Assembly (NCBI RefSeq): GCF_000420425.1
Contig: NZ_ATUX01000006.1
Span: 62,001-126,000 of the forward strand
From: Schaalia vaccimaxillae DSM 15804
Lineage (GTDB): Bacteria > Actinomycetota > Actinomycetes > Actinomycetales > Actinomycetaceae
Direction: 5' to 3'
DNA length: 64,000 bases
Part shown: piece after piece, positions 1-64,000 of the stretch
Layout: each line of letters starts with the position of its first letter
Position numbering within the stretch: position 1 is the stretch's first letter
Program-made: the position numbers and the translations under genes
Notes under the pieces: generated by a model
Database searches by the model: none
What the model was told of the DNA's origin: nothing
What the model saw: only the letters and a program-made list of their open reading frames with translations

Positions 1-219
1 GACCGATGGCAAGACGAGCGGTCGGATACTTTCAACGAAGACCTCTCCGAGTTCACCGCAGCGGTACCTCAGGAGGGCTCATCGTCCGTTACTGATGATC
101 CGGATGCTCCAGCAACCGAGGCCACAGATGAAGCTTTATCGGGTGTTTCCTACCCCTCGATGGATGACATTACGGCAGCCGATCTTGAAGAACTCGACGA
201 ATTACTCGATGAATACTGA
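1..219 (+). CDS. 3' end of an unidentified gene (partial)
   Basis: Frame 1 is open from the window edge to the TGA at 217-219, giving 72 codons of a C-terminal tail. The tail is strongly acidic and low in complexity, rich in Asp, Glu, Ser and Thr, and ends LEELDELLDEY. It has no recognisable domain. Such tails occur on many proteins, so no function is assigned. A strong hairpin terminator follows 16 bases after the stop, which supports this being a genuine gene end. Confidence 0.6.
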   Translation, partial: DRWQDERSDTFNEDLSEFTAAVPQEGSSSVTDDPDAPATEATDEALSGVSYPSMDDITAADLEELDELLDEY

Positions 220-235
220 TTGAGCGCTGGCGTTG

Positions 236-270
236 GGTCGGTCCGAAGATTTTTCTTCGGACCGACCTCT
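236..270 (+). terminator. Rho-independent terminator after the partial gene
   Basis: Perfect 13-bp stem: GGTCGGTCCGAAG at 236-248 pairs with CTTCGGACCGACC at 255-267 around the loop ATTTTT, followed by TCTTTG. The T-tract is short but the stem is very stable. Confidence 0.85.
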
Positions 271-324
271 TTGTCTGACTTTGGCTCTTTTTGACGCAAA
301 CGTTGAACAAGAAGATGCACTTTT

Positions 325-334
325 TGTTGACAAT
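325..334 (+). promoter_or_regulatory. Putative GntR operator half overlapping a -35-like TTGACA
   Basis: TGTTGACAAT here differs at one base from TGTTAACAAT at 1241-1250, which lies inside the inverted repeat before the dehydrogenase gene. It contains TTGACA (327-332), a plausible -35 for the regulator gene about 95 bases downstream. I infer that it is an autoregulatory site for the GntR protein. No clear -10 is evident. Confidence 0.4.
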
Positions 335-425
335 CAGGTACCTTTTTGCAAGATGATCAATATTCACAATGTTTGAACTCGTCCAGTTCGAGCCTATGTA
401 GACCAGTGTCGGAGGCCACGAGACC

Positions 426-1100
426 ATGGCAATGTCGGGAATTAGTCGGCAGACCTTGAGGGAACAGGTCAGGCAAACCCTCCGTTCTGCCATCCTTGAT
501 GGAAGGCTGACAGCGGGGCAGCGACTCGGTGAGGTCGATTTGTCCGAGCAGCTGGGCGTTTCCAGGGGCACGATCCGTGAGGCCCTGCGCAGATTGCAAC
601 AGTCTGGCCTGGTAGAAGGCGAAGAACGCATGGGACTTCGGGTTGCTCAACTCAGCGCCGAAGAAGTTGTCGAACTATATGACGTTCGTGCAGCTCTGGA
701 ATCTCTAGCTGCGGTGCACATTGTTCACTCAGATCACGCTGACGAACTCATTGAGGATCTTGAAGCAAAACTTCCAGTATTCCCCGAGGGAGCAACGCTC
801 AACGAACGACTCGATATTGACCTGGGTTTCCATGAAGCTCTGTGTCGTGCATCGGGCAATACCGTCCTGTTGAGCATGTGGAGTCAGCTTCAGGACCGGA
901 TGAGAATTGCCATTCTGTCCGACTCCTCGACTGAGCGTCCTCGCCTCATGCAGTCTGATTACCATGTGCCGATTATTGAAGCCCTTCGATCTGGCGATGC
1001 AGAGTTAGCTCGTAAAGCCATTGTTGATCACATGCGTCATTCCGGACTAGCTTGGCAAGACAGAGCCAGCGATTTCAAAGAAATCATGGCTATTGACTGA
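426..1100 (+). CDS. GntR/FadR-family transcriptional regulator
   Basis: A 224-residue regulator. Residues about 8-75 form the GntR winged helix-turn-helix (LSEQLGVSRGTIREALRRL is the recognition region). Residues about 80-215 form an all-helical FCD effector domain with the usual spaced Asp/His residues (DLGFHEAL, then two later His), which in this family bind a metal and a carboxylate ligand. The ATG at 426 is preferred over the in-frame ATG at 432 because GGAG lies 11 bases upstream. FadR-type regulators usually repress a neighbouring catabolic operon until the substrate or an intermediate binds. The adjacent dehydrogenase-TRAP-transketolase genes are the obvious target, and a shared motif precedes both transcription units. 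The ligand is unknown. Confidence 0.9.
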   Translation: MAMSGISRQTLREQVRQTLRSAILDGRLTAGQRLGEVDLSEQLGVSRGTIREALRRLQQSGLVEGEERMGLRVAQLSAEEVVELYDVRAALESLAAVHIVHSDHADELIEDLEAKLPVFPEGATLNERLDIDLGFHEALCRASGNTVLLSMWSQLQDRMRIAILSDSSTERPRLMQSDYHVPIIEALRSGDAELARKAIVDHMRHSGLAWQDRASDFKEIMAID

Positions 1101-1136
1101 CGGCGAGCGGGGGCTCGCAATTTACGCCGGTCTTAT

Positions 1137-1170
1137 CGCGCGGGATTCTTTTGGGGATCCCGCGCGTCTT
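1137..1170 (+). terminator. Terminator after the GntR gene
   Basis: Perfect 10-bp stem, CGCGCGGGAT (1137-1146) with ATCCCGCGCG (1157-1166), then TCTTG. It separates the regulator from the operon it probably controls. Confidence 0.8.
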
Positions 1171-1213
1171 GTCGTTCTGACCTACGGAAAGTGCGACAAA
1201 TGATCACGCTTAA

Positions 1214-1243
1214 TTGACATCGATTCATTGCATTGTTTACTGT
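1214..1243 (+). promoter_or_regulatory. Promoter of the SDR-TRAP-transketolase operon
   Basis: A consensus TTGACA at 1214-1219 and TACTGT at 1238-1243 (TANNNT class) with an 18-base spacer. The -10 lies inside the inverted repeat at 1230-1252, as expected of a repressor-blocked promoter. Confidence 0.65.
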
Positions 1244-1252
1244 TAACAATGC
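1230..1252. promoter_or_regulatory. Inverted-repeat operator, probable GntR binding site
   Basis: GCATTGTT (1230-1237), a 7-base spacer, then AACAATGC (1245-1252): a perfect 8-bp inverted repeat over the -10 region. Its TGTTAACAAT core recurs with one change at 325-334 before the regulator gene. Binding by the neighbouring regulator is an inference. Confidence 0.6.
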
Positions 1253-1296
1253 AGGCGATGGTGCCTGTAGTCACATCGATGTGGAGAGAAGAACCA

Positions 1297-2073
1297 ATGA
1301 GCTACGGCACAGGAATCGGACAGCGTACGGCCATCGTTACCGGCGCTTCGTCCCTCAAAGGAATTGGCTACGCCACCGCACTGCGCTTCGCACGTGAAGG
1401 CTGGGGCGTTGCAATGCTCGATATCAATGAAGAAGGCGTCAACGCTGCAGCTGATGCAGTCAAGGCTGAGGTTCCCGGAGCTCCGGTTGCAGCTTTCGTT
1501 GCGAACATTGCAGATCCAGACTCCGTCAAGGATGTCGTCGAGGCTATTAAGGCGTCAGACCTGCCTCCCGTCGGCGCCCTCGCCAATATCGCTGGCATTC
1601 CCTCTCCCAAGGGATTCCTTGAAATCTCACTCGAGGAGTGGAACCGCGTCCTGGCAATCAACCTGACCGGTTCTTTCATCCTCGCCCAGGCCGTCGTGCC
1701 GCTCATGATCGAGGGCGGCTACGGTCGCGTTGTCAACACTTCTTCTGTCACTGCCCAGCATGGTGGTGGTGTCTTCTCTAAGACCTCCTACGCCGCTGCA
1801 AAGGCTGGCGTCCTCGGTCTGACCCGTGGAATGGCACGTGAACTCGCCGAATACGGCATCACCGTCAACTCTGTGGCACCCGGCGTCGTTAACACCAATA
1901 TCCGTACCGGCACCACGGAAGAGACCGAAAAGGCTCTCGCCGAGGCCGTTCCGCTCAAGCGCCAGGCTGAGCCGTGGGAAATCGCAGCACTGATCTGCTG
2001 GCTGTCCTCCGAAGATTCCGCCTACATCACGGGCTGCACCCATTCCATCAATGGCGGCACCTACATCGCTTGA
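1297..2073 (+). CDS. SDR-family NAD(P)-dependent dehydrogenase
   Basis: A 258-residue classical short-chain dehydrogenase. The Rossmann glycine motif TGASSLKGIG is at residues 15-24, with two more residues than the classical spacing. An acidic Asp42 at the end of the second strand usually favours NAD over NADP. The catalytic Ser is near 150, with Tyr165 and Lys169 in SYAAAK. The ATG at 1297 follows GGAGAGAAG; an upstream in-frame ATG at 1228 lies inside the promoter and operator and is rejected. It is the first gene of the operon with the TRAP transporter and split transketolase, so it probably oxidises the imported compound or a derivative. The substrate cannot be read from sequence. Confidence 0.9.
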   Translation: MSYGTGIGQRTAIVTGASSLKGIGYATALRFAREGWGVAMLDINEEGVNAAADAVKAEVPGAPVAAFVANIADPDSVKDVVEAIKASDLPPVGALANIAGIPSPKGFLEISLEEWNRVLAINLTGSFILAQAVVPLMIEGGYGRVVNTSSVTAQHGGGVFSKTSYAAAKAGVLGLTRGMARELAEYGITVNSVAPGVVNTNIRTGTTEETEKALAEAVPLKRQAEPWEIAALICWLSSEDSAYITGCTHSINGGTYIA

Positions 2074-2117
2074 TCCGACAATTTTCCACAACACACACCG
2101 TCAAAGGAGACGATGCC

Positions 2118-3152
2118 ATGTTGCGACGTAAAAACGTTGTCAGCAGTGTCGCCGCGGCACTTACCGCAACACTGCTGCTCGCCGGATGTGCAGGAGGCAA
2201 TGGCCCGAGGCAAACGGACTCGATCCGTATCATCCTCGGCCACGGCGCTGCCCCCGGAAACCCACGCTTCCTCGCCGCGCAAAAGTTCGAAGAACTTGTG
2301 GAGGAAAAGTCCAACGGAGAGATTGATATCCAGATTCTGGCCCAAGAAACAGTCGGTTCTGACTCAGAAATGATGGTGTCGGTCTCGGCTGGAACCCTCG
2401 ACATGTCGATCAACTCGCAGGGACCCTTCGCTAGCTACGTTCCCGAGGCGGCCCTCATCGGCCTGCCCTTCCTCTTTGAGAACTCCGAGCACGCATACTC
2501 AGTCGTCGACTCGAAGGAGATCGAGAGCTACCTGGCTGAGCAGGCTGAGGCCGACGGCTTCCACGTCCTGGGCTTCTGGGACAACGGCATGCGCGACATC
2601 TCGAACAACAAGCGCGAGATCAACACCCCCGAGGACGTCAAAGGTCTCAAGATTCGCACCCCCGACGACACAATGACGATCTCGATCTTCAACCAGCTCG
2701 GCGCCAACCCAACGCCACTGGCTTTCGGTGAGCTTTACCTGGCTTTGAAGACCGGTGCTGTCGACGGCCAGGAAAACCCCGTCGTCAATATCAAGTCTTC
2801 CCAGTTGCAGGAAGTGCAAAAGTACCTGTCCTCCACGGGACACAAGTACGAATCGAACCCCTTCGTCATCTCAACCCAGCGTTGGGCACGCCTGTCTGAT
2901 GAGCAAAAGGCCATCATTCAGGAAGCCGCCGATGAGGCACGCGACTACCAGCGTGAGCAAATGACGGCCCAGACAGATGACATCTACGCCGAGTTCGAAG
3001 ACATCTTGACCGTGAGCTACCCGGACAAGAATGCCTTCCGCGAGGCGACCGCGCCGGTTTACGACGAGTGGGAAGCAAAGTACCCCGAGTTCTACAAGAT
3101 CATTACTGAAGCCGCGGACAATGCCCGCGCCGATTACGCAGAAGGGAAGTGA
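2118..3152 (+). CDS. dctP: TRAP transporter solute-binding lipoprotein (DctP family)
   Basis: A 344-residue extracytoplasmic binding protein. A basic start and hydrophobic signal lead to the lipobox LLAGC, so the mature protein should be lipid-anchored at Cys. The body matches the DctP fold, with GLPFLF, LKIRTP and the TPLAFGELYLAL region that in this family helps to bind the ligand carboxylate. AAAGGAG lies 8 bases before the ATG at 2118. DctP proteins deliver C4-dicarboxylates, sugar acids, sulfonates or similar anions to the DctQM permease. The two permease genes follow directly. A TRAP system with a lipid-anchored receptor is as expected for a Gram-positive cell. The ligand is undetermined. 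Confidence 0.92.
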   Translation: MLRRKNVVSSVAAALTATLLLAGCAGGNGPRQTDSIRIILGHGAAPGNPRFLAAQKFEELVEEKSNGEIDIQILAQETVGSDSEMMVSVSAGTLDMSINSQGPFASYVPEAALIGLPFLFENSEHAYSVVDSKEIESYLAEQAEADGFHVLGFWDNGMRDISNNKREINTPEDVKGLKIRTPDDTMTISIFNQLGANPTPLAFGELYLALKTGAVDGQENPVVNIKSSQLQEVQKYLSSTGHKYESNPFVISTQRWARLSDEQKAIIQEAADEARDYQREQMTAQTDDIYAEFEDILTVSYPDKNAFREATAPVYDEWEAKYPEFYKIITEAADNARADYAEGK

Positions 3153-3155
3153 ACC

Positions 3156-3770
3156 ATGAGCGAGAACACCAAGTCCGCAGCCAGTGTCATTACTGAAGAA
3201 GACATTGAGAAGCTCGATACTCAATCCGCCCTCGATGAGCCCTTGGAAGCAACCGACCCAATCAATATGTGGTTCCTGCGCGTCGGTTCATGGGCAGCAG
3301 TTGCCATCACCATCGTCATGGTCACCCTCATTACCGTCGCAGTCTTCTTGCGTTACGTGATGAACTCTTCCATCGACCTTGCCGCCGAAGCACCGTCATA
3401 CCTCCTGCCTTGGCTGGTGTGCGCCGGCGCTATCGTTGCCCAGGCCCAAATGGCACACGTTGGTGTCAACTTCTTCCTTGAGAAGTTCAAAGGTAAGGCC
3501 TACGAATACATGGCAATCGGTATCTGGATTTTCGTTGCCGTCGTTATGGCATACATGACCTACCTCGGAATCTACATGGCTGGCCCCATGGCCCAGCAGG
3601 AGACCCCGATCATGGGTTGGCCCCAGCTCGGTTCCTTCATGGCATTCATCGTCATGACAGCCGTGCTGTGCATTCAGGCCCTCGTGCGCGCCTGGTACTT
3701 CTACAAGAACGGTGCTCTGCATACTGTCGACATGGTCGACGAGAGCTCCGCTACGACCAAGGAGGCATGA
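3156..3770 (+). CDS. dctQ: TRAP transporter small membrane subunit (DctQ)
   Basis: 204 residues. A polar N-terminal extension of about 35 residues precedes four hydrophobic segments (about 45-70, 85-105, 120-145, 158-180), which is the DctQ topology. It starts 3 bases after the dctP stop, with GAAGGGAAG as ribosome binding site. DctQ forms a complex with DctM for Na+-driven uptake of the solute captured by DctP. The long charged N-terminal extension (TEEDIEKLDTQSALDEP) is more than most family members have and may lie in the cytoplasm. Confidence 0.9.
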   Translation: MSENTKSAASVITEEDIEKLDTQSALDEPLEATDPINMWFLRVGSWAAVAITIVMVTLITVAVFLRYVMNSSIDLAAEAPSYLLPWLVCAGAIVAQAQMAHVGVNFFLEKFKGKAYEYMAIGIWIFVAVVMAYMTYLGIYMAGPMAQQETPIMGWPQLGSFMAFIVMTAVLCIQALVRAWYFYKNGALHTVDMVDESSATTKEA

Positions 3771-3773
3771 CAC

Positions 3774-5057
3774 ATGCTTGAAGTCGGCATTGCCATCCTC
3801 GTTTTCATCGCCCTGCTTCTCTTGGGCGTGCCCGTTGCATTCTCGGTGATCTCCGGAACGATCGTCGGCCTCTTCGCTATTGGCTCCCTGCCGATGGAAG
3901 CATTGGCACAGCAGTCTTTCTCCGGCGCCACCGACTACTCGATGCTCGCCATCCCATTCTTCATCTTGACCGCTGACCTGCTCTTCTCCGGAAAGCTGGG
4001 TGGCCAGGTCATTGGCTTGATGACCCGCCTTGTTGGCCGTTTCCGCGGCGGTGTGGGTATGACCTCCGTTCTGACGAACGCCGTTTTCGCCGGTGTTTCC
4101 GGTTCTGCCGTCGCCGACGCCACCGGTCTAGGCAAGGTTCTTATTCCGTGGACCAAGCGCATCGGATATCCGGCTCAGTACGCAGCCGCCGTCAACGCAG
4201 CCAGCTCCGTCCTCGGCGTGATTATTCCGCCGTCGATCCCGATGATCCTCTTCGCCGCCGCTTCTGGAGCTTCCGTCGCAGCAGTCTTCAACTCCGGCAT
4301 GATCCCCGGTGTTGTCATGGCCGTGGCGTTGATCTTCGCCTGCTGGTTCGTTGCTTGGAGAAACGACTACCCGCGCGTACGCGCAAAGCTCACCACGGCC
4401 GGCCTGATTAAGGGCCTGCTGGTAGCAACCCCGGCCATCATCATCCCCGTGGTGCTCATCCGTGTATTCCTCTTCACCGGCACCGCCACGGTCACCGAGG
4501 TTTCGGTTCTGGCATGTGTCTACGCCATCATTATTCGCGTGTTCTTCTACCGCGATTTGTCGTGGAAGACCTTCATGCGTTCAGCAGCAGAGTCTGCTGG
4601 TTCGACGGCCGTCGTCATGATCCTCATTATGTTCTCGGCTGCTCTATCTTGGCTCCTGACCATTCAGGAAGCTCCTCAGAAGCTCGCCGCTTCATTGCTG
4701 TCGTTGACGGACAACTACTACCTCATCGTTCTCTTCCTCATCCTGATCCTGTTGGTCACCGGCATGTTCCTCGACATGGCTCCGGCAGTCCTACTGCTGA
4801 CGCCCGTCCTGATGCCTCTAGCCAACGAAATCGGAATGAACATCATCCACCTGGGTATCCTCATGGTCTGCACCCTGGCCATGGGTCTGTACACACCGCC
4901 AGTTGGAACGACGCTATACATCTCTGCCGGCATTGGCCGAGTAGGTATTAACAAGGTGACAAGGGAGCTGCTGACGTTCTACGCGCTCATCATCCTCTTC
5001 GTTCTTGCTATCGCCTACCTGCCTCAGGTCTTCCTGATCCCCGTCGGCGCGGCCTGA
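3774..5057 (+). CDS. dctM: TRAP transporter large permease (DctM)
   Basis: A 427-residue polytopic membrane protein of the usual DctM length. Family hallmarks include LLLGVPVAFS near the N terminus, GGVGMTSVLTNAVFAGVSGSA and VIIPPSIPMILF in the first inverted repeat, and TPPVGTTLY in the second. It is the transport channel of the TRAP system and starts 3 bases after dctQ. A strong hairpin follows the stop and may lower expression of the downstream transketolase genes. Confidence 0.93.
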   Translation: MLEVGIAILVFIALLLLGVPVAFSVISGTIVGLFAIGSLPMEALAQQSFSGATDYSMLAIPFFILTADLLFSGKLGGQVIGLMTRLVGRFRGGVGMTSVLTNAVFAGVSGSAVADATGLGKVLIPWTKRIGYPAQYAAAVNAASSVLGVIIPPSIPMILFAAASGASVAAVFNSGMIPGVVMAVALIFACWFVAWRNDYPRVRAKLTTAGLIKGLLVATPAIIIPVVLIRVFLFTGTATVTEVSVLACVYAIIIRVFFYRDLSWKTFMRSAAESAGSTAVVMILIMFSAALSWLLTIQEAPQKLAASLLSLTDNYYLIVLFLILILLVTGMFLDMAPAVLLLTPVLMPLANEIGMNIIHLGILMVCTLAMGLYTPPVGTTLYISAGIGRVGINKVTRELLTFYALIILFVLAIAYLPQVFLIPVGAA

Positions 5058-5062
5058 TCCCT

Positions 5063-5099
5063 CGGTGGGGGCGTTGCCCAGGTAGCGCCCCCACCGTTT
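5063..5099 (+). terminator. Hairpin between dctM and the transketolase genes
   Basis: Perfect 11-bp stem CGGTGGGGGCG (5063-5073) with CGCCCCCACCG (5086-5096), then TTTG. The T-tract is poor, so it may be a partial terminator or an mRNA-stabilising structure inside the operon. No separate promoter is evident before the next gene. Confidence 0.6.
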
Positions 5100-5142
5100 G
5101 CCTAAACACCATCCACCCATCAGAAGAATCGAGAGCACACCA

Positions 5143-5979
5143 ATGGTGCAGAACGTTTCCACCGAAGAGCTGAAGGAACGTGCGAAGGAGCTCCGTAAGA
5201 CCGCCGTCACGATGGTCTACGAAGCTAAGTCGGGACACCCCGGCGGTTCGCTGTCAGCTGCAGATGTCGTTGCTAATCTCTATTTCCGCGAGATGCGCTT
5301 CGACCCGAAGAACCCCAAGTGGGAGGATCGCGATCGCTTCGTTTTGTCCAAGGGACACGTTGCTCCGATCATGTACTCCGCCCTGGCGATCACCGGATTC
5401 GTTCCGATGGACACCATCCACACACTGCGTCAAAAGGGCTCGCCCTTCCAAGGACACCCGGATTCTAAGAAGTGCCCGGGCGTGGAAATCTCCACGGGCT
5501 CCCTTGGACAAGGCATCTCTGCAGCGGTCGGTATGGCCCTTGGTCTCAAGCGCGATGGTCGCGACTCTCGCGTGTACACCCTGCTGGGCGATGGTGAAAC
5601 CCAGGAAGGCCAGGTCTGGGAGGCCATTCAGTTTGCCAACTCTCAGAAGCTCGATAACTTCGTCGTCATTATTGACGACAACAACCTCCAGATCGACGGC
5701 CACTGTGACGAGATTTCTCCGAACCTTGACTTCGTTGCCAAGCTCGAAGCCTTCGGCTACGACGCAGTAGAGATTGACGGCCACGATATGCAGGCGATTT
5801 CTGACGCCTTTGATCGTTTCCGCGAACTCAAGAACGGCAAGCCCAAGGGTCTTGTGCTCAAGACCATCAAGGGTAAGGGCGTGTCCTACATGGAAGACCA
5901 GGCAGCCTGGCACGGCGCAGCTCCCAACGACGAGCAGTGGAAGCAAGCCATGGAAGAACTCGAGAAGGGACTTAACTGA
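5143..5979 (+). CDS. Transketolase, N-terminal (ThDP-binding) subunit
   Basis: 278 residues covering only the first half of a transketolase. It shows SGHPGG (30-35), the ThDP-Mg motif starting GDG at 149-151 and ending DDN at 178-180, and AWHG near the end. It must pair with the next gene to form an active site. Two-subunit transketolases are an established natural form, and here each half has its own start, stop and ribosome binding site, so this is not a frameshift. The ATG at 5143 follows a weak GAGAGC. A full-length tkt exists at 58899, so this pair probably has a specialised donor or acceptor tied to the TRAP substrate. Confidence 0.9.
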   Translation: MVQNVSTEELKERAKELRKTAVTMVYEAKSGHPGGSLSAADVVANLYFREMRFDPKNPKWEDRDRFVLSKGHVAPIMYSALAITGFVPMDTIHTLRQKGSPFQGHPDSKKCPGVEISTGSLGQGISAAVGMALGLKRDGRDSRVYTLLGDGETQEGQVWEAIQFANSQKLDNFVVIIDDNNLQIDGHCDEISPNLDFVAKLEAFGYDAVEIDGHDMQAISDAFDRFRELKNGKPKGLVLKTIKGKGVSYMEDQAAWHGAAPNDEQWKQAMEELEKGLN

Positions 5980-5980
5980 G

Positions 5981-6928
5981 ATGAAGTACTCGGTTAACTA
6001 CGATTCTAAGACTCCTACCCGCACCGCTTTTGGTGAGGAAATCGTTGAGATCGGCAAGGAACGCCCCGAGGTCTTCGTTGTTGACTGCGATATCGCTAAG
6101 TCTTGCCAGACCACGGCGTTTTCCAAGGCTCTGCCCGAACAGCATGTCAACGTCGGCATCGCTGAGCAAAATGGCGCAGGCGTCGGCGCAGGCCTGGCAA
6201 CAACCGGCAAGATTCCTTTCGTTGTCACTTACGCCGTGTTCGGTTCACTACGCATGGGAGAGCAGATCCGTCAGTCCATCTGCTACCCGAACCTCAACGT
6301 CAAGATCGCCTGCTCGCACGGCGGTCTGACCCCCGGTAACGATGGTGGTTCTCACCAGGCTATCGAAGACATGGGCACCATGCGCGGCATGCCGAATATG
6401 TCCGTCGTGATGCCCGCAGACGCGAACTCGACCAAGAAGCTGGTCCGTGCAGCCACCGACTGGGTTGGCCCCATGTTCCTACGCTTCACCCGTGATGCGG
6501 TGCCGGACATCTACGGTCCCGATGAAGAGTTCGAGATCGGCAAAGCCAAGATTCTTAACGAGGGCGAAGACGTTGCAATCATCGCCAACGGCGACACCGT
6601 GCGTTTGGCAATCGAAGCTGCCGAGCAACTCGAAGCCGAAGGAATCAAGGTCCGCCTGCTCGACATGCACACGATCAAACCGCTCGACCGCGATGAGGTT
6701 CTCAAATGCATCGAGACGGGCAAGATCGTGACCGTTGAAGATCACCAGGTACTGCACGGCTTGGGCGCCGCAGTGTCCCAGGTTGTTGCCGAAGAAGGAG
6801 GCGCGCGCGTGCGCCAGATCGGTATCCAAGACCAATTTGGCCAGTCCGCAACCTACGAGGAACTCCTCGAAATGAACGGCATCACCGTCGAAGGCATCGT
6901 TGCCGCGGCCAAGGAGCTGCTCGCCTGA
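5981..6928 (+). CDS. Transketolase, C-terminal subunit
   Basis: 315 residues containing the pyrimidine-binding domain (catalytic Glu62 in GIAEQNG) and the C-terminal transketolase domain (about 190-310). It is separated from its partner's TGA by one base, with GAGAAGGGA as ribosome binding site, which implies translational coupling and equal production. Together the pair transfers a two-carbon ketol unit. Related two-subunit enzymes act in pathways such as apulose-4-phosphate or sulfofructose degradation. No kinase or isomerase is linked here, so the pathway remains open. Confidence 0.9.
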   Translation: MKYSVNYDSKTPTRTAFGEEIVEIGKERPEVFVVDCDIAKSCQTTAFSKALPEQHVNVGIAEQNGAGVGAGLATTGKIPFVVTYAVFGSLRMGEQIRQSICYPNLNVKIACSHGGLTPGNDGGSHQAIEDMGTMRGMPNMSVVMPADANSTKKLVRAATDWVGPMFLRFTRDAVPDIYGPDEEFEIGKAKILNEGEDVAIIANGDTVRLAIEAAEQLEAEGIKVRLLDMHTIKPLDRDEVLKCIETGKIVTVEDHQVLHGLGAAVSQVVAEEGGARVRQIGIQDQFGQSATYEELLEMNGITVEGIVAAAKELLA

Positions 6929-6951
6929 TCGGCTGATCCCCACCTCGACCC

Positions 6952-7018
6952 GACCCGGTTGATCCACATGCTTTGTTCCTCCAGCCCAAAGCATGTGATC
7001 AGCCGGGTCACGGTTTTA
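6952..7018 (+). terminator. Long terminator closing the transketolase operon
   Basis: Outer stem GACCCGG (6952-6958) with CCGGGTC (7003-7009), and inner stem ACATGCTTT with AAAGCATGT. Intervening TTGATC/GATCAG also pairs with one bulge. CGGTTTTA follows. Confidence 0.85.
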
Positions 7019-7119
7019 TATCCACGAGAGTGCATGGGGGCCTTGCAGTTGGGCACGGACGTGGGCAGTTGCACTGTCCACATGGCTGGATCGACGCTGC
7101 CAGCGACTGCCTCGAGGCG

Positions 7120-7125
7120 TAGTCT
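7120..7125 (+). promoter_or_regulatory. Putative -10 of the pyr operon (TAGTCT)
   Basis: TAGTCT matches the TAGNNT box used at many starts in this window. Transcription would begin near 7132 and give a leader of about 50 bases that carries the PyrR-binding element. No convincing -35 is seen. Confidence 0.45.
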
Positions 7126-7141
7126 GTTTGTCGGAAGCAAT

Positions 7142-7174
7142 CCTTTAATGACCGTCCAGAGAGGCGGGGAAGGA
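7142..7174 (+). promoter_or_regulatory. PyrR-binding RNA element over the pyrR Shine-Dalgarno
   Basis: The leader reads CCTTTAATGACC, then GTCCAGAGAGGC, then GGGGAAGGAG. GTCCAGAGAGGC is the conserved PyrR-binding loop known from Firmicute pyr attenuators. Here it runs straight into the AAGGAG that serves the ATG at 7182, and there is no terminator/antiterminator pair. This arrangement matches the translational repression by PyrR described in mycobacteria: PyrR with UMP would bind and hide the ribosome binding site. Confidence 0.85.
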
Positions 7175-7181
7175 GATCCGC

Positions 7182-7751
7182 ATGGGATCAGTGCAAGCAT
7201 CCGCAGATCGCGCAAGTCGCGGCAAAGAAGTGCTCGGCGCTCAAGATGTCGCCCGTTCTTTGACTCGCATCGCCTTCGAGATCCTCGAGAAAAACGGGGG
7301 AGGTGAAGGCCTCATTATTGCGGGAATCCCAACTCGTGGCGCAACTCTTGCCCATCGCCTCGTTGAGCGCATTGAGCAAGTTGGTGGCCCACGCCCGCAA
7401 TTTGCTCAGCTCGACACAACGATGTTTCGCGACGACTTAGGTTCCCAACCTCTGCGTACCCCTCACGAGACAGTCATCCCAGTCGAAGGTATAGACGCCC
7501 GCACCGTCGTCCTCGTCGACGATGTCCTCTACACGGGACGCACCATTAAGGCAGCCCTCGATGCCCTCATGGGAATTGGGCGTCCCTCTATCGTCCAGCT
7601 TGCGGTTCTGGTTGACCGAGGCCACCGTGAACTTCCCATCCGGCCCGACTACGTCGGTAAAAACCTGCCAACATCGCATACCGAGACTGTGACCATTCTG
7701 CTCGAAGAAACCGACGGACGTGACGCGGTCCTTCTGGGAAGGAGCGCCTAG
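7182..7751 (+). CDS. pyrR: Bifunctional pyr operon regulator / uracil phosphoribosyltransferase
   Basis: 189 residues, type I phosphoribosyltransferase fold. The PRPP-binding motif [13 protein letters not shown] is at 109-121, and [12 protein letters not shown] at 48-59 is typical of PyrR. PyrR binds pyr mRNA when UMP is abundant, and many members also convert uracil and PRPP to UMP. It heads the operon and is preceded by its own recognition element, so it should autoregulate. The ATG at 7182 is set by AAGGAG. The pyrB start lies one base beyond its stop. Confidence 0.95.
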
Positions 7752-7752
7752 C

Positions 7753-8745
7753 ATGAGCCTCGACCATCTGATCTCCATTCGCGATCTTGACTACCGTGAG
7801 GCGGTTCAGCTGCTCGATACTGCCGAACAGATGGCAGCCACACAGTCGCGACGAGTTAAAAAACTTCCAACACTTCACGGCCGCACAGTGGTTAATCTTT
7901 TCTTCGAAGACTCCACGCGCACGCGGCTCTCTTTCGAAGCCGCGGCAAAACGTCTGAGCGCGGACGTTATCAACTTCTCAGCCAAAGGATCTTCTGTGTC
8001 AAAGGGGGAATCTCTTAAAGACACTGCACTGACCTTGCAGGCCATGGGCGCGGACGCGGTCATCGTTCGTCACTCATCATCTGGTGCTGCGCACCGTCTG
8101 GCCCACGCAGGGTGGATGAATCTGCCTGTCCTCAATGCTGGTGACGGTACGCACCAACATCCCACTCAAGCACTGCTCGACGCGATGACATTGCGCCGCC
8201 ACTACAAACGCGATCCCCAGGCTAACCAGGCCGAGCCACTGGCTCCCGGCACCGACCTGAAAGGAGCCAGGGTTGTCATAGTCGGAGATGTCTTGCACTC
8301 TCGCGTCGCCCGATCCAACGTCGATCTACTGACTCTGCTGGGCGCTCAAGTCACTCTGGTTGCCCCGCCAACGCTCCTGCCCGTTGGGGTCGAAAACTGG
8401 AACTGCGTCGTCGAATATGACCTAGACCGTGCTATCGCTCAAGAACCCGACGCCATCATGATGTTGCGCGTCCAGCGTGAACGCATGAGCGGTGCCGGGG
8501 GAGGATTCTTCCCATCACCTGGCGAATACCATGCCGCCTACGGCCTCGACAGCCAGCGCTATGCCCGATTGCCAGACGACGCCATCGTCATGCACCCGGG
8601 ACCCATGAATCGAGGTCTGGAAATTTGCGCCCAGGCCGCAGACTCACCCAAGTCCGTCATCGTTGAACAAGTGTCCAATGGTGTGAGCGTGCGTATGGCA
8701 GCTCTCTATCTACTTCTTGCTCCGGAAGGAACCACCCGTGACTGA
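7753..8745 (+). CDS. pyrB: Aspartate carbamoyltransferase catalytic subunit
   Basis: 330 residues. The carbamoyl-phosphate motif STRTR is at 54-58, followed by the loop [13 protein letters not shown] and, near the C terminus, HPGPMNRG. It condenses carbamoyl phosphate and aspartate to N-carbamoyl-aspartate. No regulatory pyrI is present. The ATG at 7753 follows GGAAGGAG, two bases after the last base of pyrR. Length and motifs are normal for the family. Confidence 0.95.
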
Positions 8746-10054
8746 AAACCGTGACCTGCTAATCCGGGGTGCCGACCTCGTGGGAAACGGAGCGAATGAC
8801 CTCCTTATCCGCGACGGAATCATCATTGCCGCCGGATCGCAAGCACAAGACGAAGCACACGACGCTCGGATTATTGACGCCGAGGGACTCATTGCTTTGC
8901 CCGGCCTCGTCGATATTCACACCCATCTGCGCCAACCTGGCCAAGAGGATGCTGAGACAGTATTTACCGGAACGCGTTCAGCCGCAGTTGGCGGATACAC
9001 CGCGGTCCACGCAATGGCTAACACGAATCCTGTGGCCGATACCGCGTCAGTTGTCGACCAGGTTCTTGAACTGGGCCAGGAAGCAGGATGGGTGCAGGTA
9101 CGCCCTGTCGGTGCTGTCACCGTTGGTCTTGAAGGCAAGCAGCTGTCGGCTATGGGTGCGATGGCCCGCTCACGCTCACAGGTCCGTGTCTTCTCCGATG
9201 ACGGCAAGTGCGTTGCCGATCCAGTCTTGATGCGTCGCGCCCTCGAATATGTCAAGGCGTTCGACGCGGTGGTCGCCCAACATGCCCAGGACCCCGTGTT
9301 GACCGAGGGCGCGCAGATGAATGAATCGGCACTCTCGGGCGAACTTGGTTTGGCCGGCTGGCCTGCGGTCGCTGAAGAAGCCATCATTGCCAGGGACATC
9401 CTTCTGGCCAAACATGTGGGTTCACGTCTGCACGTGTGCCACCTATCCACTGCAGGATCAGTCGACATCGTCAGGTGGGGAAAGAAGATGGGTGTGAATG
9501 TTACCGCTGAGGTGACACCACACCATCTGCTATTAACTGAAGAACTCGCTCGCAGTTACGACCCGATCTACAAGGTGAACCCGCCACTGCGCACGGCTGA
9601 GGACGTTGAAGCGGTGCGTGAAGGGCTGGCAGACGGCACCATTGACGTGGTGGGTACCGACCATGCGCCTCACCCCCTCGAATCGAAAGACTGTGAGTGG
9701 CAGTCCGGATCATTCGGTATGACAGGCCTTGAGACCGCGCTACCCGTTGTCATTGAAACGATGGTCAATACCGGTCGTATGGATTGGAATGACGTCGCCC
9801 GTGTCTTATCGACGACGCCTGCGCGTATCGGACGGGTGGCAGGTCAAGGACAAGCCCTCGAGGTCGGTGCCAACGCCAATCTCACTCTGGTCGATCCCAC
9901 GGTTCGCCGTGTGGTCGATCCACGCCAGCAGTGGACCCGATCGACGAACTCACCTTACAAGGGACTCGAGTTACCTGGTCGCGCACTGTACACGATCTAC
10001 GAGGGCGCCATCACCGTCGATAGCGGCGTGCCGATTGAAAAGGAGAATCGCTGA
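8738..10054 (+). CDS. pyrC: Dihydroorotase (type I)
   Basis: 438 residues, amidohydrolase fold. The metal ligands HTH are at 61-63 in [13 protein letters not shown], the catalytic Asp308 lies in [11 protein letters not shown], and GLETALPVV is also present. It closes carbamoyl-aspartate to dihydroorotate. I chose the GTG at 8738, which overlaps the pyrB stop and has GGAAGGA 7 bases upstream. A TTG at 8717 lacks such a site. The stop overlaps the next start as TGATG. Confidence 0.94.
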
Positions 10055-10638
10055 TGACCAACATTGCATTACTCGTCCTCGAAGACGGAACCGTTTACGT
10101 GGGGACCGCTTGGGGAGCAACAGGATTGGTGGTTGGCGATGCGGATTTCACCACCGAAATGATCGGCTATCAGCGTCCAATGACCGATCCTGAAAAGGTC
10201 GGGCGCATCCTCGTCATGACCACACCTCACGTGGGAATTGGCGCCTTCGACGAAAATGATGACGCACAGATTACGCCTGCGGGCCTGGTCGTGCGTGAGC
10301 CAGCGCGACCGCATCCGCTCAAGAAACGCCGAGAACTTGTCGAACAGCTCCAAGCCGAGAACGTCATTGGAATCGCAGGTGTGGATACTCGCGCTATTAC
10401 ACGACGCATACGAGCAGCAGGTTCCATGCGAGCAGCCATTGTCTCTGGCCAGATTTTGCCCGCATCTGCGGCATACCTGGAGGGCAGAAGCCGCGAGAGC
10501 CTCGATCTGAACTTCATTACCGAACAATTCCAGGCTGGACAAGCTGGTGCCGACACCGCATCAACATTCGACCTGTTCATCGATTCCATGTGTGCAGCCA
10601 AAGCCGATCACTTAGCGGCTGAAAGGACGGCGCTCTGA
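10054..10638 (+). CDS. carA: Carbamoyl-phosphate synthase small subunit lacking the glutaminase domain
   Basis: Only 194 residues, where CarA is usually about 360-400. Residues 1 to about 150 match the CarA N-terminal domain ([37 protein letters not shown]). The class I glutamine amidotransferase domain, with its Cys-His-Glu triad and GICLGHQ-type motif, is absent in every frame: only about 130 bases remain before carB. The start overlaps pyrC and the stop overlaps carB, both as TGATG, so the gene looks trimmed and maintained rather than decaying. CarB would then have to use free ammonia or a glutaminase encoded elsewhere. The last 45 residues match nothing I recognise. Confidence 0.85.
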
Positions 10639-13600
10639 TGCCCCGTAGAACAGACATTCATTCCATCCTCGTCATTGGTTCAGGCCCTATCGTTATTGGC
10701 CAGGCCTGCGAGTTTGACTATTCGGGCACCCAAGCGTGCAGGATTCTCAAATCTGAGGGCTACCGCGTCATCCTCGTCAACTCCAATCCCGCCACGATCA
10801 TGACTGACCCGGGCATGGCTGACGCAACATATGTTGAACCACTGACCCTGGACGTCATCACTTCAATCATTGATAAAGAACGCCCCGATGCGCTGATCGC
10901 CAACCTGGGTGGGCAGACTGCTCTGAACACTGCAATCGAGTTGGGCGAGGCCGGTGTTTTGGAAAAGTACGGCGTCGAATTGATCGGCGTTTCCCTGGAT
11001 GCTATCCGCAAGGGCGAGGACCGTGACGAGTTCAAAGCGGTTGTCGAACGCTGTGGAGCTGAGGTTGCGCGTTCCTTTATCGCCCATTCCATGCAAGAGT
11101 GTCATGAGGCCGCCGCCGAATTGGGGTATCCGCTGGTCGTTCGCCCATCGTTCACTATGGGTGGCCTTGGATCTGGTTTTGCCTACACGCCTGAGGATCT
11201 TGAACGGATCGCAGGGGAGGGGTTGACAGACTCGATTACGAACGAGGTGCTACTCGAAGAGTCCATCTTGGGGTGGAAAGAGATCGAATACGAGGTCATG
11301 CGTGACTCCGCGGGCACCTGCATTGCCGTCTGTTCCATCGACAATGTTGATCCTGTAGGCGTACACACTGGTGATTCCATCACCATTGCCCCCGCGCTGA
11401 CCCTGACCGATGAGGAAGCCACGAAACTTCGTGAGCTCAGCTTCCAAATCATTCGCGAGGTCGGCGTCGAAACAGGAGGCTGCAATATTCAGTACGCCTT
11501 GGATCCACGTACGGGCCGCGTCATTGTCATCGAAATGAATCCGCGTGTGTCGCGTTCGTCGGCTCTGGCGTCAAAGGCCACCGGTTTTCCGATTGCCAAG
11601 ATTACGGCGAAGTTGGCCATTGGCTATACGCTCGACGAGATCCGTAATGACATCACGGGTGCCCCTGCTTCAGCGGATCCGAGCGTGGACTATGTCGTGG
11701 TCAAGGTTCCTCGTTTCACTTTTGAGAAGTTCCCGGCTGCTGATCCAACCCTCACGACTTCAATGAAAGCCGTGGGTGAAGCGATGGCCATTGGTCGCAA
11801 CTACACCGAAGCATTGCAAAAGGCTCTGCGCTCGATCGATAAAGCGGGGATCCAATTCCATTGGAATGGTCCGGTCCCTTCCTCGCAGGAGACACGGGAT
11901 CTGGTCGAGGCTGCGGCAACTCCCACCGAAGCCCGCTTAGTTCAGGTCCAACAGGCTATCCGTGGCGGAGCCTCACTCGAAGATCTTTACGAGTCGACGA
12001 AGATTGATCCGTGGTTCCTCGACCAAATGTATCTGCTCGACGAGGTCGCTCAACGTATCATCAATGCACCAGCATTGGGGCGCGAGGTTCTTGAAGAAGC
12101 CAAACGGCACGGATTCTCGGATCGCCAGATCGCGGACATGCGAGGTCTTTCCGAGCACACGGTGCGCGAGGTTCGCGGCGCTTTTGAAATCCATCCGGTT
12201 TTCAAGATGGTCGATACCTGTTCTGCACAATTCGCTGCGGACACGCCCTACGCTTACTCCACTTACGACCAGGAAAACGAGGTGCGTCCTCGCGAACGCG
12301 AAGCCGTCATGATCCTGGGCGCTGGCCCAAACCGCATTGGCCAGGGAATCGAGTTCGACTACTCCTGCGTCCATGCGACGATGGCTTTGTCGCAGCATTT
12401 CGAAACGATTATGGTCAACTGCAACCCTGAGACAGTCTCGACCGACTATGACATTTCGGACCGCCTGTATTTTGAGCCGCTGACTCTTGAGGATGTACTT
12501 GAGGTGTACCGCGCCGAGTGCGCTGCGGGACCGGTGCGAGGCGTCATCGTTCAGTTGGGCGGCCAAACCCCGCTGTCCTTGGCTGAAGAACTCAAGAAAG
12601 CGGGTGTTCCGATTCTTGGAACCTCACCGGAATCCATTGAGTTGGCTGAAGACCGTGAGGAGTTCGGTAAGGTCTTGGAAGCTGCTGGGTGTCCGGCTCC
12701 CGCCCACGATGTGGCTCATTCTGTGGCCCAAGTACACGCAGTGGCCCGCGAGTTGGGCTATCCGATTTTGGTGCGTCCTAGCTTCGTTCTGGGGGGACGA
12801 GGTATGGCAATCATCAACGATGAGTCGGCTCTGAATGAATACCTGGATCGCGATGACATCGATCAGATGTTTGCCCGTGGGCCCCTTCTGATCGACCGCT
12901 TCTTGGATGCAGCAATTGAGATCGATGTCGATGCTCTGTATGACGGCAACGAATTGTTCATGGGCGCAATCATGGAGCATATTGAGGAAGCCGGTATTCA
13001 CTCTGGCGACTCGGCCTGTGTTTTGCCTCCAATGACGCTGTCTGGCCGAGAGCTTGAGCGTATTACGGCCTCGACTGAGGCAATTGCCCACGGCGTGGGA
13101 GTTCGCGGCCTGATTAATATCCAATTCGCTTTGCTCTCAGACACCCTGTATGTCATCGAGGCGAATCCGCGTGCATCCAGGACGGTTCCTTTCGCTTCGA
13201 AGGCGACGGGTGTGCAGCTAGCCAAGGCTGCCGCCCTCATCCAGGTTGGTGAGACGATTGAGTCTTTGCGAGAGCAGGGGATTTTGCCCAGTTTTGATGC
13301 TCGGACGATTCCCGACGACGCTCCAATTTCCGTCAAAGAGGCCGTCCTTCCCTTTAGGCGCTTCCGCACCGTTGACGGCAAAGTCGTTGACACCATCCTC
13401 GGGCCGGAAATGCGATCAACGGGCGAGGTCATGGGCATCGACCGTGATTTCCCGACAGCCTTTGCAAAGTCTCAGTCAGCTGCTGTGAGCGAATTGCCGA
13501 TGGAAGGTAATGTCTTTATCTCGATCTCCGATTCGGATAAGCGAGCCATTGTCTTCCCTGTGGCTCGCATGCGTGAGCTTGGTTTCCATATCATGGCAAC

Positions 13601-13937
13601 GGCTGGCACGGCCTCGGTTCTACACCGTAACGGTATTGAAGCCCAGATCGTACGCAAGTCCTCGGATGGACGTGGCCCGAATGGCGAGCCAACGGTCGTT
13701 GATCTCATTAACGATGGCTTGATCGACATTATTGTCAACACACCTCAGAAGTCCTCGAACCGCCATGATGGCTACCAAATTAGGACCGCGGCGACCTCGA
13801 ACGACAGAACAATCATCACGACTCTGCAGGCCTTTAACGCTGCGGTGCAAGCCATTGAGGTGCGCCTACGCGGCGCATACCGCGTGCGCTCATTGCAGGA
13901 GTGGAGTGAATTGCGCAGCCAAGGGGATGTTGCATGA
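10638..13937 (+). CDS. carB: Carbamoyl-phosphate synthase large subunit
   Basis: 1099 residues, full length. The order is: carboxyphosphate half with [16 protein letters not shown] near 15, ATP-grasp about 130-400 (GLGSG loop, [18 protein letters not shown]); an oligomerisation region; carbamoyl-phosphate half with [15 protein letters not shown] near 560, a second ATP-grasp ([17 protein letters not shown]); and an MGS-like allosteric domain from about 960 to the end. It makes carbamoyl phosphate from bicarbonate, ammonia and two ATP. Translation is coupled to the shortened carA. Everything needed for the ammonia-dependent reaction is present. Confidence 0.96.
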
Positions 13938-14785
13938 CCACGAAGCAGGGGTTTGGCGACCGTTTGTATGAGGCAATGCGAAAATTCGGTCCAGTCTGTG
14001 TGGGTATTGATCCTCATTCGTCTCTGCTGGCTCAGTGGGGGCTCAGTGATGACGTCGAGGGCGTGCGCGCCTTTTCCATGACTGTCATCGAAGCTCTTGG
14101 CGGTAAGGTTGCGGCTTTTAAGCCTCAGGCCGCTTTCTTTGAGCGCTTCGGATCGCGTGGCGTTGGTGTGTTAGAGGAGGTGATCGGTGCCTCGAAGGAT
14201 GCCGGCACTTTGTGCATTGTTGATGCCAAGCGTGGTGATATCGGTTCAACAATGAGGGGATACGCAGATGCGTTCTTATCCGATGACTCGCCCTTGGCTG
14301 GAGACGCCGTAACGCTTTCGCCCTATTTGGGTGTCGGTTCTCTCATGCCGGCTTTGGAGCTGGCGCATGAATCTGGCAGGGGAGTGTTTGTCTTGGCGTT
14401 AACCTCCAATCCCGAGGGTGCCTCGGTTCAGCATGCACGGAGTGTTGACGGAGTGTCGGTCGCCGGCGCGGTCGTCGGTCAATTGGCAACCTTTAATACA
14501 AAATGTGATGCACATCACATTGGCCCTGCTGGCATCGTTATCGGGGCCACCGTTGGAGATTCGGTCCGCTCACTCGGCATCGATTTAGCAGCGCTCAAAG
14601 GCGCATTCCTGGCCCCAGGAATCGGAGCGCAAGGAGCCGGACCAATGCAGGTCAGGAATGTTTTTGCAGGGGTAGAGGACACAGTCCTCGCATCCTCGTC
14701 TCGCGCCATCCTCGCTCAGGGCCCCAGCATCGAAGGCTTGCGTCGAGCGTATGGACAAACCGCCTCAGAAATGACATTCGTATGA
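13934..14785 (+). CDS. pyrF: Orotidine-5'-phosphate decarboxylase (type 2)
   Basis: 283 residues, of the longer mycobacterial-type PyrF rather than the 230-residue E. coli type. The catalytic motif DAKRGD is at 97-102, CVGIDPHSS at 22-30, and a phosphate-binding region PGIGAQGA lies toward the C terminus. It converts OMP to UMP, the last step of the pathway. The ATG overlaps the carB stop as ATGA. pyrD and pyrE are not in this operon. Confidence 0.95.
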
Positions 14786-14791
14786 CATGAA

Positions 14792-14908
14792 TGCGGAGTC
14801 AGATCGGATAGTGACGCGCAAACCACCGATAAAGGTGTCATGCTAATCACACGATTTGGTCCTATGTGAGGAGTGGTCCGAAATGGCTCTACCCGATCTG
14901 ACTCCGCA
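14792..14908. repeat. Perfect 16-bp inverted repeat bracketing the mihF start
   Basis: TGCGGAGTCAGATCGG (14792-14807) is the exact reverse complement of CCGATCTGACTCCGCA (14893-14908). The right arm lies in codons 4-9 of mihF; the left arm is 7 bases past the pyrF stop. The 85 bases between hold the Shine-Dalgarno and start codon. In a transcript reading through from pyrF the arms could pair and enclose the start region. Confidence 0.75.
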
Positions 14909-15194
14909 GCAACGCGCCGAGGCGCTTGAGAAAGCGACACAAGCACGGCGTCGCCGCGCAGAGATTAAGACTGCGCTCAAGACCCGGCAGATGCAGCTAT
15001 CTGAAGTTCTCACGATGGCCGAATCCGATGAAGCTATCGCAAAGATGAGGGTAGTTGCTTTGCTCGAATCCCTCCCGCGGGTCGGGACAACAACTGCTGC
15101 TGCACTCATGGAAGAGTGCGCCATCGCACCTTCGCGCAGAGTTCGTGGCTTGGGCCCAGTTCAGCGTGAGCAGCTCGTCAAGAAGTTTGGCTAG
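14883..15194 (+). CDS. mihF: Integration host factor, actinobacterial type (mIHF)
   Basis: 103 residues. A basic N-terminal helix (about 10-35, ARRRRAEIK) is followed by a helix-two-turn-helix region (SLPRVGTTTAAALMEECAI, then RRVRGLGPVQREQL). This is the actinobacterial nucleoid protein mIHF, unrelated to E. coli IHF, which binds DNA without strict sequence need and is usually encoded before gmk, as here. The ATG at 14883 is chosen because TGAGGAG lies about 9 bases before it. An upstream in-frame start at 14856 has no such site. Confidence 0.93.
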   Translation: MALPDLTPQQRAEALEKATQARRRRAEIKTALKTRQMQLSEVLTMAESDEAIAKMRVVALLESLPRVGTTTAAALMEECAIAPSRRVRGLGPVQREQLVKKFG

Positions 15195-15239
15195 GCGCGC
15201 GATTCGGCCCAGAACCGATCCGGATGGCAGTATGACCAC

Positions 15240-15797
15240 ATGGACATTCCTCGCTTGACGGTTCTTGCAGGTCCCACGGCTGTGGGTAAGGGTACGGTCG
15301 TTGCTCTACTGCGACAACGACATCCTGAGCTTGTTGTGTCCATTTCAGCAACGACCCGTTCTCCGCGTCCAGGTGAAATCGACGGTGTCCACTACTACTT
15401 TGTCTCGGACTCCCAGTTCGATGACCTCATTTCCTCCGGCAATATGCTCGAATGGGCAACTGTCCATGGTAGACATCGCTATGGCACCCCCAGGCCTCCC
15501 GTCGACGAGGCATTAGATGCGGGTAAAAGCGTACTTCTGGAAATCGATCTGTCCGGCGCACGTCAGGTTCGTCAAAGCCGCCCAGATGCCCGCTTCGTCT
15601 TCCTTGCGCCACCGTCGTGGGACTGCCTTGTCGATCGGCTTGTCTCACGTGGCACCGAGGACGAAGCCGAACGCAGCCGTCGGCTCGAAACAGCCCGAAT
15701 AGAAATGCAAGCGGAAAGCGAATTCGACACAACTGTGATCAATGACGACCTCAAGACCACCGTGTCCGAACTGGCTCGAGTCATGGGCCTGGAGTAG
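15240..15797 (+). CDS. gmk: Guanylate kinase
   Basis: 185 residues. The P-loop GPTAVGKG is at 11-18, the GMP-binding region reads SATTRSPRPGEIDGVHYYF, and a lid region lies near LVSRGTEDEAERSRRLETA. It phosphorylates GMP to GDP. No Shine-Dalgarno is visible before the ATG at 15240. A weak -10-like CAGTAT six bases upstream may signal a leaderless start, but its match is poorer than at other genes here. It sits between mihF and rpoZ, the usual actinobacterial order. Confidence 0.94.
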   Translation: MDIPRLTVLAGPTAVGKGTVVALLRQRHPELVVSISATTRSPRPGEIDGVHYYFVSDSQFDDLISSGNMLEWATVHGRHRYGTPRPPVDEALDAGKSVLLEIDLSGARQVRQSRPDARFVFLAPPSWDCLVDRLVSRGTEDEAERSRRLETARIEMQAESEFDTTVINDDLKTTVSELARVMGLE

Positions 15798-15842
15798 ACT
15801 TGCCAACCGTGGCCAAATGGCCGAATTTTGAGGAGGAGACGT

Positions 15843-16109
15843 ATGTCCGGAATCGTCGCACAGCCCGAGGGTATTACTTCACCGCCCATCGACGACCTGC
15901 TTGAGCATGTCGATTCGAAGTACGCGCTGGTGATCTTCGCGGCACGCCGCGCCCGACAGATCAACTCCTACAACCTTCAACTCGAACAGAACATGATTCA
16001 ATTCGTTGGCCCTGTGGTCGATGTTGAGCCAGACGAAAAGCCTTTGGCTATCGCCCTGCGCGAGATCAACAAAGGTGTTCTGTCTCTCGAGGCTGAACCC
16101 GGAGCCTGA
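15843..16109 (+). CDS. rpoZ: RNA polymerase omega subunit
   Basis: 88 residues. It carries the omega core [28 protein letters not shown] and a C-terminal region with [10 protein letters not shown]. Omega assists assembly and stability of the beta' subunit. The ATG at 15843 has GGAGGAG immediately upstream; the upstream TTG at 15828 is rejected because it would put that site inside the gene. It follows gmk in the standard actinobacterial order. Confidence 0.94.
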
Positions 16110-16114
16110 TCGCT

Positions 16115-17353
16115 GTGTCCCGCACAATCATTGTCGGGGTCACCGCAGGAATAGCCGCGTACAAGGCAGCCAGCCTTGTGCGCGAGCTCATTAAAGCTGG
16201 GCACGATGTTCACATCGTGCCCACTCCTGCATCCACCCAATTCATTGGCACCGCAACATGGGAAGGCCTGACGGGTAACCCTGTCCACACTGGAGTGTTT
16301 GACGCTGGAGGCGCCGACCATATCGAGTTGGCGCGCCGCGCCGACCTCATTGTGGTGGCACCTGCAACCGCCGACTTTATTGCGCGCACACGTGCGGGCA
16401 TCGCAGATGACCTGCTCACCACGACAATTTTGGCTTCCTCCTGCCCGGTGATCATCGCCCCGGCAATGCACACCCAAATGTGGTTGTCACAGGCCACCCA
16501 AGACAATGTAGAAACGCTTAAGTCTCGGGGAGTGATCTTCATCGCCCCTGAAGATGGAGCACTCGGCTCGGGAGACTTCGGCGTCGGCCGCATGGCTGCA
16601 CCCCAGGCGATTGCCTGGCGCGCCCTCAATGTCTTGACCGGATCTGCTGGAAACGAATCCGACCTGGCATTAACAGGATGCCGTGTCCTCATCACTGCCG
16701 GCGGCACGCGTGAGCCTATCGACCCCGTTCGTTTTATAGGAAACTCATCTTCTGGCCGTCAAGGAGTTGCTTTGGCCCGGGCAGCCAGCGATGCGGGCGC
16801 TAATGTGACCCTGATCGCCTCAAATATTGACGCTTCTATTCTCAATGAATTGCCCTCCGGCATTTCGATTGTCAGCGCTCCAAGTGCAGCCGAGGTCGAA
16901 AAGAGCGTGATGGAACGTCTTAACCACATTGACGTCGTCATCATGGCTGCAGCTATTGCGGACTTCAGACCCAAAGCTGCGCATGACTCAAAGATCAAGA
17001 AGGATCCATTGTCAACCGAGGCTCCTACGATCGCGCTGGAACAAACCACCGATATTCTCGCCGCCGTAGCGCAGTCATCCGACCGTCCGTCAGTCCTAGT
17101 TGGTTTTGCTGCGGAAACGGGAACACTCGATGAAGTTCTCGAGCTCGGTCGCCAAAAGGCGCTTCGAAAGAACGCCGACCTACTTGCTGTTAACCGCGTC
17201 GGACACGGACACGGTTTTGGTGACGTTGATAATTCCGTCTATGTACTTGACCATCTTGGAAAGATGGTTGGCCAAGCATCGGGTACTAAAAGTATCGTTG
17301 CTCAGGAGTTGATCTCGATGATTGCCCTCAGACTCGGTACGATTGCCAGGTGA
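16115..17353 (+). CDS. coaBC: Bifunctional phosphopantothenoylcysteine decarboxylase / synthetase
   Basis: 412 residues. The N-terminal flavoprotein CoaC domain (1 to about 180) has the active-site His69 (ADHIEL) and the APAMH motif at 115-119. The CoaB synthetase domain (about 188-405) shows [24 protein letters not shown] and [10 protein letters not shown]. It makes 4'-phosphopantetheine for coenzyme A. The GTG at 16115 starts 5 bases after rpoZ. The stop overlaps metK as GTGA. Confidence 0.93.
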
Positions 17354-18552
17354 CTTTCACTCGACAGCTTTTCACATCCGAATCCGTTACTGAGGGACAT
17401 CCCGATAAGGTTTGTGACCGCATCTCCGACGCCATTCTCGACGCAATGCTTGAGGTAGACCCCCACGCGCGCGTTGCCGTCGAAACCATGGCCACCACCG
17501 GCTTAGTGCATGTCGCTGGTGAAGTCACCTGTAACGGCTACGTTGAGATCCCACAAATTGTGCGCGACGAGATCTGCAAGATTGGCTACACCTCATCCAA
17601 AGTTGGATTCGATGGAGCATCGTGCGGTGTTTCCATTTCTATTGGACAGCAAAGCCCCGACATCGCGGGAGGCGTTGACCAAGCGCTCGAAGTGCGTGAA
17701 GGTGCTCAGACTGATCCCAGGGACCGGCAAGGAGCAGGTGACCAGGGAATCATGTTCGGTTATGCCTGCGATGAGACTACTGAACTTATGCCTGCGCCAA
17801 TTCATTTTGCCCACAGACTCGCCGAGCGCCTCGCCTATGTGCGTCAAGAGGGAATCGTCGAGGGGCTGCGCCCCGACGGCAAAACCCAGGTGACAATTGG
17901 CTACGAGGACGGTCGTCCAGTCAGCCTCGATACCGTCGTTATCTCCACCCAGCACGATGAAGACCGCAGCGGGGGATGGCTACATGATGCCCTGATTCAA
18001 GAGGTGCTTTCACCAGTCCTCGAAGCCGAGGGTGCTAAGGGGCTCAACATCGATGCTTCAGCTACCAACGTGCTCGTCAATCCGTCGGGGCGCTTCGTCA
18101 TTGGTGGGCCAGCGGGTGATGCCGGACTCACGGGGCGCAAGATTATTGTCGATACCTACGGGGGAATGGCGCGTCATGGCGGCGGAGCATTCTCTGGCAA
18201 GGACCCGTCCAAGGTGGACCGTTCTGCGGCGTACGCTGCCCGCTGGGTTGCCAAGAATGTCGTGGCCGCAGGACTGGCGCAACGCTGCGAACTTCAGCTT
18301 GCCTACGCGATCGGACGGGCGCGCCCAGTGGGGCTGTATGTCGATACCTTTTCGACGGGCATTGTCCCAGACCATCGGATTGCCCAAGCAATTGAGGAAG
18401 TCTTTGACCTGCGTCCTGCGGGCATGATCGAAGACCTGGAGCTACTCCGTCCCATTTATCGCCAGACCGCCGCCTATGGACACTTTGGGCGCCAAGGCTT
18501 GCCTTGGGAACGTACCGATCGAGTCGATGCCCTCAAGGAGGCCATCCAATGA
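17350..18552 (+). CDS. metK: S-adenosylmethionine synthase
   Basis: 400 residues with all signature motifs: [20 protein letters not shown] at the N terminus, the GAGDQG ATP-binding motif near 131-136, and the [16 protein letters not shown] phosphate loop. It forms S-adenosylmethionine from methionine and ATP. The GTG start at 17350 overlaps the coaBC stop (GTGA), so translation is coupled. Its 3' end carries AAGGAGG, the ribosome binding site for the next gene. Confidence 0.96.
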
Positions 18553-19175
18553 TGCAGCGAAGCGGCGACTACGTTGTTGGTCAGGAGACTCCTGAATCGA
18601 AACGTTGGCATCAGCACACAGCTGTCGAGATGACTATCTCTGGCATCATCGGCCTATTGGCTTCAATGGTGCTCTCCATTGAAGCATGGGAGCTAGCCAA
18701 GGATTCTTCAGCCCGTTTTTCTTGCGATATTTCGTCGGTCTTGTCCTGCTCGACAGTGGCAACAACTCCACAAGCTCACCTCCTGGGATTTCCCAACGCT
18801 TTCCTCGGTATCCTTTTTGAATCCGTTGTGCTGGCAATCTCCGTGGCTATCTTTGCTCGCGTACAGTTCCCACGCTGGTACATGATTTGCGCAAATCTGC
18901 TGTACGCGATCGCTCTCTTCTTCGCCTACTGGCTGTTCTTGCAGTCTTACTTCGTTATCCATGTCCTGTGCCCCTGGTGCCTGTGCATCACCGTCACCAC
19001 CACGCTGGTATTCGCAGGACTGACGAGGATCAATATTCGTGATGGGATTATTCCCGCGCCAGATAGCCTCCGTCACTTTGTTGTCAAAGGCTTTGACTGG
19101 GCAATCTGGGGTCTGATCCTCTTCGTCATCGCCGCAATGCTTGTCGCAGGTTACGGTGTCAAACTCTTCGCATAG
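18549..19175 (+). CDS. Vitamin K epoxide reductase family protein (VKOR)
   Basis: A 208-residue membrane protein with about five hydrophobic segments. The loop pair Cys59/Cys67 ([10 protein letters not shown]) and the active-site CPWC at 141-144 are both present, as is the conserved Ser/Thr region before the fourth helix. Bacterial VKOR reoxidises a DsbA-like thiol oxidase using quinone, driving disulfide formation in exported proteins such as pilins. The ATG at 18549 overlaps metK (ATGA) with AAGGAGG 7 bases upstream. It sits in the metK-priA junction, where I would not expect it in most actinobacteria. Confidence 0.9.
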
Positions 19176-19222
19176 GTCTAGCTAAAGGGCCGTCCGCAAA
19201 TGAGGACGCTTGGTGATTGACT

Positions 19223-21202
19223 ATGACTATGGACCCCGTTCAGGACACTTTCGAAGGTTTTGCCGCTCCTGAGCTTCCTCCTGCCCTGATTGCCAGAGTC
19301 ATCGTCGACACAGATCTACCACATCTAGACCACCCCTTTGACTATCTCATTCCCGACAATCTCGTTGACCGCGCCCAGGTTGGTCATCTTGTACGCATCA
19401 GATTGGCTGGCAAAAGATATAACGGGTGGATTATTGACCGTCATATCAAGGCGCAGCAGCCACGCCTGGAATCTATCGAATCAGTGGTTTCAGCCTGCCC
19501 GGTGGTCAATCCACAGACCTTGCGTTTGGCACGAAGAATCGCCGATCGCCACATCTGTACCCTTTCACAGGTCCTTTCCCTGGCGATTCCTGCTCGTCAT
19601 GCAGCAACAGAGAAGGCAGTGCTCAAGACCGCGCAAAGTTTGGTTGATACTCCCGTTACACACAACGACTTCGACGAAAGTCCCTGGCAGGAATGGAACG
19701 CAGGGCCGGCACTCATCGAGCACCTAAGCGGTGGCGGCAGCCCTCGGGCAGTGTGGACTGCTCTTGCTCACTACAAGCGTGCCCAGCTGGCCTGCATGGT
19801 TCAAGCGACCTTGGCTTCCCAACGCAGTGTCTTAATCGTCGTACCAACTTCTTGGCAAGCCCAAGAAATCAGCGAAAACCTTGCGCAAGACACTGGGTTT
19901 GGCATCGATTTGACCGGTTCGGACGTCGCTGCGGCAACAAGATACCAAGTTCACCTGACATCCTTGCAAGGGCAAACACGCATCGTTGTGGGGACACGGT
20001 CAGCGGTGTGGACTCCTCTTCAATCGCTAGGGCTCATTGTTGTGTGGGACGACGCCGATGACAGGTTGGTCGAGCAGCGGGCCCCGCGTTGTGATGCCCT
20101 GGATGTTGCGGTGGCGCGATCGCATCTTGAAGATTGTGCTCTGGTGTGCGGAGCCTATAGCCGTTCGATCAAAGCCCAGGCGCTCGTACAATCAGGGTGG
20201 GCTGCCTCCCTGGTCCCCAATGACACCGCCCGCCATTTGTCCGCCCCAAAGATCCACGTCCATGGTGAGGCCGAAGCTGACCGTGAAGGCCCGTCAGGAT
20301 ATTCCCGACTGCCTTCGGCAGCGCTTCGAATGATTCGCAACGGGCTCAAAGTCGGTCCCGTTTTAGTGCAAGTAGCCAACGCTGGTTATGTGCCAGCAAT
20401 CCGCTGCGGTCGTTGTCACAAAACGGCGCGGTGCCCCCAGTGCGCGGGCCAACTATCAATGAGTGTCAATGGGACAATCACCTGTACATGGTGTTCACGA
20501 GAAGCCACGCAGTGGCGTTGCCAAGTGTGTTCTTCTACGAAGTTACGGGCTGTTCGTGTGGGGTCTGAACGTACCGCTGAAGAATTAGCTCGCAATCTCT
20601 CTGACGTATCCATTCTTGAATCATCATCAACTCATCGAATCACTCGGCATATCCTTGACAAGCCTCAAGTGGTCGTAGCCACGGCCGGAGCGGAACCACA
20701 AGCCACCAATGGCTACGAGGCAGTATTAGTGCTCGACGCGCAAGCGATCGCTGGAAGACCTGAGCTCTGGGCTCCGCAAGAGGCTCTGCGTCGGTGGTTT
20801 AATGCTTTCTCGTTGCTGGCTCCCGGCCGTCACGGCATGATTATTGGTCAGATCGGTTCCGAACTGGGGCAGGCGATGGTTCGTTGGGATCCTGTGGACG
20901 CTGCCCAACGATTGCTTGATGAACGCGAAGCATTACGTTTCTTTCCAGCCACAACGATCATCGCTTTGGATGGTCCAAGCTCTCAAGTTCTTCCAGTTGT
21001 CGCACAGATTGACGCGCCCATCCTGGGAACCGTGGACCGAAAAGATCCAGCCACTGGGCAGGCTTTTGTGCGATGCCTTGTGCGAGTGGAAAAGGCTCAG
21101 TCACTTGACTTACTCAAGAATTTGGCACAGATCCAAAGAACACGCGCTTCACGGAAAATGCCTGTCATTAAAATGACAGTGAATCCGCCCGAGCTGTTCT
21201 GA
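19223..21202 (+). CDS. priA: Primosomal protein N' (PriA), helicase motifs degenerate
   Basis: 659 residues from the ATG at 19223. The N-terminal DNA-binding domain (about 10-115) and a cysteine-rich zinc region (CGRCHKTARCPQC, later CTWC and CQVC) identify PriA. Walker A is replaced by SGGGSPRAVWT with no GKT, and the DEEH box reads DDAD. The RAPRC region after it is kept. Such helicase-dead PriA is the rule in actinobacteria, where it is thought to act as a structural factor in replication restart. Start choice is uncertain among TTG 19217, ATG 19223 and ATG 19229, because none has a clear ribosome binding site. Confidence 0.88.
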   Translation: MTMDPVQDTFEGFAAPELPPALIARVIVDTDLPHLDHPFDYLIPDNLVDRAQVGHLVRIRLAGKRYNGWIIDRHIKAQQPRLESIESVVSACPVVNPQTLRLARRIADRHICTLSQVLSLAIPARHAATEKAVLKTAQSLVDTPVTHNDFDESPWQEWNAGPALIEHLSGGGSPRAVWTALAHYKRAQLACMVQATLASQRSVLIVVPTSWQAQEISENLAQDTGFGIDLTGSDVAAATRYQVHLTSLQGQTRIVVGTRSAVWTPLQSLGLIVVWDDADDRLVEQRAPRCDALDVAVARSHLEDCALVCGAYSRSIKAQALVQSGWAASLVPNDTARHLSAPKIHVHGEAEADREGPSGYSRLPSAALRMIRNGLKVGPVLVQVANAGYVPAIRCGRCHKTARCPQCAGQLSMSVNGTITCTWCSREATQWRCQVCSSTKLRAVRVGSERTAEELARNLSDVSILESSSTHRITRHILDKPQVVVATAGAEPQATNGYEAVLVLDAQAIAGRPELWAPQEALRRWFNAFSLLAPGRHGMIIGQIGSELGQAMVRWDPVDAAQRLLDEREALRFFPATTIIALDGPSSQVLPVVAQIDAPILGTVDRKDPATGQAFVRCLVRVEKAQSLDLLKNLAQIQRTRASRKMPVIKMTVNPPELF

Positions 21203-21221
21203 TGGGGCGGGCGCCCTCGCA

Positions 21222-21227
21222 TAGACT
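21222..21227 (+). promoter_or_regulatory. TAGACT -10 box, leaderless fmt transcript
   Basis: TAGACT ends exactly 6 bases before the GTG start at 21234. The G-rich stretch between them abuts the start codon and cannot serve as a Shine-Dalgarno. Confidence 0.6.
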
Positions 21228-21233
21228 GGGGGA

Positions 21234-22178
21234 GTGCGTATTCTTTTTGCAGGAACCCCGCAAGCGGCTGTCCCCACCCTCAAAGCCTTGATCGGCTCCG
21301 ATCATGACGTTGTCGCAGTGCTGACCCGTCCGCCCGCACGCTCCGGTCGTGGAAGATCCTTGCATCCCTCGCCGGTTGCGCAGGTCGCAACCGAACACGG
21401 CATTGAACTCATCGAGACTTCCACGCTTAAAACCCCGCAGGTCAAGACACGCGTGGAGGAAACGAATCCTGACTTGGCGGTCGTCGTTGCCTATGGCGCC
21501 CTCGTACCTGCTGATGTGCTGAGCCTACCAACGCACGGTTGGATCAATCTGCACTTTTCTGACCTGCCCAGATGGCGAGGAGCAGCTCCTGTTCAGTGGG
21601 CGATCCTGGCCGGCGATACAACAACTGCCTCATGTGTTTTCCAGCTTGAAGAAGGATTAGACACGGGTCCAGTTTTTTCGCGCCAACGTCTAGAAATCGG
21701 TCATGAAACCTCCGGCGAGCTCTTAGAACGGATGTCGACTATGGGCGCTGACCAGGTTCTTGAAGTCGTCGACAAGATCGCAAAAGATGGCGCCACTGCA
21801 ATTCCTCAAACACCGCTCGATGAAGAAACCCCGCACGCCCGTATGCTCCGCCCCGCAGACGGCTTCATCACCTTTACTGAAACGGCAGTGCAGACCGATC
21901 AACGTATCCGCGCGGTAAGCCCCAATCCCGGTGCTTACACGACTTTGCCCGATGGTCGCAGACTCAAGCTCGCCAACTGTCAGGCGTGCCCAGAACCTCA
22001 ATTAGCTCCCGGACAGGTCCACGCTACCAAGACGGATGTCTACGTCGGGTGTAGTGATGGCAGTTTGCGCTTAGGAAGGGTGGCGCCTGCAGGTAAAGGG
22101 TGGATGGACGGCGCGGCGTGGGCTCGCGGCGCACGCCTCGAAGTTGGCGCAGTCCTGGGACAACCACAGGAGAACTAA
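21234..22178 (+). CDS. fmt: Methionyl-tRNA formyltransferase
   Basis: 314 residues. The formyltransferase domain (1 to about 200) has the catalytic Asn105 and His107 in INLHFSDLPRWRGAAP and the Asp in GLDTGP. A C-terminal OB-like domain follows. It formylates the initiator Met-tRNA using 10-formyl-tetrahydrofolate. The GTG start is placed by a TAGACT box 6 bases upstream, typical of leaderless genes here. The TAA overlaps the rsmB ATG. Confidence 0.94.
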   Translation: MRILFAGTPQAAVPTLKALIGSDHDVVAVLTRPPARSGRGRSLHPSPVAQVATEHGIELIETSTLKTPQVKTRVEETNPDLAVVVAYGALVPADVLSLPTHGWINLHFSDLPRWRGAAPVQWAILAGDTTTASCVFQLEEGLDTGPVFSRQRLEIGHETSGELLERMSTMGADQVLEVVDKIAKDGATAIPQTPLDEETPHARMLRPADGFITFTETAVQTDQRIRAVSPNPGAYTTLPDGRRLKLANCQACPEPQLAPGQVHATKTDVYVGCSDGSLRLGRVAPAGKGWMDGAAWARGARLEVGAVLGQPQEN

Positions 22179-23650
22179 TGGCTACTCACCGATATTCCGA
22201 CGGCTACCGTGCGAAAAGACAGGTAGACGCCCCTCGCAGGGTGGCATTCAATGTGCTCTCCCAGGTCACCTCTCAAGACGCGTACGCAAATATTCTTCTT
22301 GCCAAAGTACTGCGCGAGATCCGACGCCAAGAACGCTTCGATGCCAGAGATGCTGCCTTCACCTCTGAACTCGTTCATGGAACTTTACGTGCCCGAGGAC
22401 GTCTGGACTGGGTGATCTCCCAGTATCTGAGTCGACCTATTGACCAGACTGATCCAATGGTCATCGATCTACTTCGATTGGGGGCCCACCAGCTTCTCAA
22501 TATGAGAGTTCCAGATCATGCAGCGGTATCGACAACGGTGGATCTGGCTCGCGAGCATCTGACTGAAGGACCCGCGCGTATGGTCAATGCGGTGCTGCGC
22601 GCAATCACCCGCGAGGAACCCGGTTCGATCGATGCCAAGATCGACGCTCTGGAGGATCCGCTCGAAAGACTCAGCGTACGAACGTCGCATCCAGTCTGGA
22701 TGATCAACGCTTTTCGCGAAGCCCTTGTAGGACACGGATACGATGCCAACGAGTTAGAGGATCTTCTGGACGCTGACAATGAGCCTCCTTTGGTGACCTT
22801 GGCTGCAAGGCCAACCCTCATCCATCCAGCGGCCTTGGCTGATGAAGCTCAAGAGATCCTTTCCACGCGCGTTGCACCCGGAGACTTCAGTGAATACGCG
22901 GTGATTCTTGAATCCGGAGATCCTGCTTTGCTGCCTGCAATCCGAGACGGGCGTGCGGGCGCACAGGACGAAGGTTCTCAGTTAGCTGCGATCATCGCCG
23001 CAGCAGCACCAATTGAGGGTCCCGACTCCCAGTGGCTCGATCTATGCGCAGGACCTGGCGGCAAAGCCTCACTGTTGGGCGCCATTGGTGCTCAACGCGG
23101 AGCAAAGCTCACCGCCAATGAGGTGCATTCGCATCGAGCACGACTGATCGAACGCACAACACGTTTGCTCGATAATGTCGAGGTTGTGTCGGGCGATGGG
23201 CGGGTCTTTGGAGGTCCACGTACGTCGTGGCCATTTGGGTCTTTTGACCGCGTCGTTGTCGACGCCCCGTGTTCGGGTCTGGGATCAATGCGCCGACGTC
23301 CAGAGGCACGGTGGCGAAAGTCCGAGGCCGACTTGGCAGACCTCGTGGCCCTTCAACGGGATCTCCTTGACAGGGCTCAGGCTCTGACTCGGCCGGGCGG
23401 CGTCCTGGTCTATATCACCTGTTCTCCTCACCTAGCTGAGACGCGTGACCAGGTTGAGCGCCTGCTATCCCAAGGCGGTGTCGAATTGCTGGATGCTATT
23501 GAGCTAGCTAATGGTGTCTCGCCAACGCCGCTCGAGGTTCCAAAGTCGGCAGGTGTCGTTTCCGGTGGAGGCCAGGGACGCACCCTACAAATGTGGGATC
23601 ACCGCTACGGCACTGACCTGATGTTCGTGTCAGTCATGCGCAAACTGTGA
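22178..23650 (+). CDS. rsmB: 16S rRNA (cytosine-967-C5)-methyltransferase
   Basis: 490 residues. The N-terminal NusB-like helical domain (about 20-160) precedes the NOL1/NOP2/Sun methyltransferase domain. The latter has the SAM motif LDLCAGPGGKA, and two catalytic cysteine motifs, VDAPCSGLG and YITCSPHLAETRDQV. It methylates C967 of 16S rRNA. The ATG overlaps the fmt TAA, with AGGAG upstream. Confidence 0.93.
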   Translation: MATHRYSDGYRAKRQVDAPRRVAFNVLSQVTSQDAYANILLAKVLREIRRQERFDARDAAFTSELVHGTLRARGRLDWVISQYLSRPIDQTDPMVIDLLRLGAHQLLNMRVPDHAAVSTTVDLAREHLTEGPARMVNAVLRAITREEPGSIDAKIDALEDPLERLSVRTSHPVWMINAFREALVGHGYDANELEDLLDADNEPPLVTLAARPTLIHPAALADEAQEILSTRVAPGDFSEYAVILESGDPALLPAIRDGRAGAQDEGSQLAAIIAAAAPIEGPDSQWLDLCAGPGGKASLLGAIGAQRGAKLTANEVHSHRARLIERTTRLLDNVEVVSGDGRVFGGPRTSWPFGSFDRVVVDAPCSGLGSMRRRPEARWRKSEADLADLVALQRDLLDRAQALTRPGGVLVYITCSPHLAETRDQVERLLSQGGVELLDAIELANGVSPTPLEVPKSAGVVSGGGQGRTLQMWDHRYGTDLMFVSVMRKL

Positions 23651-23682
23651 ATCGAATACCCAATTTGTTCCATACCCACAGG

Positions 23683-23688
23683 TAGCAT
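23683..23688 (+). promoter_or_regulatory. TAGCAT -10 box, leaderless rpe transcript
   Basis: TAGCAT ends 7 bases before the ATG at 23696. The other in-frame ATG (23687) starts inside the box and could not be translated from this promoter. Confidence 0.5.
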
Positions 23689-23695
23689 GACTTTC

Positions 23696-24358
23696 ATGAA
23701 ACCGATGATCTCACCTTCCATTCTCAACTGTGACATCGCTGATCTACGCGGTGAATTGACCAAGATTCAAAACGCAGACAGGGCACACGTGGATTGCATG
23801 GACAACCACTTCGTGCCGAATCTGTCCTGGGGAGTGCCTGTGGCCGAGGCCGTCGTCAAGTCCGGCATCCTTCCCGTAGACGCTCATCTGATGATTGCAG
23901 ATCCGGATCGTTGGGCACCTGCTTATGCCGAGATTGGCTGCGAATCAGTGACATTCCACGCCGAGGCCGCAACTGCACCTTTGCGTTTAGCTCGAGAATT
24001 GCGGCATCTGGGTTCAAAGGCGGGTCTCGCCCTTCGCCCAGCCACGGACATCGACCCTTTCGTCGATATTTTGGGTGAATTCGACATGATCCTCGTGATG
24101 ACCGTCGAACCTGGTTTTGGAGGCCAGTCCTTTATTGAGTCGATGATGGCGAAGGTACGCCGTACCCGTGAGGCTATTAGCGCCGCCGGACTCGAGGTTT
24201 CTATTCAGGTTGACGGTGGCATTTCACGCAAGACCATTGAAATTGCGGCCGAGGCAGGAGCAGATAACTTCGTGGCCGGATCTGCGGTCTTTAAAGCTGA
24301 CGACGCCTACGCCGAGGTCGAAGAACTGCGCCGGCTGGCTGCACAACACTGCCACTGA
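23696..24358 (+). CDS. rpe: Ribulose-phosphate 3-epimerase
   Basis: 220 residues, TIM barrel. It shows ISPSILNCD, the metal and active-site motifs HVDCMDNHFVPN and VDAHLMI, MTVEPGFGGQ, and QVDGGI near the C terminus. It interconverts ribulose 5-phosphate and xylulose 5-phosphate. The first motif has Cys where Val is most common; the metal-binding residues are kept. If the start is the ATG at 23687 instead, three residues are added. In related actinobacteria riboflavin genes follow rpe. Here a riboswitch and uptake genes follow. Confidence 0.94.
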   Translation: MKPMISPSILNCDIADLRGELTKIQNADRAHVDCMDNHFVPNLSWGVPVAEAVVKSGILPVDAHLMIADPDRWAPAYAEIGCESVTFHAEAATAPLRLARELRHLGSKAGLALRPATDIDPFVDILGEFDMILVMTVEPGFGGQSFIESMMAKVRRTREAISAAGLEVSIQVDGGISRKTIEIAAEAGADNFVAGSAVFKADDAYAEVEELRRLAAQHCH

Positions 24359-24406
24359 TTCTTTCGCCGCAGCCGCTCGGCACCGCTATTGAGAGCTGTA
24401 GTCGCA

Positions 24407-24435
24407 TTGGCACTCAATCAGTGGCACAATATCCT
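24407..24435 (+). promoter_or_regulatory. Promoter of the riboswitch-ribXY unit
   Basis: TTGGCA (24407-24412) and TATCCT (24430-24435) with a 17-base spacer. The predicted start, near 24442, coincides with the first base of the aptamer. Confidence 0.6.
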
Positions 24436-24442
24436 CCGAGTA

Positions 24443-24555
24443 CTCCGGGGTCGGTGAAAGTCCGAACCGGCGGTGATAGTCCGCGACCCGTCCGCTATCG
24501 GATGGTTGAATCGGTGAAAATCCGATACCGACGGTTAAAGTCCGGATGGGAGGAG
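24443..24555 (+). ncRNA. FMN riboswitch (RFN element)
   Basis: All conserved RFN segments are present in order: GGTCGGTGAAAGTCCGAACC, GGCGGTGATAGTCCGCGACC, a variable arm, AATCGGTGAAAATCCGATAC, CGACGGTTAAAGTCCGGATG, and closing GGAG, which pairs with the opening CTCC. It senses FMN. Downstream, GTGCGGCGT and ACGCCGTGC can form a hairpin before the ribosome binding site GGAAAGGG. With no U-tract, control of translation is more likely than termination. Confidence 0.95.
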
Positions 24556-24621
24556 TGCAGCGCGTGCGGCGTAGCCGCGTGCGCCACGCCGTGCGTACCC
24601 GGATGCCGGAAAGGGCGCCTC

Positions 24622-25395
24622 GTGGCACGTCGATCCAAGCCAACAGGTCAAATGACCGTCGTGGCGCCGATCGTATTTCTCACCATCTGCTTGGCAGCAT
24701 GGTGGGCCGCGACATCTCTAACCGGCATCGAATCTTGGCGTTTACCTTCACCGGCAGACACCTGGAATCGTGCGCAGGCTTTGCTCTCGCAGGCATCAAT
24801 TTGGAAGCGTGTTGGCATCACTGCGACCGAAGCCCTCATTGGGTCGGCGCTGGGGGCGGTCATTGCTCTTCCACTTGCCTACATCATTTATCGGTCGCGG
24901 CTCATCCAGGCCGCGGTCGAACCCTTCCTCGGCGCCACCCAGGCGCTACCAGCAATCGCCTTGGCACCGCTCCTGGTCCTGTGGATCGGTTACGGGCTGT
25001 GGTCGATTGCTGCCCTGTGCACACTCATGGTGTTCTTTCCCATTTTGGTTTCTACAGTTGTAGGTCTTCGACACCTTGATTCTGAGGTGCTTGAAGCTGC
25101 AGAACTTGACGGTGCTTCTGGCTTCAAAATGGCTTTTGCTATTGAGCTGCCACTTGCAGCACCGTCAATTCTGGCCGGACTTCGTAACGGTTTTACTCTG
25201 TCGGTGACCGGCGCAGTAGTGGGGGAGATGGTCATGGGTGGCTCGGGGCTCGGGCAGGTGCTCACCCAAACCCGAACAAATGTTGATACCGCTGGAATGT
25301 TCGTCACGATCCTCATTTTGTGCATCATGGCGACCATCGCCTACATCGTGATTTACAGGATCGAACGCTCCCGCCGGTACGACATCGAGCAATGA
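24622..25395 (+). CDS. ribX: Riboflavin ABC transporter permease (RibX type)
   Basis: 257 residues with about six hydrophobic segments and the BPD permease signature EAAELDGASGFKMAFAIELP in the cytoplasmic loop. It belongs to the ABC permease family used by NMT1/THI5-like importers. The GTG at 24622 has GGAAAGGG 6 bases upstream; the open frame running back to 24421 passes through the riboswitch and cannot be coding. Position under an FMN riboswitch together with a NMT1-type binding protein identifies the RibXY riboflavin uptake system. No ATPase gene is linked, so the energising subunit must come from elsewhere or be shared. Confidence 0.88.
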   Translation: MARRSKPTGQMTVVAPIVFLTICLAAWWAATSLTGIESWRLPSPADTWNRAQALLSQASIWKRVGITATEALIGSALGAVIALPLAYIIYRSRLIQAAVEPFLGATQALPAIALAPLLVLWIGYGLWSIAALCTLMVFFPILVSTVVGLRHLDSEVLEAAELDGASGFKMAFAIELPLAAPSILAGLRNGFTLSVTGAVVGEMVMGGSGLGQVLTQTRTNVDTAGMFVTILILCIMATIAYIVIYRIERSRRYDIEQ

Positions 25396-25404
25396 AGGTC
25401 ACAA

Positions 25405-26448
25405 ATGATTCACGTGAATACAGCCACCCGATGGGGTGGAACTATTGCCGCAGCAGCGCTCATTCTCTCCGCGTGCAGCTCGGCTCCATCCGATCAATCG
25501 TCCGCCGTTGAACAAACGCAGTCCACGATTGCCGCCGAATCGGTCACTGTCGGACTGACGTACATTCCCAACGTTCAGTTCTCCCCAGTTTATGTAGCCG
25601 AAGACCACGGTCTCTTTGACGATCGCGGCATTGACGCAACGATTCGCCATCACGGCAGCGATGAAGGATTATTTACCGCGTTAATTTCGGGGGAGGAACA
25701 TGTTGTCGTTGCCTCAGGCGACGAAGCGATGGTGGCCCGCGATCAAGGAATGGACCTGGTGTCCATTGGCGCCTACTACCGAAGCTATCCGGCAACTGTA
25801 ATCGTTCCGGCAGACTCCGACATTGATTCCCTTGATGATCTCAAAGGCAAGTCCATTGGGATTCCCGGAGAGTACGGATCGAACTGGTATGCAGCTCTTT
25901 CGGCCCTCAAGCAGGCAGGATTGACTCGCGAGGACGTCAAGATTGAATCCATCGGATACACGCAGCAAGCAGCTATTGCGCAAAAGTCCGTTGATGCGGT
26001 CATCGGATTCACCAACAACGACCTCGTCCAGATGCGCCGCGGCGGAATCGACGTGCGCACCGTCGACCTCGATCCTGAGCAGACTGCGCTGGTCGCGGCC
26101 TCGATTATTACTACTCGTCAGTGGGCCCAAGATAATCCCGAACAAGCCAAAGCTGTTGTCTCAGCAATTACCTCGGGCACGCAAATGATTCTCAATGATC
26201 CCGAGTTGGCAATCTCTGCCACCCAGAAACGCGACGATACTTTGACCCAGGAAGAGCAACTCGATACGGCTCGAGCTGTTCTTCAAGCAACTCTTGAACT
26301 CATGGTTGATGACTCTGGCAAAGCCTCGGCGGTGCAGGATCTTGACGTGTGGAAGAACATGGCTGTCTTCCTAGCCGATGTGCCCGACCTCGTCTCGACC
26401 ACTCCGGACGCTGGCAAGGCCGTCACCAACGACTACGTCAGCCAGTGA
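25405..26448 (+). CDS. ribY: Riboflavin-binding lipoprotein (RibY type)
   Basis: 347 residues. A signal peptide leads to the lipobox LSAC near residue 24, giving a membrane-anchored receptor. The mature part is an NMT1/THI5-like fold with YIPNVQFSPVYVA, KGKSIGIPGEYGSN and QKSVDAVIGFTNND. Proteins of this family bind flavins or thiamine precursors. The FMN riboswitch upstream points to riboflavin. It starts 9 bases after ribX and ends before a hairpin terminator. Confidence 0.88.
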   Translation: MIHVNTATRWGGTIAAAALILSACSSAPSDQSSAVEQTQSTIAAESVTVGLTYIPNVQFSPVYVAEDHGLFDDRGIDATIRHHGSDEGLFTALISGEEHVVVASGDEAMVARDQGMDLVSIGAYYRSYPATVIVPADSDIDSLDDLKGKSIGIPGEYGSNWYAALSALKQAGLTREDVKIESIGYTQQAAIAQKSVDAVIGFTNNDLVQMRRGGIDVRTVDLDPEQTALVAASIITTRQWAQDNPEQAKAVVSAITSGTQMILNDPELAISATQKRDDTLTQEEQLDTARAVLQATLELMVDDSGKASAVQDLDVWKNMAVFLADVPDLVSTTPDAGKAVTNDYVSQ

Positions 26449-26454
26449 TGCCAG

Positions 26455-26494
26455 CGGCGTCCTGCCTGGGTCTTAACGAACGGGCAGGACGCCG
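26455..26494 (+). terminator. Terminator-like hairpin after ribY
   Basis: Perfect 12-bp stem CGGCGTCCTGCC (26455-26466) with GGCAGGACGCCG (26483-26494). There is no T-tract after it, so efficiency is uncertain. Confidence 0.65.
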
Positions 26495-26513
26495 AATGTG
26501 CTTCGACTCGCGC

Positions 26514-26519
26514 TAGTGT
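26514..26519 (+). promoter_or_regulatory. TAGTGT -10 box, leaderless hisE transcript
   Basis: TAGTGT ends exactly 6 bases before the GTG at 26526, and no Shine-Dalgarno is present. Confidence 0.55.
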
Positions 26520-26525
26520 GTTCCT

Positions 26526-26789
26526 GTGACTACTTTTGAAGACCTTTTTGAAGAGCTATCCCAGAAAGCGCAATCCCGCCCAGCAGGTTCGGGAACCGTT
26601 GATGAACTCGATAAAGGCGTCCACTTCATCGGCAAGAAAATTGTTGAAGAAGCCGGTGAGGTATGGATGGCCGCTGAATATGAATCCCTAGATGATTGTG
26701 CGCTAGAGATTTCTCAACTCATCTACCACGCGCAGGTCATGATGATCGCCAAAGGTCTGACTCTCGACGATATTTACAAGCACCTGTGA
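26526..26789 (+). CDS. hisE: Phosphoribosyl-ATP pyrophosphatase
   Basis: 87 residues, the normal single-domain HisE length. The MazG-like motif [14 protein letters not shown] supplies the Glu residues that bind Mg. It hydrolyses PR-ATP to PR-AMP, the second step of histidine synthesis. It pairs with hisG, which begins 8 bases later, as in most actinobacteria. The other histidine genes are not in this window. Confidence 0.94.
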
Positions 26790-26797
26790 GGACTTCC

Positions 26798-27643
26798 ATG
26801 CTGCGCATTGCTGTGCCCAATAAGGGTTCCCTGTCTGATCCGGCGATTTCTTTGTTGGCCGAGGCCGGCTACAAGACCAAGCGTCGAGGACGTGAGCTGG
26901 TCTTGACCGACTCTGATAATGACGTTGAATTGTTCTTCCTGCGCCCCCGCGATATCGCCGTGTATGTGGGCCGCGGTTCCATCCACGCGGGTATCACCGG
27001 ACGCGACTTGCTTCTGGACTCGGGTACCGCAGCGGTCGAGCACCGAGCGCTAGGCTTTGCTCGTTCCACGTTCCGTTTCGCGGCGCCTCAAGGCCAGATC
27101 ACGCAGCTGAGCCAGATCGAAGGCCAACGCGTGGCAGCCTCCTACGACCTGCTTGTGCGCAGCTACCTGGAATCGCAGGGAATCACTGCAGAGGTGGTCC
27201 ACCTTGACGGCGCGGTTGAATCGTCTGTTCGTCTGGGGGTCGCTGACCTCATCGCTGATGTTGTCGAAACAGGTTCGACTCTCAAAGCTGCTGGCCTCGA
27301 AGTTTTTGGCGAGCCAATCCTTGAGTCTGAAGCCATTCTCATCACTCGAGAAGAACTGCGTGACGATCCTGCCCTAGCAACTCTCGACCGTCGGCTCGAA
27401 GGCGTTCAAGTCGCGCGGTCCTACGTCCTCATCGACTACAACGTGCGCCAGGACGACCTTGAAGCGACCATCGCTATTGCACCGGGCTTCGATTCACCCA
27501 CGGTCAGCCCGCTGGTGGATTCGGAGTGGATGGCGGTCCGCGCAATGGTTCCGTCCCAAGGAGTCAATCTGGTGATGGACCGTCTCCACCAGGCCGGAGC
27601 AAGGGGCATTATCGTTACTCAACTGACGGCTTCCCGTCTGTGA
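26798..27643 (+). CDS. hisG: ATP phosphoribosyltransferase (long form)
   Basis: 281 residues, so the long form with its own C-terminal ACT-like regulatory domain (about 210-281) and no need for HisZ. Catalytic-domain motifs include [23 protein letters not shown] and [20 protein letters not shown]. It commits ATP and PRPP to histidine synthesis and is normally inhibited by histidine. GAGG lies just before the ATG at 26798. A hairpin after the stop overlaps the pafB start. Confidence 0.95.
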
Positions 27644-27651
27644 TGTTCCTC

Positions 27652-27686
27652 CTCACCGGCTTGGCCCCGTAGGCTGAGCCGGTGAG
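27652..27686 (+). terminator. hisG hairpin spanning the pafB promoter and start codon
   Basis: CTCACCGGCT (27652-27661) pairs perfectly with AGCCGGTGAG (27677-27686). The right arm contains the pafB GTG (27682-27684), and the loop contains its TAGGCT -10. There is no T-tract. Confidence 0.6.
27670..27675 (+). promoter_or_regulatory. TAGGCT -10 box, leaderless pafB transcript
   Basis: TAGGCT ends exactly 6 bases before the pafB GTG at 27682. It lies in the loop of the hairpin at 27652-27686. Confidence 0.55.
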
Positions 27687-28614
27687 CTACGAATTGTCGA
27701 CGAATGTCCGGGTACTCGGGCTGTTCTTCGAATTGTTGACGGCCGAGCGAGGACGAACGAAGCAGCAGATTCGCCACCTGCTCGGCTACGAAGGGCTGTC
27801 TGAATCGGCCTTCGAATCGCAATTTCAACGCGACAAGGATGCCCTTCGAGACGTCGGCATTGTTCTGGATGTGGGCGCTGACGAACGCTATCGCGTCGCC
27901 GATTCCTCTTTCGCTGCGGTGGATGTGACTCTGGACGACACCGACATCTCTCTGATTCATATGGCTATCCAGGCTTGGAATGGTCAAGATCTTGCGTTTA
28001 GTCTGGTCGAGCCCAAACTTGCAGCGTCAACGAATGCGAATGTTATACAGCGGTCTGCGGGTTTAACTCTCGATTTGAGCGGCGCTACCACTGTTGCAAA
28101 TCTGACCCGAGCTATCGCTGAGCGTCGTGTTGTGTCCTTCCTGTACGGATCGGTCAATGGTCTTTTTGAAAGGGCTGTATCGCCGTGGCGATTGATTGTG
28201 CGAGGCCGCGCACTGTACCTGTGGGGTCAGGATTTTGATCGTGACGATGATCGGCTCTTCCGTATTTCACGTTTTCGCTCCGAAGTGTCATTTTTGGGCG
28301 AGCCGGGTGATGCTCTACCAGCCCCTGAAACTTTCACTGATCCTTTCACAGAGCTTGTCGTGAGTCCCATTTTGGCGGTCAGTGCTCAGGCAACTGGCCC
28401 TGTGGTCACGCACAGTGAAGCGCTAGAAGTTGAATCTCCGGACCTCGGCCCCGATTGGACTCTCATGCGCGGCGAGGAGGCCGAACTGGGGGAGTGGATC
28501 TCCGCAGTGTTGCAGCAAGCAGATCGCGTTATTGTCGTTGAACCCAAGCGTCTCAAAGATGCGGTCTTGGCACGACTCAATGCCGCAGCAAGGTGGGAGG
28601 ACCGTCATGCCTGA
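27682..28614 (+). CDS. pafB: WYL-domain regulator PafB
   Basis: 310 residues. An N-terminal winged helix (about 1-65, TKQQIRHLLGY), a linker, a WYL sensor domain (about 140-220, SPWRLIVRGRALYLWGQD) and a C-terminal WCX region follow in order. PafB with PafC activates the LexA-independent DNA-damage response of actinobacteria. pafC overlaps its end. No pafA or proteasome gene is linked. The start codon is placed by the TAGGCT box. Confidence 0.88.
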   Translation: MSYELSTNVRVLGLFFELLTAERGRTKQQIRHLLGYEGLSESAFESQFQRDKDALRDVGIVLDVGADERYRVADSSFAAVDVTLDDTDISLIHMAIQAWNGQDLAFSLVEPKLAASTNANVIQRSAGLTLDLSGATTVANLTRAIAERRVVSFLYGSVNGLFERAVSPWRLIVRGRALYLWGQDFDRDDDRLFRISRFRSEVSFLGEPGDALPAPETFTDPFTELVVSPILAVSAQATGPVVTHSEALEVESPDLGPDWTLMRGEEAELGEWISAVLQQADRVIVVEPKRLKDAVLARLNAAARWEDRHA

Positions 28615-29557
28615 AGCAGTCCCCGTTGCGCTTTCTCGCTTGCTTTCAATGGTCAGTTGGATTGGTGACCATCCGGGTATTACCATCGAAGAGTTAGCTC
28701 AACACTTTGGCCGAACCAAACGCCAAATCACACGAGATATTGAAAACCTTGGCCAAGTCGGAGACTCGTTACCTGGGCGGTCATTCGAAGTTGACTGGAA
28801 CCTCTACGCCAGCCAGGCAAAACTCTCGATTCGAACGACACTCGGTGCAGATCTTCCTCCTCGATTAACTGAAGCAGAAGCCACCGCCATCATCGTGGGA
28901 CTTCACGCTGTATCCGGCGCTTTAGACCATGACCTGCGCGAGCGCCTACCGCGCGTGGCAATGGCTGTGCGTCATTTGAGCCCAGGAATCCCCGCTGACT
29001 CAGTCGTTGCTGCCTACCAAGACGAGCACCCTGATCAGCTCGACCCGATATTGAGCGCTTTGCGCGAACAATGCCAGTTGGGATTCACATACCTCAAGTC
29101 CGATGGTGGAGCATCCTTACGGATTGTGGATCCCTGGCAGGTCTCTATGGGTTCCCAGGGGTGGCTGTTGCACGGATGGTGCCACCAGGCTCAGGATCAG
29201 CGGACCTTCCGGGTGGACCGTATGAGTGATGTTCACCAGATCCAGGCCTGTGCCTCTCAAGCTCCGACAAGCCCTCCGGTGCAGAGTCCAAGCAGCGTGC
29301 GGCTGACCGTAGGCCCTGGGGCTCAGTGGCTCATTGACGAGGCCGGAGCAGCGGTCTTAGGCCACGAGGCGGATGGCGCTATGCGAATTGAATTGCGAGT
29401 ATGGGATGAGGAATGGTTGGAAGCGATGCTCATCGACATCTCCCCATTTTTGATCGATGCTCCCACTGACCTCGTCGAGCGAATGAGATCTCGCGCCAAC
29501 GCAGCCTTACACCGGTGGTCAACTATGCCTGGACTGGAATTTCAGGAGGAAGAATGA
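28607..29557 (+). CDS. pafC: WYL-domain regulator PafC
   Basis: 316 residues with the same architecture as PafB: a winged helix (about 5-60, TIEELAQHFGRTKRQITRDI), then a WYL domain (VDPWQVSMGSQGWLLHGWC), then a C-terminal extension. It works as a heterodimer with PafB. The ATG at 28607 lies inside the pafB 3' end with GGGAGG 6 bases upstream; longer upstream frames would overlap pafB by much more. It overlaps helY as ATGA. Confidence 0.88.
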   Translation: MPEAVPVALSRLLSMVSWIGDHPGITIEELAQHFGRTKRQITRDIENLGQVGDSLPGRSFEVDWNLYASQAKLSIRTTLGADLPPRLTEAEATAIIVGLHAVSGALDHDLRERLPRVAMAVRHLSPGIPADSVVAAYQDEHPDQLDPILSALREQCQLGFTYLKSDGGASLRIVDPWQVSMGSQGWLLHGWCHQAQDQRTFRVDRMSDVHQIQACASQAPTSPPVQSPSSVRLTVGPGAQWLIDEAGAAVLGHEADGAMRIELRVWDEEWLEAMLIDISPFLIDAPTDLVERMRSRANAALHRWSTMPGLEFQEEE

Positions 29558-32334
29558 GCCCGAAACGCCGTCGGCGTAGAGCAACTTCGCCCAGCATGGA
29601 GCCAAGCATTGAACCAGCTCTAAGTGCAGCCGAAAGAATGGCAGCTTTCAAAGCAAACCAAGCTGAGCAAGCCTCTGTCCGCCACGCCTGGGCCTCGACC
29701 TTAAGTTTTCGCCCTGATCCTTTTCAAATTGAGGGAATGGATGGTGTCGAGGACGGTGATTGCGTTCTCGTTGCTGCCCCCACTGGAGCAGGTAAAACTG
29801 TCGTGGGCGAATTTGCCACTCATTTGGCGATGATCCGAGGCAAGAGGAGTTTTTACACAACCCCCATCAAGGCCCTGTCGAACCAGAAGTATCTCGACTT
29901 GTCACAGCGTTTCGGCTCAGACAACGTTGGCCTGCTCACGGGCGACACTTCAATCAATCCCAACGCTGCGATAGTTGTCATGACCACGGAGGTCCTGCGC
30001 AACATGATTTATGCGGGAGCTGATTTATCCGAGCTTGACTCCGTTGTCCTTGACGAAGTGCACTATTTAGCTGACCGTTTTCGCGGGCCGGTGTGGGAAG
30101 AAGTCATTATTCACCTGCCGCACCCGATCCAGGTTGTGGCTTTGTCAGCAACAGTGTCGAACGCTGAAGAGTTCGGCGCTTGGATTAAAGAGGTCCGCGG
30201 CTCCTGCCGAATCATTGTGTCCGAAACTCGTCCCGTTCCCCTCTACCAGCACATGATGGTGGGCGAAGAGCTATTTGACCTCTACGCGCCAACAAAGGAT
30301 GCTGTCGCCCGAGGTCGCCTCAACCCCGAGCTCGTCCACGCCGTTGCACCCGGCCCTGGCGGGCGTGTGGGCAGGGGAGGACGCAACTGGGCTGAATCTG
30401 GACAACGCAGACCCGTGCGACGCGAATCTCGCCCATCAACTCTTATTACCTTAGATCGGGCTGGCCTTTTACCGGCGATTACCTTCATCTTTTCTCGCGC
30501 CGGTTGCGAAGACGCCGTTCATCAGATTCTCAGCTCTGGCATTGTGCTGACAACGCGTCAGGAGTCTGAACAGATTCGTAACTTTGTCGAGTCTGCAACT
30601 GCTCTCATCGATGCTTCCGATTTTGCGGTGCTCGGTATCGATCAGTGGACGCGCGCCTTGATGAGGGGAGTGGCAGCCCATCACGCAGGCATGCTTCCAG
30701 TAATGAAAGAGACTGTCGAATATCTATTCCTTCACGGCCTGGTCAAGATGGTGTACGCGACAGAGACTTTGGCGCTGGGGATCAATATGCCTGCCCGAAC
30801 CGTGGTCATCGAATCACTGCGCAAGTGGAATGGTGCCTCTCATGTGCAGTTAACACCGGGGGAGTACACCCAGTTGTCGGGGCGAGCAGGTCGACGCGGC
30901 ATCGACATCGAAGGGCACGCAGTCGTACTCCACCGAGGCACCGTAGCCCCCGAGGAAGTGGCGGCTCTCGCGTCGAAACGTACCTATCCGCTCATTAGTG
31001 CTTTTCATCCGACCTACAACATGGTGGTCAATCTTCTCGAGCATTCTTCGCGCGCCGCCACTCGTGACGTTTTGGAGACCTCCTTCGCCCAATTCCAAGC
31101 TGATGGTGCAGTAGTTCATTTGGCAACCCGTTCGCGTGAGCTGGTACGTAGGCGCGCTGACCTGGAAGAGGAAATGCATTGCGACCTGGGAGATGCCGGG
31201 GAGTACTTTTCCTTGCGAGATCAGATTTCATTGGCTCAAAAGGAAGCATCGAAGAACAGGGCTGCTGCCCGCAGACACCAGATGCGCGAGACGCTGGCTG
31301 GCCTCAAACCTGGAGACGTTGTGGCGTATCGCAAGGGACGACGCCAATTGCATGGAGTCGTGGCCGCAATGGCCCATTCGGCTGCCGGTCAGGTCATTCC
31401 CCAGGTGATTGGTACTGATTCAAAGTGGCATCATCTTTTAGCCGAGGGCGCTCCGGGCGGCCTCGATGTTGTGGGGCGGATGAAGATTGCTGGTGGCTCG
31501 GCATTACACCGTAATAAGGAGAGAGTGCGTATTGGAGAGGAACTGCGCCGTCTAGTGCGCTCGGGGAATCTTGCTCCCACGCCCTCGTCACCCACTATGG
31601 GCCAGGATGAGCACATCCGCGCCCTGGAGACGCGGCTTCGCTCTCATCCGGTCCACCGTTGTCCTCAGCGTGAATCTCATGCTCACGCAGGCCATGAGTG
31701 GGCGCGTCTAAGTCGCCAGATCGATCAAACGATGGCTTCGATAGATTCGCGAACAAACTCCGTAGCCAAGGAGTTTGATCGGGTGTGTGCAGTACTTGAT
31801 CAGCTCGGTTTTCTCAACGGCGAGCAAGTGAGCGAATCGGGACGCCAACTGCGTCGTGTCTTCGGTGAGCGTGACCTCATCACAATGGAAGCCATTGTCA
31901 GTGGCGCCTGGGACGATCTTGAGCCGGCCGAATTGGCGGCGATTGCGTCGGCGTGCGTGTTTGAGTCTCGCTCGGACGAGGCCGATCCCACAGTGCTGCC
32001 AGTGGGGGTCAATGCTCGCTTGGCCCAGGCTTGGGAGCGCACTTTGGCGGCCATGGGACGGGTTCACGCAGCAGAAAAATCATGCGGAACACAGCTATCC
32101 GCCCAGCTAGACTCAGGTTTAATGACCGCATGTTTGGCATGGGCTCACGGAGCTTCTTTGTCCACTGCGCTGTCAGAGTGCGACCTGCAGGGTGGAGACT
32201 TTGTCCGCTGGATTCGACAGGTGATGGATCTGCTGGATCAGTTGCGACACCTGGATCGCGGTGAGATTGGCGAAAAGGCGAAGAAAGCTCGCCAACTTCT
32301 TGTTCACGGAGTGGTCTCATGGTCAAATCTGTAA
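29554..32334 (+). CDS. helY: Ski2-like DEVH-box RNA helicase (HelY)
   Basis: 926 residues. The helicase core has Walker A APTGAGKT at 75-82, the DEVH box at 167-170, SAT, and QLSGRAGRRG in the second RecA domain. A C-terminal helical DSHCT-like domain (about 740-926) completes the Ski2/Mtr4 type. It is expected to unwind RNA with 3'-5' polarity in RNA turnover. It follows pafC with an ATGA overlap. In mycobacteria tatA and tatC lie between pafC and helY; here they are missing. The first ten residues are mostly Arg and Lys, suggesting nucleic-acid contact. Confidence 0.92.
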   Translation: MSPKRRRRRATSPSMEPSIEPALSAAERMAAFKANQAEQASVRHAWASTLSFRPDPFQIEGMDGVEDGDCVLVAAPTGAGKTVVGEFATHLAMIRGKRSFYTTPIKALSNQKYLDLSQRFGSDNVGLLTGDTSINPNAAIVVMTTEVLRNMIYAGADLSELDSVVLDEVHYLADRFRGPVWEEVIIHLPHPIQVVALSATVSNAEEFGAWIKEVRGSCRIIVSETRPVPLYQHMMVGEELFDLYAPTKDAVARGRLNPELVHAVAPGPGGRVGRGGRNWAESGQRRPVRRESRPSTLITLDRAGLLPAITFIFSRAGCEDAVHQILSSGIVLTTRQESEQIRNFVESATALIDASDFAVLGIDQWTRALMRGVAAHHAGMLPVMKETVEYLFLHGLVKMVYATETLALGINMPARTVVIESLRKWNGASHVQLTPGEYTQLSGRAGRRGIDIEGHAVVLHRGTVAPEEVAALASKRTYPLISAFHPTYNMVVNLLEHSSRAATRDVLETSFAQFQADGAVVHLATRSRELVRRRADLEEEMHCDLGDAGEYFSLRDQISLAQKEASKNRAAARRHQMRETLAGLKPGDVVAYRKGRRQLHGVVAAMAHSAAGQVIPQVIGTDSKWHHLLAEGAPGGLDVVGRMKIAGGSALHRNKERVRIGEELRRLVRSGNLAPTPSSPTMGQDEHIRALETRLRSHPVHRCPQRESHAHAGHEWARLSRQIDQTMASIDSRTNSVAKEFDRVCAVLDQLGFLNGEQVSESGRQLRRVFGERDLITMEAIVSGAWDDLEPAELAAIASACVFESRSDEADPTVLPVGVNARLAQAWERTLAAMGRVHAAEKSCGTQLSAQLDSGLMTACLAWAHGASLSTALSECDLQGGDFVRWIRQVMDLLDQLRHLDRGEIGEKAKKARQLLVHGVVSWSNL

Positions 32335-33929
32335 AGACAGGGGGAGTGACAGGGTCGAGTCGTTCCCGAGGCCGTTTGGGTGGATTTATTGACGTCGTGG
32401 TCTGCGCCCTGGCAGGTCTGGCCATGTGGTGTGCCTTCCCAGATGCGGGTTTGTGGTGGCTGGTCGTGCCGTCTTTGGCCCTGTTCTTCTCACGTATTGA
32501 CACAGTGGGCTGGGGCAGAAGCCTGCTCTACACCATTGTCTTTGCCACCTGTTTTTGGCTTCCTTTGATTGATTGGGTCGTGTTGGCAACCGGTGGCTGG
32601 CTTCCCTGGATTGCTCTGACGGCTAGCCAAGTTTTCTTCTACGCAGTATGGGTGTTGTGCGTCAAACTCATCGAGGTCTGGCACTGGACTATGTCAGTTT
32701 TGGGGCAGAGCGTAATCTATGGGATCACCTGGGTGGGCATTGAACAGCTCAGATCGTCTTTTCCTTGGTCGGGTTTCCCGTGGGGGGCGGTCCATCTTCC
32801 CCAGGTTGACTCGCCACTTGGCCACTTAGCCCCGTACGGGGGAGAGACCCTGGTTGGTGGTGTTGTCGTTGTCGTAGCAGTTCTGGTTAGGCGAACATTT
32901 TCTTTACGGCAAGTCCACGACGTGACGTCTTGGTGGGGCAGGCCAGCGATGTTGGGCCTGGCATGTGCACTATTCGTTGCGCCTCTGGCCATTCCTTTGC
33001 CAAGTTCGCAAGAGGCTGGCTCATTGCGTTTGGCGCTCGTTCAAGGTGATGTGCGCCTACCAGGAGCTCAAGCTTTCAGTCGCGAGGGCGAGGTGACGGC
33101 TAATAATGCGCAGGTGACAGCCGAAGTTGCAGGCGCAGGTGAGTCTGTTGACCTCGTGATTTGGGGGGAGACTGCGGCTGATCGCGATCCGCGCGAATCC
33201 CAGTTGGTTGCAGATTTGGTGTCGCGTTCTTCAAAGAAACTTGATGCGCCTATCCTTTTGGGATTTGCCAATGTCAAAGATGACTTGAGGTGGAATTGGA
33301 TTGGCACATGGTATCCGGGCGAGGGCCTGGATGAGTCGAACCTGTACGCGAAGCAAAAGCCTGTGCCTTTTGGGGAGTTTATTCCGTGGCGCAGCCTTGT
33401 GTCCCGTTTGGCTACCGAGGCGGCCCAGGTCAACCTCGATATGGCTCCGGCAGATAACCCGGGATATATGGAAATCCGGACTGCTTCGGGCAGACAAGTT
33501 CCGTTAGCCGTTGGCATTTGCTTTGAGGCAGCGTACGCGTCGATTTTTCGCGAGGGCGTGACAATGGGCGGCCAAATGATTGTCACTCCGTCGAATAACT
33601 ATCATTTCCTCGATTCCGCTCAGACTGCTCAACAGGGGCAGACGCTGCGTTTTCGGAGTATGGAATTTTCGCGTTCTTCGGTTCAGGCTTCAACAACTGG
33701 CAGGTCGTATGTCATTCGTCCGGATGGACAAATTCAAGCAATGACACAACCTCAATCTGCTGAGTATTTGGTTGCCCAGGTGCCTTTGCGCACGTCACTG
33801 ACGTTAACGACTCAAATGGGGCATTGGCCAGGCTTGGCAGTTCAATGCGCCACCGCCTTGCTGGTGGTGTGTGCGATGACGTGGCGCGCGTTGAAGGCCG
33901 CGTTAAAGTTCGTCCAATCCAAGAAATAA
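32319..33929 (+). CDS. lnt: Apolipoprotein N-acyltransferase
   Basis: 536 residues. Six to eight hydrophobic helices occupy about 25-230, followed by a carbon-nitrogen hydrolase domain with the catalytic triad Glu284 (WGETAADRD), Lys in YAKQKPVPFGE, and Cys in VGICFEAAY. One more helix lies at the C terminus. It N-acylates the lipid-modified Cys of lipoproteins such as DctP and RibY here. It overlaps helY by 16 bases. In mycobacteria a polyprenol-mannose synthase is fused or adjacent to Lnt; none is present before rbpA here. Confidence 0.92.
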   Translation: MVKSVKTGGVTGSSRSRGRLGGFIDVVVCALAGLAMWCAFPDAGLWWLVVPSLALFFSRIDTVGWGRSLLYTIVFATCFWLPLIDWVVLATGGWLPWIALTASQVFFYAVWVLCVKLIEVWHWTMSVLGQSVIYGITWVGIEQLRSSFPWSGFPWGAVHLPQVDSPLGHLAPYGGETLVGGVVVVVAVLVRRTFSLRQVHDVTSWWGRPAMLGLACALFVAPLAIPLPSSQEAGSLRLALVQGDVRLPGAQAFSREGEVTANNAQVTAEVAGAGESVDLVIWGETAADRDPRESQLVADLVSRSSKKLDAPILLGFANVKDDLRWNWIGTWYPGEGLDESNLYAKQKPVPFGEFIPWRSLVSRLATEAAQVNLDMAPADNPGYMEIRTASGRQVPLAVGICFEAAYASIFREGVTMGGQMIVTPSNNYHFLDSAQTAQQGQTLRFRSMEFSRSSVQASTTGRSYVIRPDGQIQAMTQPQSAEYLVAQVPLRTSLTLTTQMGHWPGLAVQCATALLVVCAMTWRALKAALKFVQSKK

Positions 33930-34060
33930 AGTCGGATCAATCCAGGAATTAGATGGGATGCCACGGATCCTGAGTTGTTCCGGCCCAGCAGTTCAACACA
34001 AGCGGCCTGCGCATAGAACACAGGACGCTTGATACGTCGATCTGAGATTAATATCTTGAA

Positions 34061-34426
34061 TTAGCCCTTGCGGTAGTGACCTTCGGGGCGCAGCCGCCCT
34101 TCGCGATACAAAGCAAGTTGCTCTTGCAAGACCACATCGAGTTCTTCAAGGGAACGGCGTTCACACAGCATGTCCCAGTGCGTGCGCACCGGCTTGGCAG
34201 GCTTGAGGTCTTCGTCTTCTTCGGCCTCACCAATAAGGTCCGCTGCTGCGCCACATCGACATTCCCACGTCGCCGGCGCGGTGGCCTCGGTCGACAGTGG
34301 CACTTCAAATTCGTGACCATTCGGGCATAGGTATTTGACGACGAAACGGTCGGCGAAGACGACGCCTTCTTCCGATTCCATCGACTTTGCGCCGATCTGC
34401 ATGCCACGAAGTGCGCGATCTGCCAT
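34061..34426 (-). CDS. rbpA: RNA polymerase-binding protein RbpA
   Basis: 121 residues. The zinc-binding residues of the core domain are Cys34, His38 (CPNGHEF), Cys56 and Cys58 (CRCG). A basic linker and a sigma-interaction domain follow (RTHWDMLCERRSLEELDVVLQE). RbpA stabilises open complexes with the housekeeping sigma factor and is confined to actinobacteria. The start is supported by AGGAGG before the ATG and by a TACAAT -10. This is strong evidence for the phylum. Confidence 0.95.
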   Translation of the reverse strand: MADRALRGMQIGAKSMESEEGVVFADRFVVKYLCPNGHEFEVPLSTEATAPATWECRCGAAADLIGEAEEDEDLKPAKPVRTHWDMLCERRSLEELDVVLQEQLALYREGRLRPEGHYRKG

Positions 34427-34462
34427 GTGCGGCCTCCTGATATCAAAAATTGAACCGCATTG

Positions 34463-34468
34463 ATTGTA
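34463..34468 (-). promoter_or_regulatory. TACAAT -10 of rbpA
   Basis: On the minus strand TACAAT lies about 37 bases before the rbpA ATG. This gives a short 5' UTR that includes AGGAGG. No good -35 is seen. Confidence 0.5.
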
Positions 34469-34499
34469 CCGGACCGACGAAGCCCCACCGGACTATCCG

Positions 34500-34513
34500 A
34501 TAATGTACATTAT
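34500..34513. repeat. 14-bp perfect palindrome between rbpA and the PAP2 gene
   Basis: ATAATGTACATTAT is fully self-complementary and centred on GTAC, in an AT-rich divergent intergenic region. It lies upstream of the rbpA -10. A second short inverted repeat, ATCAGG (34532-34537) with CCTGAT (34544-34549), is nearby. It could be an operator for a dimeric regulator. Confidence 0.5.
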
Positions 34514-34645
34514 GTCAGTTTTGAGAAAGGTATCAGGAATCACCCTGATTAAGCCCCCACCCTTGCCTTATTGACAGATCTCCTGTCCGCAATACACCTA
34601 AGATCAATTCAGCTATCCGTTCAGTTGATGTGCACAAGGAGCCCC

Positions 34646-35461
34646 ATGAGCTCTCAGACTCGCAGATCCATTGCGCCCACGGCGCTGGACCGGCGCGCAC
34701 TGGTCAAGGAAGTGTCGCTTGTAGCCCTATGTGCGATGGCCTACTCAATCTTGTGCAACATCGCTCCAATAACAGCTCAAAGCGCTAACGCACACGCCCG
34801 ACAGATTCTGCGCATTGAGGACCTTCTGGGACTCGACATTGAGTTGTCTGCAAACCTTTGGCTCCAACGCCACCCTGTCATCGCTGAGTCTTTCGCCATC
34901 TACTACTCAGTGTCATTCTTCGCACTGACCTTTGGCGCACTATTACTCATCTGGTTTCAGAAGCCCGAACACTACCATTTTTCCCGCAACGTCCTTTTCA
35001 TCATGACCGGTGCAGCCATGGTGACCTACTGGGTTTACCCTTTGGCTCCCCCACGGCTGCTTTCAGGAACAGCATTCGTTGACTCCGTGGCCCAGCAATC
35101 CGCATTCGGTTCTGGATATTCCCAACTATATTCAGCGCTGGGAAACCCTTACGCTGCAATGCCTTCAATGCACACTGGCTGGTCAATCTGGGTAGCCGTA
35201 TGCCTCGGTTTATTCGTCTGGAAAGCCCCTTGGCAGCGCCTCTTACTTGCCATCCACCCGGCTTTAACCATCATCATTGTCATCACTACTGGCAACCACT
35301 ACATCCTTGATGCGGTTGCTGGGGCGCTTTATTTCCTCGGGGCTTTCCTCTTCGTGCGAGCCGTCTTCTCCAATATCTGCCATTCGCACGTAGTCACTGA
35401 TGCCGAGAGGCAAGCAACTGCGACGAAGTCCCCCACATCTGCGGTCACTTCGTTAGTCTGA
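34646..35461 (+). CDS. PAP2-superfamily membrane phosphatase/transferase
   Basis: 271 residues with about six hydrophobic helices. The conserved motifs YPLAPPRLL, PSMHTGWS (catalytic His) and GNHYILDAVAG match the PAP2_3 group, which includes inositol-phosphate transferases and lipid phosphatases. It should act on a lipid or lipid-linked phosphate at the outer membrane face. The ATG at 34646 has AAGGAG only 4 bases upstream; an alternative ATG at 34628 adds six residues. TTGACA at 34571 may be its -35. The exact substrate is unknown. Confidence 0.8.
   Translation: MSSQTRRSIAPTALDRRALVKEVSLVALCAMAYSILCNIAPITAQSANAHARQILRIEDLLGLDIELSANLWLQRHPVIAESFAIYYSVSFFALTFGALLLIWFQKPEHYHFSRNVLFIMTGAAMVTYWVYPLAPPRLLSGTAFVDSVAQQSAFGSGYSQLYSALGNPYAAMPSMHTGWSIWVAVCLGLFVWKAPWQRLLLAIHPALTIIIVITTGNHYILDAVAGALYFLGAFLFVRAVFSNICHSHVVTDAERQATATKSPTSAVTSLV
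35454..35459 (+). promoter_or_regulatory. TAGTCT -10 box, leaderless Hsp70-like gene
   Basis: TAGTCT overlaps the end of the PAP2 gene and lies exactly 6 bases before the ATG at 35466. No Shine-Dalgarno is present. Confidence 0.55.
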
Positions 35462-35465
35462 CTCC

Positions 35466-36977
35466 ATGAGATTTGGAGTCGATTTCGGTACCACAACAAC
35501 CACCGTTGCCACAGTTGACCGTGGAAACTATCCAGTGGTTTCTTTCGAGGATGGTTTCGGCGATGTCTTCGACTCGATTCCCTCCGTCATCGCCTATGAC
35601 GAGGACGGTTTACATTTCGGATTTGAAGCCGACCGACGTGCGCGCGCCGGTGCCCAACATCTGCGTTCCTTCAAGCGGCTCTTGGCAGATCCCCAGGTCA
35701 CATCGACCACGACCGTGCGGCTAGGTAACCGCGATTTTCTTCTTCTCGAATTGGTGACCCTTTACCTGCGCTACGTCGCCACAGCTCTTCGCCACTCATC
35801 CTCAGTTGCCACATTGGACGATTCTGAGCCTCTTGAAGCTGCTATCGGAGTGCCTGCTCACGCATGGTCTGGGCAGCGCTTCCTCACCTTAGAGGCTTTC
35901 CGCGATGCTGGCTGGACCGTCAGATCTATGATCAACGAGCCCTCCGCTGCAGGTTTTGAATACACTCATCGACACGCTGGCACGCTCAACTCCAAACGCA
36001 CCTGCGTCCTCGTCTATGACCTCGGTGGCGGAACTTTCGATGCCTCCATTGTCGCGGCGACGGGCACAGACCATCAGATCCTTGGAACGCGCGGTGACAA
36101 TCTGCTTGGCGGCGATGACTTCGACCTCGTCCTCGCTCACTGCATTGCACAAGCTGGTGACACGGATTCTGGTCATCTTGGAGAGGCTGCGTGGTCAGCG
36201 CTCATCGACGAATGCAAAACGGCCAAAGAAGCACTCACCCCAAACTCTCGTATTGTCTCTGTACCTTTGGGTGAGCGCATTATTTCGATTCCGGTTCAGA
36301 CCTTCTACGAGGCCGCTACCCCACTCGTTGAATCAACATTGGCGTCAATGTTGCCACTATTGGTCAATGACGAAAGTGGCGCCAAGCTCGGCGATGATAT
36401 CGCAGGCCTGTACGTGGTAGGTGGAGGGGCCCAACTCCCCCTTATTGCACGGATCCTGCGCGATCACCACGGTCGGCGCGTTCACCGTTCACAAATGCCG
36501 ACAGCTTCGACCGCTATCGGTTTGGCAATCGGTATCGACCCGGACGCGGGCTTTACGATGCGTGATCAGCTCTCACGTGGACTGGGTGTTTTCAGGGAGA
36601 AAGAATCAGGTGCTTTAGTCTCGTTCGATACGTTGCTCGAACCAGATTTCGCCGTAGATTCTGTCAAGGGCGCTACTATCACTCGTCGGTATCGAGCCGC
36701 ACACAACATCGGATATTTCCGATTTGCTGAGTATTCGCATCTTGACGACTCAGGCGTCCCGCGTGGGGATGTCCTGCCCTTTGGAGAAGTCCTGTTCCCC
36801 TTTGATCGTTCCCTACAGGTTCCTGAGATCGAATTGGGCGCCTACCCCATCGATCGTTGCGCCGATTCACCGCTGATCGAAGAACGCTACAGCGTGGACT
36901 CTCACGGGATCGTTTCTGTCCAGATCACCGACATTGAATCGGGATACTCCATTAAGAAGAATCTCGGTTCAGCTTAA
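35466..36977 (+). CDS. Hsp70-like actin-fold ATPase lacking the lid domain
   Basis: 503 residues. The nucleotide-binding domain (1 to about 370) has the phosphate loops DFGTTTTTVA and VYDLGGGTFDASI, NEPSAAGFEY, and VVGGGAQLPLI. The region after about 375 is only 130 residues, has short beta-rich stretches and no helical lid, so it is shorter than DnaK (about 610-640). It resembles divergent Hsp70-like proteins of unknown client. No DnaJ or GrpE partner is linked. It sits alone between the PAP2 gene and the convergent mcdR-like gene. Confidence 0.82.
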   Translation: MRFGVDFGTTTTTVATVDRGNYPVVSFEDGFGDVFDSIPSVIAYDEDGLHFGFEADRRARAGAQHLRSFKRLLADPQVTSTTTVRLGNRDFLLLELVTLYLRYVATALRHSSSVATLDDSEPLEAAIGVPAHAWSGQRFLTLEAFRDAGWTVRSMINEPSAAGFEYTHRHAGTLNSKRTCVLVYDLGGGTFDASIVAATGTDHQILGTRGDNLLGGDDFDLVLAHCIAQAGDTDSGHLGEAAWSALIDECKTAKEALTPNSRIVSVPLGERIISIPVQTFYEAATPLVESTLASMLPLLVNDESGAKLGDDIAGLYVVGGGAQLPLIARILRDHHGRRVHRSQMPTASTAIGLAIGIDPDAGFTMRDQLSRGLGVFREKESGALVSFDTLLEPDFAVDSVKGATITRRYRAAHNIGYFRFAEYSHLDDSGVPRGDVLPFGEVLFPFDRSLQVPEIELGAYPIDRCADSPLIEERYSVDSHGIVSVQITDIESGYSIKKNLGSA

Positions 36978-36988
36978 TTTGGAGTATT

Positions 36989-37546
36989 TTACGAGGCCGA
37001 GAGTTTCTTGCGGCGCCGTTGCGCCAATTCGTCAACGAAAGCATGGTCGGAGTGCTCGACGGGCAGGTCAGCCAATGAGCCTTCGACCTCGCGCCACACG
37101 CGCCCAACGGCGATGCCAAACACGCCCTGACCGCCCTGGAGTAGGTCAATGACCTCGTCTGTTGACGTGCATTCGTAAACGGAGGCGCCGTCACTCATCA
37201 AGGTGATCGAAGACAGGTCTTCCACTCCCCTGTTTTGCAAGGAAGATACGGCGGTTCGCACCTGCTGGAGCGAGACTCCAGCATCGAGGAGCTTCTTGAC
37301 AATCTTGAGCACGAGAATGTCGTGGAAAGAATACAGGCGTTGCGATCCGGAGCCGCGAGCTGCCCTAATTGACGGTTGGAGCAGGCCTGTTCGGGCCCAA
37401 TAGTCGAGTTGGCGATAGGTAATACCTGCGGCAGAGCATGCTACAGGTCCTCGATAACCGAGCTCGTCAGTGTTGAGACCTTCGAGAGGATCTCCGAAGA
37501 GCATCGCCTGGCGGGCAGGTGCTGCCTCAAGAGGTTCAGCGCTCAC
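36989..37546 (-). CDS. MerR-family regulator, McdR/Rv1830-like
   Basis: 185 residues. The region GYRGPVACSAAGITYRQLDYW is an N-terminal MerR helix-turn-helix, followed by SGSQRLYSFHDILVLKIVKKLL, DAGVSLQQVRTAV and the ECTSTDEVIDLLQGGQGVFGIA segment. This pattern is close to the mycobacterial cell-division regulator Rv1830 as I recall it. It is downstream of ftsR-like and garA genes on the same strand, matching the mycobacterial order. The bifunctional nuclease gene (Rv1829) usually found between is missing. It lacks the metal-binding Cys of classical MerR. Confidence 0.85.
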   Translation of the reverse strand: MSAEPLEAAPARQAMLFGDPLEGLNTDELGYRGPVACSAAGITYRQLDYWARTGLLQPSIRAARGSGSQRLYSFHDILVLKIVKKLLDAGVSLQQVRTAVSSLQNRGVEDLSSITLMSDGASVYECTSTDEVIDLLQGGQGVFGIAVGRVWREVEGSLADLPVEHSDHAFVDELAQRRRKKLSAS

Positions 37547-37627
37547 GGTGTGCTCCTTGATTGCGGATACGTTGATGATGCCTTCACGCTAGGCCGGTGC
37601 GCTTGTCCGGTCAACGATCCTATGGGC

Positions 37628-37658
37628 GAGTCTGACCTTCAAGTTGAAGTTGAGACTC
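37628..37658. repeat. Inverted repeat at the end of the ftsR-like gene
   Basis: GAGTCT (37628-37633) pairs with AGACTC (37653-37658), and inside it CTTCAA (37637-37642) pairs with TTGAAG (37644-37649). It overlaps the stop codon. It may attenuate transcription on the minus strand or be an operator for the next gene. There is no T-tract. Confidence 0.4.
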
Positions 37659-38418
37659 AGTCGTTATGTTCAGTCAGTTGCAGAATCGACACTCTAAGCA
37701 TTTCTTTGTGCAGCTCAGCAATGATTTCGCCGAAGTCCACTGCTCGAGCGTTTGCACGCTCAAGATCACCAGCTCGGCGTCGTGATCTTTGCGACGAAAC
37801 CGTTTGGTCGATAACATCGACGGCCCGCTCAGCACTGTTACGCACCGTGCGAAGCAAGCGCGCATCAAACCCCATCGATTCCAGCTGAATGACGAGCTGA
37901 ACCACTTGCACGCAGCGCGAGGGAAAATAGCCGCCAATATCTGGAGTAATAATCCCCAAACGAGTTAAACGGTCAACGCTTGCAACATCAAGCCCCGTTA
38001 AATCACACAGATCCCGTACAGGTATCGACTTGCGATTCGCCGTCGCCACAACTCGCCCCTGCGAGGCAACTACCTGGGCGGGACGTACGGGCTCGACCTC
38101 GTGCCCTGCATCGAGAGCGAGTAACTGGTCGCCGATGACCTTCAGCGGAGTAAAAGAATCACGCTGCTGAATCAAAACATAGCGAAGCCGCTCAATGTCA
38201 GCTTTGGAATACTTTCGGTATCCCGCTGCCGTGCGCGCAGGCGTCACCAAGCCCTGGTCCTCCAAAAAACGAATCTTTGAGACCGTAATCGCTGGGAACT
38301 CGGCTTCAAGACGTCCCACGACTTGTCCAATGGAGAGGACAGGATCGCGTGACACTCCTCGTGGCCACGGGCCCAGTTCTTCAATCTGCTCCTCTTTGAG
38401 CGCGCGTGCCTGGCTCAT
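37657..38418 (-). CDS. ftsR: MerR-family regulator, FtsR/Rv1828-like
   Basis: 253 residues. The N-terminal winged helix LSIGQVVGRLEAEFPAITVS, KIRFLEDQGLVTPARTAAGYRKY and the LKVIGDQLLALD region match the FtsR/Rv1828 family, an activator of ftsZ in corynebacteria. A second MerR-like half (about 130-200, VRDLCDLTGLDVASVDRL) follows, which is typical of this group. The ATG overlaps the garA stop, so both are in one operon. Confidence 0.87.
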   Translation of the reverse strand: MSQARALKEEQIEELGPWPRGVSRDPVLSIGQVVGRLEAEFPAITVSKIRFLEDQGLVTPARTAAGYRKYSKADIERLRYVLIQQRDSFTPLKVIGDQLLALDAGHEVEPVRPAQVVASQGRVVATANRKSIPVRDLCDLTGLDVASVDRLTRLGIITPDIGGYFPSRCVQVVQLVIQLESMGFDARLLRTVRNSAERAVDVIDQTVSSQRSRRRAGDLERANARAVDFGEIIAELHKEMLRVSILQLTEHND

Positions 38419-38846
38419 GCCTGAAGCGGGGAAGGCTGGTAGGTCAGGCGGTACTTGCCGATCTGGACTTCATCTCCCGCACTGAGTCGCACCTGGTCCA
38501 CACGTTCACGGTTCACGTAGGTTCCATTGAGAGAACCCGAATCACGGACAATATGTCCGCCGTCCTCGGCAATAAATTGGCAATGCTTACGAGAAACTGT
38601 CACGTCGTCAAGGAAAATATCTGACTTAGGTGAACGGCCAGCATTCGTCACTTCTGGATCAAGAAGGAAACGCGCTCCCGTATTCGGGCCACGCATGACG
38701 ATGAGCAGCGCAGAGCCGGCAGGAAGAGCGTCAACGGCATCTCGGTCCCTTGCAGAAAGGACAACGGGCATCTGCCCGGAATCCTCCAGGCTATTGGGCC
38801 CGAAGATCGAAGTGGCGGTCGGATCGAACTCCTGCTGCGAATCCAT
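38415..38846 (-). CDS. garA: FHA-domain regulator GarA
   Basis: 143 residues. The FHA domain (about 47-135) has NAGRSPKSDI, SRKHC and SLNGTYVN, the phosphothreonine-binding residues. The N-terminal tail has Thr residues in DPTATSIF, which corresponds to the phosphorylation site region (ETTS-type) of mycobacterial GarA. GarA controls 2-oxoglutarate metabolism under Ser/Thr kinases. The start at 38846 follows GGGGGAGA; a TTG further upstream is rejected. Confidence 0.87.
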   Translation of the reverse strand: MDSQQEFDPTATSIFGPNSLEDSGQMPVVLSARDRDAVDALPAGSALLIVMRGPNTGARFLLDPEVTNAGRSPKSDIFLDDVTVSRKHCQFIAEDGGHIVRDSGSLNGTYVNRERVDQVRLSAGDEVQIGKYRLTYQPSPLQA

Positions 38847-38936
38847 CGTGTCTCCCCCATCGGTCAGCATTAGTGCAACTCCGTCAGTGTAGGCGCTCAA
38901 CGCCCCAACGGCAGACACTTGGGTCAACTTCGAGAC

Positions 38937-39686
38937 TCAATCAACGCTCGCATACTGAGGGACCAGAGGCTCAACCGTCGATTCAATGAGCACAGAATCT
39001 TCCTCACTAATGGAGACAGTGGCGCCTTTTGCACGCATTTGAGCCGCCGACCCAGCCTGAATTTCGAGCGCCGTTGAAATTGTTCCCGATGCGCCAATCA
39101 CCCTCCATTGATATGGCGAAGTGATCTTGTGTCCATCAACTTCTATCCCGGATTCATCGGAGACAAAAGACGATCTGACGGTGAGGCGATGACCATTCAG
39201 CTCAATGGCCTCAGCCCCCGCATTACGAAGCTCTCCCAAAGTCATGACGAATTGCGTGGATGTCAGACTCGCCTGGTTATCGACCACATTCATCACGACA
39301 CCCGGCCCCGTTACCGCGGCCTGGCCTGCGCTAATACGCGCCTGCTGTTGGGCGGTTCTTGCTGCCTCTTGAGCAGCTTCCTGTTGAGAACTTGCCGCTT
39401 CCAACGACGCCAATTGGGATTGCAATTCATTCCTTTGAATGCGCAGCGCATCCTCTTGAGTGTTGAGCTCATTGAGCAAAACGACCAAATCTTCTTCTGC
39501 TAACGACTCCAGGGGATCCTCACGCTGGGCTCGCACCTGTGTCACCAAGGCAAAACCCAAGGCCGCACAAATGACAAGAAGGAGCAGATGCAACCCTCGC
39601 GGCATCGCAAAAACTGCCCCTTTGAGCCGATGCCCATACGAGACTGCGTCGCTCTGACGTCCTGACCGATGCGAGTTCCTAGCCAT
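38937..39686 (-). CDS. DUF881 family membrane-anchored protein (first copy)
   Basis: 249 residues. A basic N terminus, one transmembrane helix (about 31-48, LHLLLLVICAALGFALV), a coiled-coil-like stretch rich in Glu, Gln and Ala (about 65-115), and an extracellular DUF881 domain with GPGVVMNVVDNQ and NAGAEAIELNGHR. DUF881 pairs flank small basic protein genes in many actinobacteria and Firmicutes; function is not established. It lies one base from sbp. Confidence 0.87.
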   Translation of the reverse strand: MARNSHRSGRQSDAVSYGHRLKGAVFAMPRGLHLLLLVICAALGFALVTQVRAQREDPLESLAEEDLVVLLNELNTQEDALRIQRNELQSQLASLEAASSQQEAAQEAARTAQQQARISAGQAAVTGPGVVMNVVDNQASLTSTQFVMTLGELRNAGAEAIELNGHRLTVRSSFVSDESGIEVDGHKITSPYQWRVIGASGTISTALEIQAGSAAQMRAKGATVSISEEDSVLIESTVEPLVPQYASVD

Positions 39687-39687
39687 A

Positions 39688-40020
39688 TCACGCCTTGAAG
39701 ATCAACCGACGAATTGACGCTGTATTGGAGAAGATTCGGATACCGAGAACAACAACAACTGCGGTGGTCATCGCTGAGCCGACTCCCAGCTGAGTTCCCA
39801 AAAGAACCAGCAAGCATGCCACAACAACATTCCAGAAAAACGACATGATGAAGACTCGATCCTGGAAAGTACCTTCAAGCCAGGCGCGACCCGCACCAAA
39901 GAGTGCATCTAGACCAGCAACGACTGCCACGGGCAAGAAGGGCTGCAACCAAGCCGGAATGGTCGGGTCGATCATTAGCCCCAGAACAATGCCCAGAGCC
40001 AGGCCGATGAATGCCAGCAT
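39688..40020 (-). CDS. sbp: Small basic protein family (DUF1290)
   Basis: 110 residues with about three hydrophobic helices (2-22, 28-45, 60-95), matching the Sbp/DUF1290 family. The motifs PAWLQPFLPVAVVAGLDALFGA and DRVFIMSFFWN are recognisable. It is always seen between DUF881 genes in such clusters. Function is unknown; a link to cell division is suspected from context in other bacteria. GGAGAT precedes the ATG. Confidence 0.88.
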   Translation of the reverse strand: MLAFIGLALGIVLGLMIDPTIPAWLQPFLPVAVVAGLDALFGAGRAWLEGTFQDRVFIMSFFWNVVVACLLVLLGTQLGVGSAMTTAVVVVLGIRIFSNTASIRRLIFKA

Positions 40021-40021
40021 C

Positions 40022-40867
40022 TTAATCTCCTTCGGGGGTGTCGATAGCTTCGGCGTACTTGAAGACCCGAGGATCGAGCGCTTCCATTGTCAGTGAAGAA
40101 CTTCCTGCTGTCGTGATCGAAATGCCGTTAATTGATTGAGCACTCGACAAATAATCACCGGTCGTTCCGCGAACGAGGGTCACAGACATTGCGTTGGCAT
40201 CACCGATTGCCTCAATCTGATAGGGCGATTGAACAGGGGTGACATTAATGAGGATGACGCTTCCCGCTGTGCGAATAAACGTAGAAGGACCAATCCTTTT
40301 GCCGTTGATCGAAACTGCTTCTGCCCCTGCCGACCACAGTGCGTTAACCACGACGTTGAGATCTTGATCCCTCACTGCTCCCGACGAACTGCGTTTCAAC
40401 GCGGCTGCATCATCTGCATCACTCAATGTGACAACCAAGCCTGGACCACTCACCGACGACGTGGCGGTACGCAAAGACACCGAGGGGTCCAAAATATCGG
40501 CTCCGCCTGACATTTGAGCCCCGTGTCCCGCAATTGTTTCCGACAGCGTATTAACTTCAGATTCCAGGCCTGTAACTACTACTTGCTGCGACTGTGCCTG
40601 CTCAAGTAGTTGAGCGGTAACCCCGTCATCGTCTGGATGTCTCAAGGATCTGACCGCTAACACCGATGCCATACCAAGGGCCATCGCAACGATGATGACA
40701 AGTACGCGTTGCCACCAACGACTTCGCCGCCGTTCTTGGTTGGCGTAGTAGCCATAGCCGGCGTCGAGGGGATTAGACAGAAGATCGGTCAATAGGGACA
40801 TCGAAGCCGCAGGGTCAGCCCAAGCGCGCCCTGACTCTTCGCCATTCTTCTTGTTGGGTTCGGTCAT
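40022..40867 (-). CDS. DUF881 family membrane-anchored protein (second copy)
   Basis: 281 residues. A cytoplasmic N-terminal segment of about 55 residues, one transmembrane helix (about 56-76, VLVIIVAMALGMASVLAV), a short coiled-coil stretch, and a DUF881 domain with GPGLVVTLSDADD and SAGAEAVSINGKRIG. The ATG at 40867 overlaps the pepN stop (ATGA), coupling it to pepN. It is longer at the N terminus than its paralogue. Confidence 0.87.
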   Translation of the reverse strand: MTEPNKKNGEESGRAWADPAASMSLLTDLLSNPLDAGYGYYANQERRRSRWWQRVLVIIVAMALGMASVLAVRSLRHPDDDGVTAQLLEQAQSQQVVVTGLESEVNTLSETIAGHGAQMSGGADILDPSVSLRTATSSVSGPGLVVTLSDADDAAALKRSSSGAVRDQDLNVVVNALWSAGAEAVSINGKRIGPSTFIRTAGSVILINVTPVQSPYQIEAIGDANAMSVTLVRGTTGDYLSSAQSINGISITTAGSSSLTMEALDPRVFKYAEAIDTPEGD

Positions 40868-43437
40868 GGCAAACAACTCTTTTGGACACGTTGACTGCGT
40901 TCAAGTTCATCAATTTTTTCGATAATGAGGCGCCGCAGCTGAGGCTGAGCCGCCTCATGGTCGGCCAACCATTGGCCAAGTCCATCCAGAAACGTCTTTG
41001 TGGCTTCCTCATCTTCGACATTCAGCCCGAGTTCAAGCCCGCCGCGCACATAGCGCATCGCCAATCCTATGGTGTGCGAGTTCCAGAACGCTTCGAGACC
41101 ATCAATAACCCTTTGAGCATCTTGCGCGCTGCTAGTTGCCGAGGACGTTAAGCCATCCAAGGTAGCTGACAACAGTTCGTTCGAAAGCTCATCGGAGAAG
41201 ACTCGATTCCACGCCTGAGCCTTCGATTGTGCATCCGGCAGTGAGGCCACGGCCTGACAGTGGTGGCGTTGGGCCTCACCCGAGCGGTCCGCATCTAACC
41301 ACTGGTCGAGGCGACCGCGAGGTGTCAAACCGCGTGCAGCTAAAGCCCGCCGTGCTCGCCACGCCAAGTCGACATCAGGCCCCTCACTTAAGCCCTCGAT
41401 ATCAAGAGTGTGGCTCGGTGATGACGAGGTCGCGAATATTTCGATGAGTAGCCGTGTCCACATCCTGTGCGCGTCCTCGTCATTGGTGCGAGCGCACACC
41501 TGGGCACAAGTGGACATGATTGTTTCGCGCAACTCTTGACGCTTCGATCCTGGCAGAAAGCGACTAACTGCAATCGGCAAGAGGGCCAAGAGTCGGTCTC
41601 GAATCGCTGCTTCTTCTTCAACTGGCGCCTGGACGAGCACCGCTCTGACGAAACGCGCCGGGTCGAGCAGACCGTCACGCACGGCATTCCACAGACTTGC
41701 CCAAACTACTGCGCGGGTGACAGCTTCGGGGCAACTACTGATCATTGACAAGGCTGTCGCCGTCGAAAGCTCATCCAAACGCGACACCGCGTACGTCAGA
41801 TCCTCATCATTAACCACGACCATGTCGATGTCATTTGAAGCACCGGGCACATTGAGTATCCGCTCAGGATCAACAAGTGTGGAACGCCCCTGCACACGGA
41901 TATCAAAACGATGTGTGCGCTGCAGCGTTCCTTCGTGCCGCTTCCACGTCGAGACAATGACACGGTGAGGACGCAGATCAGAACTCGTCACAGCTTCGCT
42001 CGGACGCTGTTCTAGGGTCAAGCCACTGATGCACCCCACCGCGTCAACATTCCATGAGGCACTTAGAACTGACGGGCCACAGGTGTACAGCCATGCGTCG
42101 CGCCAATCATCCAAAGACTGACCACTCGCTTCTTCCAAAGCCTCCAGAAGGTCTGCTAGCGTCGTGGCACTAAAAGCGTGAGTCTGAAAATATTGGCGGG
42201 CAGCTGCAAAGAACGCCTCCTCGCCCACCCAGGCGACGAGTTGTTTAAGGACCGCCGCTCCTTTCGCGTAGGTGATGCCATCGAAATTCGTCTTCGCAGC
42301 AGCCACATCGGCAATGTCTGCGGCAATAGGGTGGGTCGTGGGCAGCTGGTCTTGTTCGTACGCCCACGCTTTGCGATTCATCGCGAAGGACGCCCATTCG
42401 CTGGTGTATTGGGTTGCTTGCGCCAGGGCGTAGGCTCCCTGGTTTTCGGCGAAAGATTCTTTGAGCCACAGGTCGTCCCACCACGCTGGCGTCGCCAGAT
42501 CTCCGAACCACATGTGGCACATCTCGTGCAAGATGGTGTTTGCTCGCCTCTGGCGTTCCGAATGTGTAGGCACGCTGCGGGACAGGTAGTTCTCGTTAAA
42601 AGTCACGCACCCCGGGTTTTCCATCGCACCCAGGTTGTATTCGGGTACGAAGATTTGATCGTAGGAGCCCCAGGGGAAAGTAACGCCGTAATGGCGGTGA
42701 TAGAAGTCGAAACCCTGACGCGTCACTTCAAGAATGTCGTCAGCGTCCATGTGCTCGGCTAAGGCCTGTCGGCACATCAAACGCAGTGGCACTTCGACGT
42801 GGCCGTTGTCCGCCGCTCCCCCACTCCAGGTGCCCCCATCGACCACTGCCCACTGTCCTGCAACGACAGCAGTGATGTAGCTCGACAACGGGTGCGTGCG
42901 GGAGAACTCGTGAATCCGCAAATCCCCTTGCTCACTGGCAGATTCTTGGATTCCGTTGGAAGTGACTACCCACCCGCGTGGGGCGGTAACGCGGAAGAGC
43001 CAGCGGGGTTTGATGTCGGGTTGATCGAAACATGGCCAGGCCCGATGGGCGTCATTGGGCTCAAACTGGGTGTAGAGGTAGATCCTTTGGTCTTCAGGAT
43101 CGACGTATCGATGGAGTCCCTCCCCACTTCGAGAGTACGAGCAGCGTGCACTCACACTGACCTCCAGGCGGCGGTGAGTGGGGATGTCGTGCAATGTGAC
43201 TCTTTCGCCGTCTGCTTCATGTGGCCACACGCGTCCATCGACCGTGACTTGCTCGACGTCTCCAGCGATGTCGATGAAGAACTCTGGGCTGGATGTCGTT
43301 AAAGAAAACCTGGATGTTACCGGATATTGGGATGCTGAGATGTCGTGTGCCGTTGATAAGTCGAGGTCGACATCAACCTCGGTGACCGTTAAGTCTTGGG
43401 AACGTTTGCGCGCTTCATCACGTGTCAGCATCTGCAT
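40864..43437 (-). CDS. pepN: Aminopeptidase N (M1 family)
   Basis: 857 residues. The substrate motif GAMEN is at 270-274, the zinc motif HEMCHMWF starts at 304 and the third ligand Glu is at 327 in LKESFAENQ. A C-terminal ERAP1-like helical domain (about 525-850) is complete. It removes N-terminal residues from peptides in the cytosol. The ATG at 43437 is supported by a TAGAAT box 7 bases upstream and no Shine-Dalgarno. Its stop overlaps the DUF881 gene, an operon partnership I would not predict. Confidence 0.94.
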   Translation of the reverse strand: MQMLTRDEARKRSQDLTVTEVDVDLDLSTAHDISASQYPVTSRFSLTTSSPEFFIDIAGDVEQVTVDGRVWPHEADGERVTLHDIPTHRRLEVSVSARCSYSRSGEGLHRYVDPEDQRIYLYTQFEPNDAHRAWPCFDQPDIKPRWLFRVTAPRGWVVTSNGIQESASEQGDLRIHEFSRTHPLSSYITAVVAGQWAVVDGGTWSGGAADNGHVEVPLRLMCRQALAEHMDADDILEVTRQGFDFYHRHYGVTFPWGSYDQIFVPEYNLGAMENPGCVTFNENYLSRSVPTHSERQRRANTILHEMCHMWFGDLATPAWWDDLWLKESFAENQGAYALAQATQYTSEWASFAMNRKAWAYEQDQLPTTHPIAADIADVAAAKTNFDGITYAKGAAVLKQLVAWVGEEAFFAAARQYFQTHAFSATTLADLLEALEEASGQSLDDWRDAWLYTCGPSVLSASWNVDAVGCISGLTLEQRPSEAVTSSDLRPHRVIVSTWKRHEGTLQRTHRFDIRVQGRSTLVDPERILNVPGASNDIDMVVVNDEDLTYAVSRLDELSTATALSMISSCPEAVTRAVVWASLWNAVRDGLLDPARFVRAVLVQAPVEEEAAIRDRLLALLPIAVSRFLPGSKRQELRETIMSTCAQVCARTNDEDAHRMWTRLLIEIFATSSSPSHTLDIEGLSEGPDVDLAWRARRALAARGLTPRGRLDQWLDADRSGEAQRHHCQAVASLPDAQSKAQAWNRVFSDELSNELLSATLDGLTSSATSSAQDAQRVIDGLEAFWNSHTIGLAMRYVRGGLELGLNVEDEEATKTFLDGLGQWLADHEAAQPQLRRLIIEKIDELERSQRVQKSCLP

Positions 43438-43444
43438 GACTGCG

Positions 43445-43450
43445 ATTCTA
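43445..43450 (-). promoter_or_regulatory. TAGAAT -10 box, leaderless pepN transcript
   Basis: On the minus strand TAGAAT ends 7 bases before the pepN ATG at 43437. Confidence 0.5.
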
Positions 43451-43508
43451 TGGGCCTTGATCCTCAACACCCACGCTTACGGCCCGCGGGTCCAATAGGC
43501 AACGACGT

Positions 43509-43514
43509 TAGAGT
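43509..43514 (+). promoter_or_regulatory. TAGAGT -10 box, leaderless murE transcript
   Basis: TAGAGT ends exactly 6 bases before the ATG at 43521. This excludes the GTG at 43515, which would lie upstream of the transcript start. Confidence 0.55.
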
Positions 43515-43520
43515 GTGCCC

Positions 43521-45104
43521 ATGAGTTCTGTCGTTGATATCCGTCCGACCATCGATCCGATGCCCTTGAGCCACGCACTCGTAGGCGTCGACGTCATTTC
43601 TGTCATTGACCAGCAGGGACAACAGGCCAGCGTGGATTCACTTGAGGAATATCCTGGAGTTCGCGGAGTGACAGTGGCAAGCGATGACTGCGATCAAGAC
43701 TGGATTTTCGTTGCCATCCCCGGCTTGACTCAGCACGGAATTCGCTTCGCGTCTACGGCCGTCGATGCCGGAGCCACCGTTATTCTCACCGACGAGGACG
43801 GTGCCAGGCAGGCAGCAGACTTGGCCTCGCCCGTTCCTATTGTCGTGGTTGCTCATCCTCGCCGAGAAGCGGCTCGTATCGCGGCAACGCTCGCCAATCG
43901 TCCCGCTCGTCGACTCACAACAATGGCGATTACAGGAACGAACGGCAAAACCACGACCTCGTACCTCATGAGAGCCGCCCTTAAAACAAAGTTTGCAGAC
44001 CCTGCTCTATGCGGAACGATCGAAACTCGAATCGGTGATCTGCGTTTCCTTTCTTCGCGCACCACGGCTGAAGCCCCCGTGATTCAACGCTTCTTGGCTT
44101 TGGCGGCCGAGAGAAATCTTGGAGCAGCAGTTGTTGAGTCCTCATCGCATGCTCTGAGTTTTCACCGGATTGACGGGATTGTCTTCGACGTCGTGGGCTT
44201 TACTAACCTGCAGCATGACCACCTCGACTATTACGGGGATATGGACACCTACTTCGAGGCGAAGAAGCAACTTTTCACCCCCGCCCATGCACGCCGTGGA
44301 GTTGTCTGCGTCGATGACGAGTGGGGCCAAAGGCTTGCGCGCGAATCCGAGATACCCGTTGCGACCGTTTCAGCGCTGACTGATCACCAAGCCGACTGGC
44401 AGGTTCGTGATACGCACCCCGACCAGCGCATTAGTCGGACCGTGTTCACTTTGATTGATCCTGACGGAGGTCGTCATCGGGTCGCCATGCCTTTATTGGG
44501 CCAGGTCAATGTTCAAAACACCGCCGTGGCAATCGTGTCCGCCGTCCAATTGGGCTACGAGGTCAATGAAGTGATCACTTCGGTAGAGAACGCCGAACAG
44601 ATCCCCGGACGAATGCAAAAGATCAACCCTGAGGCCACCGACCAGCCCCTCGTTATCGTTGACTACGCGCACACACCCGAGGCATTGGAATGGACTTTGC
44701 GCTCCACCCGAGAACTGACCCGCGGACGCCTCATTATTGTGTTTGGCACCGACGGAGATCGGGATGCGTCCAAACGGGAAGGGCTTGCCCAAGTTGCGGC
44801 ACAAGAGGCCGACATCTTGTGGGTAACAGACGAAAATCCGCGCACGGAAGACCCCCAAGAAATCCGCGACTACCTCATGCGCGGTATTGCCAACGTGCGG
44901 CCCGACCTTCACGATGTCACCGAAGTTAAAACGTCGCGACGAGACGCCACGCGTATGGCGATCCAAGCAGCCCAAGCCGGCGACACCGTGATTCTTACTG
45001 GCAAAGGCCCCGAGTGGTACCAGGAAGTCATGGGAGTTAAACACGCCTACGACGACGCAGCAGTCGCCGCTGAAGTCCTGCACTACAGCTTCACGGATCA
45101 CTAA
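43521..45104 (+). CDS. murE: UDP-N-acetylmuramoyl-tripeptide synthetase (MurE)
   Basis: 527 residues, Mur ligase. The N-terminal domain binds the UMAG uridine, the central P-loop is ITGTNGKTTT, and FTNLQHDHLDYYGD is the conserved central motif. The C-terminal domain carries the amino-acid specificity motif, here DENPRTEDP. DAP-adding enzymes have DNPR in this position, so the first Asp is replaced by Glu while Arg is kept. It adds the third stem-peptide residue. Actinomycetaceae commonly use lysine or ornithine there, but specificity cannot be decided from this motif alone. The gene stands apart from the usual mur cluster and is followed by der. Confidence 0.9.
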   Translation: MSSVVDIRPTIDPMPLSHALVGVDVISVIDQQGQQASVDSLEEYPGVRGVTVASDDCDQDWIFVAIPGLTQHGIRFASTAVDAGATVILTDEDGARQAADLASPVPIVVVAHPRREAARIAATLANRPARRLTTMAITGTNGKTTTSYLMRAALKTKFADPALCGTIETRIGDLRFLSSRTTAEAPVIQRFLALAAERNLGAAVVESSSHALSFHRIDGIVFDVVGFTNLQHDHLDYYGDMDTYFEAKKQLFTPAHARRGVVCVDDEWGQRLARESEIPVATVSALTDHQADWQVRDTHPDQRISRTVFTLIDPDGGRHRVAMPLLGQVNVQNTAVAIVSAVQLGYEVNEVITSVENAEQIPGRMQKINPEATDQPLVIVDYAHTPEALEWTLRSTRELTRGRLIIVFGTDGDRDASKREGLAQVAAQEADILWVTDENPRTEDPQEIRDYLMRGIANVRPDLHDVTEVKTSRRDATRMAIQAAQAGDTVILTGKGPEWYQEVMGVKHAYDDAAVAAEVLHYSFTDH

Positions 45105-45107
45105 AAC

Positions 45108-45148
45108 GGGCACGGCGCCTGCGGTCGCTTGGGCGCCCAGACCTGCCC
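45108..45148 (+). terminator. Possible terminator between murE and der
   Basis: Outer GGGCA/TGCCC and inner GGCGCC (45114-45119)/GGCGCC (45132-45137) can pair. No clear T-tract follows, only CCCTTTAG, which leads into the der promoter. Confidence 0.35.
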
Positions 45149-45154
45149 ACCCTT

Positions 45155-45160
45155 TAGACT
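45155..45160 (+). promoter_or_regulatory. TAGACT -10 box, leaderless der transcript
   Basis: TAGACT ends exactly 6 bases before the GTG at 45167, with no Shine-Dalgarno between. Confidence 0.6.
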
Positions 45161-45166
45161 GTTCAG

Positions 45167-46645
45167 GTGATTGACAACGACTTGCCGATTGAGCCCGCCG
45201 ACAACGACGATATCGAGGCACGTGCGCGCGCGATGCGCGCGAGCCTCGACCAATTCGAACTTGACGACGAGGACCTTGCCATCCTCTCGGGGCAAGCCAC
45301 TATCCAAGATGTCGACGATATCGAGGCGGGCCTTCCCGTCCTCGCCATTGTTGGACGTCCCAATGTCGGAAAGTCTTCCCTGGTCAACCGCATTATTGGC
45401 CGCAGGGAAGCCGTTGTCCAAGACACTCCTGGAGTAACTCGCGACAGGGTCTCCTACCCTGCTGAGTGGGCCGGCCGAGACTTCACCGTTGTCGACACTG
45501 GCGGCTGGGAAATCGACGTGAAAGGCCTTGATCGTTCCGTAGCCGAACAAGCAGAAATCGCCGTCGATCTTGCCGACGCGGTCATCCTCGTCCTCGATGT
45601 TTCCGTAGGGGTCACCTCGTCAGATGAACGCATCGTGTCCATGCTGCGCACCAAAGGCAAACCCGTCATCCTGGCTGCCAACAAAGTCGATTCCGCCCAG
45701 CAGGAAGCCGACGCCTCCTATCTGTGGTCCCTTGGAATGGGCGAGCCCTACCCCATCTCAGCTCTTCATGGACGCGGCACCGGCGACCTTTTGGACGCTG
45801 TCATGCAGATTCTGCCAACGCAATCAGCAATTGCTCAGGCTCTACCTGCTGGAGGACCTCGCCGCGTCGCCCTCGTCGGCCGGCCCAATGTGGGAAAGTC
45901 GTCGTTGCTCAACTCTCTAGCTAAGTCCAACCGCGTCGTCGTCAACGAGCTTGCCGGCACTACCCGCGACCCCGTCGACGAACTCATCACTCTGGACGGC
46001 CGCGAATGGTGGTTCGTTGATACTGCAGGCATTCGACGCAAGATGCACCGCACAACAGGGGCCGACTACTACGCTTCCATCCGCACCCAAGCTGCCTTGG
46101 AAAAGGCCGAGGTCGCCCTCGTTCTCTTTGACGGCTCCGAAAAACTCACCGAACAAGACGTTCGCGTCGTACAACAAGCGGTCGATGCCGGGCGCGCCCT
46201 GGTGATCGTCAATAACAAATGGGATTTGGTTGACGAAGAACGCCAAAAAGAATTGCGCGATGAACTTGAACGCGAGCTCGTGCAGGTCAAGTGGGCGCCA
46301 CGCATCAACCTTTCGGCCAAGACGTCGTGGCATACCAACCGGATTGTTCGAGCCCTTGACGAAGCCCTCGAAGGTTGGGAAACCCGAATCCCCACGGGCC
46401 AGCTCAACGCATTCCTAGGCCAATTGGTTGCCGCTAATCCCCACCCGCTACGCGGTGGAAAACAACCTCGAATTCTTTTCGGAACCCAGGTTTCCAACCG
46501 GCCTCCCCGATTCGTCCTCTTCACCACGGGATTCCTTGACCCCGGCTATCGACGCTTCATTGAGCGTCGCCTGCGTGAAGAATTCGGGTTCTCCGGCTCT
46601 CCCATTCAGATTTCGGTGCGCGCACGCGAACGACGCAGGAAGTAA
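45167..46645 (+). CDS. der: Ribosome-assembly GTPase Der (EngA)
   Basis: 492 residues with two GTPase domains and a C-terminal KH-like domain. Each domain has [10 protein letters not shown] (near 64 and 236), a DTGG or DTAG switch II, and NKVD or NKWD. It acts in 50S subunit maturation. An acidic N-terminal extension of about 55 residues precedes domain 1. In actinobacteria der normally follows or is fused to cmk; here cmk lies 7 kb away on the other strand, so the pair has been separated. Confidence 0.95.
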
Positions 46646-46651
46646 CTTTTG

Positions 46652-48160
46652 ATGACTGACCATTCCTATCAGCTGATCGCTATCACCATTTATTTCGCGG
46701 TCATGCTGTCGATCGGCTGGTACGCGTATCGAAAAACGAAGAGTTTTGACGGATACATGCTGGCAGAACGGGGTTTAAGCCCCGCAGTGGCCGCGCTCTC
46801 AGCAAACGCAGCCGATATGTCAGCCTGGCTCCTCATGGGCCTTCCCGGTGCGATCTACCTGTCGGGGCTGGTGGAAGCCTGGATTGCCATCGGTCTGACT
46901 ATTGGCGCCTGGCTGAATTGGAAATTCGTCGCTCCGCGCCTGCGTGCCTATTCCGAAATCGCCCAAGACTCCATCACCATTCCGTCGTTCTTATCCAATC
47001 GGCTGGGCGAAGGCTCACGCCCCCTACGTATTGCCGCAGCCATCGTCATTCTGGCTTTCTTCACCTTCTATGTGTCGTCAGGAATGGTGGCAGCAGGCAA
47101 ATTCTTCGAAGCCTCATTCGGCCTGCCCTACCTGGCGGGAATGCTGATTGTCGCTGCTATTACCCTGGCCTACACCGCTTTCGGTGGATTTCTTGGAGCA
47201 ACACTGACAGACGTTGCCCAGGGGCTCTTAATGCTTGCAGCGCTGCTTTTTGTTCCGATCGTGGCAGTTGTGGAGCTGGGTGGTTTGAGTGCAGCAACGC
47301 AGGCAATCACCTCAATCAACCCCGATGCCCTCAACCTTTTTGCCGGATGGAACGAAAAGGGTCCCATCCTGTGGATTATTGGGATCATCTCAACCGCAGC
47401 TTGGGGCTTGGGATACTTCGGGCAGCCGCACATCATCGTGCGTTTCATGGCGCTGCGTAGCCCACGAGAAGCCGTGGTCGCACGCAGGATCTCCACCCTG
47501 TGGATGGTCGTCACGGCAGTGGGTGCGATGTTCACAGCTCTCATCGCCATCGGCTATTTCGGGACCAACACTAACTTGACGCTCGAAGACCCAGAAACCG
47601 TATTCCTGGCGATGTCTCGGGTTTTCTTGCACCCTCTGGTTGCCGGTTTTGTTCTGGCAGCTGTATTGGCCTCAATCATGTCCACGATGTCCAGTCAGCT
47701 AGTGGTGTGTTCATCGGCGTTAATTGAAGATCTGCTGGCGTTGACTGGGCGCATCTGGTCGCCTGCACGCAAGCTAATGCTGGGCCGTGTGGGCGTGCTG
47801 ATCATCGCGCTCATTGGGGTGATGCTGGCATTGGACAAGGACAACGCAATTCTTGGTCTTGTGGCATTCGCATGGGCCGGATTTGGCGCGTCCTTTGGAC
47901 CCCTGATACTGCTGAGCCTCTACTGGCGCAAACTAACCCCCACAGGGGCTTTTGCGGGTCTCATCGCCGGAGCCATCACCACCTATGTATGGGGTACAGT
48001 TGATGTGCTCTCTAACGCGATGTATGAGATTGTTCCCGGGTTCATCACCAATCTAGCGGTCGCAGTCGTTGTTTCAAGGGCGACGTATCGAGCTTCTGCC
48101 GGTGTCGATGCTCAATTTGACGCTATGGAGAGGGTCCTTAAAGCCCCTGACGCGCAGTGA
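46652..48160 (+). CDS. putP: Sodium/proline symporter family transporter (PutP-like)
   Basis: 502 residues with about 13 hydrophobic helices, typical of the sodium:solute symporter family. Early motifs SFDGYMLAERGLSPAVAALSANAADMSAWL and LPGAIYLSGL, and TAFGGFLGATLTDVAQG in the middle, match proline symporters. Ser and Thr in the CSSALIEDL region are in the Na+-site area. The ATG at 46652 lies 7 bases after the der stop. Proline is the likely solute but related carriers take other substrates. Confidence 0.85.
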   Translation: MTDHSYQLIAITIYFAVMLSIGWYAYRKTKSFDGYMLAERGLSPAVAALSANAADMSAWLLMGLPGAIYLSGLVEAWIAIGLTIGAWLNWKFVAPRLRAYSEIAQDSITIPSFLSNRLGEGSRPLRIAAAIVILAFFTFYVSSGMVAAGKFFEASFGLPYLAGMLIVAAITLAYTAFGGFLGATLTDVAQGLLMLAALLFVPIVAVVELGGLSAATQAITSINPDALNLFAGWNEKGPILWIIGIISTAAWGLGYFGQPHIIVRFMALRSPREAVVARRISTLWMVVTAVGAMFTALIAIGYFGTNTNLTLEDPETVFLAMSRVFLHPLVAGFVLAAVLASIMSTMSSQLVVCSSALIEDLLALTGRIWSPARKLMLGRVGVLIIALIGVMLALDKDNAILGLVAFAWAGFGASFGPLILLSLYWRKLTPTGAFAGLIAGAITTYVWGTVDVLSNAMYEIVPGFITNLAVAVVVSRATYRASAGVDAQFDAMERVLKAPDAQ

Positions 48161-48317
48161 ATTGCGCTGCACCGTCATTCGGCCAGCGTTTTCGATAGTC
48201 CTCATGCTCGCCTGATTGTCAGAATGCTCGTCTTAATAAGCTACGCGTCGCGATATCTGTTACAAGTAACCACTTCGTGGCCACAAAGATGCGCGACGGG
48301 TCCAGGAGTGAGACTCT

Positions 48318-49142
48318 ATGTGCATGACACAAGATTCCACTCCTATCGCCCTCGCCATCGCCGGATCGGAAGCATCTGGCGGTGCTGGTGCACAGACTGA
48401 CCTCAAGACTTTCGCCCAGCTCGGTGTGTTTGGTGCAGTTTCGCTGACTTGCATTGTTTCCTTCGATCCGAAGAATGACTTCGCACACCGCCTTACCCCC
48501 ATTGATCCTCAGGTTCTGACCGATCAGATCGAGGCAGCTGTTGGTGTTCACGGCACCATTGATGCAGTCAAGATCGGCATGCTTGGCTCAATCCCTACCA
48601 TTGACGCTGTGGCCGATGCTTTAGAGCACTACAAGTTCTCGAACATCGTGGTTGACCCTGTGCTGATCTGTAAGGGCCAGGAAGCATCCGCTGCCCTCGA
48701 TATCGACAATGCTCTGCGTGACAAGGTCCTGCCCTACGCAACCATCACCACGCCCAATCTCTTCGAGACTCAGGTTTTGGCTGGAGTGGACTCAATCACC
48801 AACGTCGATCAGCTCAAGGACGCCGCGAAGAAGATCTTTGACCAGGGAGTGCCCGCGGTCTTGGCCAAGGCTGGCACTTTGTTCAATACGGGTACCGCGT
48901 TGGATGTCTTCTACGACGGTACGACTTTAGAGGTCCTGGAAGTTCCTGCGATCGGCAAGGAACGGGTTTCGGGAGCTGGGTGCACTCTTGCGGCCGCCAT
49001 CACCGCCGAACTGGCTAAGGGTGCTACTGCCCTCGATGCTTCGCGTACCGCGAAGGATGTTGTGGTCTCAGCGATCACACATCGCATGCACGGCAATGCT
49101 CCTTTCGACTGCGTCTATCAAGGGCGTTACGGTCAAAAGTGA
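48318..49142 (+). CDS. Pyridoxine/hydroxymethylpyrimidine kinase (PdxK/ThiD family)
   Basis: 274 residues, ribokinase fold. N-terminal IAGSEASGGAGAQTDLKTFAQLG and C-terminal GAGCTLAAAITAEL with the catalytic Asp/Cys region define the ThiD superfamily. The segment SFDPKNDFAHRL resembles the DPKN stretch of Bacillus PdxK more than true ThiD, so pyridoxal/pyridoxine phosphorylation is likely. Either B6 salvage or HMP kinase remains possible. AGGAG lies 9 bases before the ATG. No thi or pdx gene is linked, and no TPP riboswitch is seen. Confidence 0.82.
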   Translation: MCMTQDSTPIALAIAGSEASGGAGAQTDLKTFAQLGVFGAVSLTCIVSFDPKNDFAHRLTPIDPQVLTDQIEAAVGVHGTIDAVKIGMLGSIPTIDAVADALEHYKFSNIVVDPVLICKGQEASAALDIDNALRDKVLPYATITTPNLFETQVLAGVDSITNVDQLKDAAKKIFDQGVPAVLAKAGTLFNTGTALDVFYDGTTLEVLEVPAIGKERVSGAGCTLAAAITAELAKGATALDASRTAKDVVVSAITHRMHGNAPFDCVYQGRYGQK

Positions 49143-49156
49143 CAGTTTGACTCAAC

Positions 49157-49192
49157 GGGGCTGGTGAGGAGTTTGAACACCTCACCAGCCCC
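49157..49192 (+). terminator. Terminator after the PdxK/ThiD gene
   Basis: Perfect 13-bp stem GGGGCTGGTGAGG (49157-49169) with CCTCACCAGCCCC (49180-49192), followed by CATCTGTTTG. Confidence 0.8.
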
Positions 49193-49209
49193 CATCTGTT
49201 TGCACTAAC

Positions 49210-49332
49210 CCCGCAAAACAGACACAGTCGTCTGCCAGCACTGCCACATCTGAAACTAAGATCCGCTAAATATCAAGGTTTCATCCGAAGATGAGAGTGA
49301 GGCAATACCGCGACTGTGTCTGTTTTTGCGGG
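49210..49332. repeat. 123-bp element bounded by near-perfect 21-bp inverted repeats
   Basis: The left arm CCCGCAAAACAGACACAGTC plus G (49210-49230) and the right arm 49311-49332 are reverse complements except for one extra T in the right arm. The 80 bases between can extend the stem (TGCC and CACT with AGTG and GGCA) through internal loops. No coding frame is convincing. No clear target duplication is visible. It may be a MITE-like remnant or a structured RNA. Confidence 0.55.
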
Positions 49333-49470
49333 TGACGCCGCGCTAAGACTCCTAGCACGGTCGTATACGGGCGAGTCCGCGGTCGTATGGGGGGTGAGCT
49401 GTGGCTCCAACAAACCAAGGATCTCATCCGCACAAGGCTGAAACTCTCAGTGAGATCCCGCTTCAGAAAA
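49333..49470. other. Gene-free stretch before the tRNA-Pro terminator
   Basis: Nothing coding is convincing. CGGTCGTAT occurs twice (around 49358 and 49380) and GGATCTCA (49419-49426) pairs with TGAGATCC (49451-49458). An open frame that crosses into the tRNA is rejected. Confidence 0.4.
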
Positions 49471-49498
49471 GAAAAAACCGCGGTTTCCCGCGGTTTTT
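49471..49498 (-). terminator. Terminator of tRNA-Pro
   Basis: CCGCGG (49478-49483) and CCGCGG (49488-49493) form a stem around a four-base loop. On the minus strand a run of six T follows (49477 down to 49472). A shorter T5 on the other side could let it act in both directions. Confidence 0.85.
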
Positions 49499-49503
49499 CA
49501 TTG

Positions 49504-49577
<74 letters not shown>

Positions 49578-49704
49578 TATTCACTTCGCCGCTTGAAAGC
49601 GACTCGATGATGTTAGCCCACTTGACCTCCTGAAAGCCAATCCAGCAGAGCGATCCAGATCACCTTTTGATATCTCTGAACGGGTTATTCCCTCTTTTCT
49701 GCCG

Positions 49705-49710
49705 TAGGAT
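49705..49710 (+). promoter_or_regulatory. TAGGAT -10 box, leaderless GH2 transcript
   Basis: TAGGAT ends exactly 6 bases before the ATG at 49717. No Shine-Dalgarno is present. Confidence 0.55.
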
Positions 49711-49716
49711 CTGCCC

Positions 49717-51555
49717 ATGACTGCCGACGCCCCTTTAACCAGCCGATGGGGGCAATCCCTTAACGACCAGCCGTTGAACCACTACCCGCGCCCCATGCTG
49801 GAACGCGCTGAATGGATCAATCTCAACGGCTGGTGGGATTATGCAATCGTCGGGCAGCACAATAGCGAAGCCGCTCCCCTCCCCCTCGCTTCCTGGGACG
49901 GTAAAATCAGGGTGCCCTTTGCCGTCGAATCAGCGGCATCGGGAGTTCACAAGCGCTTCACGCCTGCAGACACATTGGTCTATGAGCGCTCAATCGACAT
50001 TCCCAAGAAGTGGCAAGGGCGCCGCATTGCCATCAATTTTGAGGCCGTGGATTATCTAGCCCGCGTATGGATCGATAGCACGCTGGTCACTACTCATACG
50101 GGAGGCTACCTGCCCTTCCATGCGGAAATCCCTGACACACACCAAAGCTCTGTCACCGTCAGGGTGGAAGTAACTGATCCCACTGATACTGGCATGCAGC
50201 AACGAGGCAAGCAAGCCTTAACGTCTGCAACGATCTGGTACACGCCTACATCGGGAATCTGGCAGAGCGTTTGGATGGAGCCACTGCCCGAACACGCCAT
50301 CACGCGTGTTGCGACGCGAACCCATGAGGATCTGAAGACCGTGTCGGTGCTGGTAGAAACGGATGGCCCTCGTGAGAGTGTCGCACTCTCAATCGATGCG
50401 GGACAGTCAGCCATCACTGCCGAAGGAACCTCGGGCATTCCTTTCGATGTTGAGATCCCTGATGCTCAGTGCTGGTCCCCCGCCAATCCGTATCTATATT
50501 CCATGACGGTGCGCACAAGCACTGACGAGGCTCGGTCCTACTTTGCACTGCGTACCGTGGCCATCTCAGCGCCCGAATACAAGGCGCCCGGTAGTAAACC
50601 CCGCAAGAGGGCCGGCCAAGGGCGTCACGTTTTACTAAACGGAAAACCCATGCTGATCAATGCCCCCTTGCAGCAAGGATATTGGCCAGAGTCTGGCATG
50701 ACTGCTCCCCACGAGGACGCAATGGTCCACGATCTGCAACTGCTCAAAGACATGGGTTTCAACGGAGTCCGTATTCACGCCAAGATCGAACCAAGGCGTT
50801 TCTACACCTTGGCTGACCGCATGGGATTGATGGTCGTTCAGGACGCTGTGTCGGGCGCGAAAGCTCCGTTAGGAATCCAACTATCGGGCGTTGTCCAGGC
50901 GTTGGATATTACCAGTCCAGATCGATCCAAGCTCTTCGCGATGCGCACGGGGCGCCAGGATGCTGATGTACGCGCCGAGTTCATCCATGACTGGATCAAC
51001 ACGATCCATCATCTCGAAGTCCACCCATGCATCGTCATGTGGGTCCCCTTCAATGAGGGCTGGGGACAATTTGATGCCCGAACGCTCGACCGCATCACGC
51101 GGCGAACGGACCCGACACGCTTGGTTGACGCAGCGTCTGGGTGGTTCGATCAAGGCCACAATTGCGGCGATTTTCGCTCTCGCCACCAGTACTTCTTGAA
51201 GCTGCGCAAACCGAGCCAACGCGATCCCAGACCGTATTATTTGTCTGAGTTTGGCGGTTATAACCTGGCAGTCGAAGGTCATATGTGGCCGACCATCGCT
51301 CCATTTGGATACGGGTTTTACGAGGACGAGCACGCCCTTGCTCAGGCTTTAACTGACCTCTACCGCGAGCAGATTATTCCTCTGGTCGAACACGGGTTGA
51401 CGGCGATTACGTACACCCAGGTCAGTGACGTGGAGCAGGAAACAAACGGGCTGGTGACCTACGACCGCGAGGTCACAAAGGTCGACCCGCAGCTGATGCG
51501 CAGCCTCAACCAGGAATTGGAACGGGCCTTCATAAACGATCACGGCGCGCCATGA
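49717..51555 (+). CDS. Glycoside hydrolase family 2 protein (beta-galactosidase/glucuronidase-like)
   Basis: 612 residues. The sugar-binding jelly-roll domain (about 10-190), an immunoglobulin-like domain (about 195-300) and a TIM-barrel catalytic domain (from about 310) are in GH2 order. Glu in FNEGWGQF is the acid/base, and Glu in YLSEFGGYN is the nucleophile. There is no signal peptide, so it acts in the cytosol. It is shorter than LacZ (about 1000 residues) and nearer in size to beta-glucuronidases. No transporter or regulator is adjacent, so the sugar is undetermined. Confidence 0.87.
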   Translation: MTADAPLTSRWGQSLNDQPLNHYPRPMLERAEWINLNGWWDYAIVGQHNSEAAPLPLASWDGKIRVPFAVESAASGVHKRFTPADTLVYERSIDIPKKWQGRRIAINFEAVDYLARVWIDSTLVTTHTGGYLPFHAEIPDTHQSSVTVRVEVTDPTDTGMQQRGKQALTSATIWYTPTSGIWQSVWMEPLPEHAITRVATRTHEDLKTVSVLVETDGPRESVALSIDAGQSAITAEGTSGIPFDVEIPDAQCWSPANPYLYSMTVRTSTDEARSYFALRTVAISAPEYKAPGSKPRKRAGQGRHVLLNGKPMLINAPLQQGYWPESGMTAPHEDAMVHDLQLLKDMGFNGVRIHAKIEPRRFYTLADRMGLMVVQDAVSGAKAPLGIQLSGVVQALDITSPDRSKLFAMRTGRQDADVRAEFIHDWINTIHHLEVHPCIVMWVPFNEGWGQFDARTLDRITRRTDPTRLVDAASGWFDQGHNCGDFRSRHQYFLKLRKPSQRDPRPYYLSEFGGYNLAVEGHMWPTIAPFGYGFYEDEHALAQALTDLYREQIIPLVEHGLTAITYTQVSDVEQETNGLVTYDREVTKVDPQLMRSLNQELERAFINDHGAP

Positions 51556-51562
51556 TGGAGGG

Positions 51563-52748
51563 ATGACCCGACTGGCTCAACGTGCTCTTGATTTTCAGCC
51601 CTTTCATGCGATGGCGATTGCTGCCGAGGCGAATGCAAGGCGAGCGCAAGGTCAAGACATCATCAAGCTCAGCTTGGGTGAACCTGATTCTGGGGCACCT
51701 CAGCCGGTGATCAATGCCCTACGTGAGCTCGCCGATGGGCGGCCTTTGCCCTACACCGATGCCCTCGGCTTGCCACAGCTACGCCAAGCTATTGCTGACC
51801 GGTACCGCGATATTCACGGGGCCCAGATCTCTCCTCGTCGTGTTTGTATTACGGCCGGCGCATCGGCCGCGCTGCTTCTCGTCTCAGCCGCTTTGGTCAA
51901 TCCTGGCGACCATGTCATGCTTGGCGATCCGTCCTATCCGTGTAATCGACAGTTTCTTTCCACCTTCGGCGCCCACGTCGACCTAGTTGAGACCTCGCCG
52001 CATACTCGCTACCAGCTCGATTCGACACTGGTCCGCGATCATTGGACTGAAGACACTCGTGGAGTTCTCATCGCCTCACCATCGAATCCCACAGGCACAC
52101 GAGTTCCCATTGACGAACTTGACAAGATCTGCCGTTTTGCTCGTGAGCAGGGAGCTTGGCGTGTCATCGATGAAATCTACTTGGATCTGTCTGACGATCT
52201 CGCGGACGGGACGCGCCCCCCCCAGTGCGTTAACGGTTGACGATGAGGCCATCATTATTTCAAGTTTCTCGAAGTATTTCGGTATGACCGGTTGGCGCTT
52301 GGGCTGGGCGATTGTCCCAGACGACATGGTTGAGGCAATGGATCGCTTGTCTCAAAATCTCTTCCTGTGTGCGTCGACTCCTGCTCAAATGGCAGCTTTG
52401 CAATGTTTCACCACCGATTCCATCGACTGGTGCGAACAGCGCCGCGACCTCTTTCAACGTCGCCGTCAGGTGGCCATCGAAGAGCTGTCCAGGGTGGGCC
52501 TTGAGGTTCCAGTTGTCCCGGAGGGAGCGTTCTATGTCTATATTGACGTGGCTTCAACGGGCTTATCAGCCGACGTCTTTTGCGCACGGGCGTTGGCAGA
52601 ATGTGGTGTTGCTTTAACTCCGGGTAAAGATTTTGGGCCTTTGACTGCTTCAACGCATGTGCGTTTATCGTGTTCGGCTTCGATTGACGACATTCGGGAG
52701 GGCATCAGGCGGCTGGCTCCACTACTGGCCCCACCTGCCGGCAGCTAA
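51563..52748 (+). pseudogene. Class I/II aminotransferase, frameshifted at a C8 tract
   Basis: The first part (51563-52240, 225 residues) has the PLP-enzyme N-terminal half: LSLGEPDSGAP, GASAALLLVSAALV and SPSNPTGTR. It stops after VNG. The second half continues one base later in the next frame with SSFSKYFGMTGWRLGWAI, carrying the PLP-binding Lys, and ends at 52748. Reading C7 instead of C8 at 52216-52223 joins them without a gap into about 394 residues, a normal size for aspartate/alanine-type aminotransferases. It may be phase-variable, recently disrupted, or a sequencing error. A weak CATGAT box lies 6 bases before the ATG. Confidence 0.8.
52216..52223. repeat. Poly-C tract (C8) at the aminotransferase frameshift
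   Basis: Eight consecutive C at the exact place where the reading frame breaks. One C fewer restores the full gene. Such tracts are hot spots for slipped-strand mutation and for sequencing errors. Confidence 0.9.
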
Positions 52749-52759
52749 CCCTAACTTCG

Positions 52760-53485
52760 TTACGCGCGCGCAGTCAGATTCGTATCGACGAGGGCGAGCA
52801 CCCCTTCCACCACTGCGTCGACATCCAATCCTGTGGAGTCTACGACATCAACCCCGGGAGCTGGTGTCATAAATTCTGAGACAGTGGAGTCTGCTTGGTC
52901 GCGGCCTTCAACTTGTTCGCGCACGATTTCCAGGTGTTCAGGTCTGGTATCACCGTAGATTTCAAGGGTACGGCGTTTGAGCCGAGCTTCCTGATCGGCC
53001 AGCAAAAGGACGCGAACATCGGCGTCGGGACACACTACGGTGGTGATATCGCGCCCCTCAGCTACCATGCCCGAGCCTCGTTCACGTGCTTCCATCATGC
53101 GGCGTCGCTGCTCGATGGCCATCCATTTGCGCACCGCTAGGTTCGTGGACACGTGTTTAATCGCCAGGGCAATTCGGGGGTCACGGATGTCGGAGGTCAC
53201 TTCCGTTTCTCCCACCCATAGTCGAGGGTTACGTGGGTGTGAATCCATGATGAGGGGCAGGTCGTCAGCGCATCTGCGGACCGCTTCCTGATCTGTCAGA
53301 TCGATACCCGATTCGAGGGCGAACCATGTCAGTGCCCGATACATGGCGCCCGTGTCGAGGCAGCCGATGCCTAGACGTTCGGCAACGATCTTTGACACCG
53401 TTGATTTTCCAGAGCCTGCGGGTCCATCGATCGCGATGGTAATACCAACCTGGTCGATCAACTTACGCCGTTCGTGGTCTAGCAC
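52760..53485 (-). CDS. cmk: Cytidylate kinase
   Basis: 241 residues. The P-loop IAIDGPAGSGKSTV lies near 17-30, then DTGAMYRALTWFAL and the EGRDITTVV motif. It phosphorylates CMP and dCMP. The start is the GTG at 53485, with AAGGAG 6 bases upstream; the upstream GTG at 53503 would overlap that site. It ends the minus-strand xerD-to-cmk cluster. The usual partner der is not downstream. Confidence 0.93.
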   Translation of the reverse strand: MLDHERRKLIDQVGITIAIDGPAGSGKSTVSKIVAERLGIGCLDTGAMYRALTWFALESGIDLTDQEAVRRCADDLPLIMDSHPRNPRLWVGETEVTSDIRDPRIALAIKHVSTNLAVRKWMAIEQRRRMMEARERGSGMVAEGRDITTVVCPDADVRVLLLADQEARLKRRTLEIYGDTRPEHLEIVREQVEGRDQADSTVSEFMTPAPGVDVVDSTGLDVDAVVEGVLALVDTNLTARA

Positions 53486-53527
53486 GTGGTTCTCCTTATT
53501 CACGATTCAAGGTTGCGCCAATGATGT

Positions 53528-54682
53528 TCAGCCCGCGTGGCTAATGATTCGCCAGCCTCGGTTTTCAAGTTCAGCTTCGGCGATGGATAGTCGCGCTGGA
53601 TCGATCATCAGGCGCGCCAAACCCACTTTTTGCCCTGCGGAGTGTTCAAGCACCAAGTCTTCGATATTGATGCCAATTTCACCGAGCTCAGTGAAGAGCC
53701 GCCCAAGTTTGCCCGGCTCGTCGGGGATGAGCACTTCAAGTTCTGCGTATCGAGACGGCGCCCCGCCGTGTTTACCGGGGATGCGCGAGACTCCTCGATT
53801 GCCTGCCTCCATCACACGGTTGACGGCACCGACACTGCCACCCCTCAGAGGCCCTCTTTCTGCGGCGGCATCAAGATGGGTGATGAGATCGTCAAGGTCT
53901 GAACGCACAGATTTGAGGACTGTGGTGACGGGGCCGGCGTTACCTGCAAGGATCGCCGTCCACAGCCGCGGATCGGAAGCCGCAATGCGTGCGGTGTCTC
54001 GCAAGCCTTGTCCTGCCAACCCTAGGGCTTGGGTGGGGGCATCAACGAGGCGCGCCGCCAACATCGACGACAGTAATTGAGGCACGTGGGAAACGAGGGC
54101 GACTGCCTGATCATGGGTATCGGCGTCCATTTCCAGGGGTACGGAGCCAACATCAGTGGCAAGGGCACGGATCATGACGATTGCTTCAGGAGCGGTTGTC
54201 TCGTGAGCAACAATTACCCAGGGACGACCGTAGAACAGGTCTGCATCCGCAGATCCCGCACCTGATCGTTCACGACCGGCCATTGGGTGGGAACCGATGT
54301 AGCGCGATGCTAGGCCAGAATCACCAATACGCTGAGCTTCTGCTAGCACGTCCTGGACAATCGCCTTCTTGACGGAGGCAACATCGGTGACAATCGCCTT
54401 CGGGTAGCGTCGCAGGGCGTCAATGACGCACACGTCAGCAACATCGGGAGGCGTGGCAACGACGACGAGTTTCGGATCGGCGTCTTGGACATCGACTGCG
54501 GGGGTTCCCGCCCCGATATCTTGAGCCAAACGCAAGGAGGTCGGCGAACTGTCTTGCAGGTACACCTCGACATCAGAGGCGCGCAGACACAAGCCCAGGG
54601 ATGCTCCCAGAAGGCCAGATCCAATGATCAGTACCGGTCCGCGGGTCGCTACAGGCCGCTTCGCGGAGCTGGCGCCTGTCAC
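53528..54682 (-). CDS. tyrA: Prephenate dehydrogenase
   Basis: 384 residues. The NAD-binding motif GSGLLGASLG is at 21-30, GSHPMAGRERSGA contains the catalytic His, and a C-terminal ACT domain (about 310-384, YAELEVLIPDEPGKLGRLF) would give feedback control by tyrosine. It oxidises prephenate to 4-hydroxyphenylpyruvate. An aminotransferase, possibly the frameshifted gene at 51563, would complete tyrosine synthesis. The GTG overlaps the rluB stop as GTGA. Confidence 0.92.
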   Translation of the reverse strand: MTGASSAKRPVATRGPVLIIGSGLLGASLGLCLRASDVEVYLQDSSPTSLRLAQDIGAGTPAVDVQDADPKLVVVATPPDVADVCVIDALRRYPKAIVTDVASVKKAIVQDVLAEAQRIGDSGLASRYIGSHPMAGRERSGAGSADADLFYGRPWVIVAHETTAPEAIVMIRALATDVGSVPLEMDADTHDQAVALVSHVPQLLSSMLAARLVDAPTQALGLAGQGLRDTARIAASDPRLWTAILAGNAGPVTTVLKSVRSDLDDLITHLDAAAERGPLRGGSVGAVNRVMEAGNRGVSRIPGKHGGAPSRYAELEVLIPDEPGKLGRLFTELGEIGINIEDLVLEHSAGQKVGLARLMIDPARLSIAEAELENRGWRIISHAG

Positions 54683-55428
54683 AAGCCGACCGAACTGTAT
54701 AGGGCAGTCAGAGCATTGCCTTTAATGCGCCGAGTTGTTCCAGGCTGCAAACGATCCAAATGAATCGGTCCGAAACCTGTACGGACCAGTTCACGCACGG
54801 GGAAGCCAACGGCATCCATCATGCGACGCACCAGTCGGTTCCGGCCTTCGTGGACCACAATCTCAACGGTGGTGATATCACCGTAGGTGTCGACAACGCG
54901 GAACGAATCAACGGCGATTGGCCCGTCTTCAAGCTCAATGCCTTCCATCAGGCGACGCTTGACGCCGGGCTTGACCTCGCCGTGCAGACGGGCAACGTAA
55001 GTCTTAGCGACCTCGTAGGACGGATGAGTCAGCCGATTGGCTAACTCACCATCATTGGTGAGAAGCAGCAGACCAGAGGTATCGATATCGAGTCGTCCCA
55101 CGTGATACAGCCGCTCAGGATAGTCGGCGATGATATCGGTGAGTGTGGGCCGACCTTCAGGATCCGACATTGTGGAAACAACACCCACAGGCTTATTGAT
55201 CGCCAAAACAATGTGTTTGGTTTCATCCAGAATGAGGCGTTCGCCGTCAACGTGGATCACCTGGGTCTGCGGATCGACACGCACCCCCTGAGCCCGTACT
55301 TGCTGGCCGTCGACGGTCACGCGACCATCAGCAATCATCTGTTCAGCGGCGCGGCGCGATGCCACCCCTGCCTGCGACAGCACTTTCTGCAGGCGAACTC
55401 CATCGGCTTTGTACGGATCGTTCCTCAC
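54679..55428 (-). CDS. rluB: 23S rRNA pseudouridine synthase (RluB type)
   Basis: 249 residues. An N-terminal S4 RNA-binding domain (about 10-70, VRLQKVLSQAGVASRRAAEQ) precedes the RsuA/RluB catalytic domain with GRLDIDTSGLLLLTND, where the Asp is the nucleophile. It modifies 23S rRNA. It is encoded directly after scpB, a very conserved neighbour. Start GTG overlaps the scpB stop. Confidence 0.93.
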   Translation of the reverse strand: MRNDPYKADGVRLQKVLSQAGVASRRAAEQMIADGRVTVDGQQVRAQGVRVDPQTQVIHVDGERLILDETKHIVLAINKPVGVVSTMSDPEGRPTLTDIIADYPERLYHVGRLDIDTSGLLLLTNDGELANRLTHPSYEVAKTYVARLHGEVKPGVKRRLMEGIELEDGPIAVDSFRVVDTYGDITTVEIVVHEGRNRLVRRMMDAVGFPVRELVRTGFGPIHLDRLQPGTTRRIKGNALTALYSSVGL

Positions 55429-56015
55429 AGCTGTTCCTCCAATTCATCCAGCTCATCGCTGGCAGGCAAGTACGGTGCCAGGGGCACCAGGTCGTCAAGG
55501 GAATCGAACCCCATCTTCTCCAAGAAAGTCTGGGTAGTCGCATACAGACGAGCGCCAGAGTCGGTCTCCCCTACTTCCTCGATCAATCTTCTAGCTACCA
55601 GGGTACGCACCACAGCGTCCACATTCACGCCGCGGATGTGCGAGATGCGCGACCTGGAAATTGGTTGACGGTAGGCCACGACGGCCAGAGTCTCCAAAGC
55701 AGCTTGAGATAGCCGCGACTGAGCTGTGCCCACAACGAAGCGTCCAACAACGTGCGCCCACTTCGGGTGTGAGTAAATGCGCCAGCCTCCAGCAACTTCG
55801 CGCAACTCGAAGCCACGAGGCCGCTCCTCACCCTCACCGCGATATTGGGCAGCGAGACGATGAAGAACTAGTGCGATGGTTTGCGGTTCAACTCCGACGG
55901 CTTCGGCGAGATCATCGACAGTCACGGGGTCTTGAGCGACCATGAGTACGGCCTCAACCGGGCCGAAAAGACCGGCAAAAACATCTTCATCAATGGTGTG
56001 ACTATCCACTCTCAT
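55425..56015 (-). CDS. scpB: Segregation and condensation protein B
   Basis: 196 residues with two winged-helix domains. The N-terminal one is near 15-90 and the second near 95-165, including LSQAALETLAVVAYRQPISR, SRISHIRGVN and LYATTQTFLEKMG. ScpB binds ScpA to form the kleisin complex with SMC in chromosome segregation. The ATG overlaps the scpA stop (ATGA) with GGAGG upstream. Confidence 0.94.
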   Translation of the reverse strand: MRVDSHTIDEDVFAGLFGPVEAVLMVAQDPVTVDDLAEAVGVEPQTIALVLHRLAAQYRGEGEERPRGFELREVAGGWRIYSHPKWAHVVGRFVVGTAQSRLSQAALETLAVVAYRQPISRSRISHIRGVNVDAVVRTLVARRLIEEVGETDSGARLYATTQTFLEKMGFDSLDDLVPLAPYLPASDELDELEEQL

Positions 56016-56842
56016 TCCTCCTTCGCCTCGAGAGCTGGCGCCCCATAGTCGTCCTCGTCAATATCAATCTCATCGGAATCTCCCCCCGTCCACATCACGT
56101 GCAATTGACCGAGGGCTTCCTCCTGGACGAACTCGACACAGCTACGCCGAAAGAGCTCCAGCAGCGCCAAAAAACGTGAGACGACGACGGCGGTGGATTG
56201 GGCATCGGCGACGAGGTCGTGGAAGGTTGCGGCTTCCAGTGTTTTAAGTTTGCGGGCCACGATCATTGCTTGTTCGCGAACAGGGACCACCGGGTCATGC
56301 AGGTGAGCAACGGTAACTGTAGGTGGTTGTTGGCTCAGCGCCTCAGCTGCGGCTCGTGCCAGATCCTCTGGGGCGGCCAACCAGACAAGTTCGGGCAAAA
56401 GCTGGGCGAAATGAGGCTCGAGGGCGACTGAGCGGCTGTGCCGGCCAGCGTTGGCGTCAAGATGTTCCTCGATCATTGCCGCCGCCATCTTGAAGGCTCG
56501 GTACTGTAAAAGGCGGGAGAACAAGAGATCGCGTGCTTCGAGATCTTCCGCTGACAGGTCCTCGGCTCCTTCGGGGCGAGGCAGCAGATGTGCAGCCTTC
56601 ATGTCGAGCAAAGTGGCAGCTACGACAAGAAACTCTGTGGTGCGTGACAGGTCGGGAAATACCTGCATATGGGCGATGAACTCGTCGGTGACCTCAGAGA
56701 GTGCAATTTCTGTGATGTCGAGGCGCTTGCGCGCAATGAGTTGCAAAAGTAGATCAAATGGCCCCTCGAAAATATCGAGGGTGACTTGGAATTGGTCAAG
56801 GCTCGCCTGGTCGGCGTCCCTGCGTATGTCAGGCTGCGTCAC
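56012..56842 (-). CDS. scpA: Segregation and condensation protein A
   Basis: 276 residues. The N-terminal SMC-contacting region FQVTLDIFEGPFDLLLQLI is a family hallmark, followed by FLVVAATLLDMKAAHLLPR, and a winged-helix C-terminal region around 180-250. An acidic tail ends the protein. It is the kleisin of the SMC complex. Upstream the frame stays open inside parA, but GTG 56842 (VTQPDIRR) is the best start and overlaps parA by 14 bases. Confidence 0.92.
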   Translation of the reverse strand: MTQPDIRRDADQASLDQFQVTLDIFEGPFDLLLQLIARKRLDITEIALSEVTDEFIAHMQVFPDLSRTTEFLVVAATLLDMKAAHLLPRPEGAEDLSAEDLEARDLLFSRLLQYRAFKMAAAMIEEHLDANAGRHSRSVALEPHFAQLLPELVWLAAPEDLARAAAEALSQQPPTVTVAHLHDPVVPVREQAMIVARKLKTLEAATFHDLVADAQSTAVVVSRFLALLELFRRSCVEFVQEEALGQLHVMWTGGDSDEIDIDEDDYGAPALEAKEE

Positions 56843-57692
56843 CACGGGCAATGACCTCACGGGCCAAACGGCGATAAGCCCGAGCACCCGGATGAGTAGG
56901 CGCGTAGGTGGTGATGGGTTCCGTGGCAACAGACGCATCTGGGAACTTAATGGTCCTGGCGATCTTCGTATCGAAGACCAGATCACCAAAAGCGTCTGTT
57001 AGGCGCTCTAAGACCTCCCGCGAATGCAGGGTGCGCTGATCAACCATGGTGGCAACAATGCCATCGATCTTGAGACGAGGATTGATCCTGTCTCGCACCG
57101 TTTCAATGGTTTCAACAAGCAGGGCGACACCACGCAAAGCGAAGAACTCAGCTTCAACTGGAACGATGACACCGTGAGCCGCCGTCAAGGCGTTCACTGC
57201 CAGGAGCCCCAGGGAAGGCTGGCAGTCGATGAGTATGACATCATACTCGTCCTCGACGTGGCGAAGCACCCGAGCAAGGGCAGATTCTCGCGCGACCTCG
57301 TTGACCAACTGCACTTCGGCCGCAGACAAGTCAATATTGGCAGGAATAATGTCAAGCCCATCGACGCTGGAGTGGCACACGGTTGAACGCACATCCGCCT
57401 TGGGGTTCATCAGCAGCGTGTAAATCGTCTGTTCCATGTCCAAGGTATTAATACCCAGGCCCACCGAAGCGGCTCCCTGCGGGTCGAAATCCACAATGAG
57501 CACGCGGCGACCGTACTCAGCTAAAGAAGCACCAAGATTAATGGTTGTCGTTGTTTTGCCGACGCCACCCTTTTGGTTACACATGGCAATGACGCGCGCG
57601 GGACCGTGTCCCGTCAAAGGTGCGGGAATCGGGAAATCCTGATCGTCGCCGGGGATCTCACCTGTCAACGTGGGCTGCGCATCTTTCGTCAC
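56829..57692 (-). CDS. parA: ParA-family chromosome partition ATPase
   Basis: 287 residues. The deviant Walker A CNQKGGVGKTTTTINLG near 38-54, IVDFDPQGAASVGLG as Walker A', and VILIDCQPSLG as Walker B. It belongs to the orphan Soj/ParA copy that sits beside scpAB in actinobacteria, separate from the origin parAB. A 35-residue polar N-terminal extension is present. The GTG start has a TAGAAT box 6 bases upstream. Confidence 0.92.
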   Translation of the reverse strand: MTKDAQPTLTGEIPGDDQDFPIPAPLTGHGPARVIAMCNQKGGVGKTTTTINLGASLAEYGRRVLIVDFDPQGAASVGLGINTLDMEQTIYTLLMNPKADVRSTVCHSSVDGLDIIPANIDLSAAEVQLVNEVARESALARVLRHVEDEYDVILIDCQPSLGLLAVNALTAAHGVIVPVEAEFFALRGVALLVETIETVRDRINPRLKIDGIVATMVDQRTLHSREVLERLTDAFGDLVFDTKIARTIKFPDASVATEPITTYAPTHPGARAYRRLAREVIARGDAA

Positions 57693-57698
57693 ACATTG

Positions 57699-57704
57699 AT
57701 TCTA
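57699..57704 (-). promoter_or_regulatory. TAGAAT -10 box, leaderless parA transcript
   Basis: On the minus strand TAGAAT ends exactly 6 bases before the parA GTG at 57692. It overlaps no Shine-Dalgarno. Confidence 0.55.
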
Positions 57705-57706
57705 GG

Positions 57707-58654
57707 TCATGTGCGAGGTTCGGCGCCGCCACGAGCACGAGGATGTGAGGAACGGTAGATCTCACGAAGCGTGGTCACCGTTACCCGCGTATAAATCTGG
57801 GTTGTCTGAACCGATGCGTGTCCAAGCAACTCTTGAACGTCTCTCACCGTCGCTCCGCCTTCAAGCAAGTGGGTGGCAAAAGAGTGGCGCAGCGTGTGAG
57901 GGGAAATCTTGCGGTCCAGATCCGCTGCTTGGGCGCAGCGTTGGATCGCTTCCCATGCTGACTGGCGCGACAGGGGCTTGCCACGATTGTTGAGGAAAAT
58001 CTCGGGTGTGCCGGTGCCTTTGGCTGCAAATCCTGGGCGAGCTCGCACAAGGTAGGCAGCCAAGGCCTCTTTGGCGTAGTGCCCCAAAGGTACGAGTCGT
58101 TCCTTACGTCCCTTACCAAAGAGGCGTACCACCGGCAGATCATCATTGAGGTCGATATCGTCCACGCATAATGCAACGACTTCGGAGACTCGCCCTCCGG
58201 TGGCGTAAAGCACCTCAAGCAGAGCTGCATCGCGCAACGACATCGGATCATCGCCCACATGGGCAGCGTCAAGCAAACGCGCGACCTCGTCAACAGTTAG
58301 CGCTTTAGGAAGGTGTTGCCCCTGTTGGGGTGGACGAATTCTGGCGGACGGATCATCGGCAACAAGGCCTTCCTTGACAGCAAAGCGGTGGAGACTACGG
58401 ATGGATGCTGCAGCGCGGGCAATCGACGAGGGCGCGGCCGGCGAGCCCGTCAATTCGCCAGAGGCTAGCCGACGCAGATGTTCTTCGATCATGTTGGGCG
58501 TTACTGACGAGACTGCGGTAATTTGCCTGCGCGCGAGGTCTGCCAGATATCGGTCAACATCGCGCCGGTAGTTCGACACCGTGTGCGGGGAAGCTCCCTT
58601 TTCAACGCGCAATTGATCAAGCCAGTCCTGTGCAGTGTCTTGCAGTGATTCCAC
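57707..58654 (-). CDS. xerD: Site-specific tyrosine recombinase XerD
   Basis: 315 residues. An N-terminal core-binding domain (about 5-105) precedes the catalytic domain with Arg in GGRVSEVVAL, Lys in GKGRKER, HTLRHSFATHL, LGHASVQTT and the nucleophile Tyr in IYTRV. With XerC it resolves chromosome dimers at dif. No dif site is visible in this window. The GTG has a TAGCCT box 6 bases upstream. It starts the minus-strand cluster with parA and scpAB. Confidence 0.94.
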   Translation of the reverse strand: MESLQDTAQDWLDQLRVEKGASPHTVSNYRRDVDRYLADLARRQITAVSSVTPNMIEEHLRRLASGELTGSPAAPSSIARAAASIRSLHRFAVKEGLVADDPSARIRPPQQGQHLPKALTVDEVARLLDAAHVGDDPMSLRDAALLEVLYATGGRVSEVVALCVDDIDLNDDLPVVRLFGKGRKERLVPLGHYAKEALAAYLVRARPGFAAKGTGTPEIFLNNRGKPLSRQSAWEAIQRCAQAADLDRKISPHTLRHSFATHLLEGGATVRDVQELLGHASVQTTQIYTRVTVTTLREIYRSSHPRARGGAEPRT

Positions 58655-58660
58655 TCCCCC

Positions 58661-58666
58661 AGGCTA
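58661..58666 (-). promoter_or_regulatory. TAGCCT -10 box, leaderless xerD transcript
   Basis: On the minus strand TAGCCT ends exactly 6 bases before the xerD GTG at 58654. The G-run between them abuts the start codon. Confidence 0.55.
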
Positions 58667-58764
58667 CGTTGCCTATACGCGAGAATCCTTCATTATGTCA
58701 GGGACCGACGTGCCTCAGTCCTGATGCCCCACAAAGTCCCACATCGATTGCGGTGAGACGATTC

Positions 58765-58788
58765 GCCAACGCCAACGCCAACGCCAAT
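58765..58788. repeat. Four tandem GCCAAC hexamers upstream of tkt
   Basis: GCCAAC repeats three times followed by GCCAAT, in the xerD-tkt intergenic region about 48 bases before the putative tkt -10. Copy number may vary between strains. Confidence 0.7.
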
Positions 58789-58835
58789 GCGCAGATGAGC
58801 AGGCTCTGAACTCGTGAATCTACCTTTCAAGTAGC

Positions 58836-58841
58836 TAGACT
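58836..58841 (+). promoter_or_regulatory. TAGACT -10 box of the tkt-zwf-opcA-pgl operon
   Basis: TAGACT would set the transcript start near 58848. That is just past the ATG at 58845 and leaves about 50 bases of leader before the GTG at 58899. Confidence 0.5.
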
Positions 58842-58860
58842 TACATGCGGAAACCCCAAT

Positions 58861-58878
58861 GGCTCCAACGTTGGAGCC
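58861..58878. promoter_or_regulatory. 18-bp perfect palindrome in the tkt leader
   Basis: GGCTCCAACGTTGGAGCC is fully self-complementary and lies between the putative transcript start and the GGAGG of tkt. As RNA it forms a 6-7 bp hairpin; as DNA it could be an operator. Confidence 0.6.
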
Positions 58879-58898
58879 CCTACAGGCTGGAGGCCTCA

Positions 58899-60983
58899 GT
58901 GACACTTAAGTGGGACCAGATCGACGATCGCGCAGTAGCGACAGCGAAGATCCTCGCGGCGGATGCCGTCGAGCAAGCGGGCAGCGGACACCCGGGCACC
59001 GCGATCTCTATCGCCCCCGCTGCATATCTGCTCTACCAGCGCCACATGCACATCGACCCTTCCGATGACCGCTGGATCGGACGCGACCGCTTTATTCTCT
59101 CCGCAGGACACTCCTCACTCACTCAGTACATCCAGCTCTACCTGGCTGGCATGGGACTGGAGCTCGAAGACATTAAGAACCTGCGCACGGCAGGCTCCTT
59201 GACACCCGGTCACCCCGAGTTTGGTCACACCAAGGGTGTGGAGATCACCACCGGCCCTCTGGGAACCGGCATTGCGTCGGCTGTTGGCTTCGCGATGAAC
59301 GCACGCCGCGTCCATGGTCTGTTTGACCCCGAGACCCCACTGGGTGAGTCCGTCTTTGACCACAATGTGTTCGTCATCGCCGGCGACGGCTGCTTCCAGG
59401 AAGGTGTCTCCAGCGAGGCCTCCTCACTTGCAGGCACCCAGAAGCTCGGCAACCTGACAATGATCTGGGATGACAACCACATCTCTATCGAAGACGACAC
59501 GAAGATCGCCTTCACTGAAGATGTCCTAGCGCGCTACGAGGCTTACGGATGGCATGTGCAGCGTGTCGATTGGCTCAGCGATGACGGCTCCTACTGCGAA
59601 GACGTGGCCGCCCTCGACGCTGCGCTCGAATCAGCCAAGGCTGTCACTGACAAGCCCTCGCTTATTGCCGTGCGCACGATCATCGGCTGGCCCACACCCG
59701 TTAAGCAGAACACTGGTGGAATCCACGGCGCCAAGCTCGGCGAGGAAGCCCTCAAGGGACTCAAGCGCGAAATGGGCTTGGATGAGGACAAGATGTTCGA
59801 CGCGGACCTCGAAGCTGTCGAGGCTGCCCGCAAGAACGTCGCTGACCGTTGCGCCGAATACCGCAAAGACTGGGATGCACGCTTCGACGCGTGGAAGGCA
59901 GCAAATCCGGAGCGCGCAGCTCTGCTAGAGCGCCTCGAATCCGGCAAGCTGCCCGAAGGATGGGAAGAATGCCTGCCCGTCTTCGAACCCGGCACGTCCT
60001 TGGCAACCCGCGCAGCCTCTGGCAAGGTCCTCAACGCCATCGCCGAAGCTCTTCCCGAGGTTTGGGGTGGATCGGCTGACCTGGCGGGCTCGAACAACAC
60101 CTATATGACGGGCCAGCCGTCCTTCTTGCCCGAAGAAGCGTCCTCCACCGCTTTCCAAGGCAACGAGTTCGGCCGCAACCTCCACTTTGGTGTGCGCGAG
60201 TTCGCCATGGGTGCGATCCTCAATGGCATCGCCGCAGACGGGCCGACCCGCCCCTACGGTGGCACCTTCTTCGTGTTCTCTGACTTCATGCGCGGCGCCG
60301 TTCGTCTCGCCGCTCTCATGGATTTGCCGGTCACTTACGTGTGGACGCATGACTCCATCGGTGTTGGCGAGGACGGCCCGACCCACCAACCGATCGAACA
60401 CTTGACCGCCTACCGTGCAATCCCCAACCTCGCGGTTATCCGTCCCGCCGACGCAACCGAAACCGCGCAGGCATGGAAAGCCGTCCTCGAACAGTCCCAT
60501 CCTGCCGCTCTTGTCCTGTCCCGTCAGAACCTGCCCAACCCTGCCAGGGGTGAAGGTACCGGACTGGCAACGGCGGAAGGCCTCGTCCGTGGCGCCTACG
60601 TACTGGCTGACACAGAGGGCACTCCCGACGTCATTCTCATGGCATCAGGATCCGAAGTGTCGGTCGCCTTGGAGGCTCGTGACACCCTGGCTACCCAGGG
60701 TGTGGCCGCACGAGTGGTCTCCGTGCCCTGCCTCGACTGGTTTGAACAGCAAGACGCTGAGTACCGTGAGTCGGTGCTTCCGGCCTCCGTCAAAGCCCGC
60801 GTTTCTGTTGAGGCTGGCCTGGCTAACCCGTGGTACCGCTGGATCGGTGAAGCAGGCCGAGCTGTCTCTATCGAAACATACGGCGCTTCTGCCGATGGCG
60901 ACTTCCTGTTTAAGGAGTACGGTATTGATGCGGCCCACGTGGTCGAAGCAGCTCAGGAATCAATCGCTGCTGCCAAGGCCTGA
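58899..60983 (+). CDS. tkt: Transketolase (full length)
   Basis: 694 residues. The ThDP domain has SGHPGTA, GDGCFQEGVSSEASSLAG and DDN. The middle domain has catalytic Glu in VREFAMGAILNG, GGTFFVFSDFMRGAVRLAA and THDSIGVGEDGPTHQPIEHL. A C-terminal domain completes the enzyme. This is the housekeeping pentose-phosphate enzyme, as opposed to the split pair at 5143-6928. GTG 58899 is chosen because CTGGAGG lies 6 bases upstream; ATG 58845 precedes the likely transcript start. Confidence 0.94.
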   Translation: MTLKWDQIDDRAVATAKILAADAVEQAGSGHPGTAISIAPAAYLLYQRHMHIDPSDDRWIGRDRFILSAGHSSLTQYIQLYLAGMGLELEDIKNLRTAGSLTPGHPEFGHTKGVEITTGPLGTGIASAVGFAMNARRVHGLFDPETPLGESVFDHNVFVIAGDGCFQEGVSSEASSLAGTQKLGNLTMIWDDNHISIEDDTKIAFTEDVLARYEAYGWHVQRVDWLSDDGSYCEDVAALDAALESAKAVTDKPSLIAVRTIIGWPTPVKQNTGGIHGAKLGEEALKGLKREMGLDEDKMFDADLEAVEAARKNVADRCAEYRKDWDARFDAWKAANPERAALLERLESGKLPEGWEECLPVFEPGTSLATRAASGKVLNAIAEALPEVWGGSADLAGSNNTYMTGQPSFLPEEASSTAFQGNEFGRNLHFGVREFAMGAILNGIAADGPTRPYGGTFFVFSDFMRGAVRLAALMDLPVTYVWTHDSIGVGEDGPTHQPIEHLTAYRAIPNLAVIRPADATETAQAWKAVLEQSHPAALVLSRQNLPNPARGEGTGLATAEGLVRGAYVLADTEGTPDVILMASGSEVSVALEARDTLATQGVAARVVSVPCLDWFEQQDAEYRESVLPASVKARVSVEAGLANPWYRWIGEAGRAVSIETYGASADGDFLFKEYGIDAAHVVEAAQESIAAAKA

Positions 60984-61000
60984 CGCCTAAGCATCCTTGG

Positions 61001-61033
61001 GGCCGCAGGAACTCAAGCAGTTCCTGCGGCCCT
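61001..61033 (+). terminator. Stable hairpin between tkt and zwf
   Basis: 14-bp perfect stem GGGCCGCAGGAACT (61001-61014) with AGTTCCTGCGGCCC (61020-61033). No T-tract follows, so read-through into zwf with mRNA stabilisation is as likely as termination. Confidence 0.6.
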
Positions 61034-61054
61034 CGGTATTAGAGAAGGAAAGAC

Positions 61055-62581
61055 GTGCACTCACCCCTTGCCGGTCTCAAAGACCCTGACGACCGTCGAC
61101 TTCCCCGTATCGCCCCGCCGTGCGGCCTCGTGATCTTCGGTATCACCGGCGATCTAGCGCGCAAGAAGCTCGTGCCCGCCATCTACGACCTCGCCAATCG
61201 CGGCTTGCTCAGTCCGGCCTTCGCGTTAACTGGATTCGCGCGGCGTGACTGGTCAACCCAGGACTTTGAGGATTACATCCGTACGTCCATCGAAAAACAC
61301 ACCCGAACCGGTTTTAACGAACGCACCTGGAATCAGCTTCGTGCAGGGCTGCGCTTCGTGTCGGGCACCTTTGATGACCCGGCCGCTTACGGTCGCCTCG
61401 CCGAGACCGTAGCTGAACTCGACAAGTCGCGTGGCACCGGCGGAAACCACGCGTTCTACCTCTCTATTCCGCCCTCGTGGTTCCCAGAAGTGTGCGAGCA
61501 ACTCGCCGCTACCGGCTTGAACCAACGCCATGGCAACGAGTTTCGCCGAGTCATCATCGAAAAACCGTTTGGACACAACCTCGAGTCAGCTATTGAGTTG
61601 TCCAAAGTTGTCTCCCGCGTTTTTGACGAGGACGACGTCTTCCGCATTGACCACTATTTGGGCAAAGAAACCGTCCAAAACATTATGGCAATGCGTTTTT
61701 CCAACACCATGTTTGAGCCGCTGTGGAAGGCAAACTACGTCGATCACATCCAAATCACCATGGCCGAAGATATCGGCATTGGCACCCGCGCCGGATACTA
61801 CGACGGTATTGGCGCCGCCAGAGACGTCATCCAAAACCACCTCCTTCAGCTTCTCGCGCTGACAGCCATGGAAGAACCCGTGCGATTCACACAGGAAGCC
61901 ATCCGAGCCGAGAAAGAGAAAGTCCTCTCAGCTGTTCGCTTGGGAGAAGACCTGTCAGCCACCACGGTGTTCGGCCAATACACATCAGGTTCACAGGGTG
62001 GAACTCAAGTACGCGGTTTCCTCGAAGAAGACAGCATCCCCGCTGACTCGGTAACCGACACCTACGCGGCCATCAAGCTCTTCGTTGACACCAGGCGTTG
62101 GGCTGGAGTTCCTTTCTATCTTCGCGCCGGAAAACGTCTGGCAAAGCGCGTTACTGAAATCGCCGTGGTCTTCAAACGTGCGGCCCACGTCCCCTTCGAA
62201 AACTCTGAGGTCACCGAATCTGGACAGAATGTCCTAGTGATTCGTGTCCAACCCGATGAAGGAATGACCATTAAATTCGGCGCCAAAGTGCCCGGAACAG
62301 AAATGCAGATCCGTGACGTCACCATGGACTTCGGCTACGGTCATGCTTTCACTGAGGACTCGCCGGAGGCTTATGAGCGTCTGATCTTGGACGCCCTCGT
62401 CGGTTCTGCTCCCCTCTTCCCCCACCAGCGCGAAGTCGAGCTCAGCTGGCAAATCCTCGATCCCATTCTGGAACATTGGGCTTCAGCCGGCCGCCCAGAT
62501 CCTTACCGTCCAGGTTCGTGGGGCCCGGCATCGTCACAAGAGATGCTCGCCCGCGATGGACGCAGTTGGAGGCTCCCATGA
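61055..62581 (+). CDS. zwf: Glucose-6-phosphate dehydrogenase
   Basis: 508 residues. The coenzyme motif FGITGDLARKKL is near 28-39, EKPFGHNL and the catalytic RIDHYLGKE lie in the middle, and a long C-terminal domain follows. It produces 6-phosphogluconolactone and NADPH. The GTG at 61055 follows AGAAGGAAAG. The stop overlaps opcA (ATGA). OpcA is a known activator of this enzyme in actinobacteria. Confidence 0.95.
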   Translation: MHSPLAGLKDPDDRRLPRIAPPCGLVIFGITGDLARKKLVPAIYDLANRGLLSPAFALTGFARRDWSTQDFEDYIRTSIEKHTRTGFNERTWNQLRAGLRFVSGTFDDPAAYGRLAETVAELDKSRGTGGNHAFYLSIPPSWFPEVCEQLAATGLNQRHGNEFRRVIIEKPFGHNLESAIELSKVVSRVFDEDDVFRIDHYLGKETVQNIMAMRFSNTMFEPLWKANYVDHIQITMAEDIGIGTRAGYYDGIGAARDVIQNHLLQLLALTAMEEPVRFTQEAIRAEKEKVLSAVRLGEDLSATTVFGQYTSGSQGGTQVRGFLEEDSIPADSVTDTYAAIKLFVDTRRWAGVPFYLRAGKRLAKRVTEIAVVFKRAAHVPFENSEVTESGQNVLVIRVQPDEGMTIKFGAKVPGTEMQIRDVTMDFGYGHAFTEDSPEAYERLILDALVGSAPLFPHQREVELSWQILDPILEHWASAGRPDPYRPGSWGPASSQEMLARDGRSWRLP

Positions 62582-63546
62582 TCATCACCCTCAAAGACAC
62601 AATGTCCTCGCAGATTGCAAGCAGGCTGGTCGAAGAACGCGACGAACGCGGAGCATCTGCTCTTGGCCGTGTCATGACGCTCATCGTCATCGTTGGCAAC
62701 ATCATCGACGTCGACGCTGCCATCGAAATATCAGATGCGGCATCTCGTGAACATCCTTGTCGCGTCATTGTCGTTGTGGACGATCCAGAGGCTAATCCCG
62801 AGGCGGCCGCTCGCCTGGACGCGCAACTCCGTGTGGGGGAATCGGCTGGAGCATCTGAGGTCGTCGTTCTTAACCCCAAAGGAGGCGCAACCCAGGACCT
62901 CGACTTGCTCGTCATGCCTCTGCTCCTATCGGATACACCGGTTGTCGCGTACTGGCCAGGTGTTCCACCCACAGATCCAGCCAAACATCCTCTTGGAACG
63001 ATCGCAGGCAGAAGGATTACCGACACCCGTGAAACTGACTGTCCTCTTGACACTCTGGCAGCCTTGTCAACGGTCTATCAGGATGGAGACACCGACCTGA
63101 GCTGGTCAGGCATTACGCTTTGGCGAGCCCTGCTCACTTCCGTTGCCTCTCAATTCGACCGGCTACCCCAATCCGTCCTCGTCCGAGGCCACTCAACTCA
63201 CCCCTCATCTTTCCTCATCGCAGCTTGGCTTCACCGGCAACTCGGGATTGAGGTCGTTCAAGAATCAGACCCGAAGGCTAAGACCGTCACAGGCGTCTTT
63301 TTCCACTTCGATAACGGCGATGAAGTGAGTCTGGTCAGGGCAGCCGATTCCTCGGTGGCAACTCTAAGCCGCCCCAATGTCGACCCCGCTCCTGTGAACC
63401 TACCTCGCCGTCACACCCGCGACTGCCTCATGGAGGAACTGCGTCGACTCAACGCCGACCGATACTACGGCCAGATCCTTACCGAGGTTCTTCCCGACTT
63501 GGCACGAGATCATGTCCTCGACGGCCTAGCGGATTCGGAGAACTGA
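62578..63546 (+). CDS. opcA: Glucose-6-phosphate dehydrogenase assembly protein OpcA
   Basis: 322 residues. The order zwf-opcA-pgl and motifs TLIVIVGNIIDVDAAIE, PLLLSDTPVVAYWPG and DSRITD-like RRITDTRE identify OpcA, which activates Zwf allosterically in actinobacteria and cyanobacteria. The ATG at 62578 overlaps the zwf TGA, with TGGAGG upstream. The upstream frame to 62476 lies inside zwf and is rejected. Confidence 0.92.
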   Translation: MIITLKDTMSSQIASRLVEERDERGASALGRVMTLIVIVGNIIDVDAAIEISDAASREHPCRVIVVVDDPEANPEAAARLDAQLRVGESAGASEVVVLNPKGGATQDLDLLVMPLLLSDTPVVAYWPGVPPTDPAKHPLGTIAGRRITDTRETDCPLDTLAALSTVYQDGDTDLSWSGITLWRALLTSVASQFDRLPQSVLVRGHSTHPSSFLIAAWLHRQLGIEVVQESDPKAKTVTGVFFHFDNGDEVSLVRAADSSVATLSRPNVDPAPVNLPRRHTRDCLMEELRRLNADRYYGQILTEVLPDLARDHVLDGLADSEN

Positions 63547-63547
63547 C

Positions 63548-64000
63548 ATGACATCCATTCGCGTGTTCCCTGATGCTTCGCGCACTGCCCAAGAACTAGC
63601 CAATGCATCTGTGGACAAGTTAGTCGAACTGACCTCGACGAAGCAACAAGTCGAATGGGCAGTGAGCGGAGGTTTCATCACTGAGAAAGTTTTGCCATTG
63701 ATGGCGGCGCGGATTGACGAGGTCGATTGGAAGAAGATCCGTGTGTGGTGGGTTGATGAACGCTACGTGCCTTCGGGGCATTCAGATCGTAATGACGACC
63801 AAGCTGTTGATGCGCTTTTCCACCACGTACCTGAAGTTGCGCTCATGCGGATGCCGTCAAGTGATTCAGGGGTATCGGTAGACCAGGCGGCAGCGACTTG
63901 TGCGTCCTACTGGGATCACGAAATGGGGAACCGAGCCATTGATTTTGCTCTTATTGGAATGGGGCCTGATGGCCACATTGCCTCATTATTTCCCGGTGAG
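63548..64000 (+). CDS. pgl: 6-phosphogluconolactonase (partial, runs off the window)
   Basis: 151 codons are visible, open to the window edge. WAVSGGFITEKVLP near the N terminus, VWWVDERYVP, and LIGMGPDGHIASLFPG at the end are the conserved motifs of the DevB/Pgl family. It hydrolyses 6-phosphogluconolactone, the product of Zwf encoded just upstream. The ATG lies one base after the opcA stop. The expected length is about 240-260 residues, so roughly a third is missing here. Confidence 0.93.
   Translation, partial: MTSIRVFPDASRTAQELANASVDKLVELTSTKQQVEWAVSGGFITEKVLPLMAARIDEVDWKKIRVWWVDERYVPSGHSDRNDDQAVDALFHHVPEVALMRMPSSDSGVSVDQAAATCASYWDHEMGNRAIDFALIGMGPDGHIASLFPGE

Follow-up and report, generated by a model that had tools for sequence, protein, structure and literature searches.

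The two-subunit carbamoyl phosphate synthetase (CPS) of Escherichia coli, CarAB (CPS II type, PDB 1JDB), has in common with the enzyme described here its two genes in a pyr operon, the domains of its large subunit CarB and the fold of the N-terminal domain of its small subunit CarA. Unlike E. coli CarAB, the present enzyme is missing the entire glutaminase domain and has lost Ser47 of CarA together with a patch of CarB residues. Pyrococcus and Methanobrevibacter smithii have systems that make carbamoyl phosphate from ammonia; the former has a different protein fold, the latter is a short synthetase dimer, and neither includes a CarA. They are a carbamate kinase-like CPS and a small CPS, respectively (PMC6022934). 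Human CPS1 (the ammonia CPS, or CPS I, of the urea cycle; PDB 5DOT) is a single chain that depends on N-acetylglutamate and retains an inactive glutaminase-like domain, whereas here carA and carB are separate open reading frames and the glutaminase domain is deleted. Judged from sequence, the present enzyme would work like a CPS I yet not be a member of that class, its subunits being separate and the domain gone. A further parallel is NAD synthetase, whose fold and glutaminase differ from those of CPS. That family has glutamine- and ammonia-dependent forms, that is, synthetases with and without a glutaminase (PMC3376133). A literature search covering titles and the starts of abstracts, with most subscription journals outside its reach, returned no glutaminase-deleted bacterial CPS with a kept N domain. 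What appears new is a bacterial CPS from which the glutaminase has been removed several times with the N domain kept and CarB changing along; the parts themselves are known.

We analyzed a window of 64,000 nucleotides from Schaalia vaccimaxillae DSM 15804 (contig NZ_ATUX01000006.1, positions 62,001 to 126,000), in which a complete operon, pyrR-pyrB-pyrC-carA-carB-pyrF, lies on the + strand (Table 1). Both carA junctions are clean TGATG overlaps, as the initial annotation had described them, joining the pyrC stop to the carA start (10052-10056) and the carA stop to the carB start (10636-10640). A search of 6900-16200 with Rfam at the gathering threshold found no known RNA element at the operon. 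The same annotation had taken carA for a real, short gene encoding the N-terminal domain only, and Pfam bears this out: the protein matches PF00988 over residues 7-129 (110 bits against a cut-off of 27) and no GATase domain, and it falls below the cut-off of the CarA model TIGR01368 (107.7 bits against 307.35). A class I glutaminase domain with its catalytic Cys, His and Glu is absent from the protein and, as had been claimed, from its surroundings, where a tblastn search (E up to 1e-3) with the glutaminase domains of five CarAs gave no match in 19 kb around carA. The annotation had named a full-length CarA elsewhere in the genome as grounds against its reading; a second CarA was ruled out by a single PF00988 match genome-wide (13 contigs, completeness 100). 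CarB is full length, as stated, with CPS large-chain domains in Pfam.

Table 1. The pyr operon of the window and features of its CarA and CarB.
Feature	Position in window	Strand	Evidence and remarks
pyrR, first operon gene	7182..7751	+	189 aa; ORF; matches in 4/4 short-CarA genomes of the genus
pyrB, aspartate carbamoyltransferase	7753..8745	+	ORF; PF02729 and PF00185; start picked by eye
pyrC, dihydroorotase	8738..10054	+	ORF; PF01979, PF12890; start picked by eye
carA, glutaminase-free small subunit	10054..10638	+	194 aa ORF; Pfam; tblastn
CarA N-terminal domain (PF00988)	10072..10440	+	fold of E. coli CarA 2-145
CarA codon 47 = Glu, at the E. coli Ser47 position	10192..10194	+	column counts, long versus short CarA
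CarA C-terminal helix, residues 171-193	10564..10632	+	model; apparent remnant of full-length CarA C-terminus
carB, full-length large subunit	10638..13937	+	1099 aa ORF; E. coli CarB match over 1-1074
CarB patch residues 227-279	11316..11474	+	constant with full-length CarA, altered in short-CarA lineages
CarB residues 343-347, second part of patch	11664..11678	+	column comparison
pyrF, operon end	13934..14785	+	ORF; matches in relatives

Two details of the initial annotation needed revision. The gene is as short as it had said, but the gap of about 130 bases that it placed between domain end and carB is larger, as the last base of the Pfam domain is 10440, which leaves about 200 bases up to carB. 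Its statement that CarA ends after the N-terminal domain holds for the loss of the glutaminase and not for a plain truncation, since the tail resembles the C-terminus of full-length CarA. From residue 141 onwards, the match of the window CarA to full-length C-termini beats 500 of 500 shuffles, as does that of the CarA tail of a close relative (G008), and residues 171-193 of the window protein form a helix in the predicted structure. Because both tails align in this way, the domain loss in the window's lineage has the appearance of an internal deletion that kept the frame, not of a simple truncation. The tails of five other short CarAs (G001, G455, G449, G523 and G548) showed no alignment to full-length CarA C-termini beyond chance; the types of deletion event differ between short-CarA lineages.

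The short form recurs well beyond the window. PF00988 was found in 31 of 35 sampled genomes of the genus; CarA and CarB are both present in 31 of the 35 and both missing from four (G016, G018, G042, G044). Four of the genus CarAs are short (194 aa in the window's genome, G000; 196 in G008; 165 in G001 and G002) and 27 are full length, among them the frameshifted CarA of G017. A profile built from the four short Schaalia sequences (A1) matched 167 of 213 genomes of the family, which from its named members we infer to be the Actinomycetaceae. Loci were inspected for 101 of the 167; 65 of the other 66 were taken as full length from listed open frames of at least 390 aa, and G483 was not listed. 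In 28 of the 167 CarA-bearing genomes CarA is 125-200 aa long and the locus lacks a glutaminase; the 139 counted as not short include G483, G564 (cut by a contig end) and the 65 judged by open-frame length alone. By genus, the short form is found in four genomes of g1, 10 of the 11 CarA-bearing genomes of g26, 8 of 8 in g16, 2 of 3 in g126, 1 of 3 in g127, two of g17 and the single CarA-bearing genome of g111; g1, g17, g26, g126 and g127 also have full-length sisters. The initial annotation had called for a search of related genomes and had held that loss of the form in close relatives would speak against it; the search found the short CarA in close relatives, and six other genera have it too.

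Pfam matched PF00988 in all 26 of the short CarAs scanned (26 of the 28), and tblastn of the fetched loci ruled out that such a glutaminase domain lies at another place near carA. The short carA reading frame appears sound in 27 of 28 genomes; in G559 (locus L208) carA looks frameshifted from roughly residue 80 onwards, next to a broken carB, and in G455 (L201) carB is likewise not one open frame. The broken genes of these two genomes may reflect decay or sequencing error. G017 and G489 were rejected as short CarAs and not counted, both being frameshifted full-length genes. Across the phylum, 358 of 396 genomes had a match to the CarA profile. Outside the family these included low-scoring CarAs (for example G651 and G677; codes f37 and f62), some from poor assemblies, and a few high-scoring CarAs with short open frames (G832, G899, G914 and G930, all fragmented assemblies), so the short form may extend beyond the family. 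In the order, 381 of 396 genomes matched, and all matching genomes outside the family did so at 1.8e-42 or better.

The distribution of the short form points to repeated origin. We built a CarB tree from alignments with patch columns 218-356 and 524-536 removed, using a quick search and a plain model and leaving out ten divergent long-CarA genomes, G559, G564, the partial or broken G545, G547, G455, G554 and G537, and eight near-copies; three of its nine outgroup rows (G025, G031, G035) were placed among family rows. On this tree the 24 short rows (G545, G547, G455 and G559 are the short ones outside it) need six changes, all six forced by starred branches, and form six groups: g16 with g111; G548; G449; g26; G001 with G002; and G000 with G008. 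Read as domain losses, the six changes would be six events. A tree of five pyr proteins also sets the two Schaalia short-CarA groups apart and rejects a single clade (AU p 0.004), and a single origin of all short CarAs was rejected on this test together with the CarB tree. The window's genome and G008 are grouped by carB (support 100) and not by pyrR, pyrB, pyrC or pyrF (window 10054-13937 versus L071), a conflict that may reflect transfer of carAB between lineages or a wrong gene tree.

By its motifs, one single-contig genome, G498 (g27), is an intermediate in which a dead glutaminase domain is still present. Its CarA of 388 aa (L244:5282-6445, - strand) reads GTGLG in place of GICFG and QQHRG in place of QYHPE, which removes the Cys and the Glu of these motifs, and has Ser47 replaced by Ala and Tyr48 by Asn. 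The Cys motif is found in 78 of 81 long CarAs and is missing from G498 and the frameshifted G017 and G489. A sister genome, G397, has an intact CarA, and the CarBs of the two are 93% identical. In keeping a dead glutaminase domain, G498 is the closer parallel to CPS1.

What remains of CarA is maintained. The dN/dS of the short CarA is 0.06-0.24 in 8 of 9 measurable pairs, against 0.04-0.15 for the N domain of long CarAs in the 5 measurable of 6 pairs; by this measure the short CarA is under purifying selection, at a constraint somewhat weaker than that on the long-CarA N domain. The constraint is unevenly distributed over the domain. In column counts made without ten divergent long-CarA genomes (G498 included) and the frameshifted G017 and G489, core residues A5, G12, P58, H59, G61 and R83 are kept in 28 of 28 short CarAs and D114, T115 and R116 in 27 of 28. 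E29, T42 and S47, on the other hand, are kept in none of the 28, W76 in one, and Y48 and Q51 in two, whereas E29, S47, W76, Y48 and Q51 are present in all 69 long CarAs and T42 in 66 of 69. Ser47 (E. coli numbering) has a role in glutamine binding.

CarB shows a similar division between what is kept and what is released. Pfam places PF02786 and PF25596 (two stretches each), PF02787 and PF02142 in the protein, corresponding to two ATP-grasp halves, the oligomerisation domain and the MGS-like domain. Within the first half, which the residue check covers, R129, R169, E215, H243, Q285, E299, N301 and R303, which we take to be catalytic, show no change in any of the 26-27 short genomes with data. 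Elsewhere CarB has changed together with CarA. Among 577 columns that depart in no more than one of 36 full-length-CarA genomes, 51 are altered in at least one of the four short Schaalia genomes, and 22 of these fall within 218-286. A larger set comprised 487 columns with a constancy of at least 97% across 71 long-CarA genomes; its counts left out the ten divergent long-CarA genomes (G498 included), G559 and G564, and treat related species as independent. Here V230 and R259 are retained in 1 of 26 short genomes and I269 in 3 of 26, versus 70-71 of 71 long ones; F346 is retained in 2 of 25, and Q262, T279 and E347 in 4 of 26. The mean share of conserved columns altered is 0.50 for 261-280, 0.29 for 341-360, 0.27 for 221-240 and 0.14 for 241-260, with other bins mostly at 0.00-0.05 and six at 0.09-0.21, two of these from one or two columns. 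Fourteen conserved columns are altered in at least 70% of short genomes; when 27 long genomes were drawn at random 200 times, no draw gave such a column. Single long-CarA genera have 0-15 of them, the 15 belonging to g122, two species on a long branch. Over the 14 patch sites, 25 of 26 short genomes depart at 7-14 (G455 at 4) and 70 of 71 long genomes at 0 or 1 (G397 at 3); the ten divergent long-CarA genomes left out depart at 3-7 of 13-14.

In CarB, contacts with the small subunit are made by the carboxyphosphate domain (1-400) and by the oligomerisation domain (401-552), according to a review (PMC6245113). Most altered sites lie within 1-400, and F532 (kept in 9 of 26) lies within the oligomerisation domain; from the domain-level statement of contacts, we infer that the patch is a released glutaminase interface. 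The accessible parts of PMC4360534 and PMC6941894 give no interface residues, and a literature search on Q678P, a variant of human CPS1, as a marker of the interface yielded nothing useful. In CPS1 the tunnel gate consists of Cys648, Ala667 and Ala729 (PMC4655335). On our own mapping of these residues to E. coli CarB positions, the short genomes keep A251 and A314, and C232 in 21 of 26, with Thr in the other 5.

We favor, with considerable confidence, a two-subunit bacterial CPS that has lost glutamine hydrolysis, uses free ammonia and keeps the N-domain CarA as partner of CarB. The initial annotation had likewise proposed an ammonia-dependent synthetase with a glutaminase-free CarA, and the proposal is supported by the single CarA, its occurrence in relatives, purifying selection, the kept catalytic residues of CarB and the loss of Ser47 and the patch. 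As the glutaminase half is lost and the rest is under selection, the enzyme probably runs on free ammonia, in several Actinomyces-like lineages and unexpectedly for a bacterium. CarB would carry out all three synthetic steps, taking ammonia directly to carbamate and then to carbamoyl phosphate, and the CarA N domain would remain bound as a structural partner. In-frame deletion or truncation, close to the domain boundary, would have taken out the glutaminase domain some six or more times in the Actinomycetaceae. The N domain's glutamine-site serine and the face of CarB that met the glutaminase would then have been free to change. E. coli CarB makes carbamoyl phosphate from ammonia at high concentration, but the concentrations that this reaction requires are very high and likely of no physiological relevance (PMC6245113). 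For human CPS1, an external ammonia path has been proposed that enters at the surface, between Glu82 and His142, and follows the interface as far as the gate (PMC4655335); by this likeness, the CarA N domain may be kept for ammonia entry, perhaps as part of a path along the subunit interface.

A bolder version of this reading, on which we are evenly divided, would have a true ammonia CPS evolving repeatedly, with the N domain a separable, indispensable clamp for ammonia entry into CarB, reducible to about 130 residues, and with independence from glutamine permitting later loss of glutamine synthetase. Glutamine synthetase (PF00120) had no match in 8 of 213 family genomes, namely the short-CarA G356, G518, G520, G526, G558 and G560 and the CarA-less G553 and G557. 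It is absent from 6 of 28 short-CarA genomes versus 0 of 139 other CarA-bearing ones (Fisher p 1.4e-5, or 0.003 without three genomes at no more than 91% completeness, both uncorrected for relatedness, with G356 and G526 close kin) and retained in the remaining 22 of 28; the absences speak for the favored ammonia-using enzyme, the retention against it.

The rival that survives best, itself improbable, is that a separate class I glutaminase (such as PabA/TrpG or a generic amidotransferase) docks on CarB and the short CarA and feeds ammonia through the old tunnel. Candidates exist in the window genome, which has seven PF00117 proteins. Four of them score above an NCBIfam cut-off (TrpG/PabA, GuaA, HisH, PurQ), none reaches that of CarA, and three are above no cut-off and lack a firm assignment. 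G001, G002 and G008, however, have only 3, 3 and 4 PF00117 matches, the fewest among CarA-bearing genus genomes aside from the incomplete G021 (3), and no TrpG/PabA-type row, which is also missing from some long-CarA genomes (G006, G007, G020). All 28 short CarAs lack Ser47, and the CarB patch is altered in most short-CarA genomes, with different residues in different lineages, which suggests release rather than a new shared docking site. With the patch released in parallel lineages and so few glutaminases in three relatives, the borrowed glutaminase that the initial annotation had offered as an alternative is disfavored.

Slightly less probable again is a synthetase that no longer matters and is heading for loss, with the short CarA a relic. 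Complete loss of CarA and CarB from 4 of 35 genus genomes fits this account, as do the apparently broken carA and carB of G559 and the interrupted carB of G455, but a relic would not be expected to show purifying selection, to keep all tested CarB catalytic residues, to have a sound frame in 27 of 28 cases or to sit within the pyr operon, as carA does in all four short-CarA Schaalia genomes. On a par with it stands an ammonia-dependent enzyme whose main job has shifted from pyrimidines to arginine synthesis or ammonia disposal. In 9 of 28 short loci (7 of 8 in g16, G474 and G548), pyrR, pyrB, pyrC and pyrF had no match in the fetched stretch, which reaches at most about 6 kb to the upstream side of carB and 2 kb to its downstream side. 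The carbamoyl phosphate made in these genomes may therefore go to arginine; the window's carAB, by contrast, lies inside a complete pyrRBC-carAB-pyrF operon. An assembly or sequencing artefact, in favor of which stand the frameshifted full-length genes that pass for short CarAs in G017 and G489, was rejected as next to impossible, since 28 separate assemblies share the architecture, with coordinated changes in CarB, and some of them (G049, G558 and G548 among others) are a single contig.

For E. coli CPS the nitrogen donor is glutamine, which is extended to bacterial CPSs in general (PMC6245113). On the favored reading of an ammonia-using synthetase, a central enzyme seems to have given up this donor on roughly six or more occasions in one family, and an intermediate with a dead domain can still be seen. 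The role of the CarA N domain would thereby be separated from that of the glutaminase, and the lineages would form a natural experiment marking which CarB residues serve the glutaminase only. They would also offer ready test enzymes for operation of the synthetase on free ammonia. The reading predicts unusual nitrogen needs in Schaalia and its relatives, which include many inhabitants of humans and animals.

Two minor observations concern the wider pyrimidine context. Five g16 loci (L203, L205, L206, L207, L209) look as if the pyr genes had been excised around the short carAB, whose neighbors in g16 loci are presumably efp, nusB and guanylate kinase. CTP synthase (PF06418) had no match in 20 of 35 genus genomes, including the window's and all four with a short CarA; it is present in the other 15 and was matched in all 14 control genomes.
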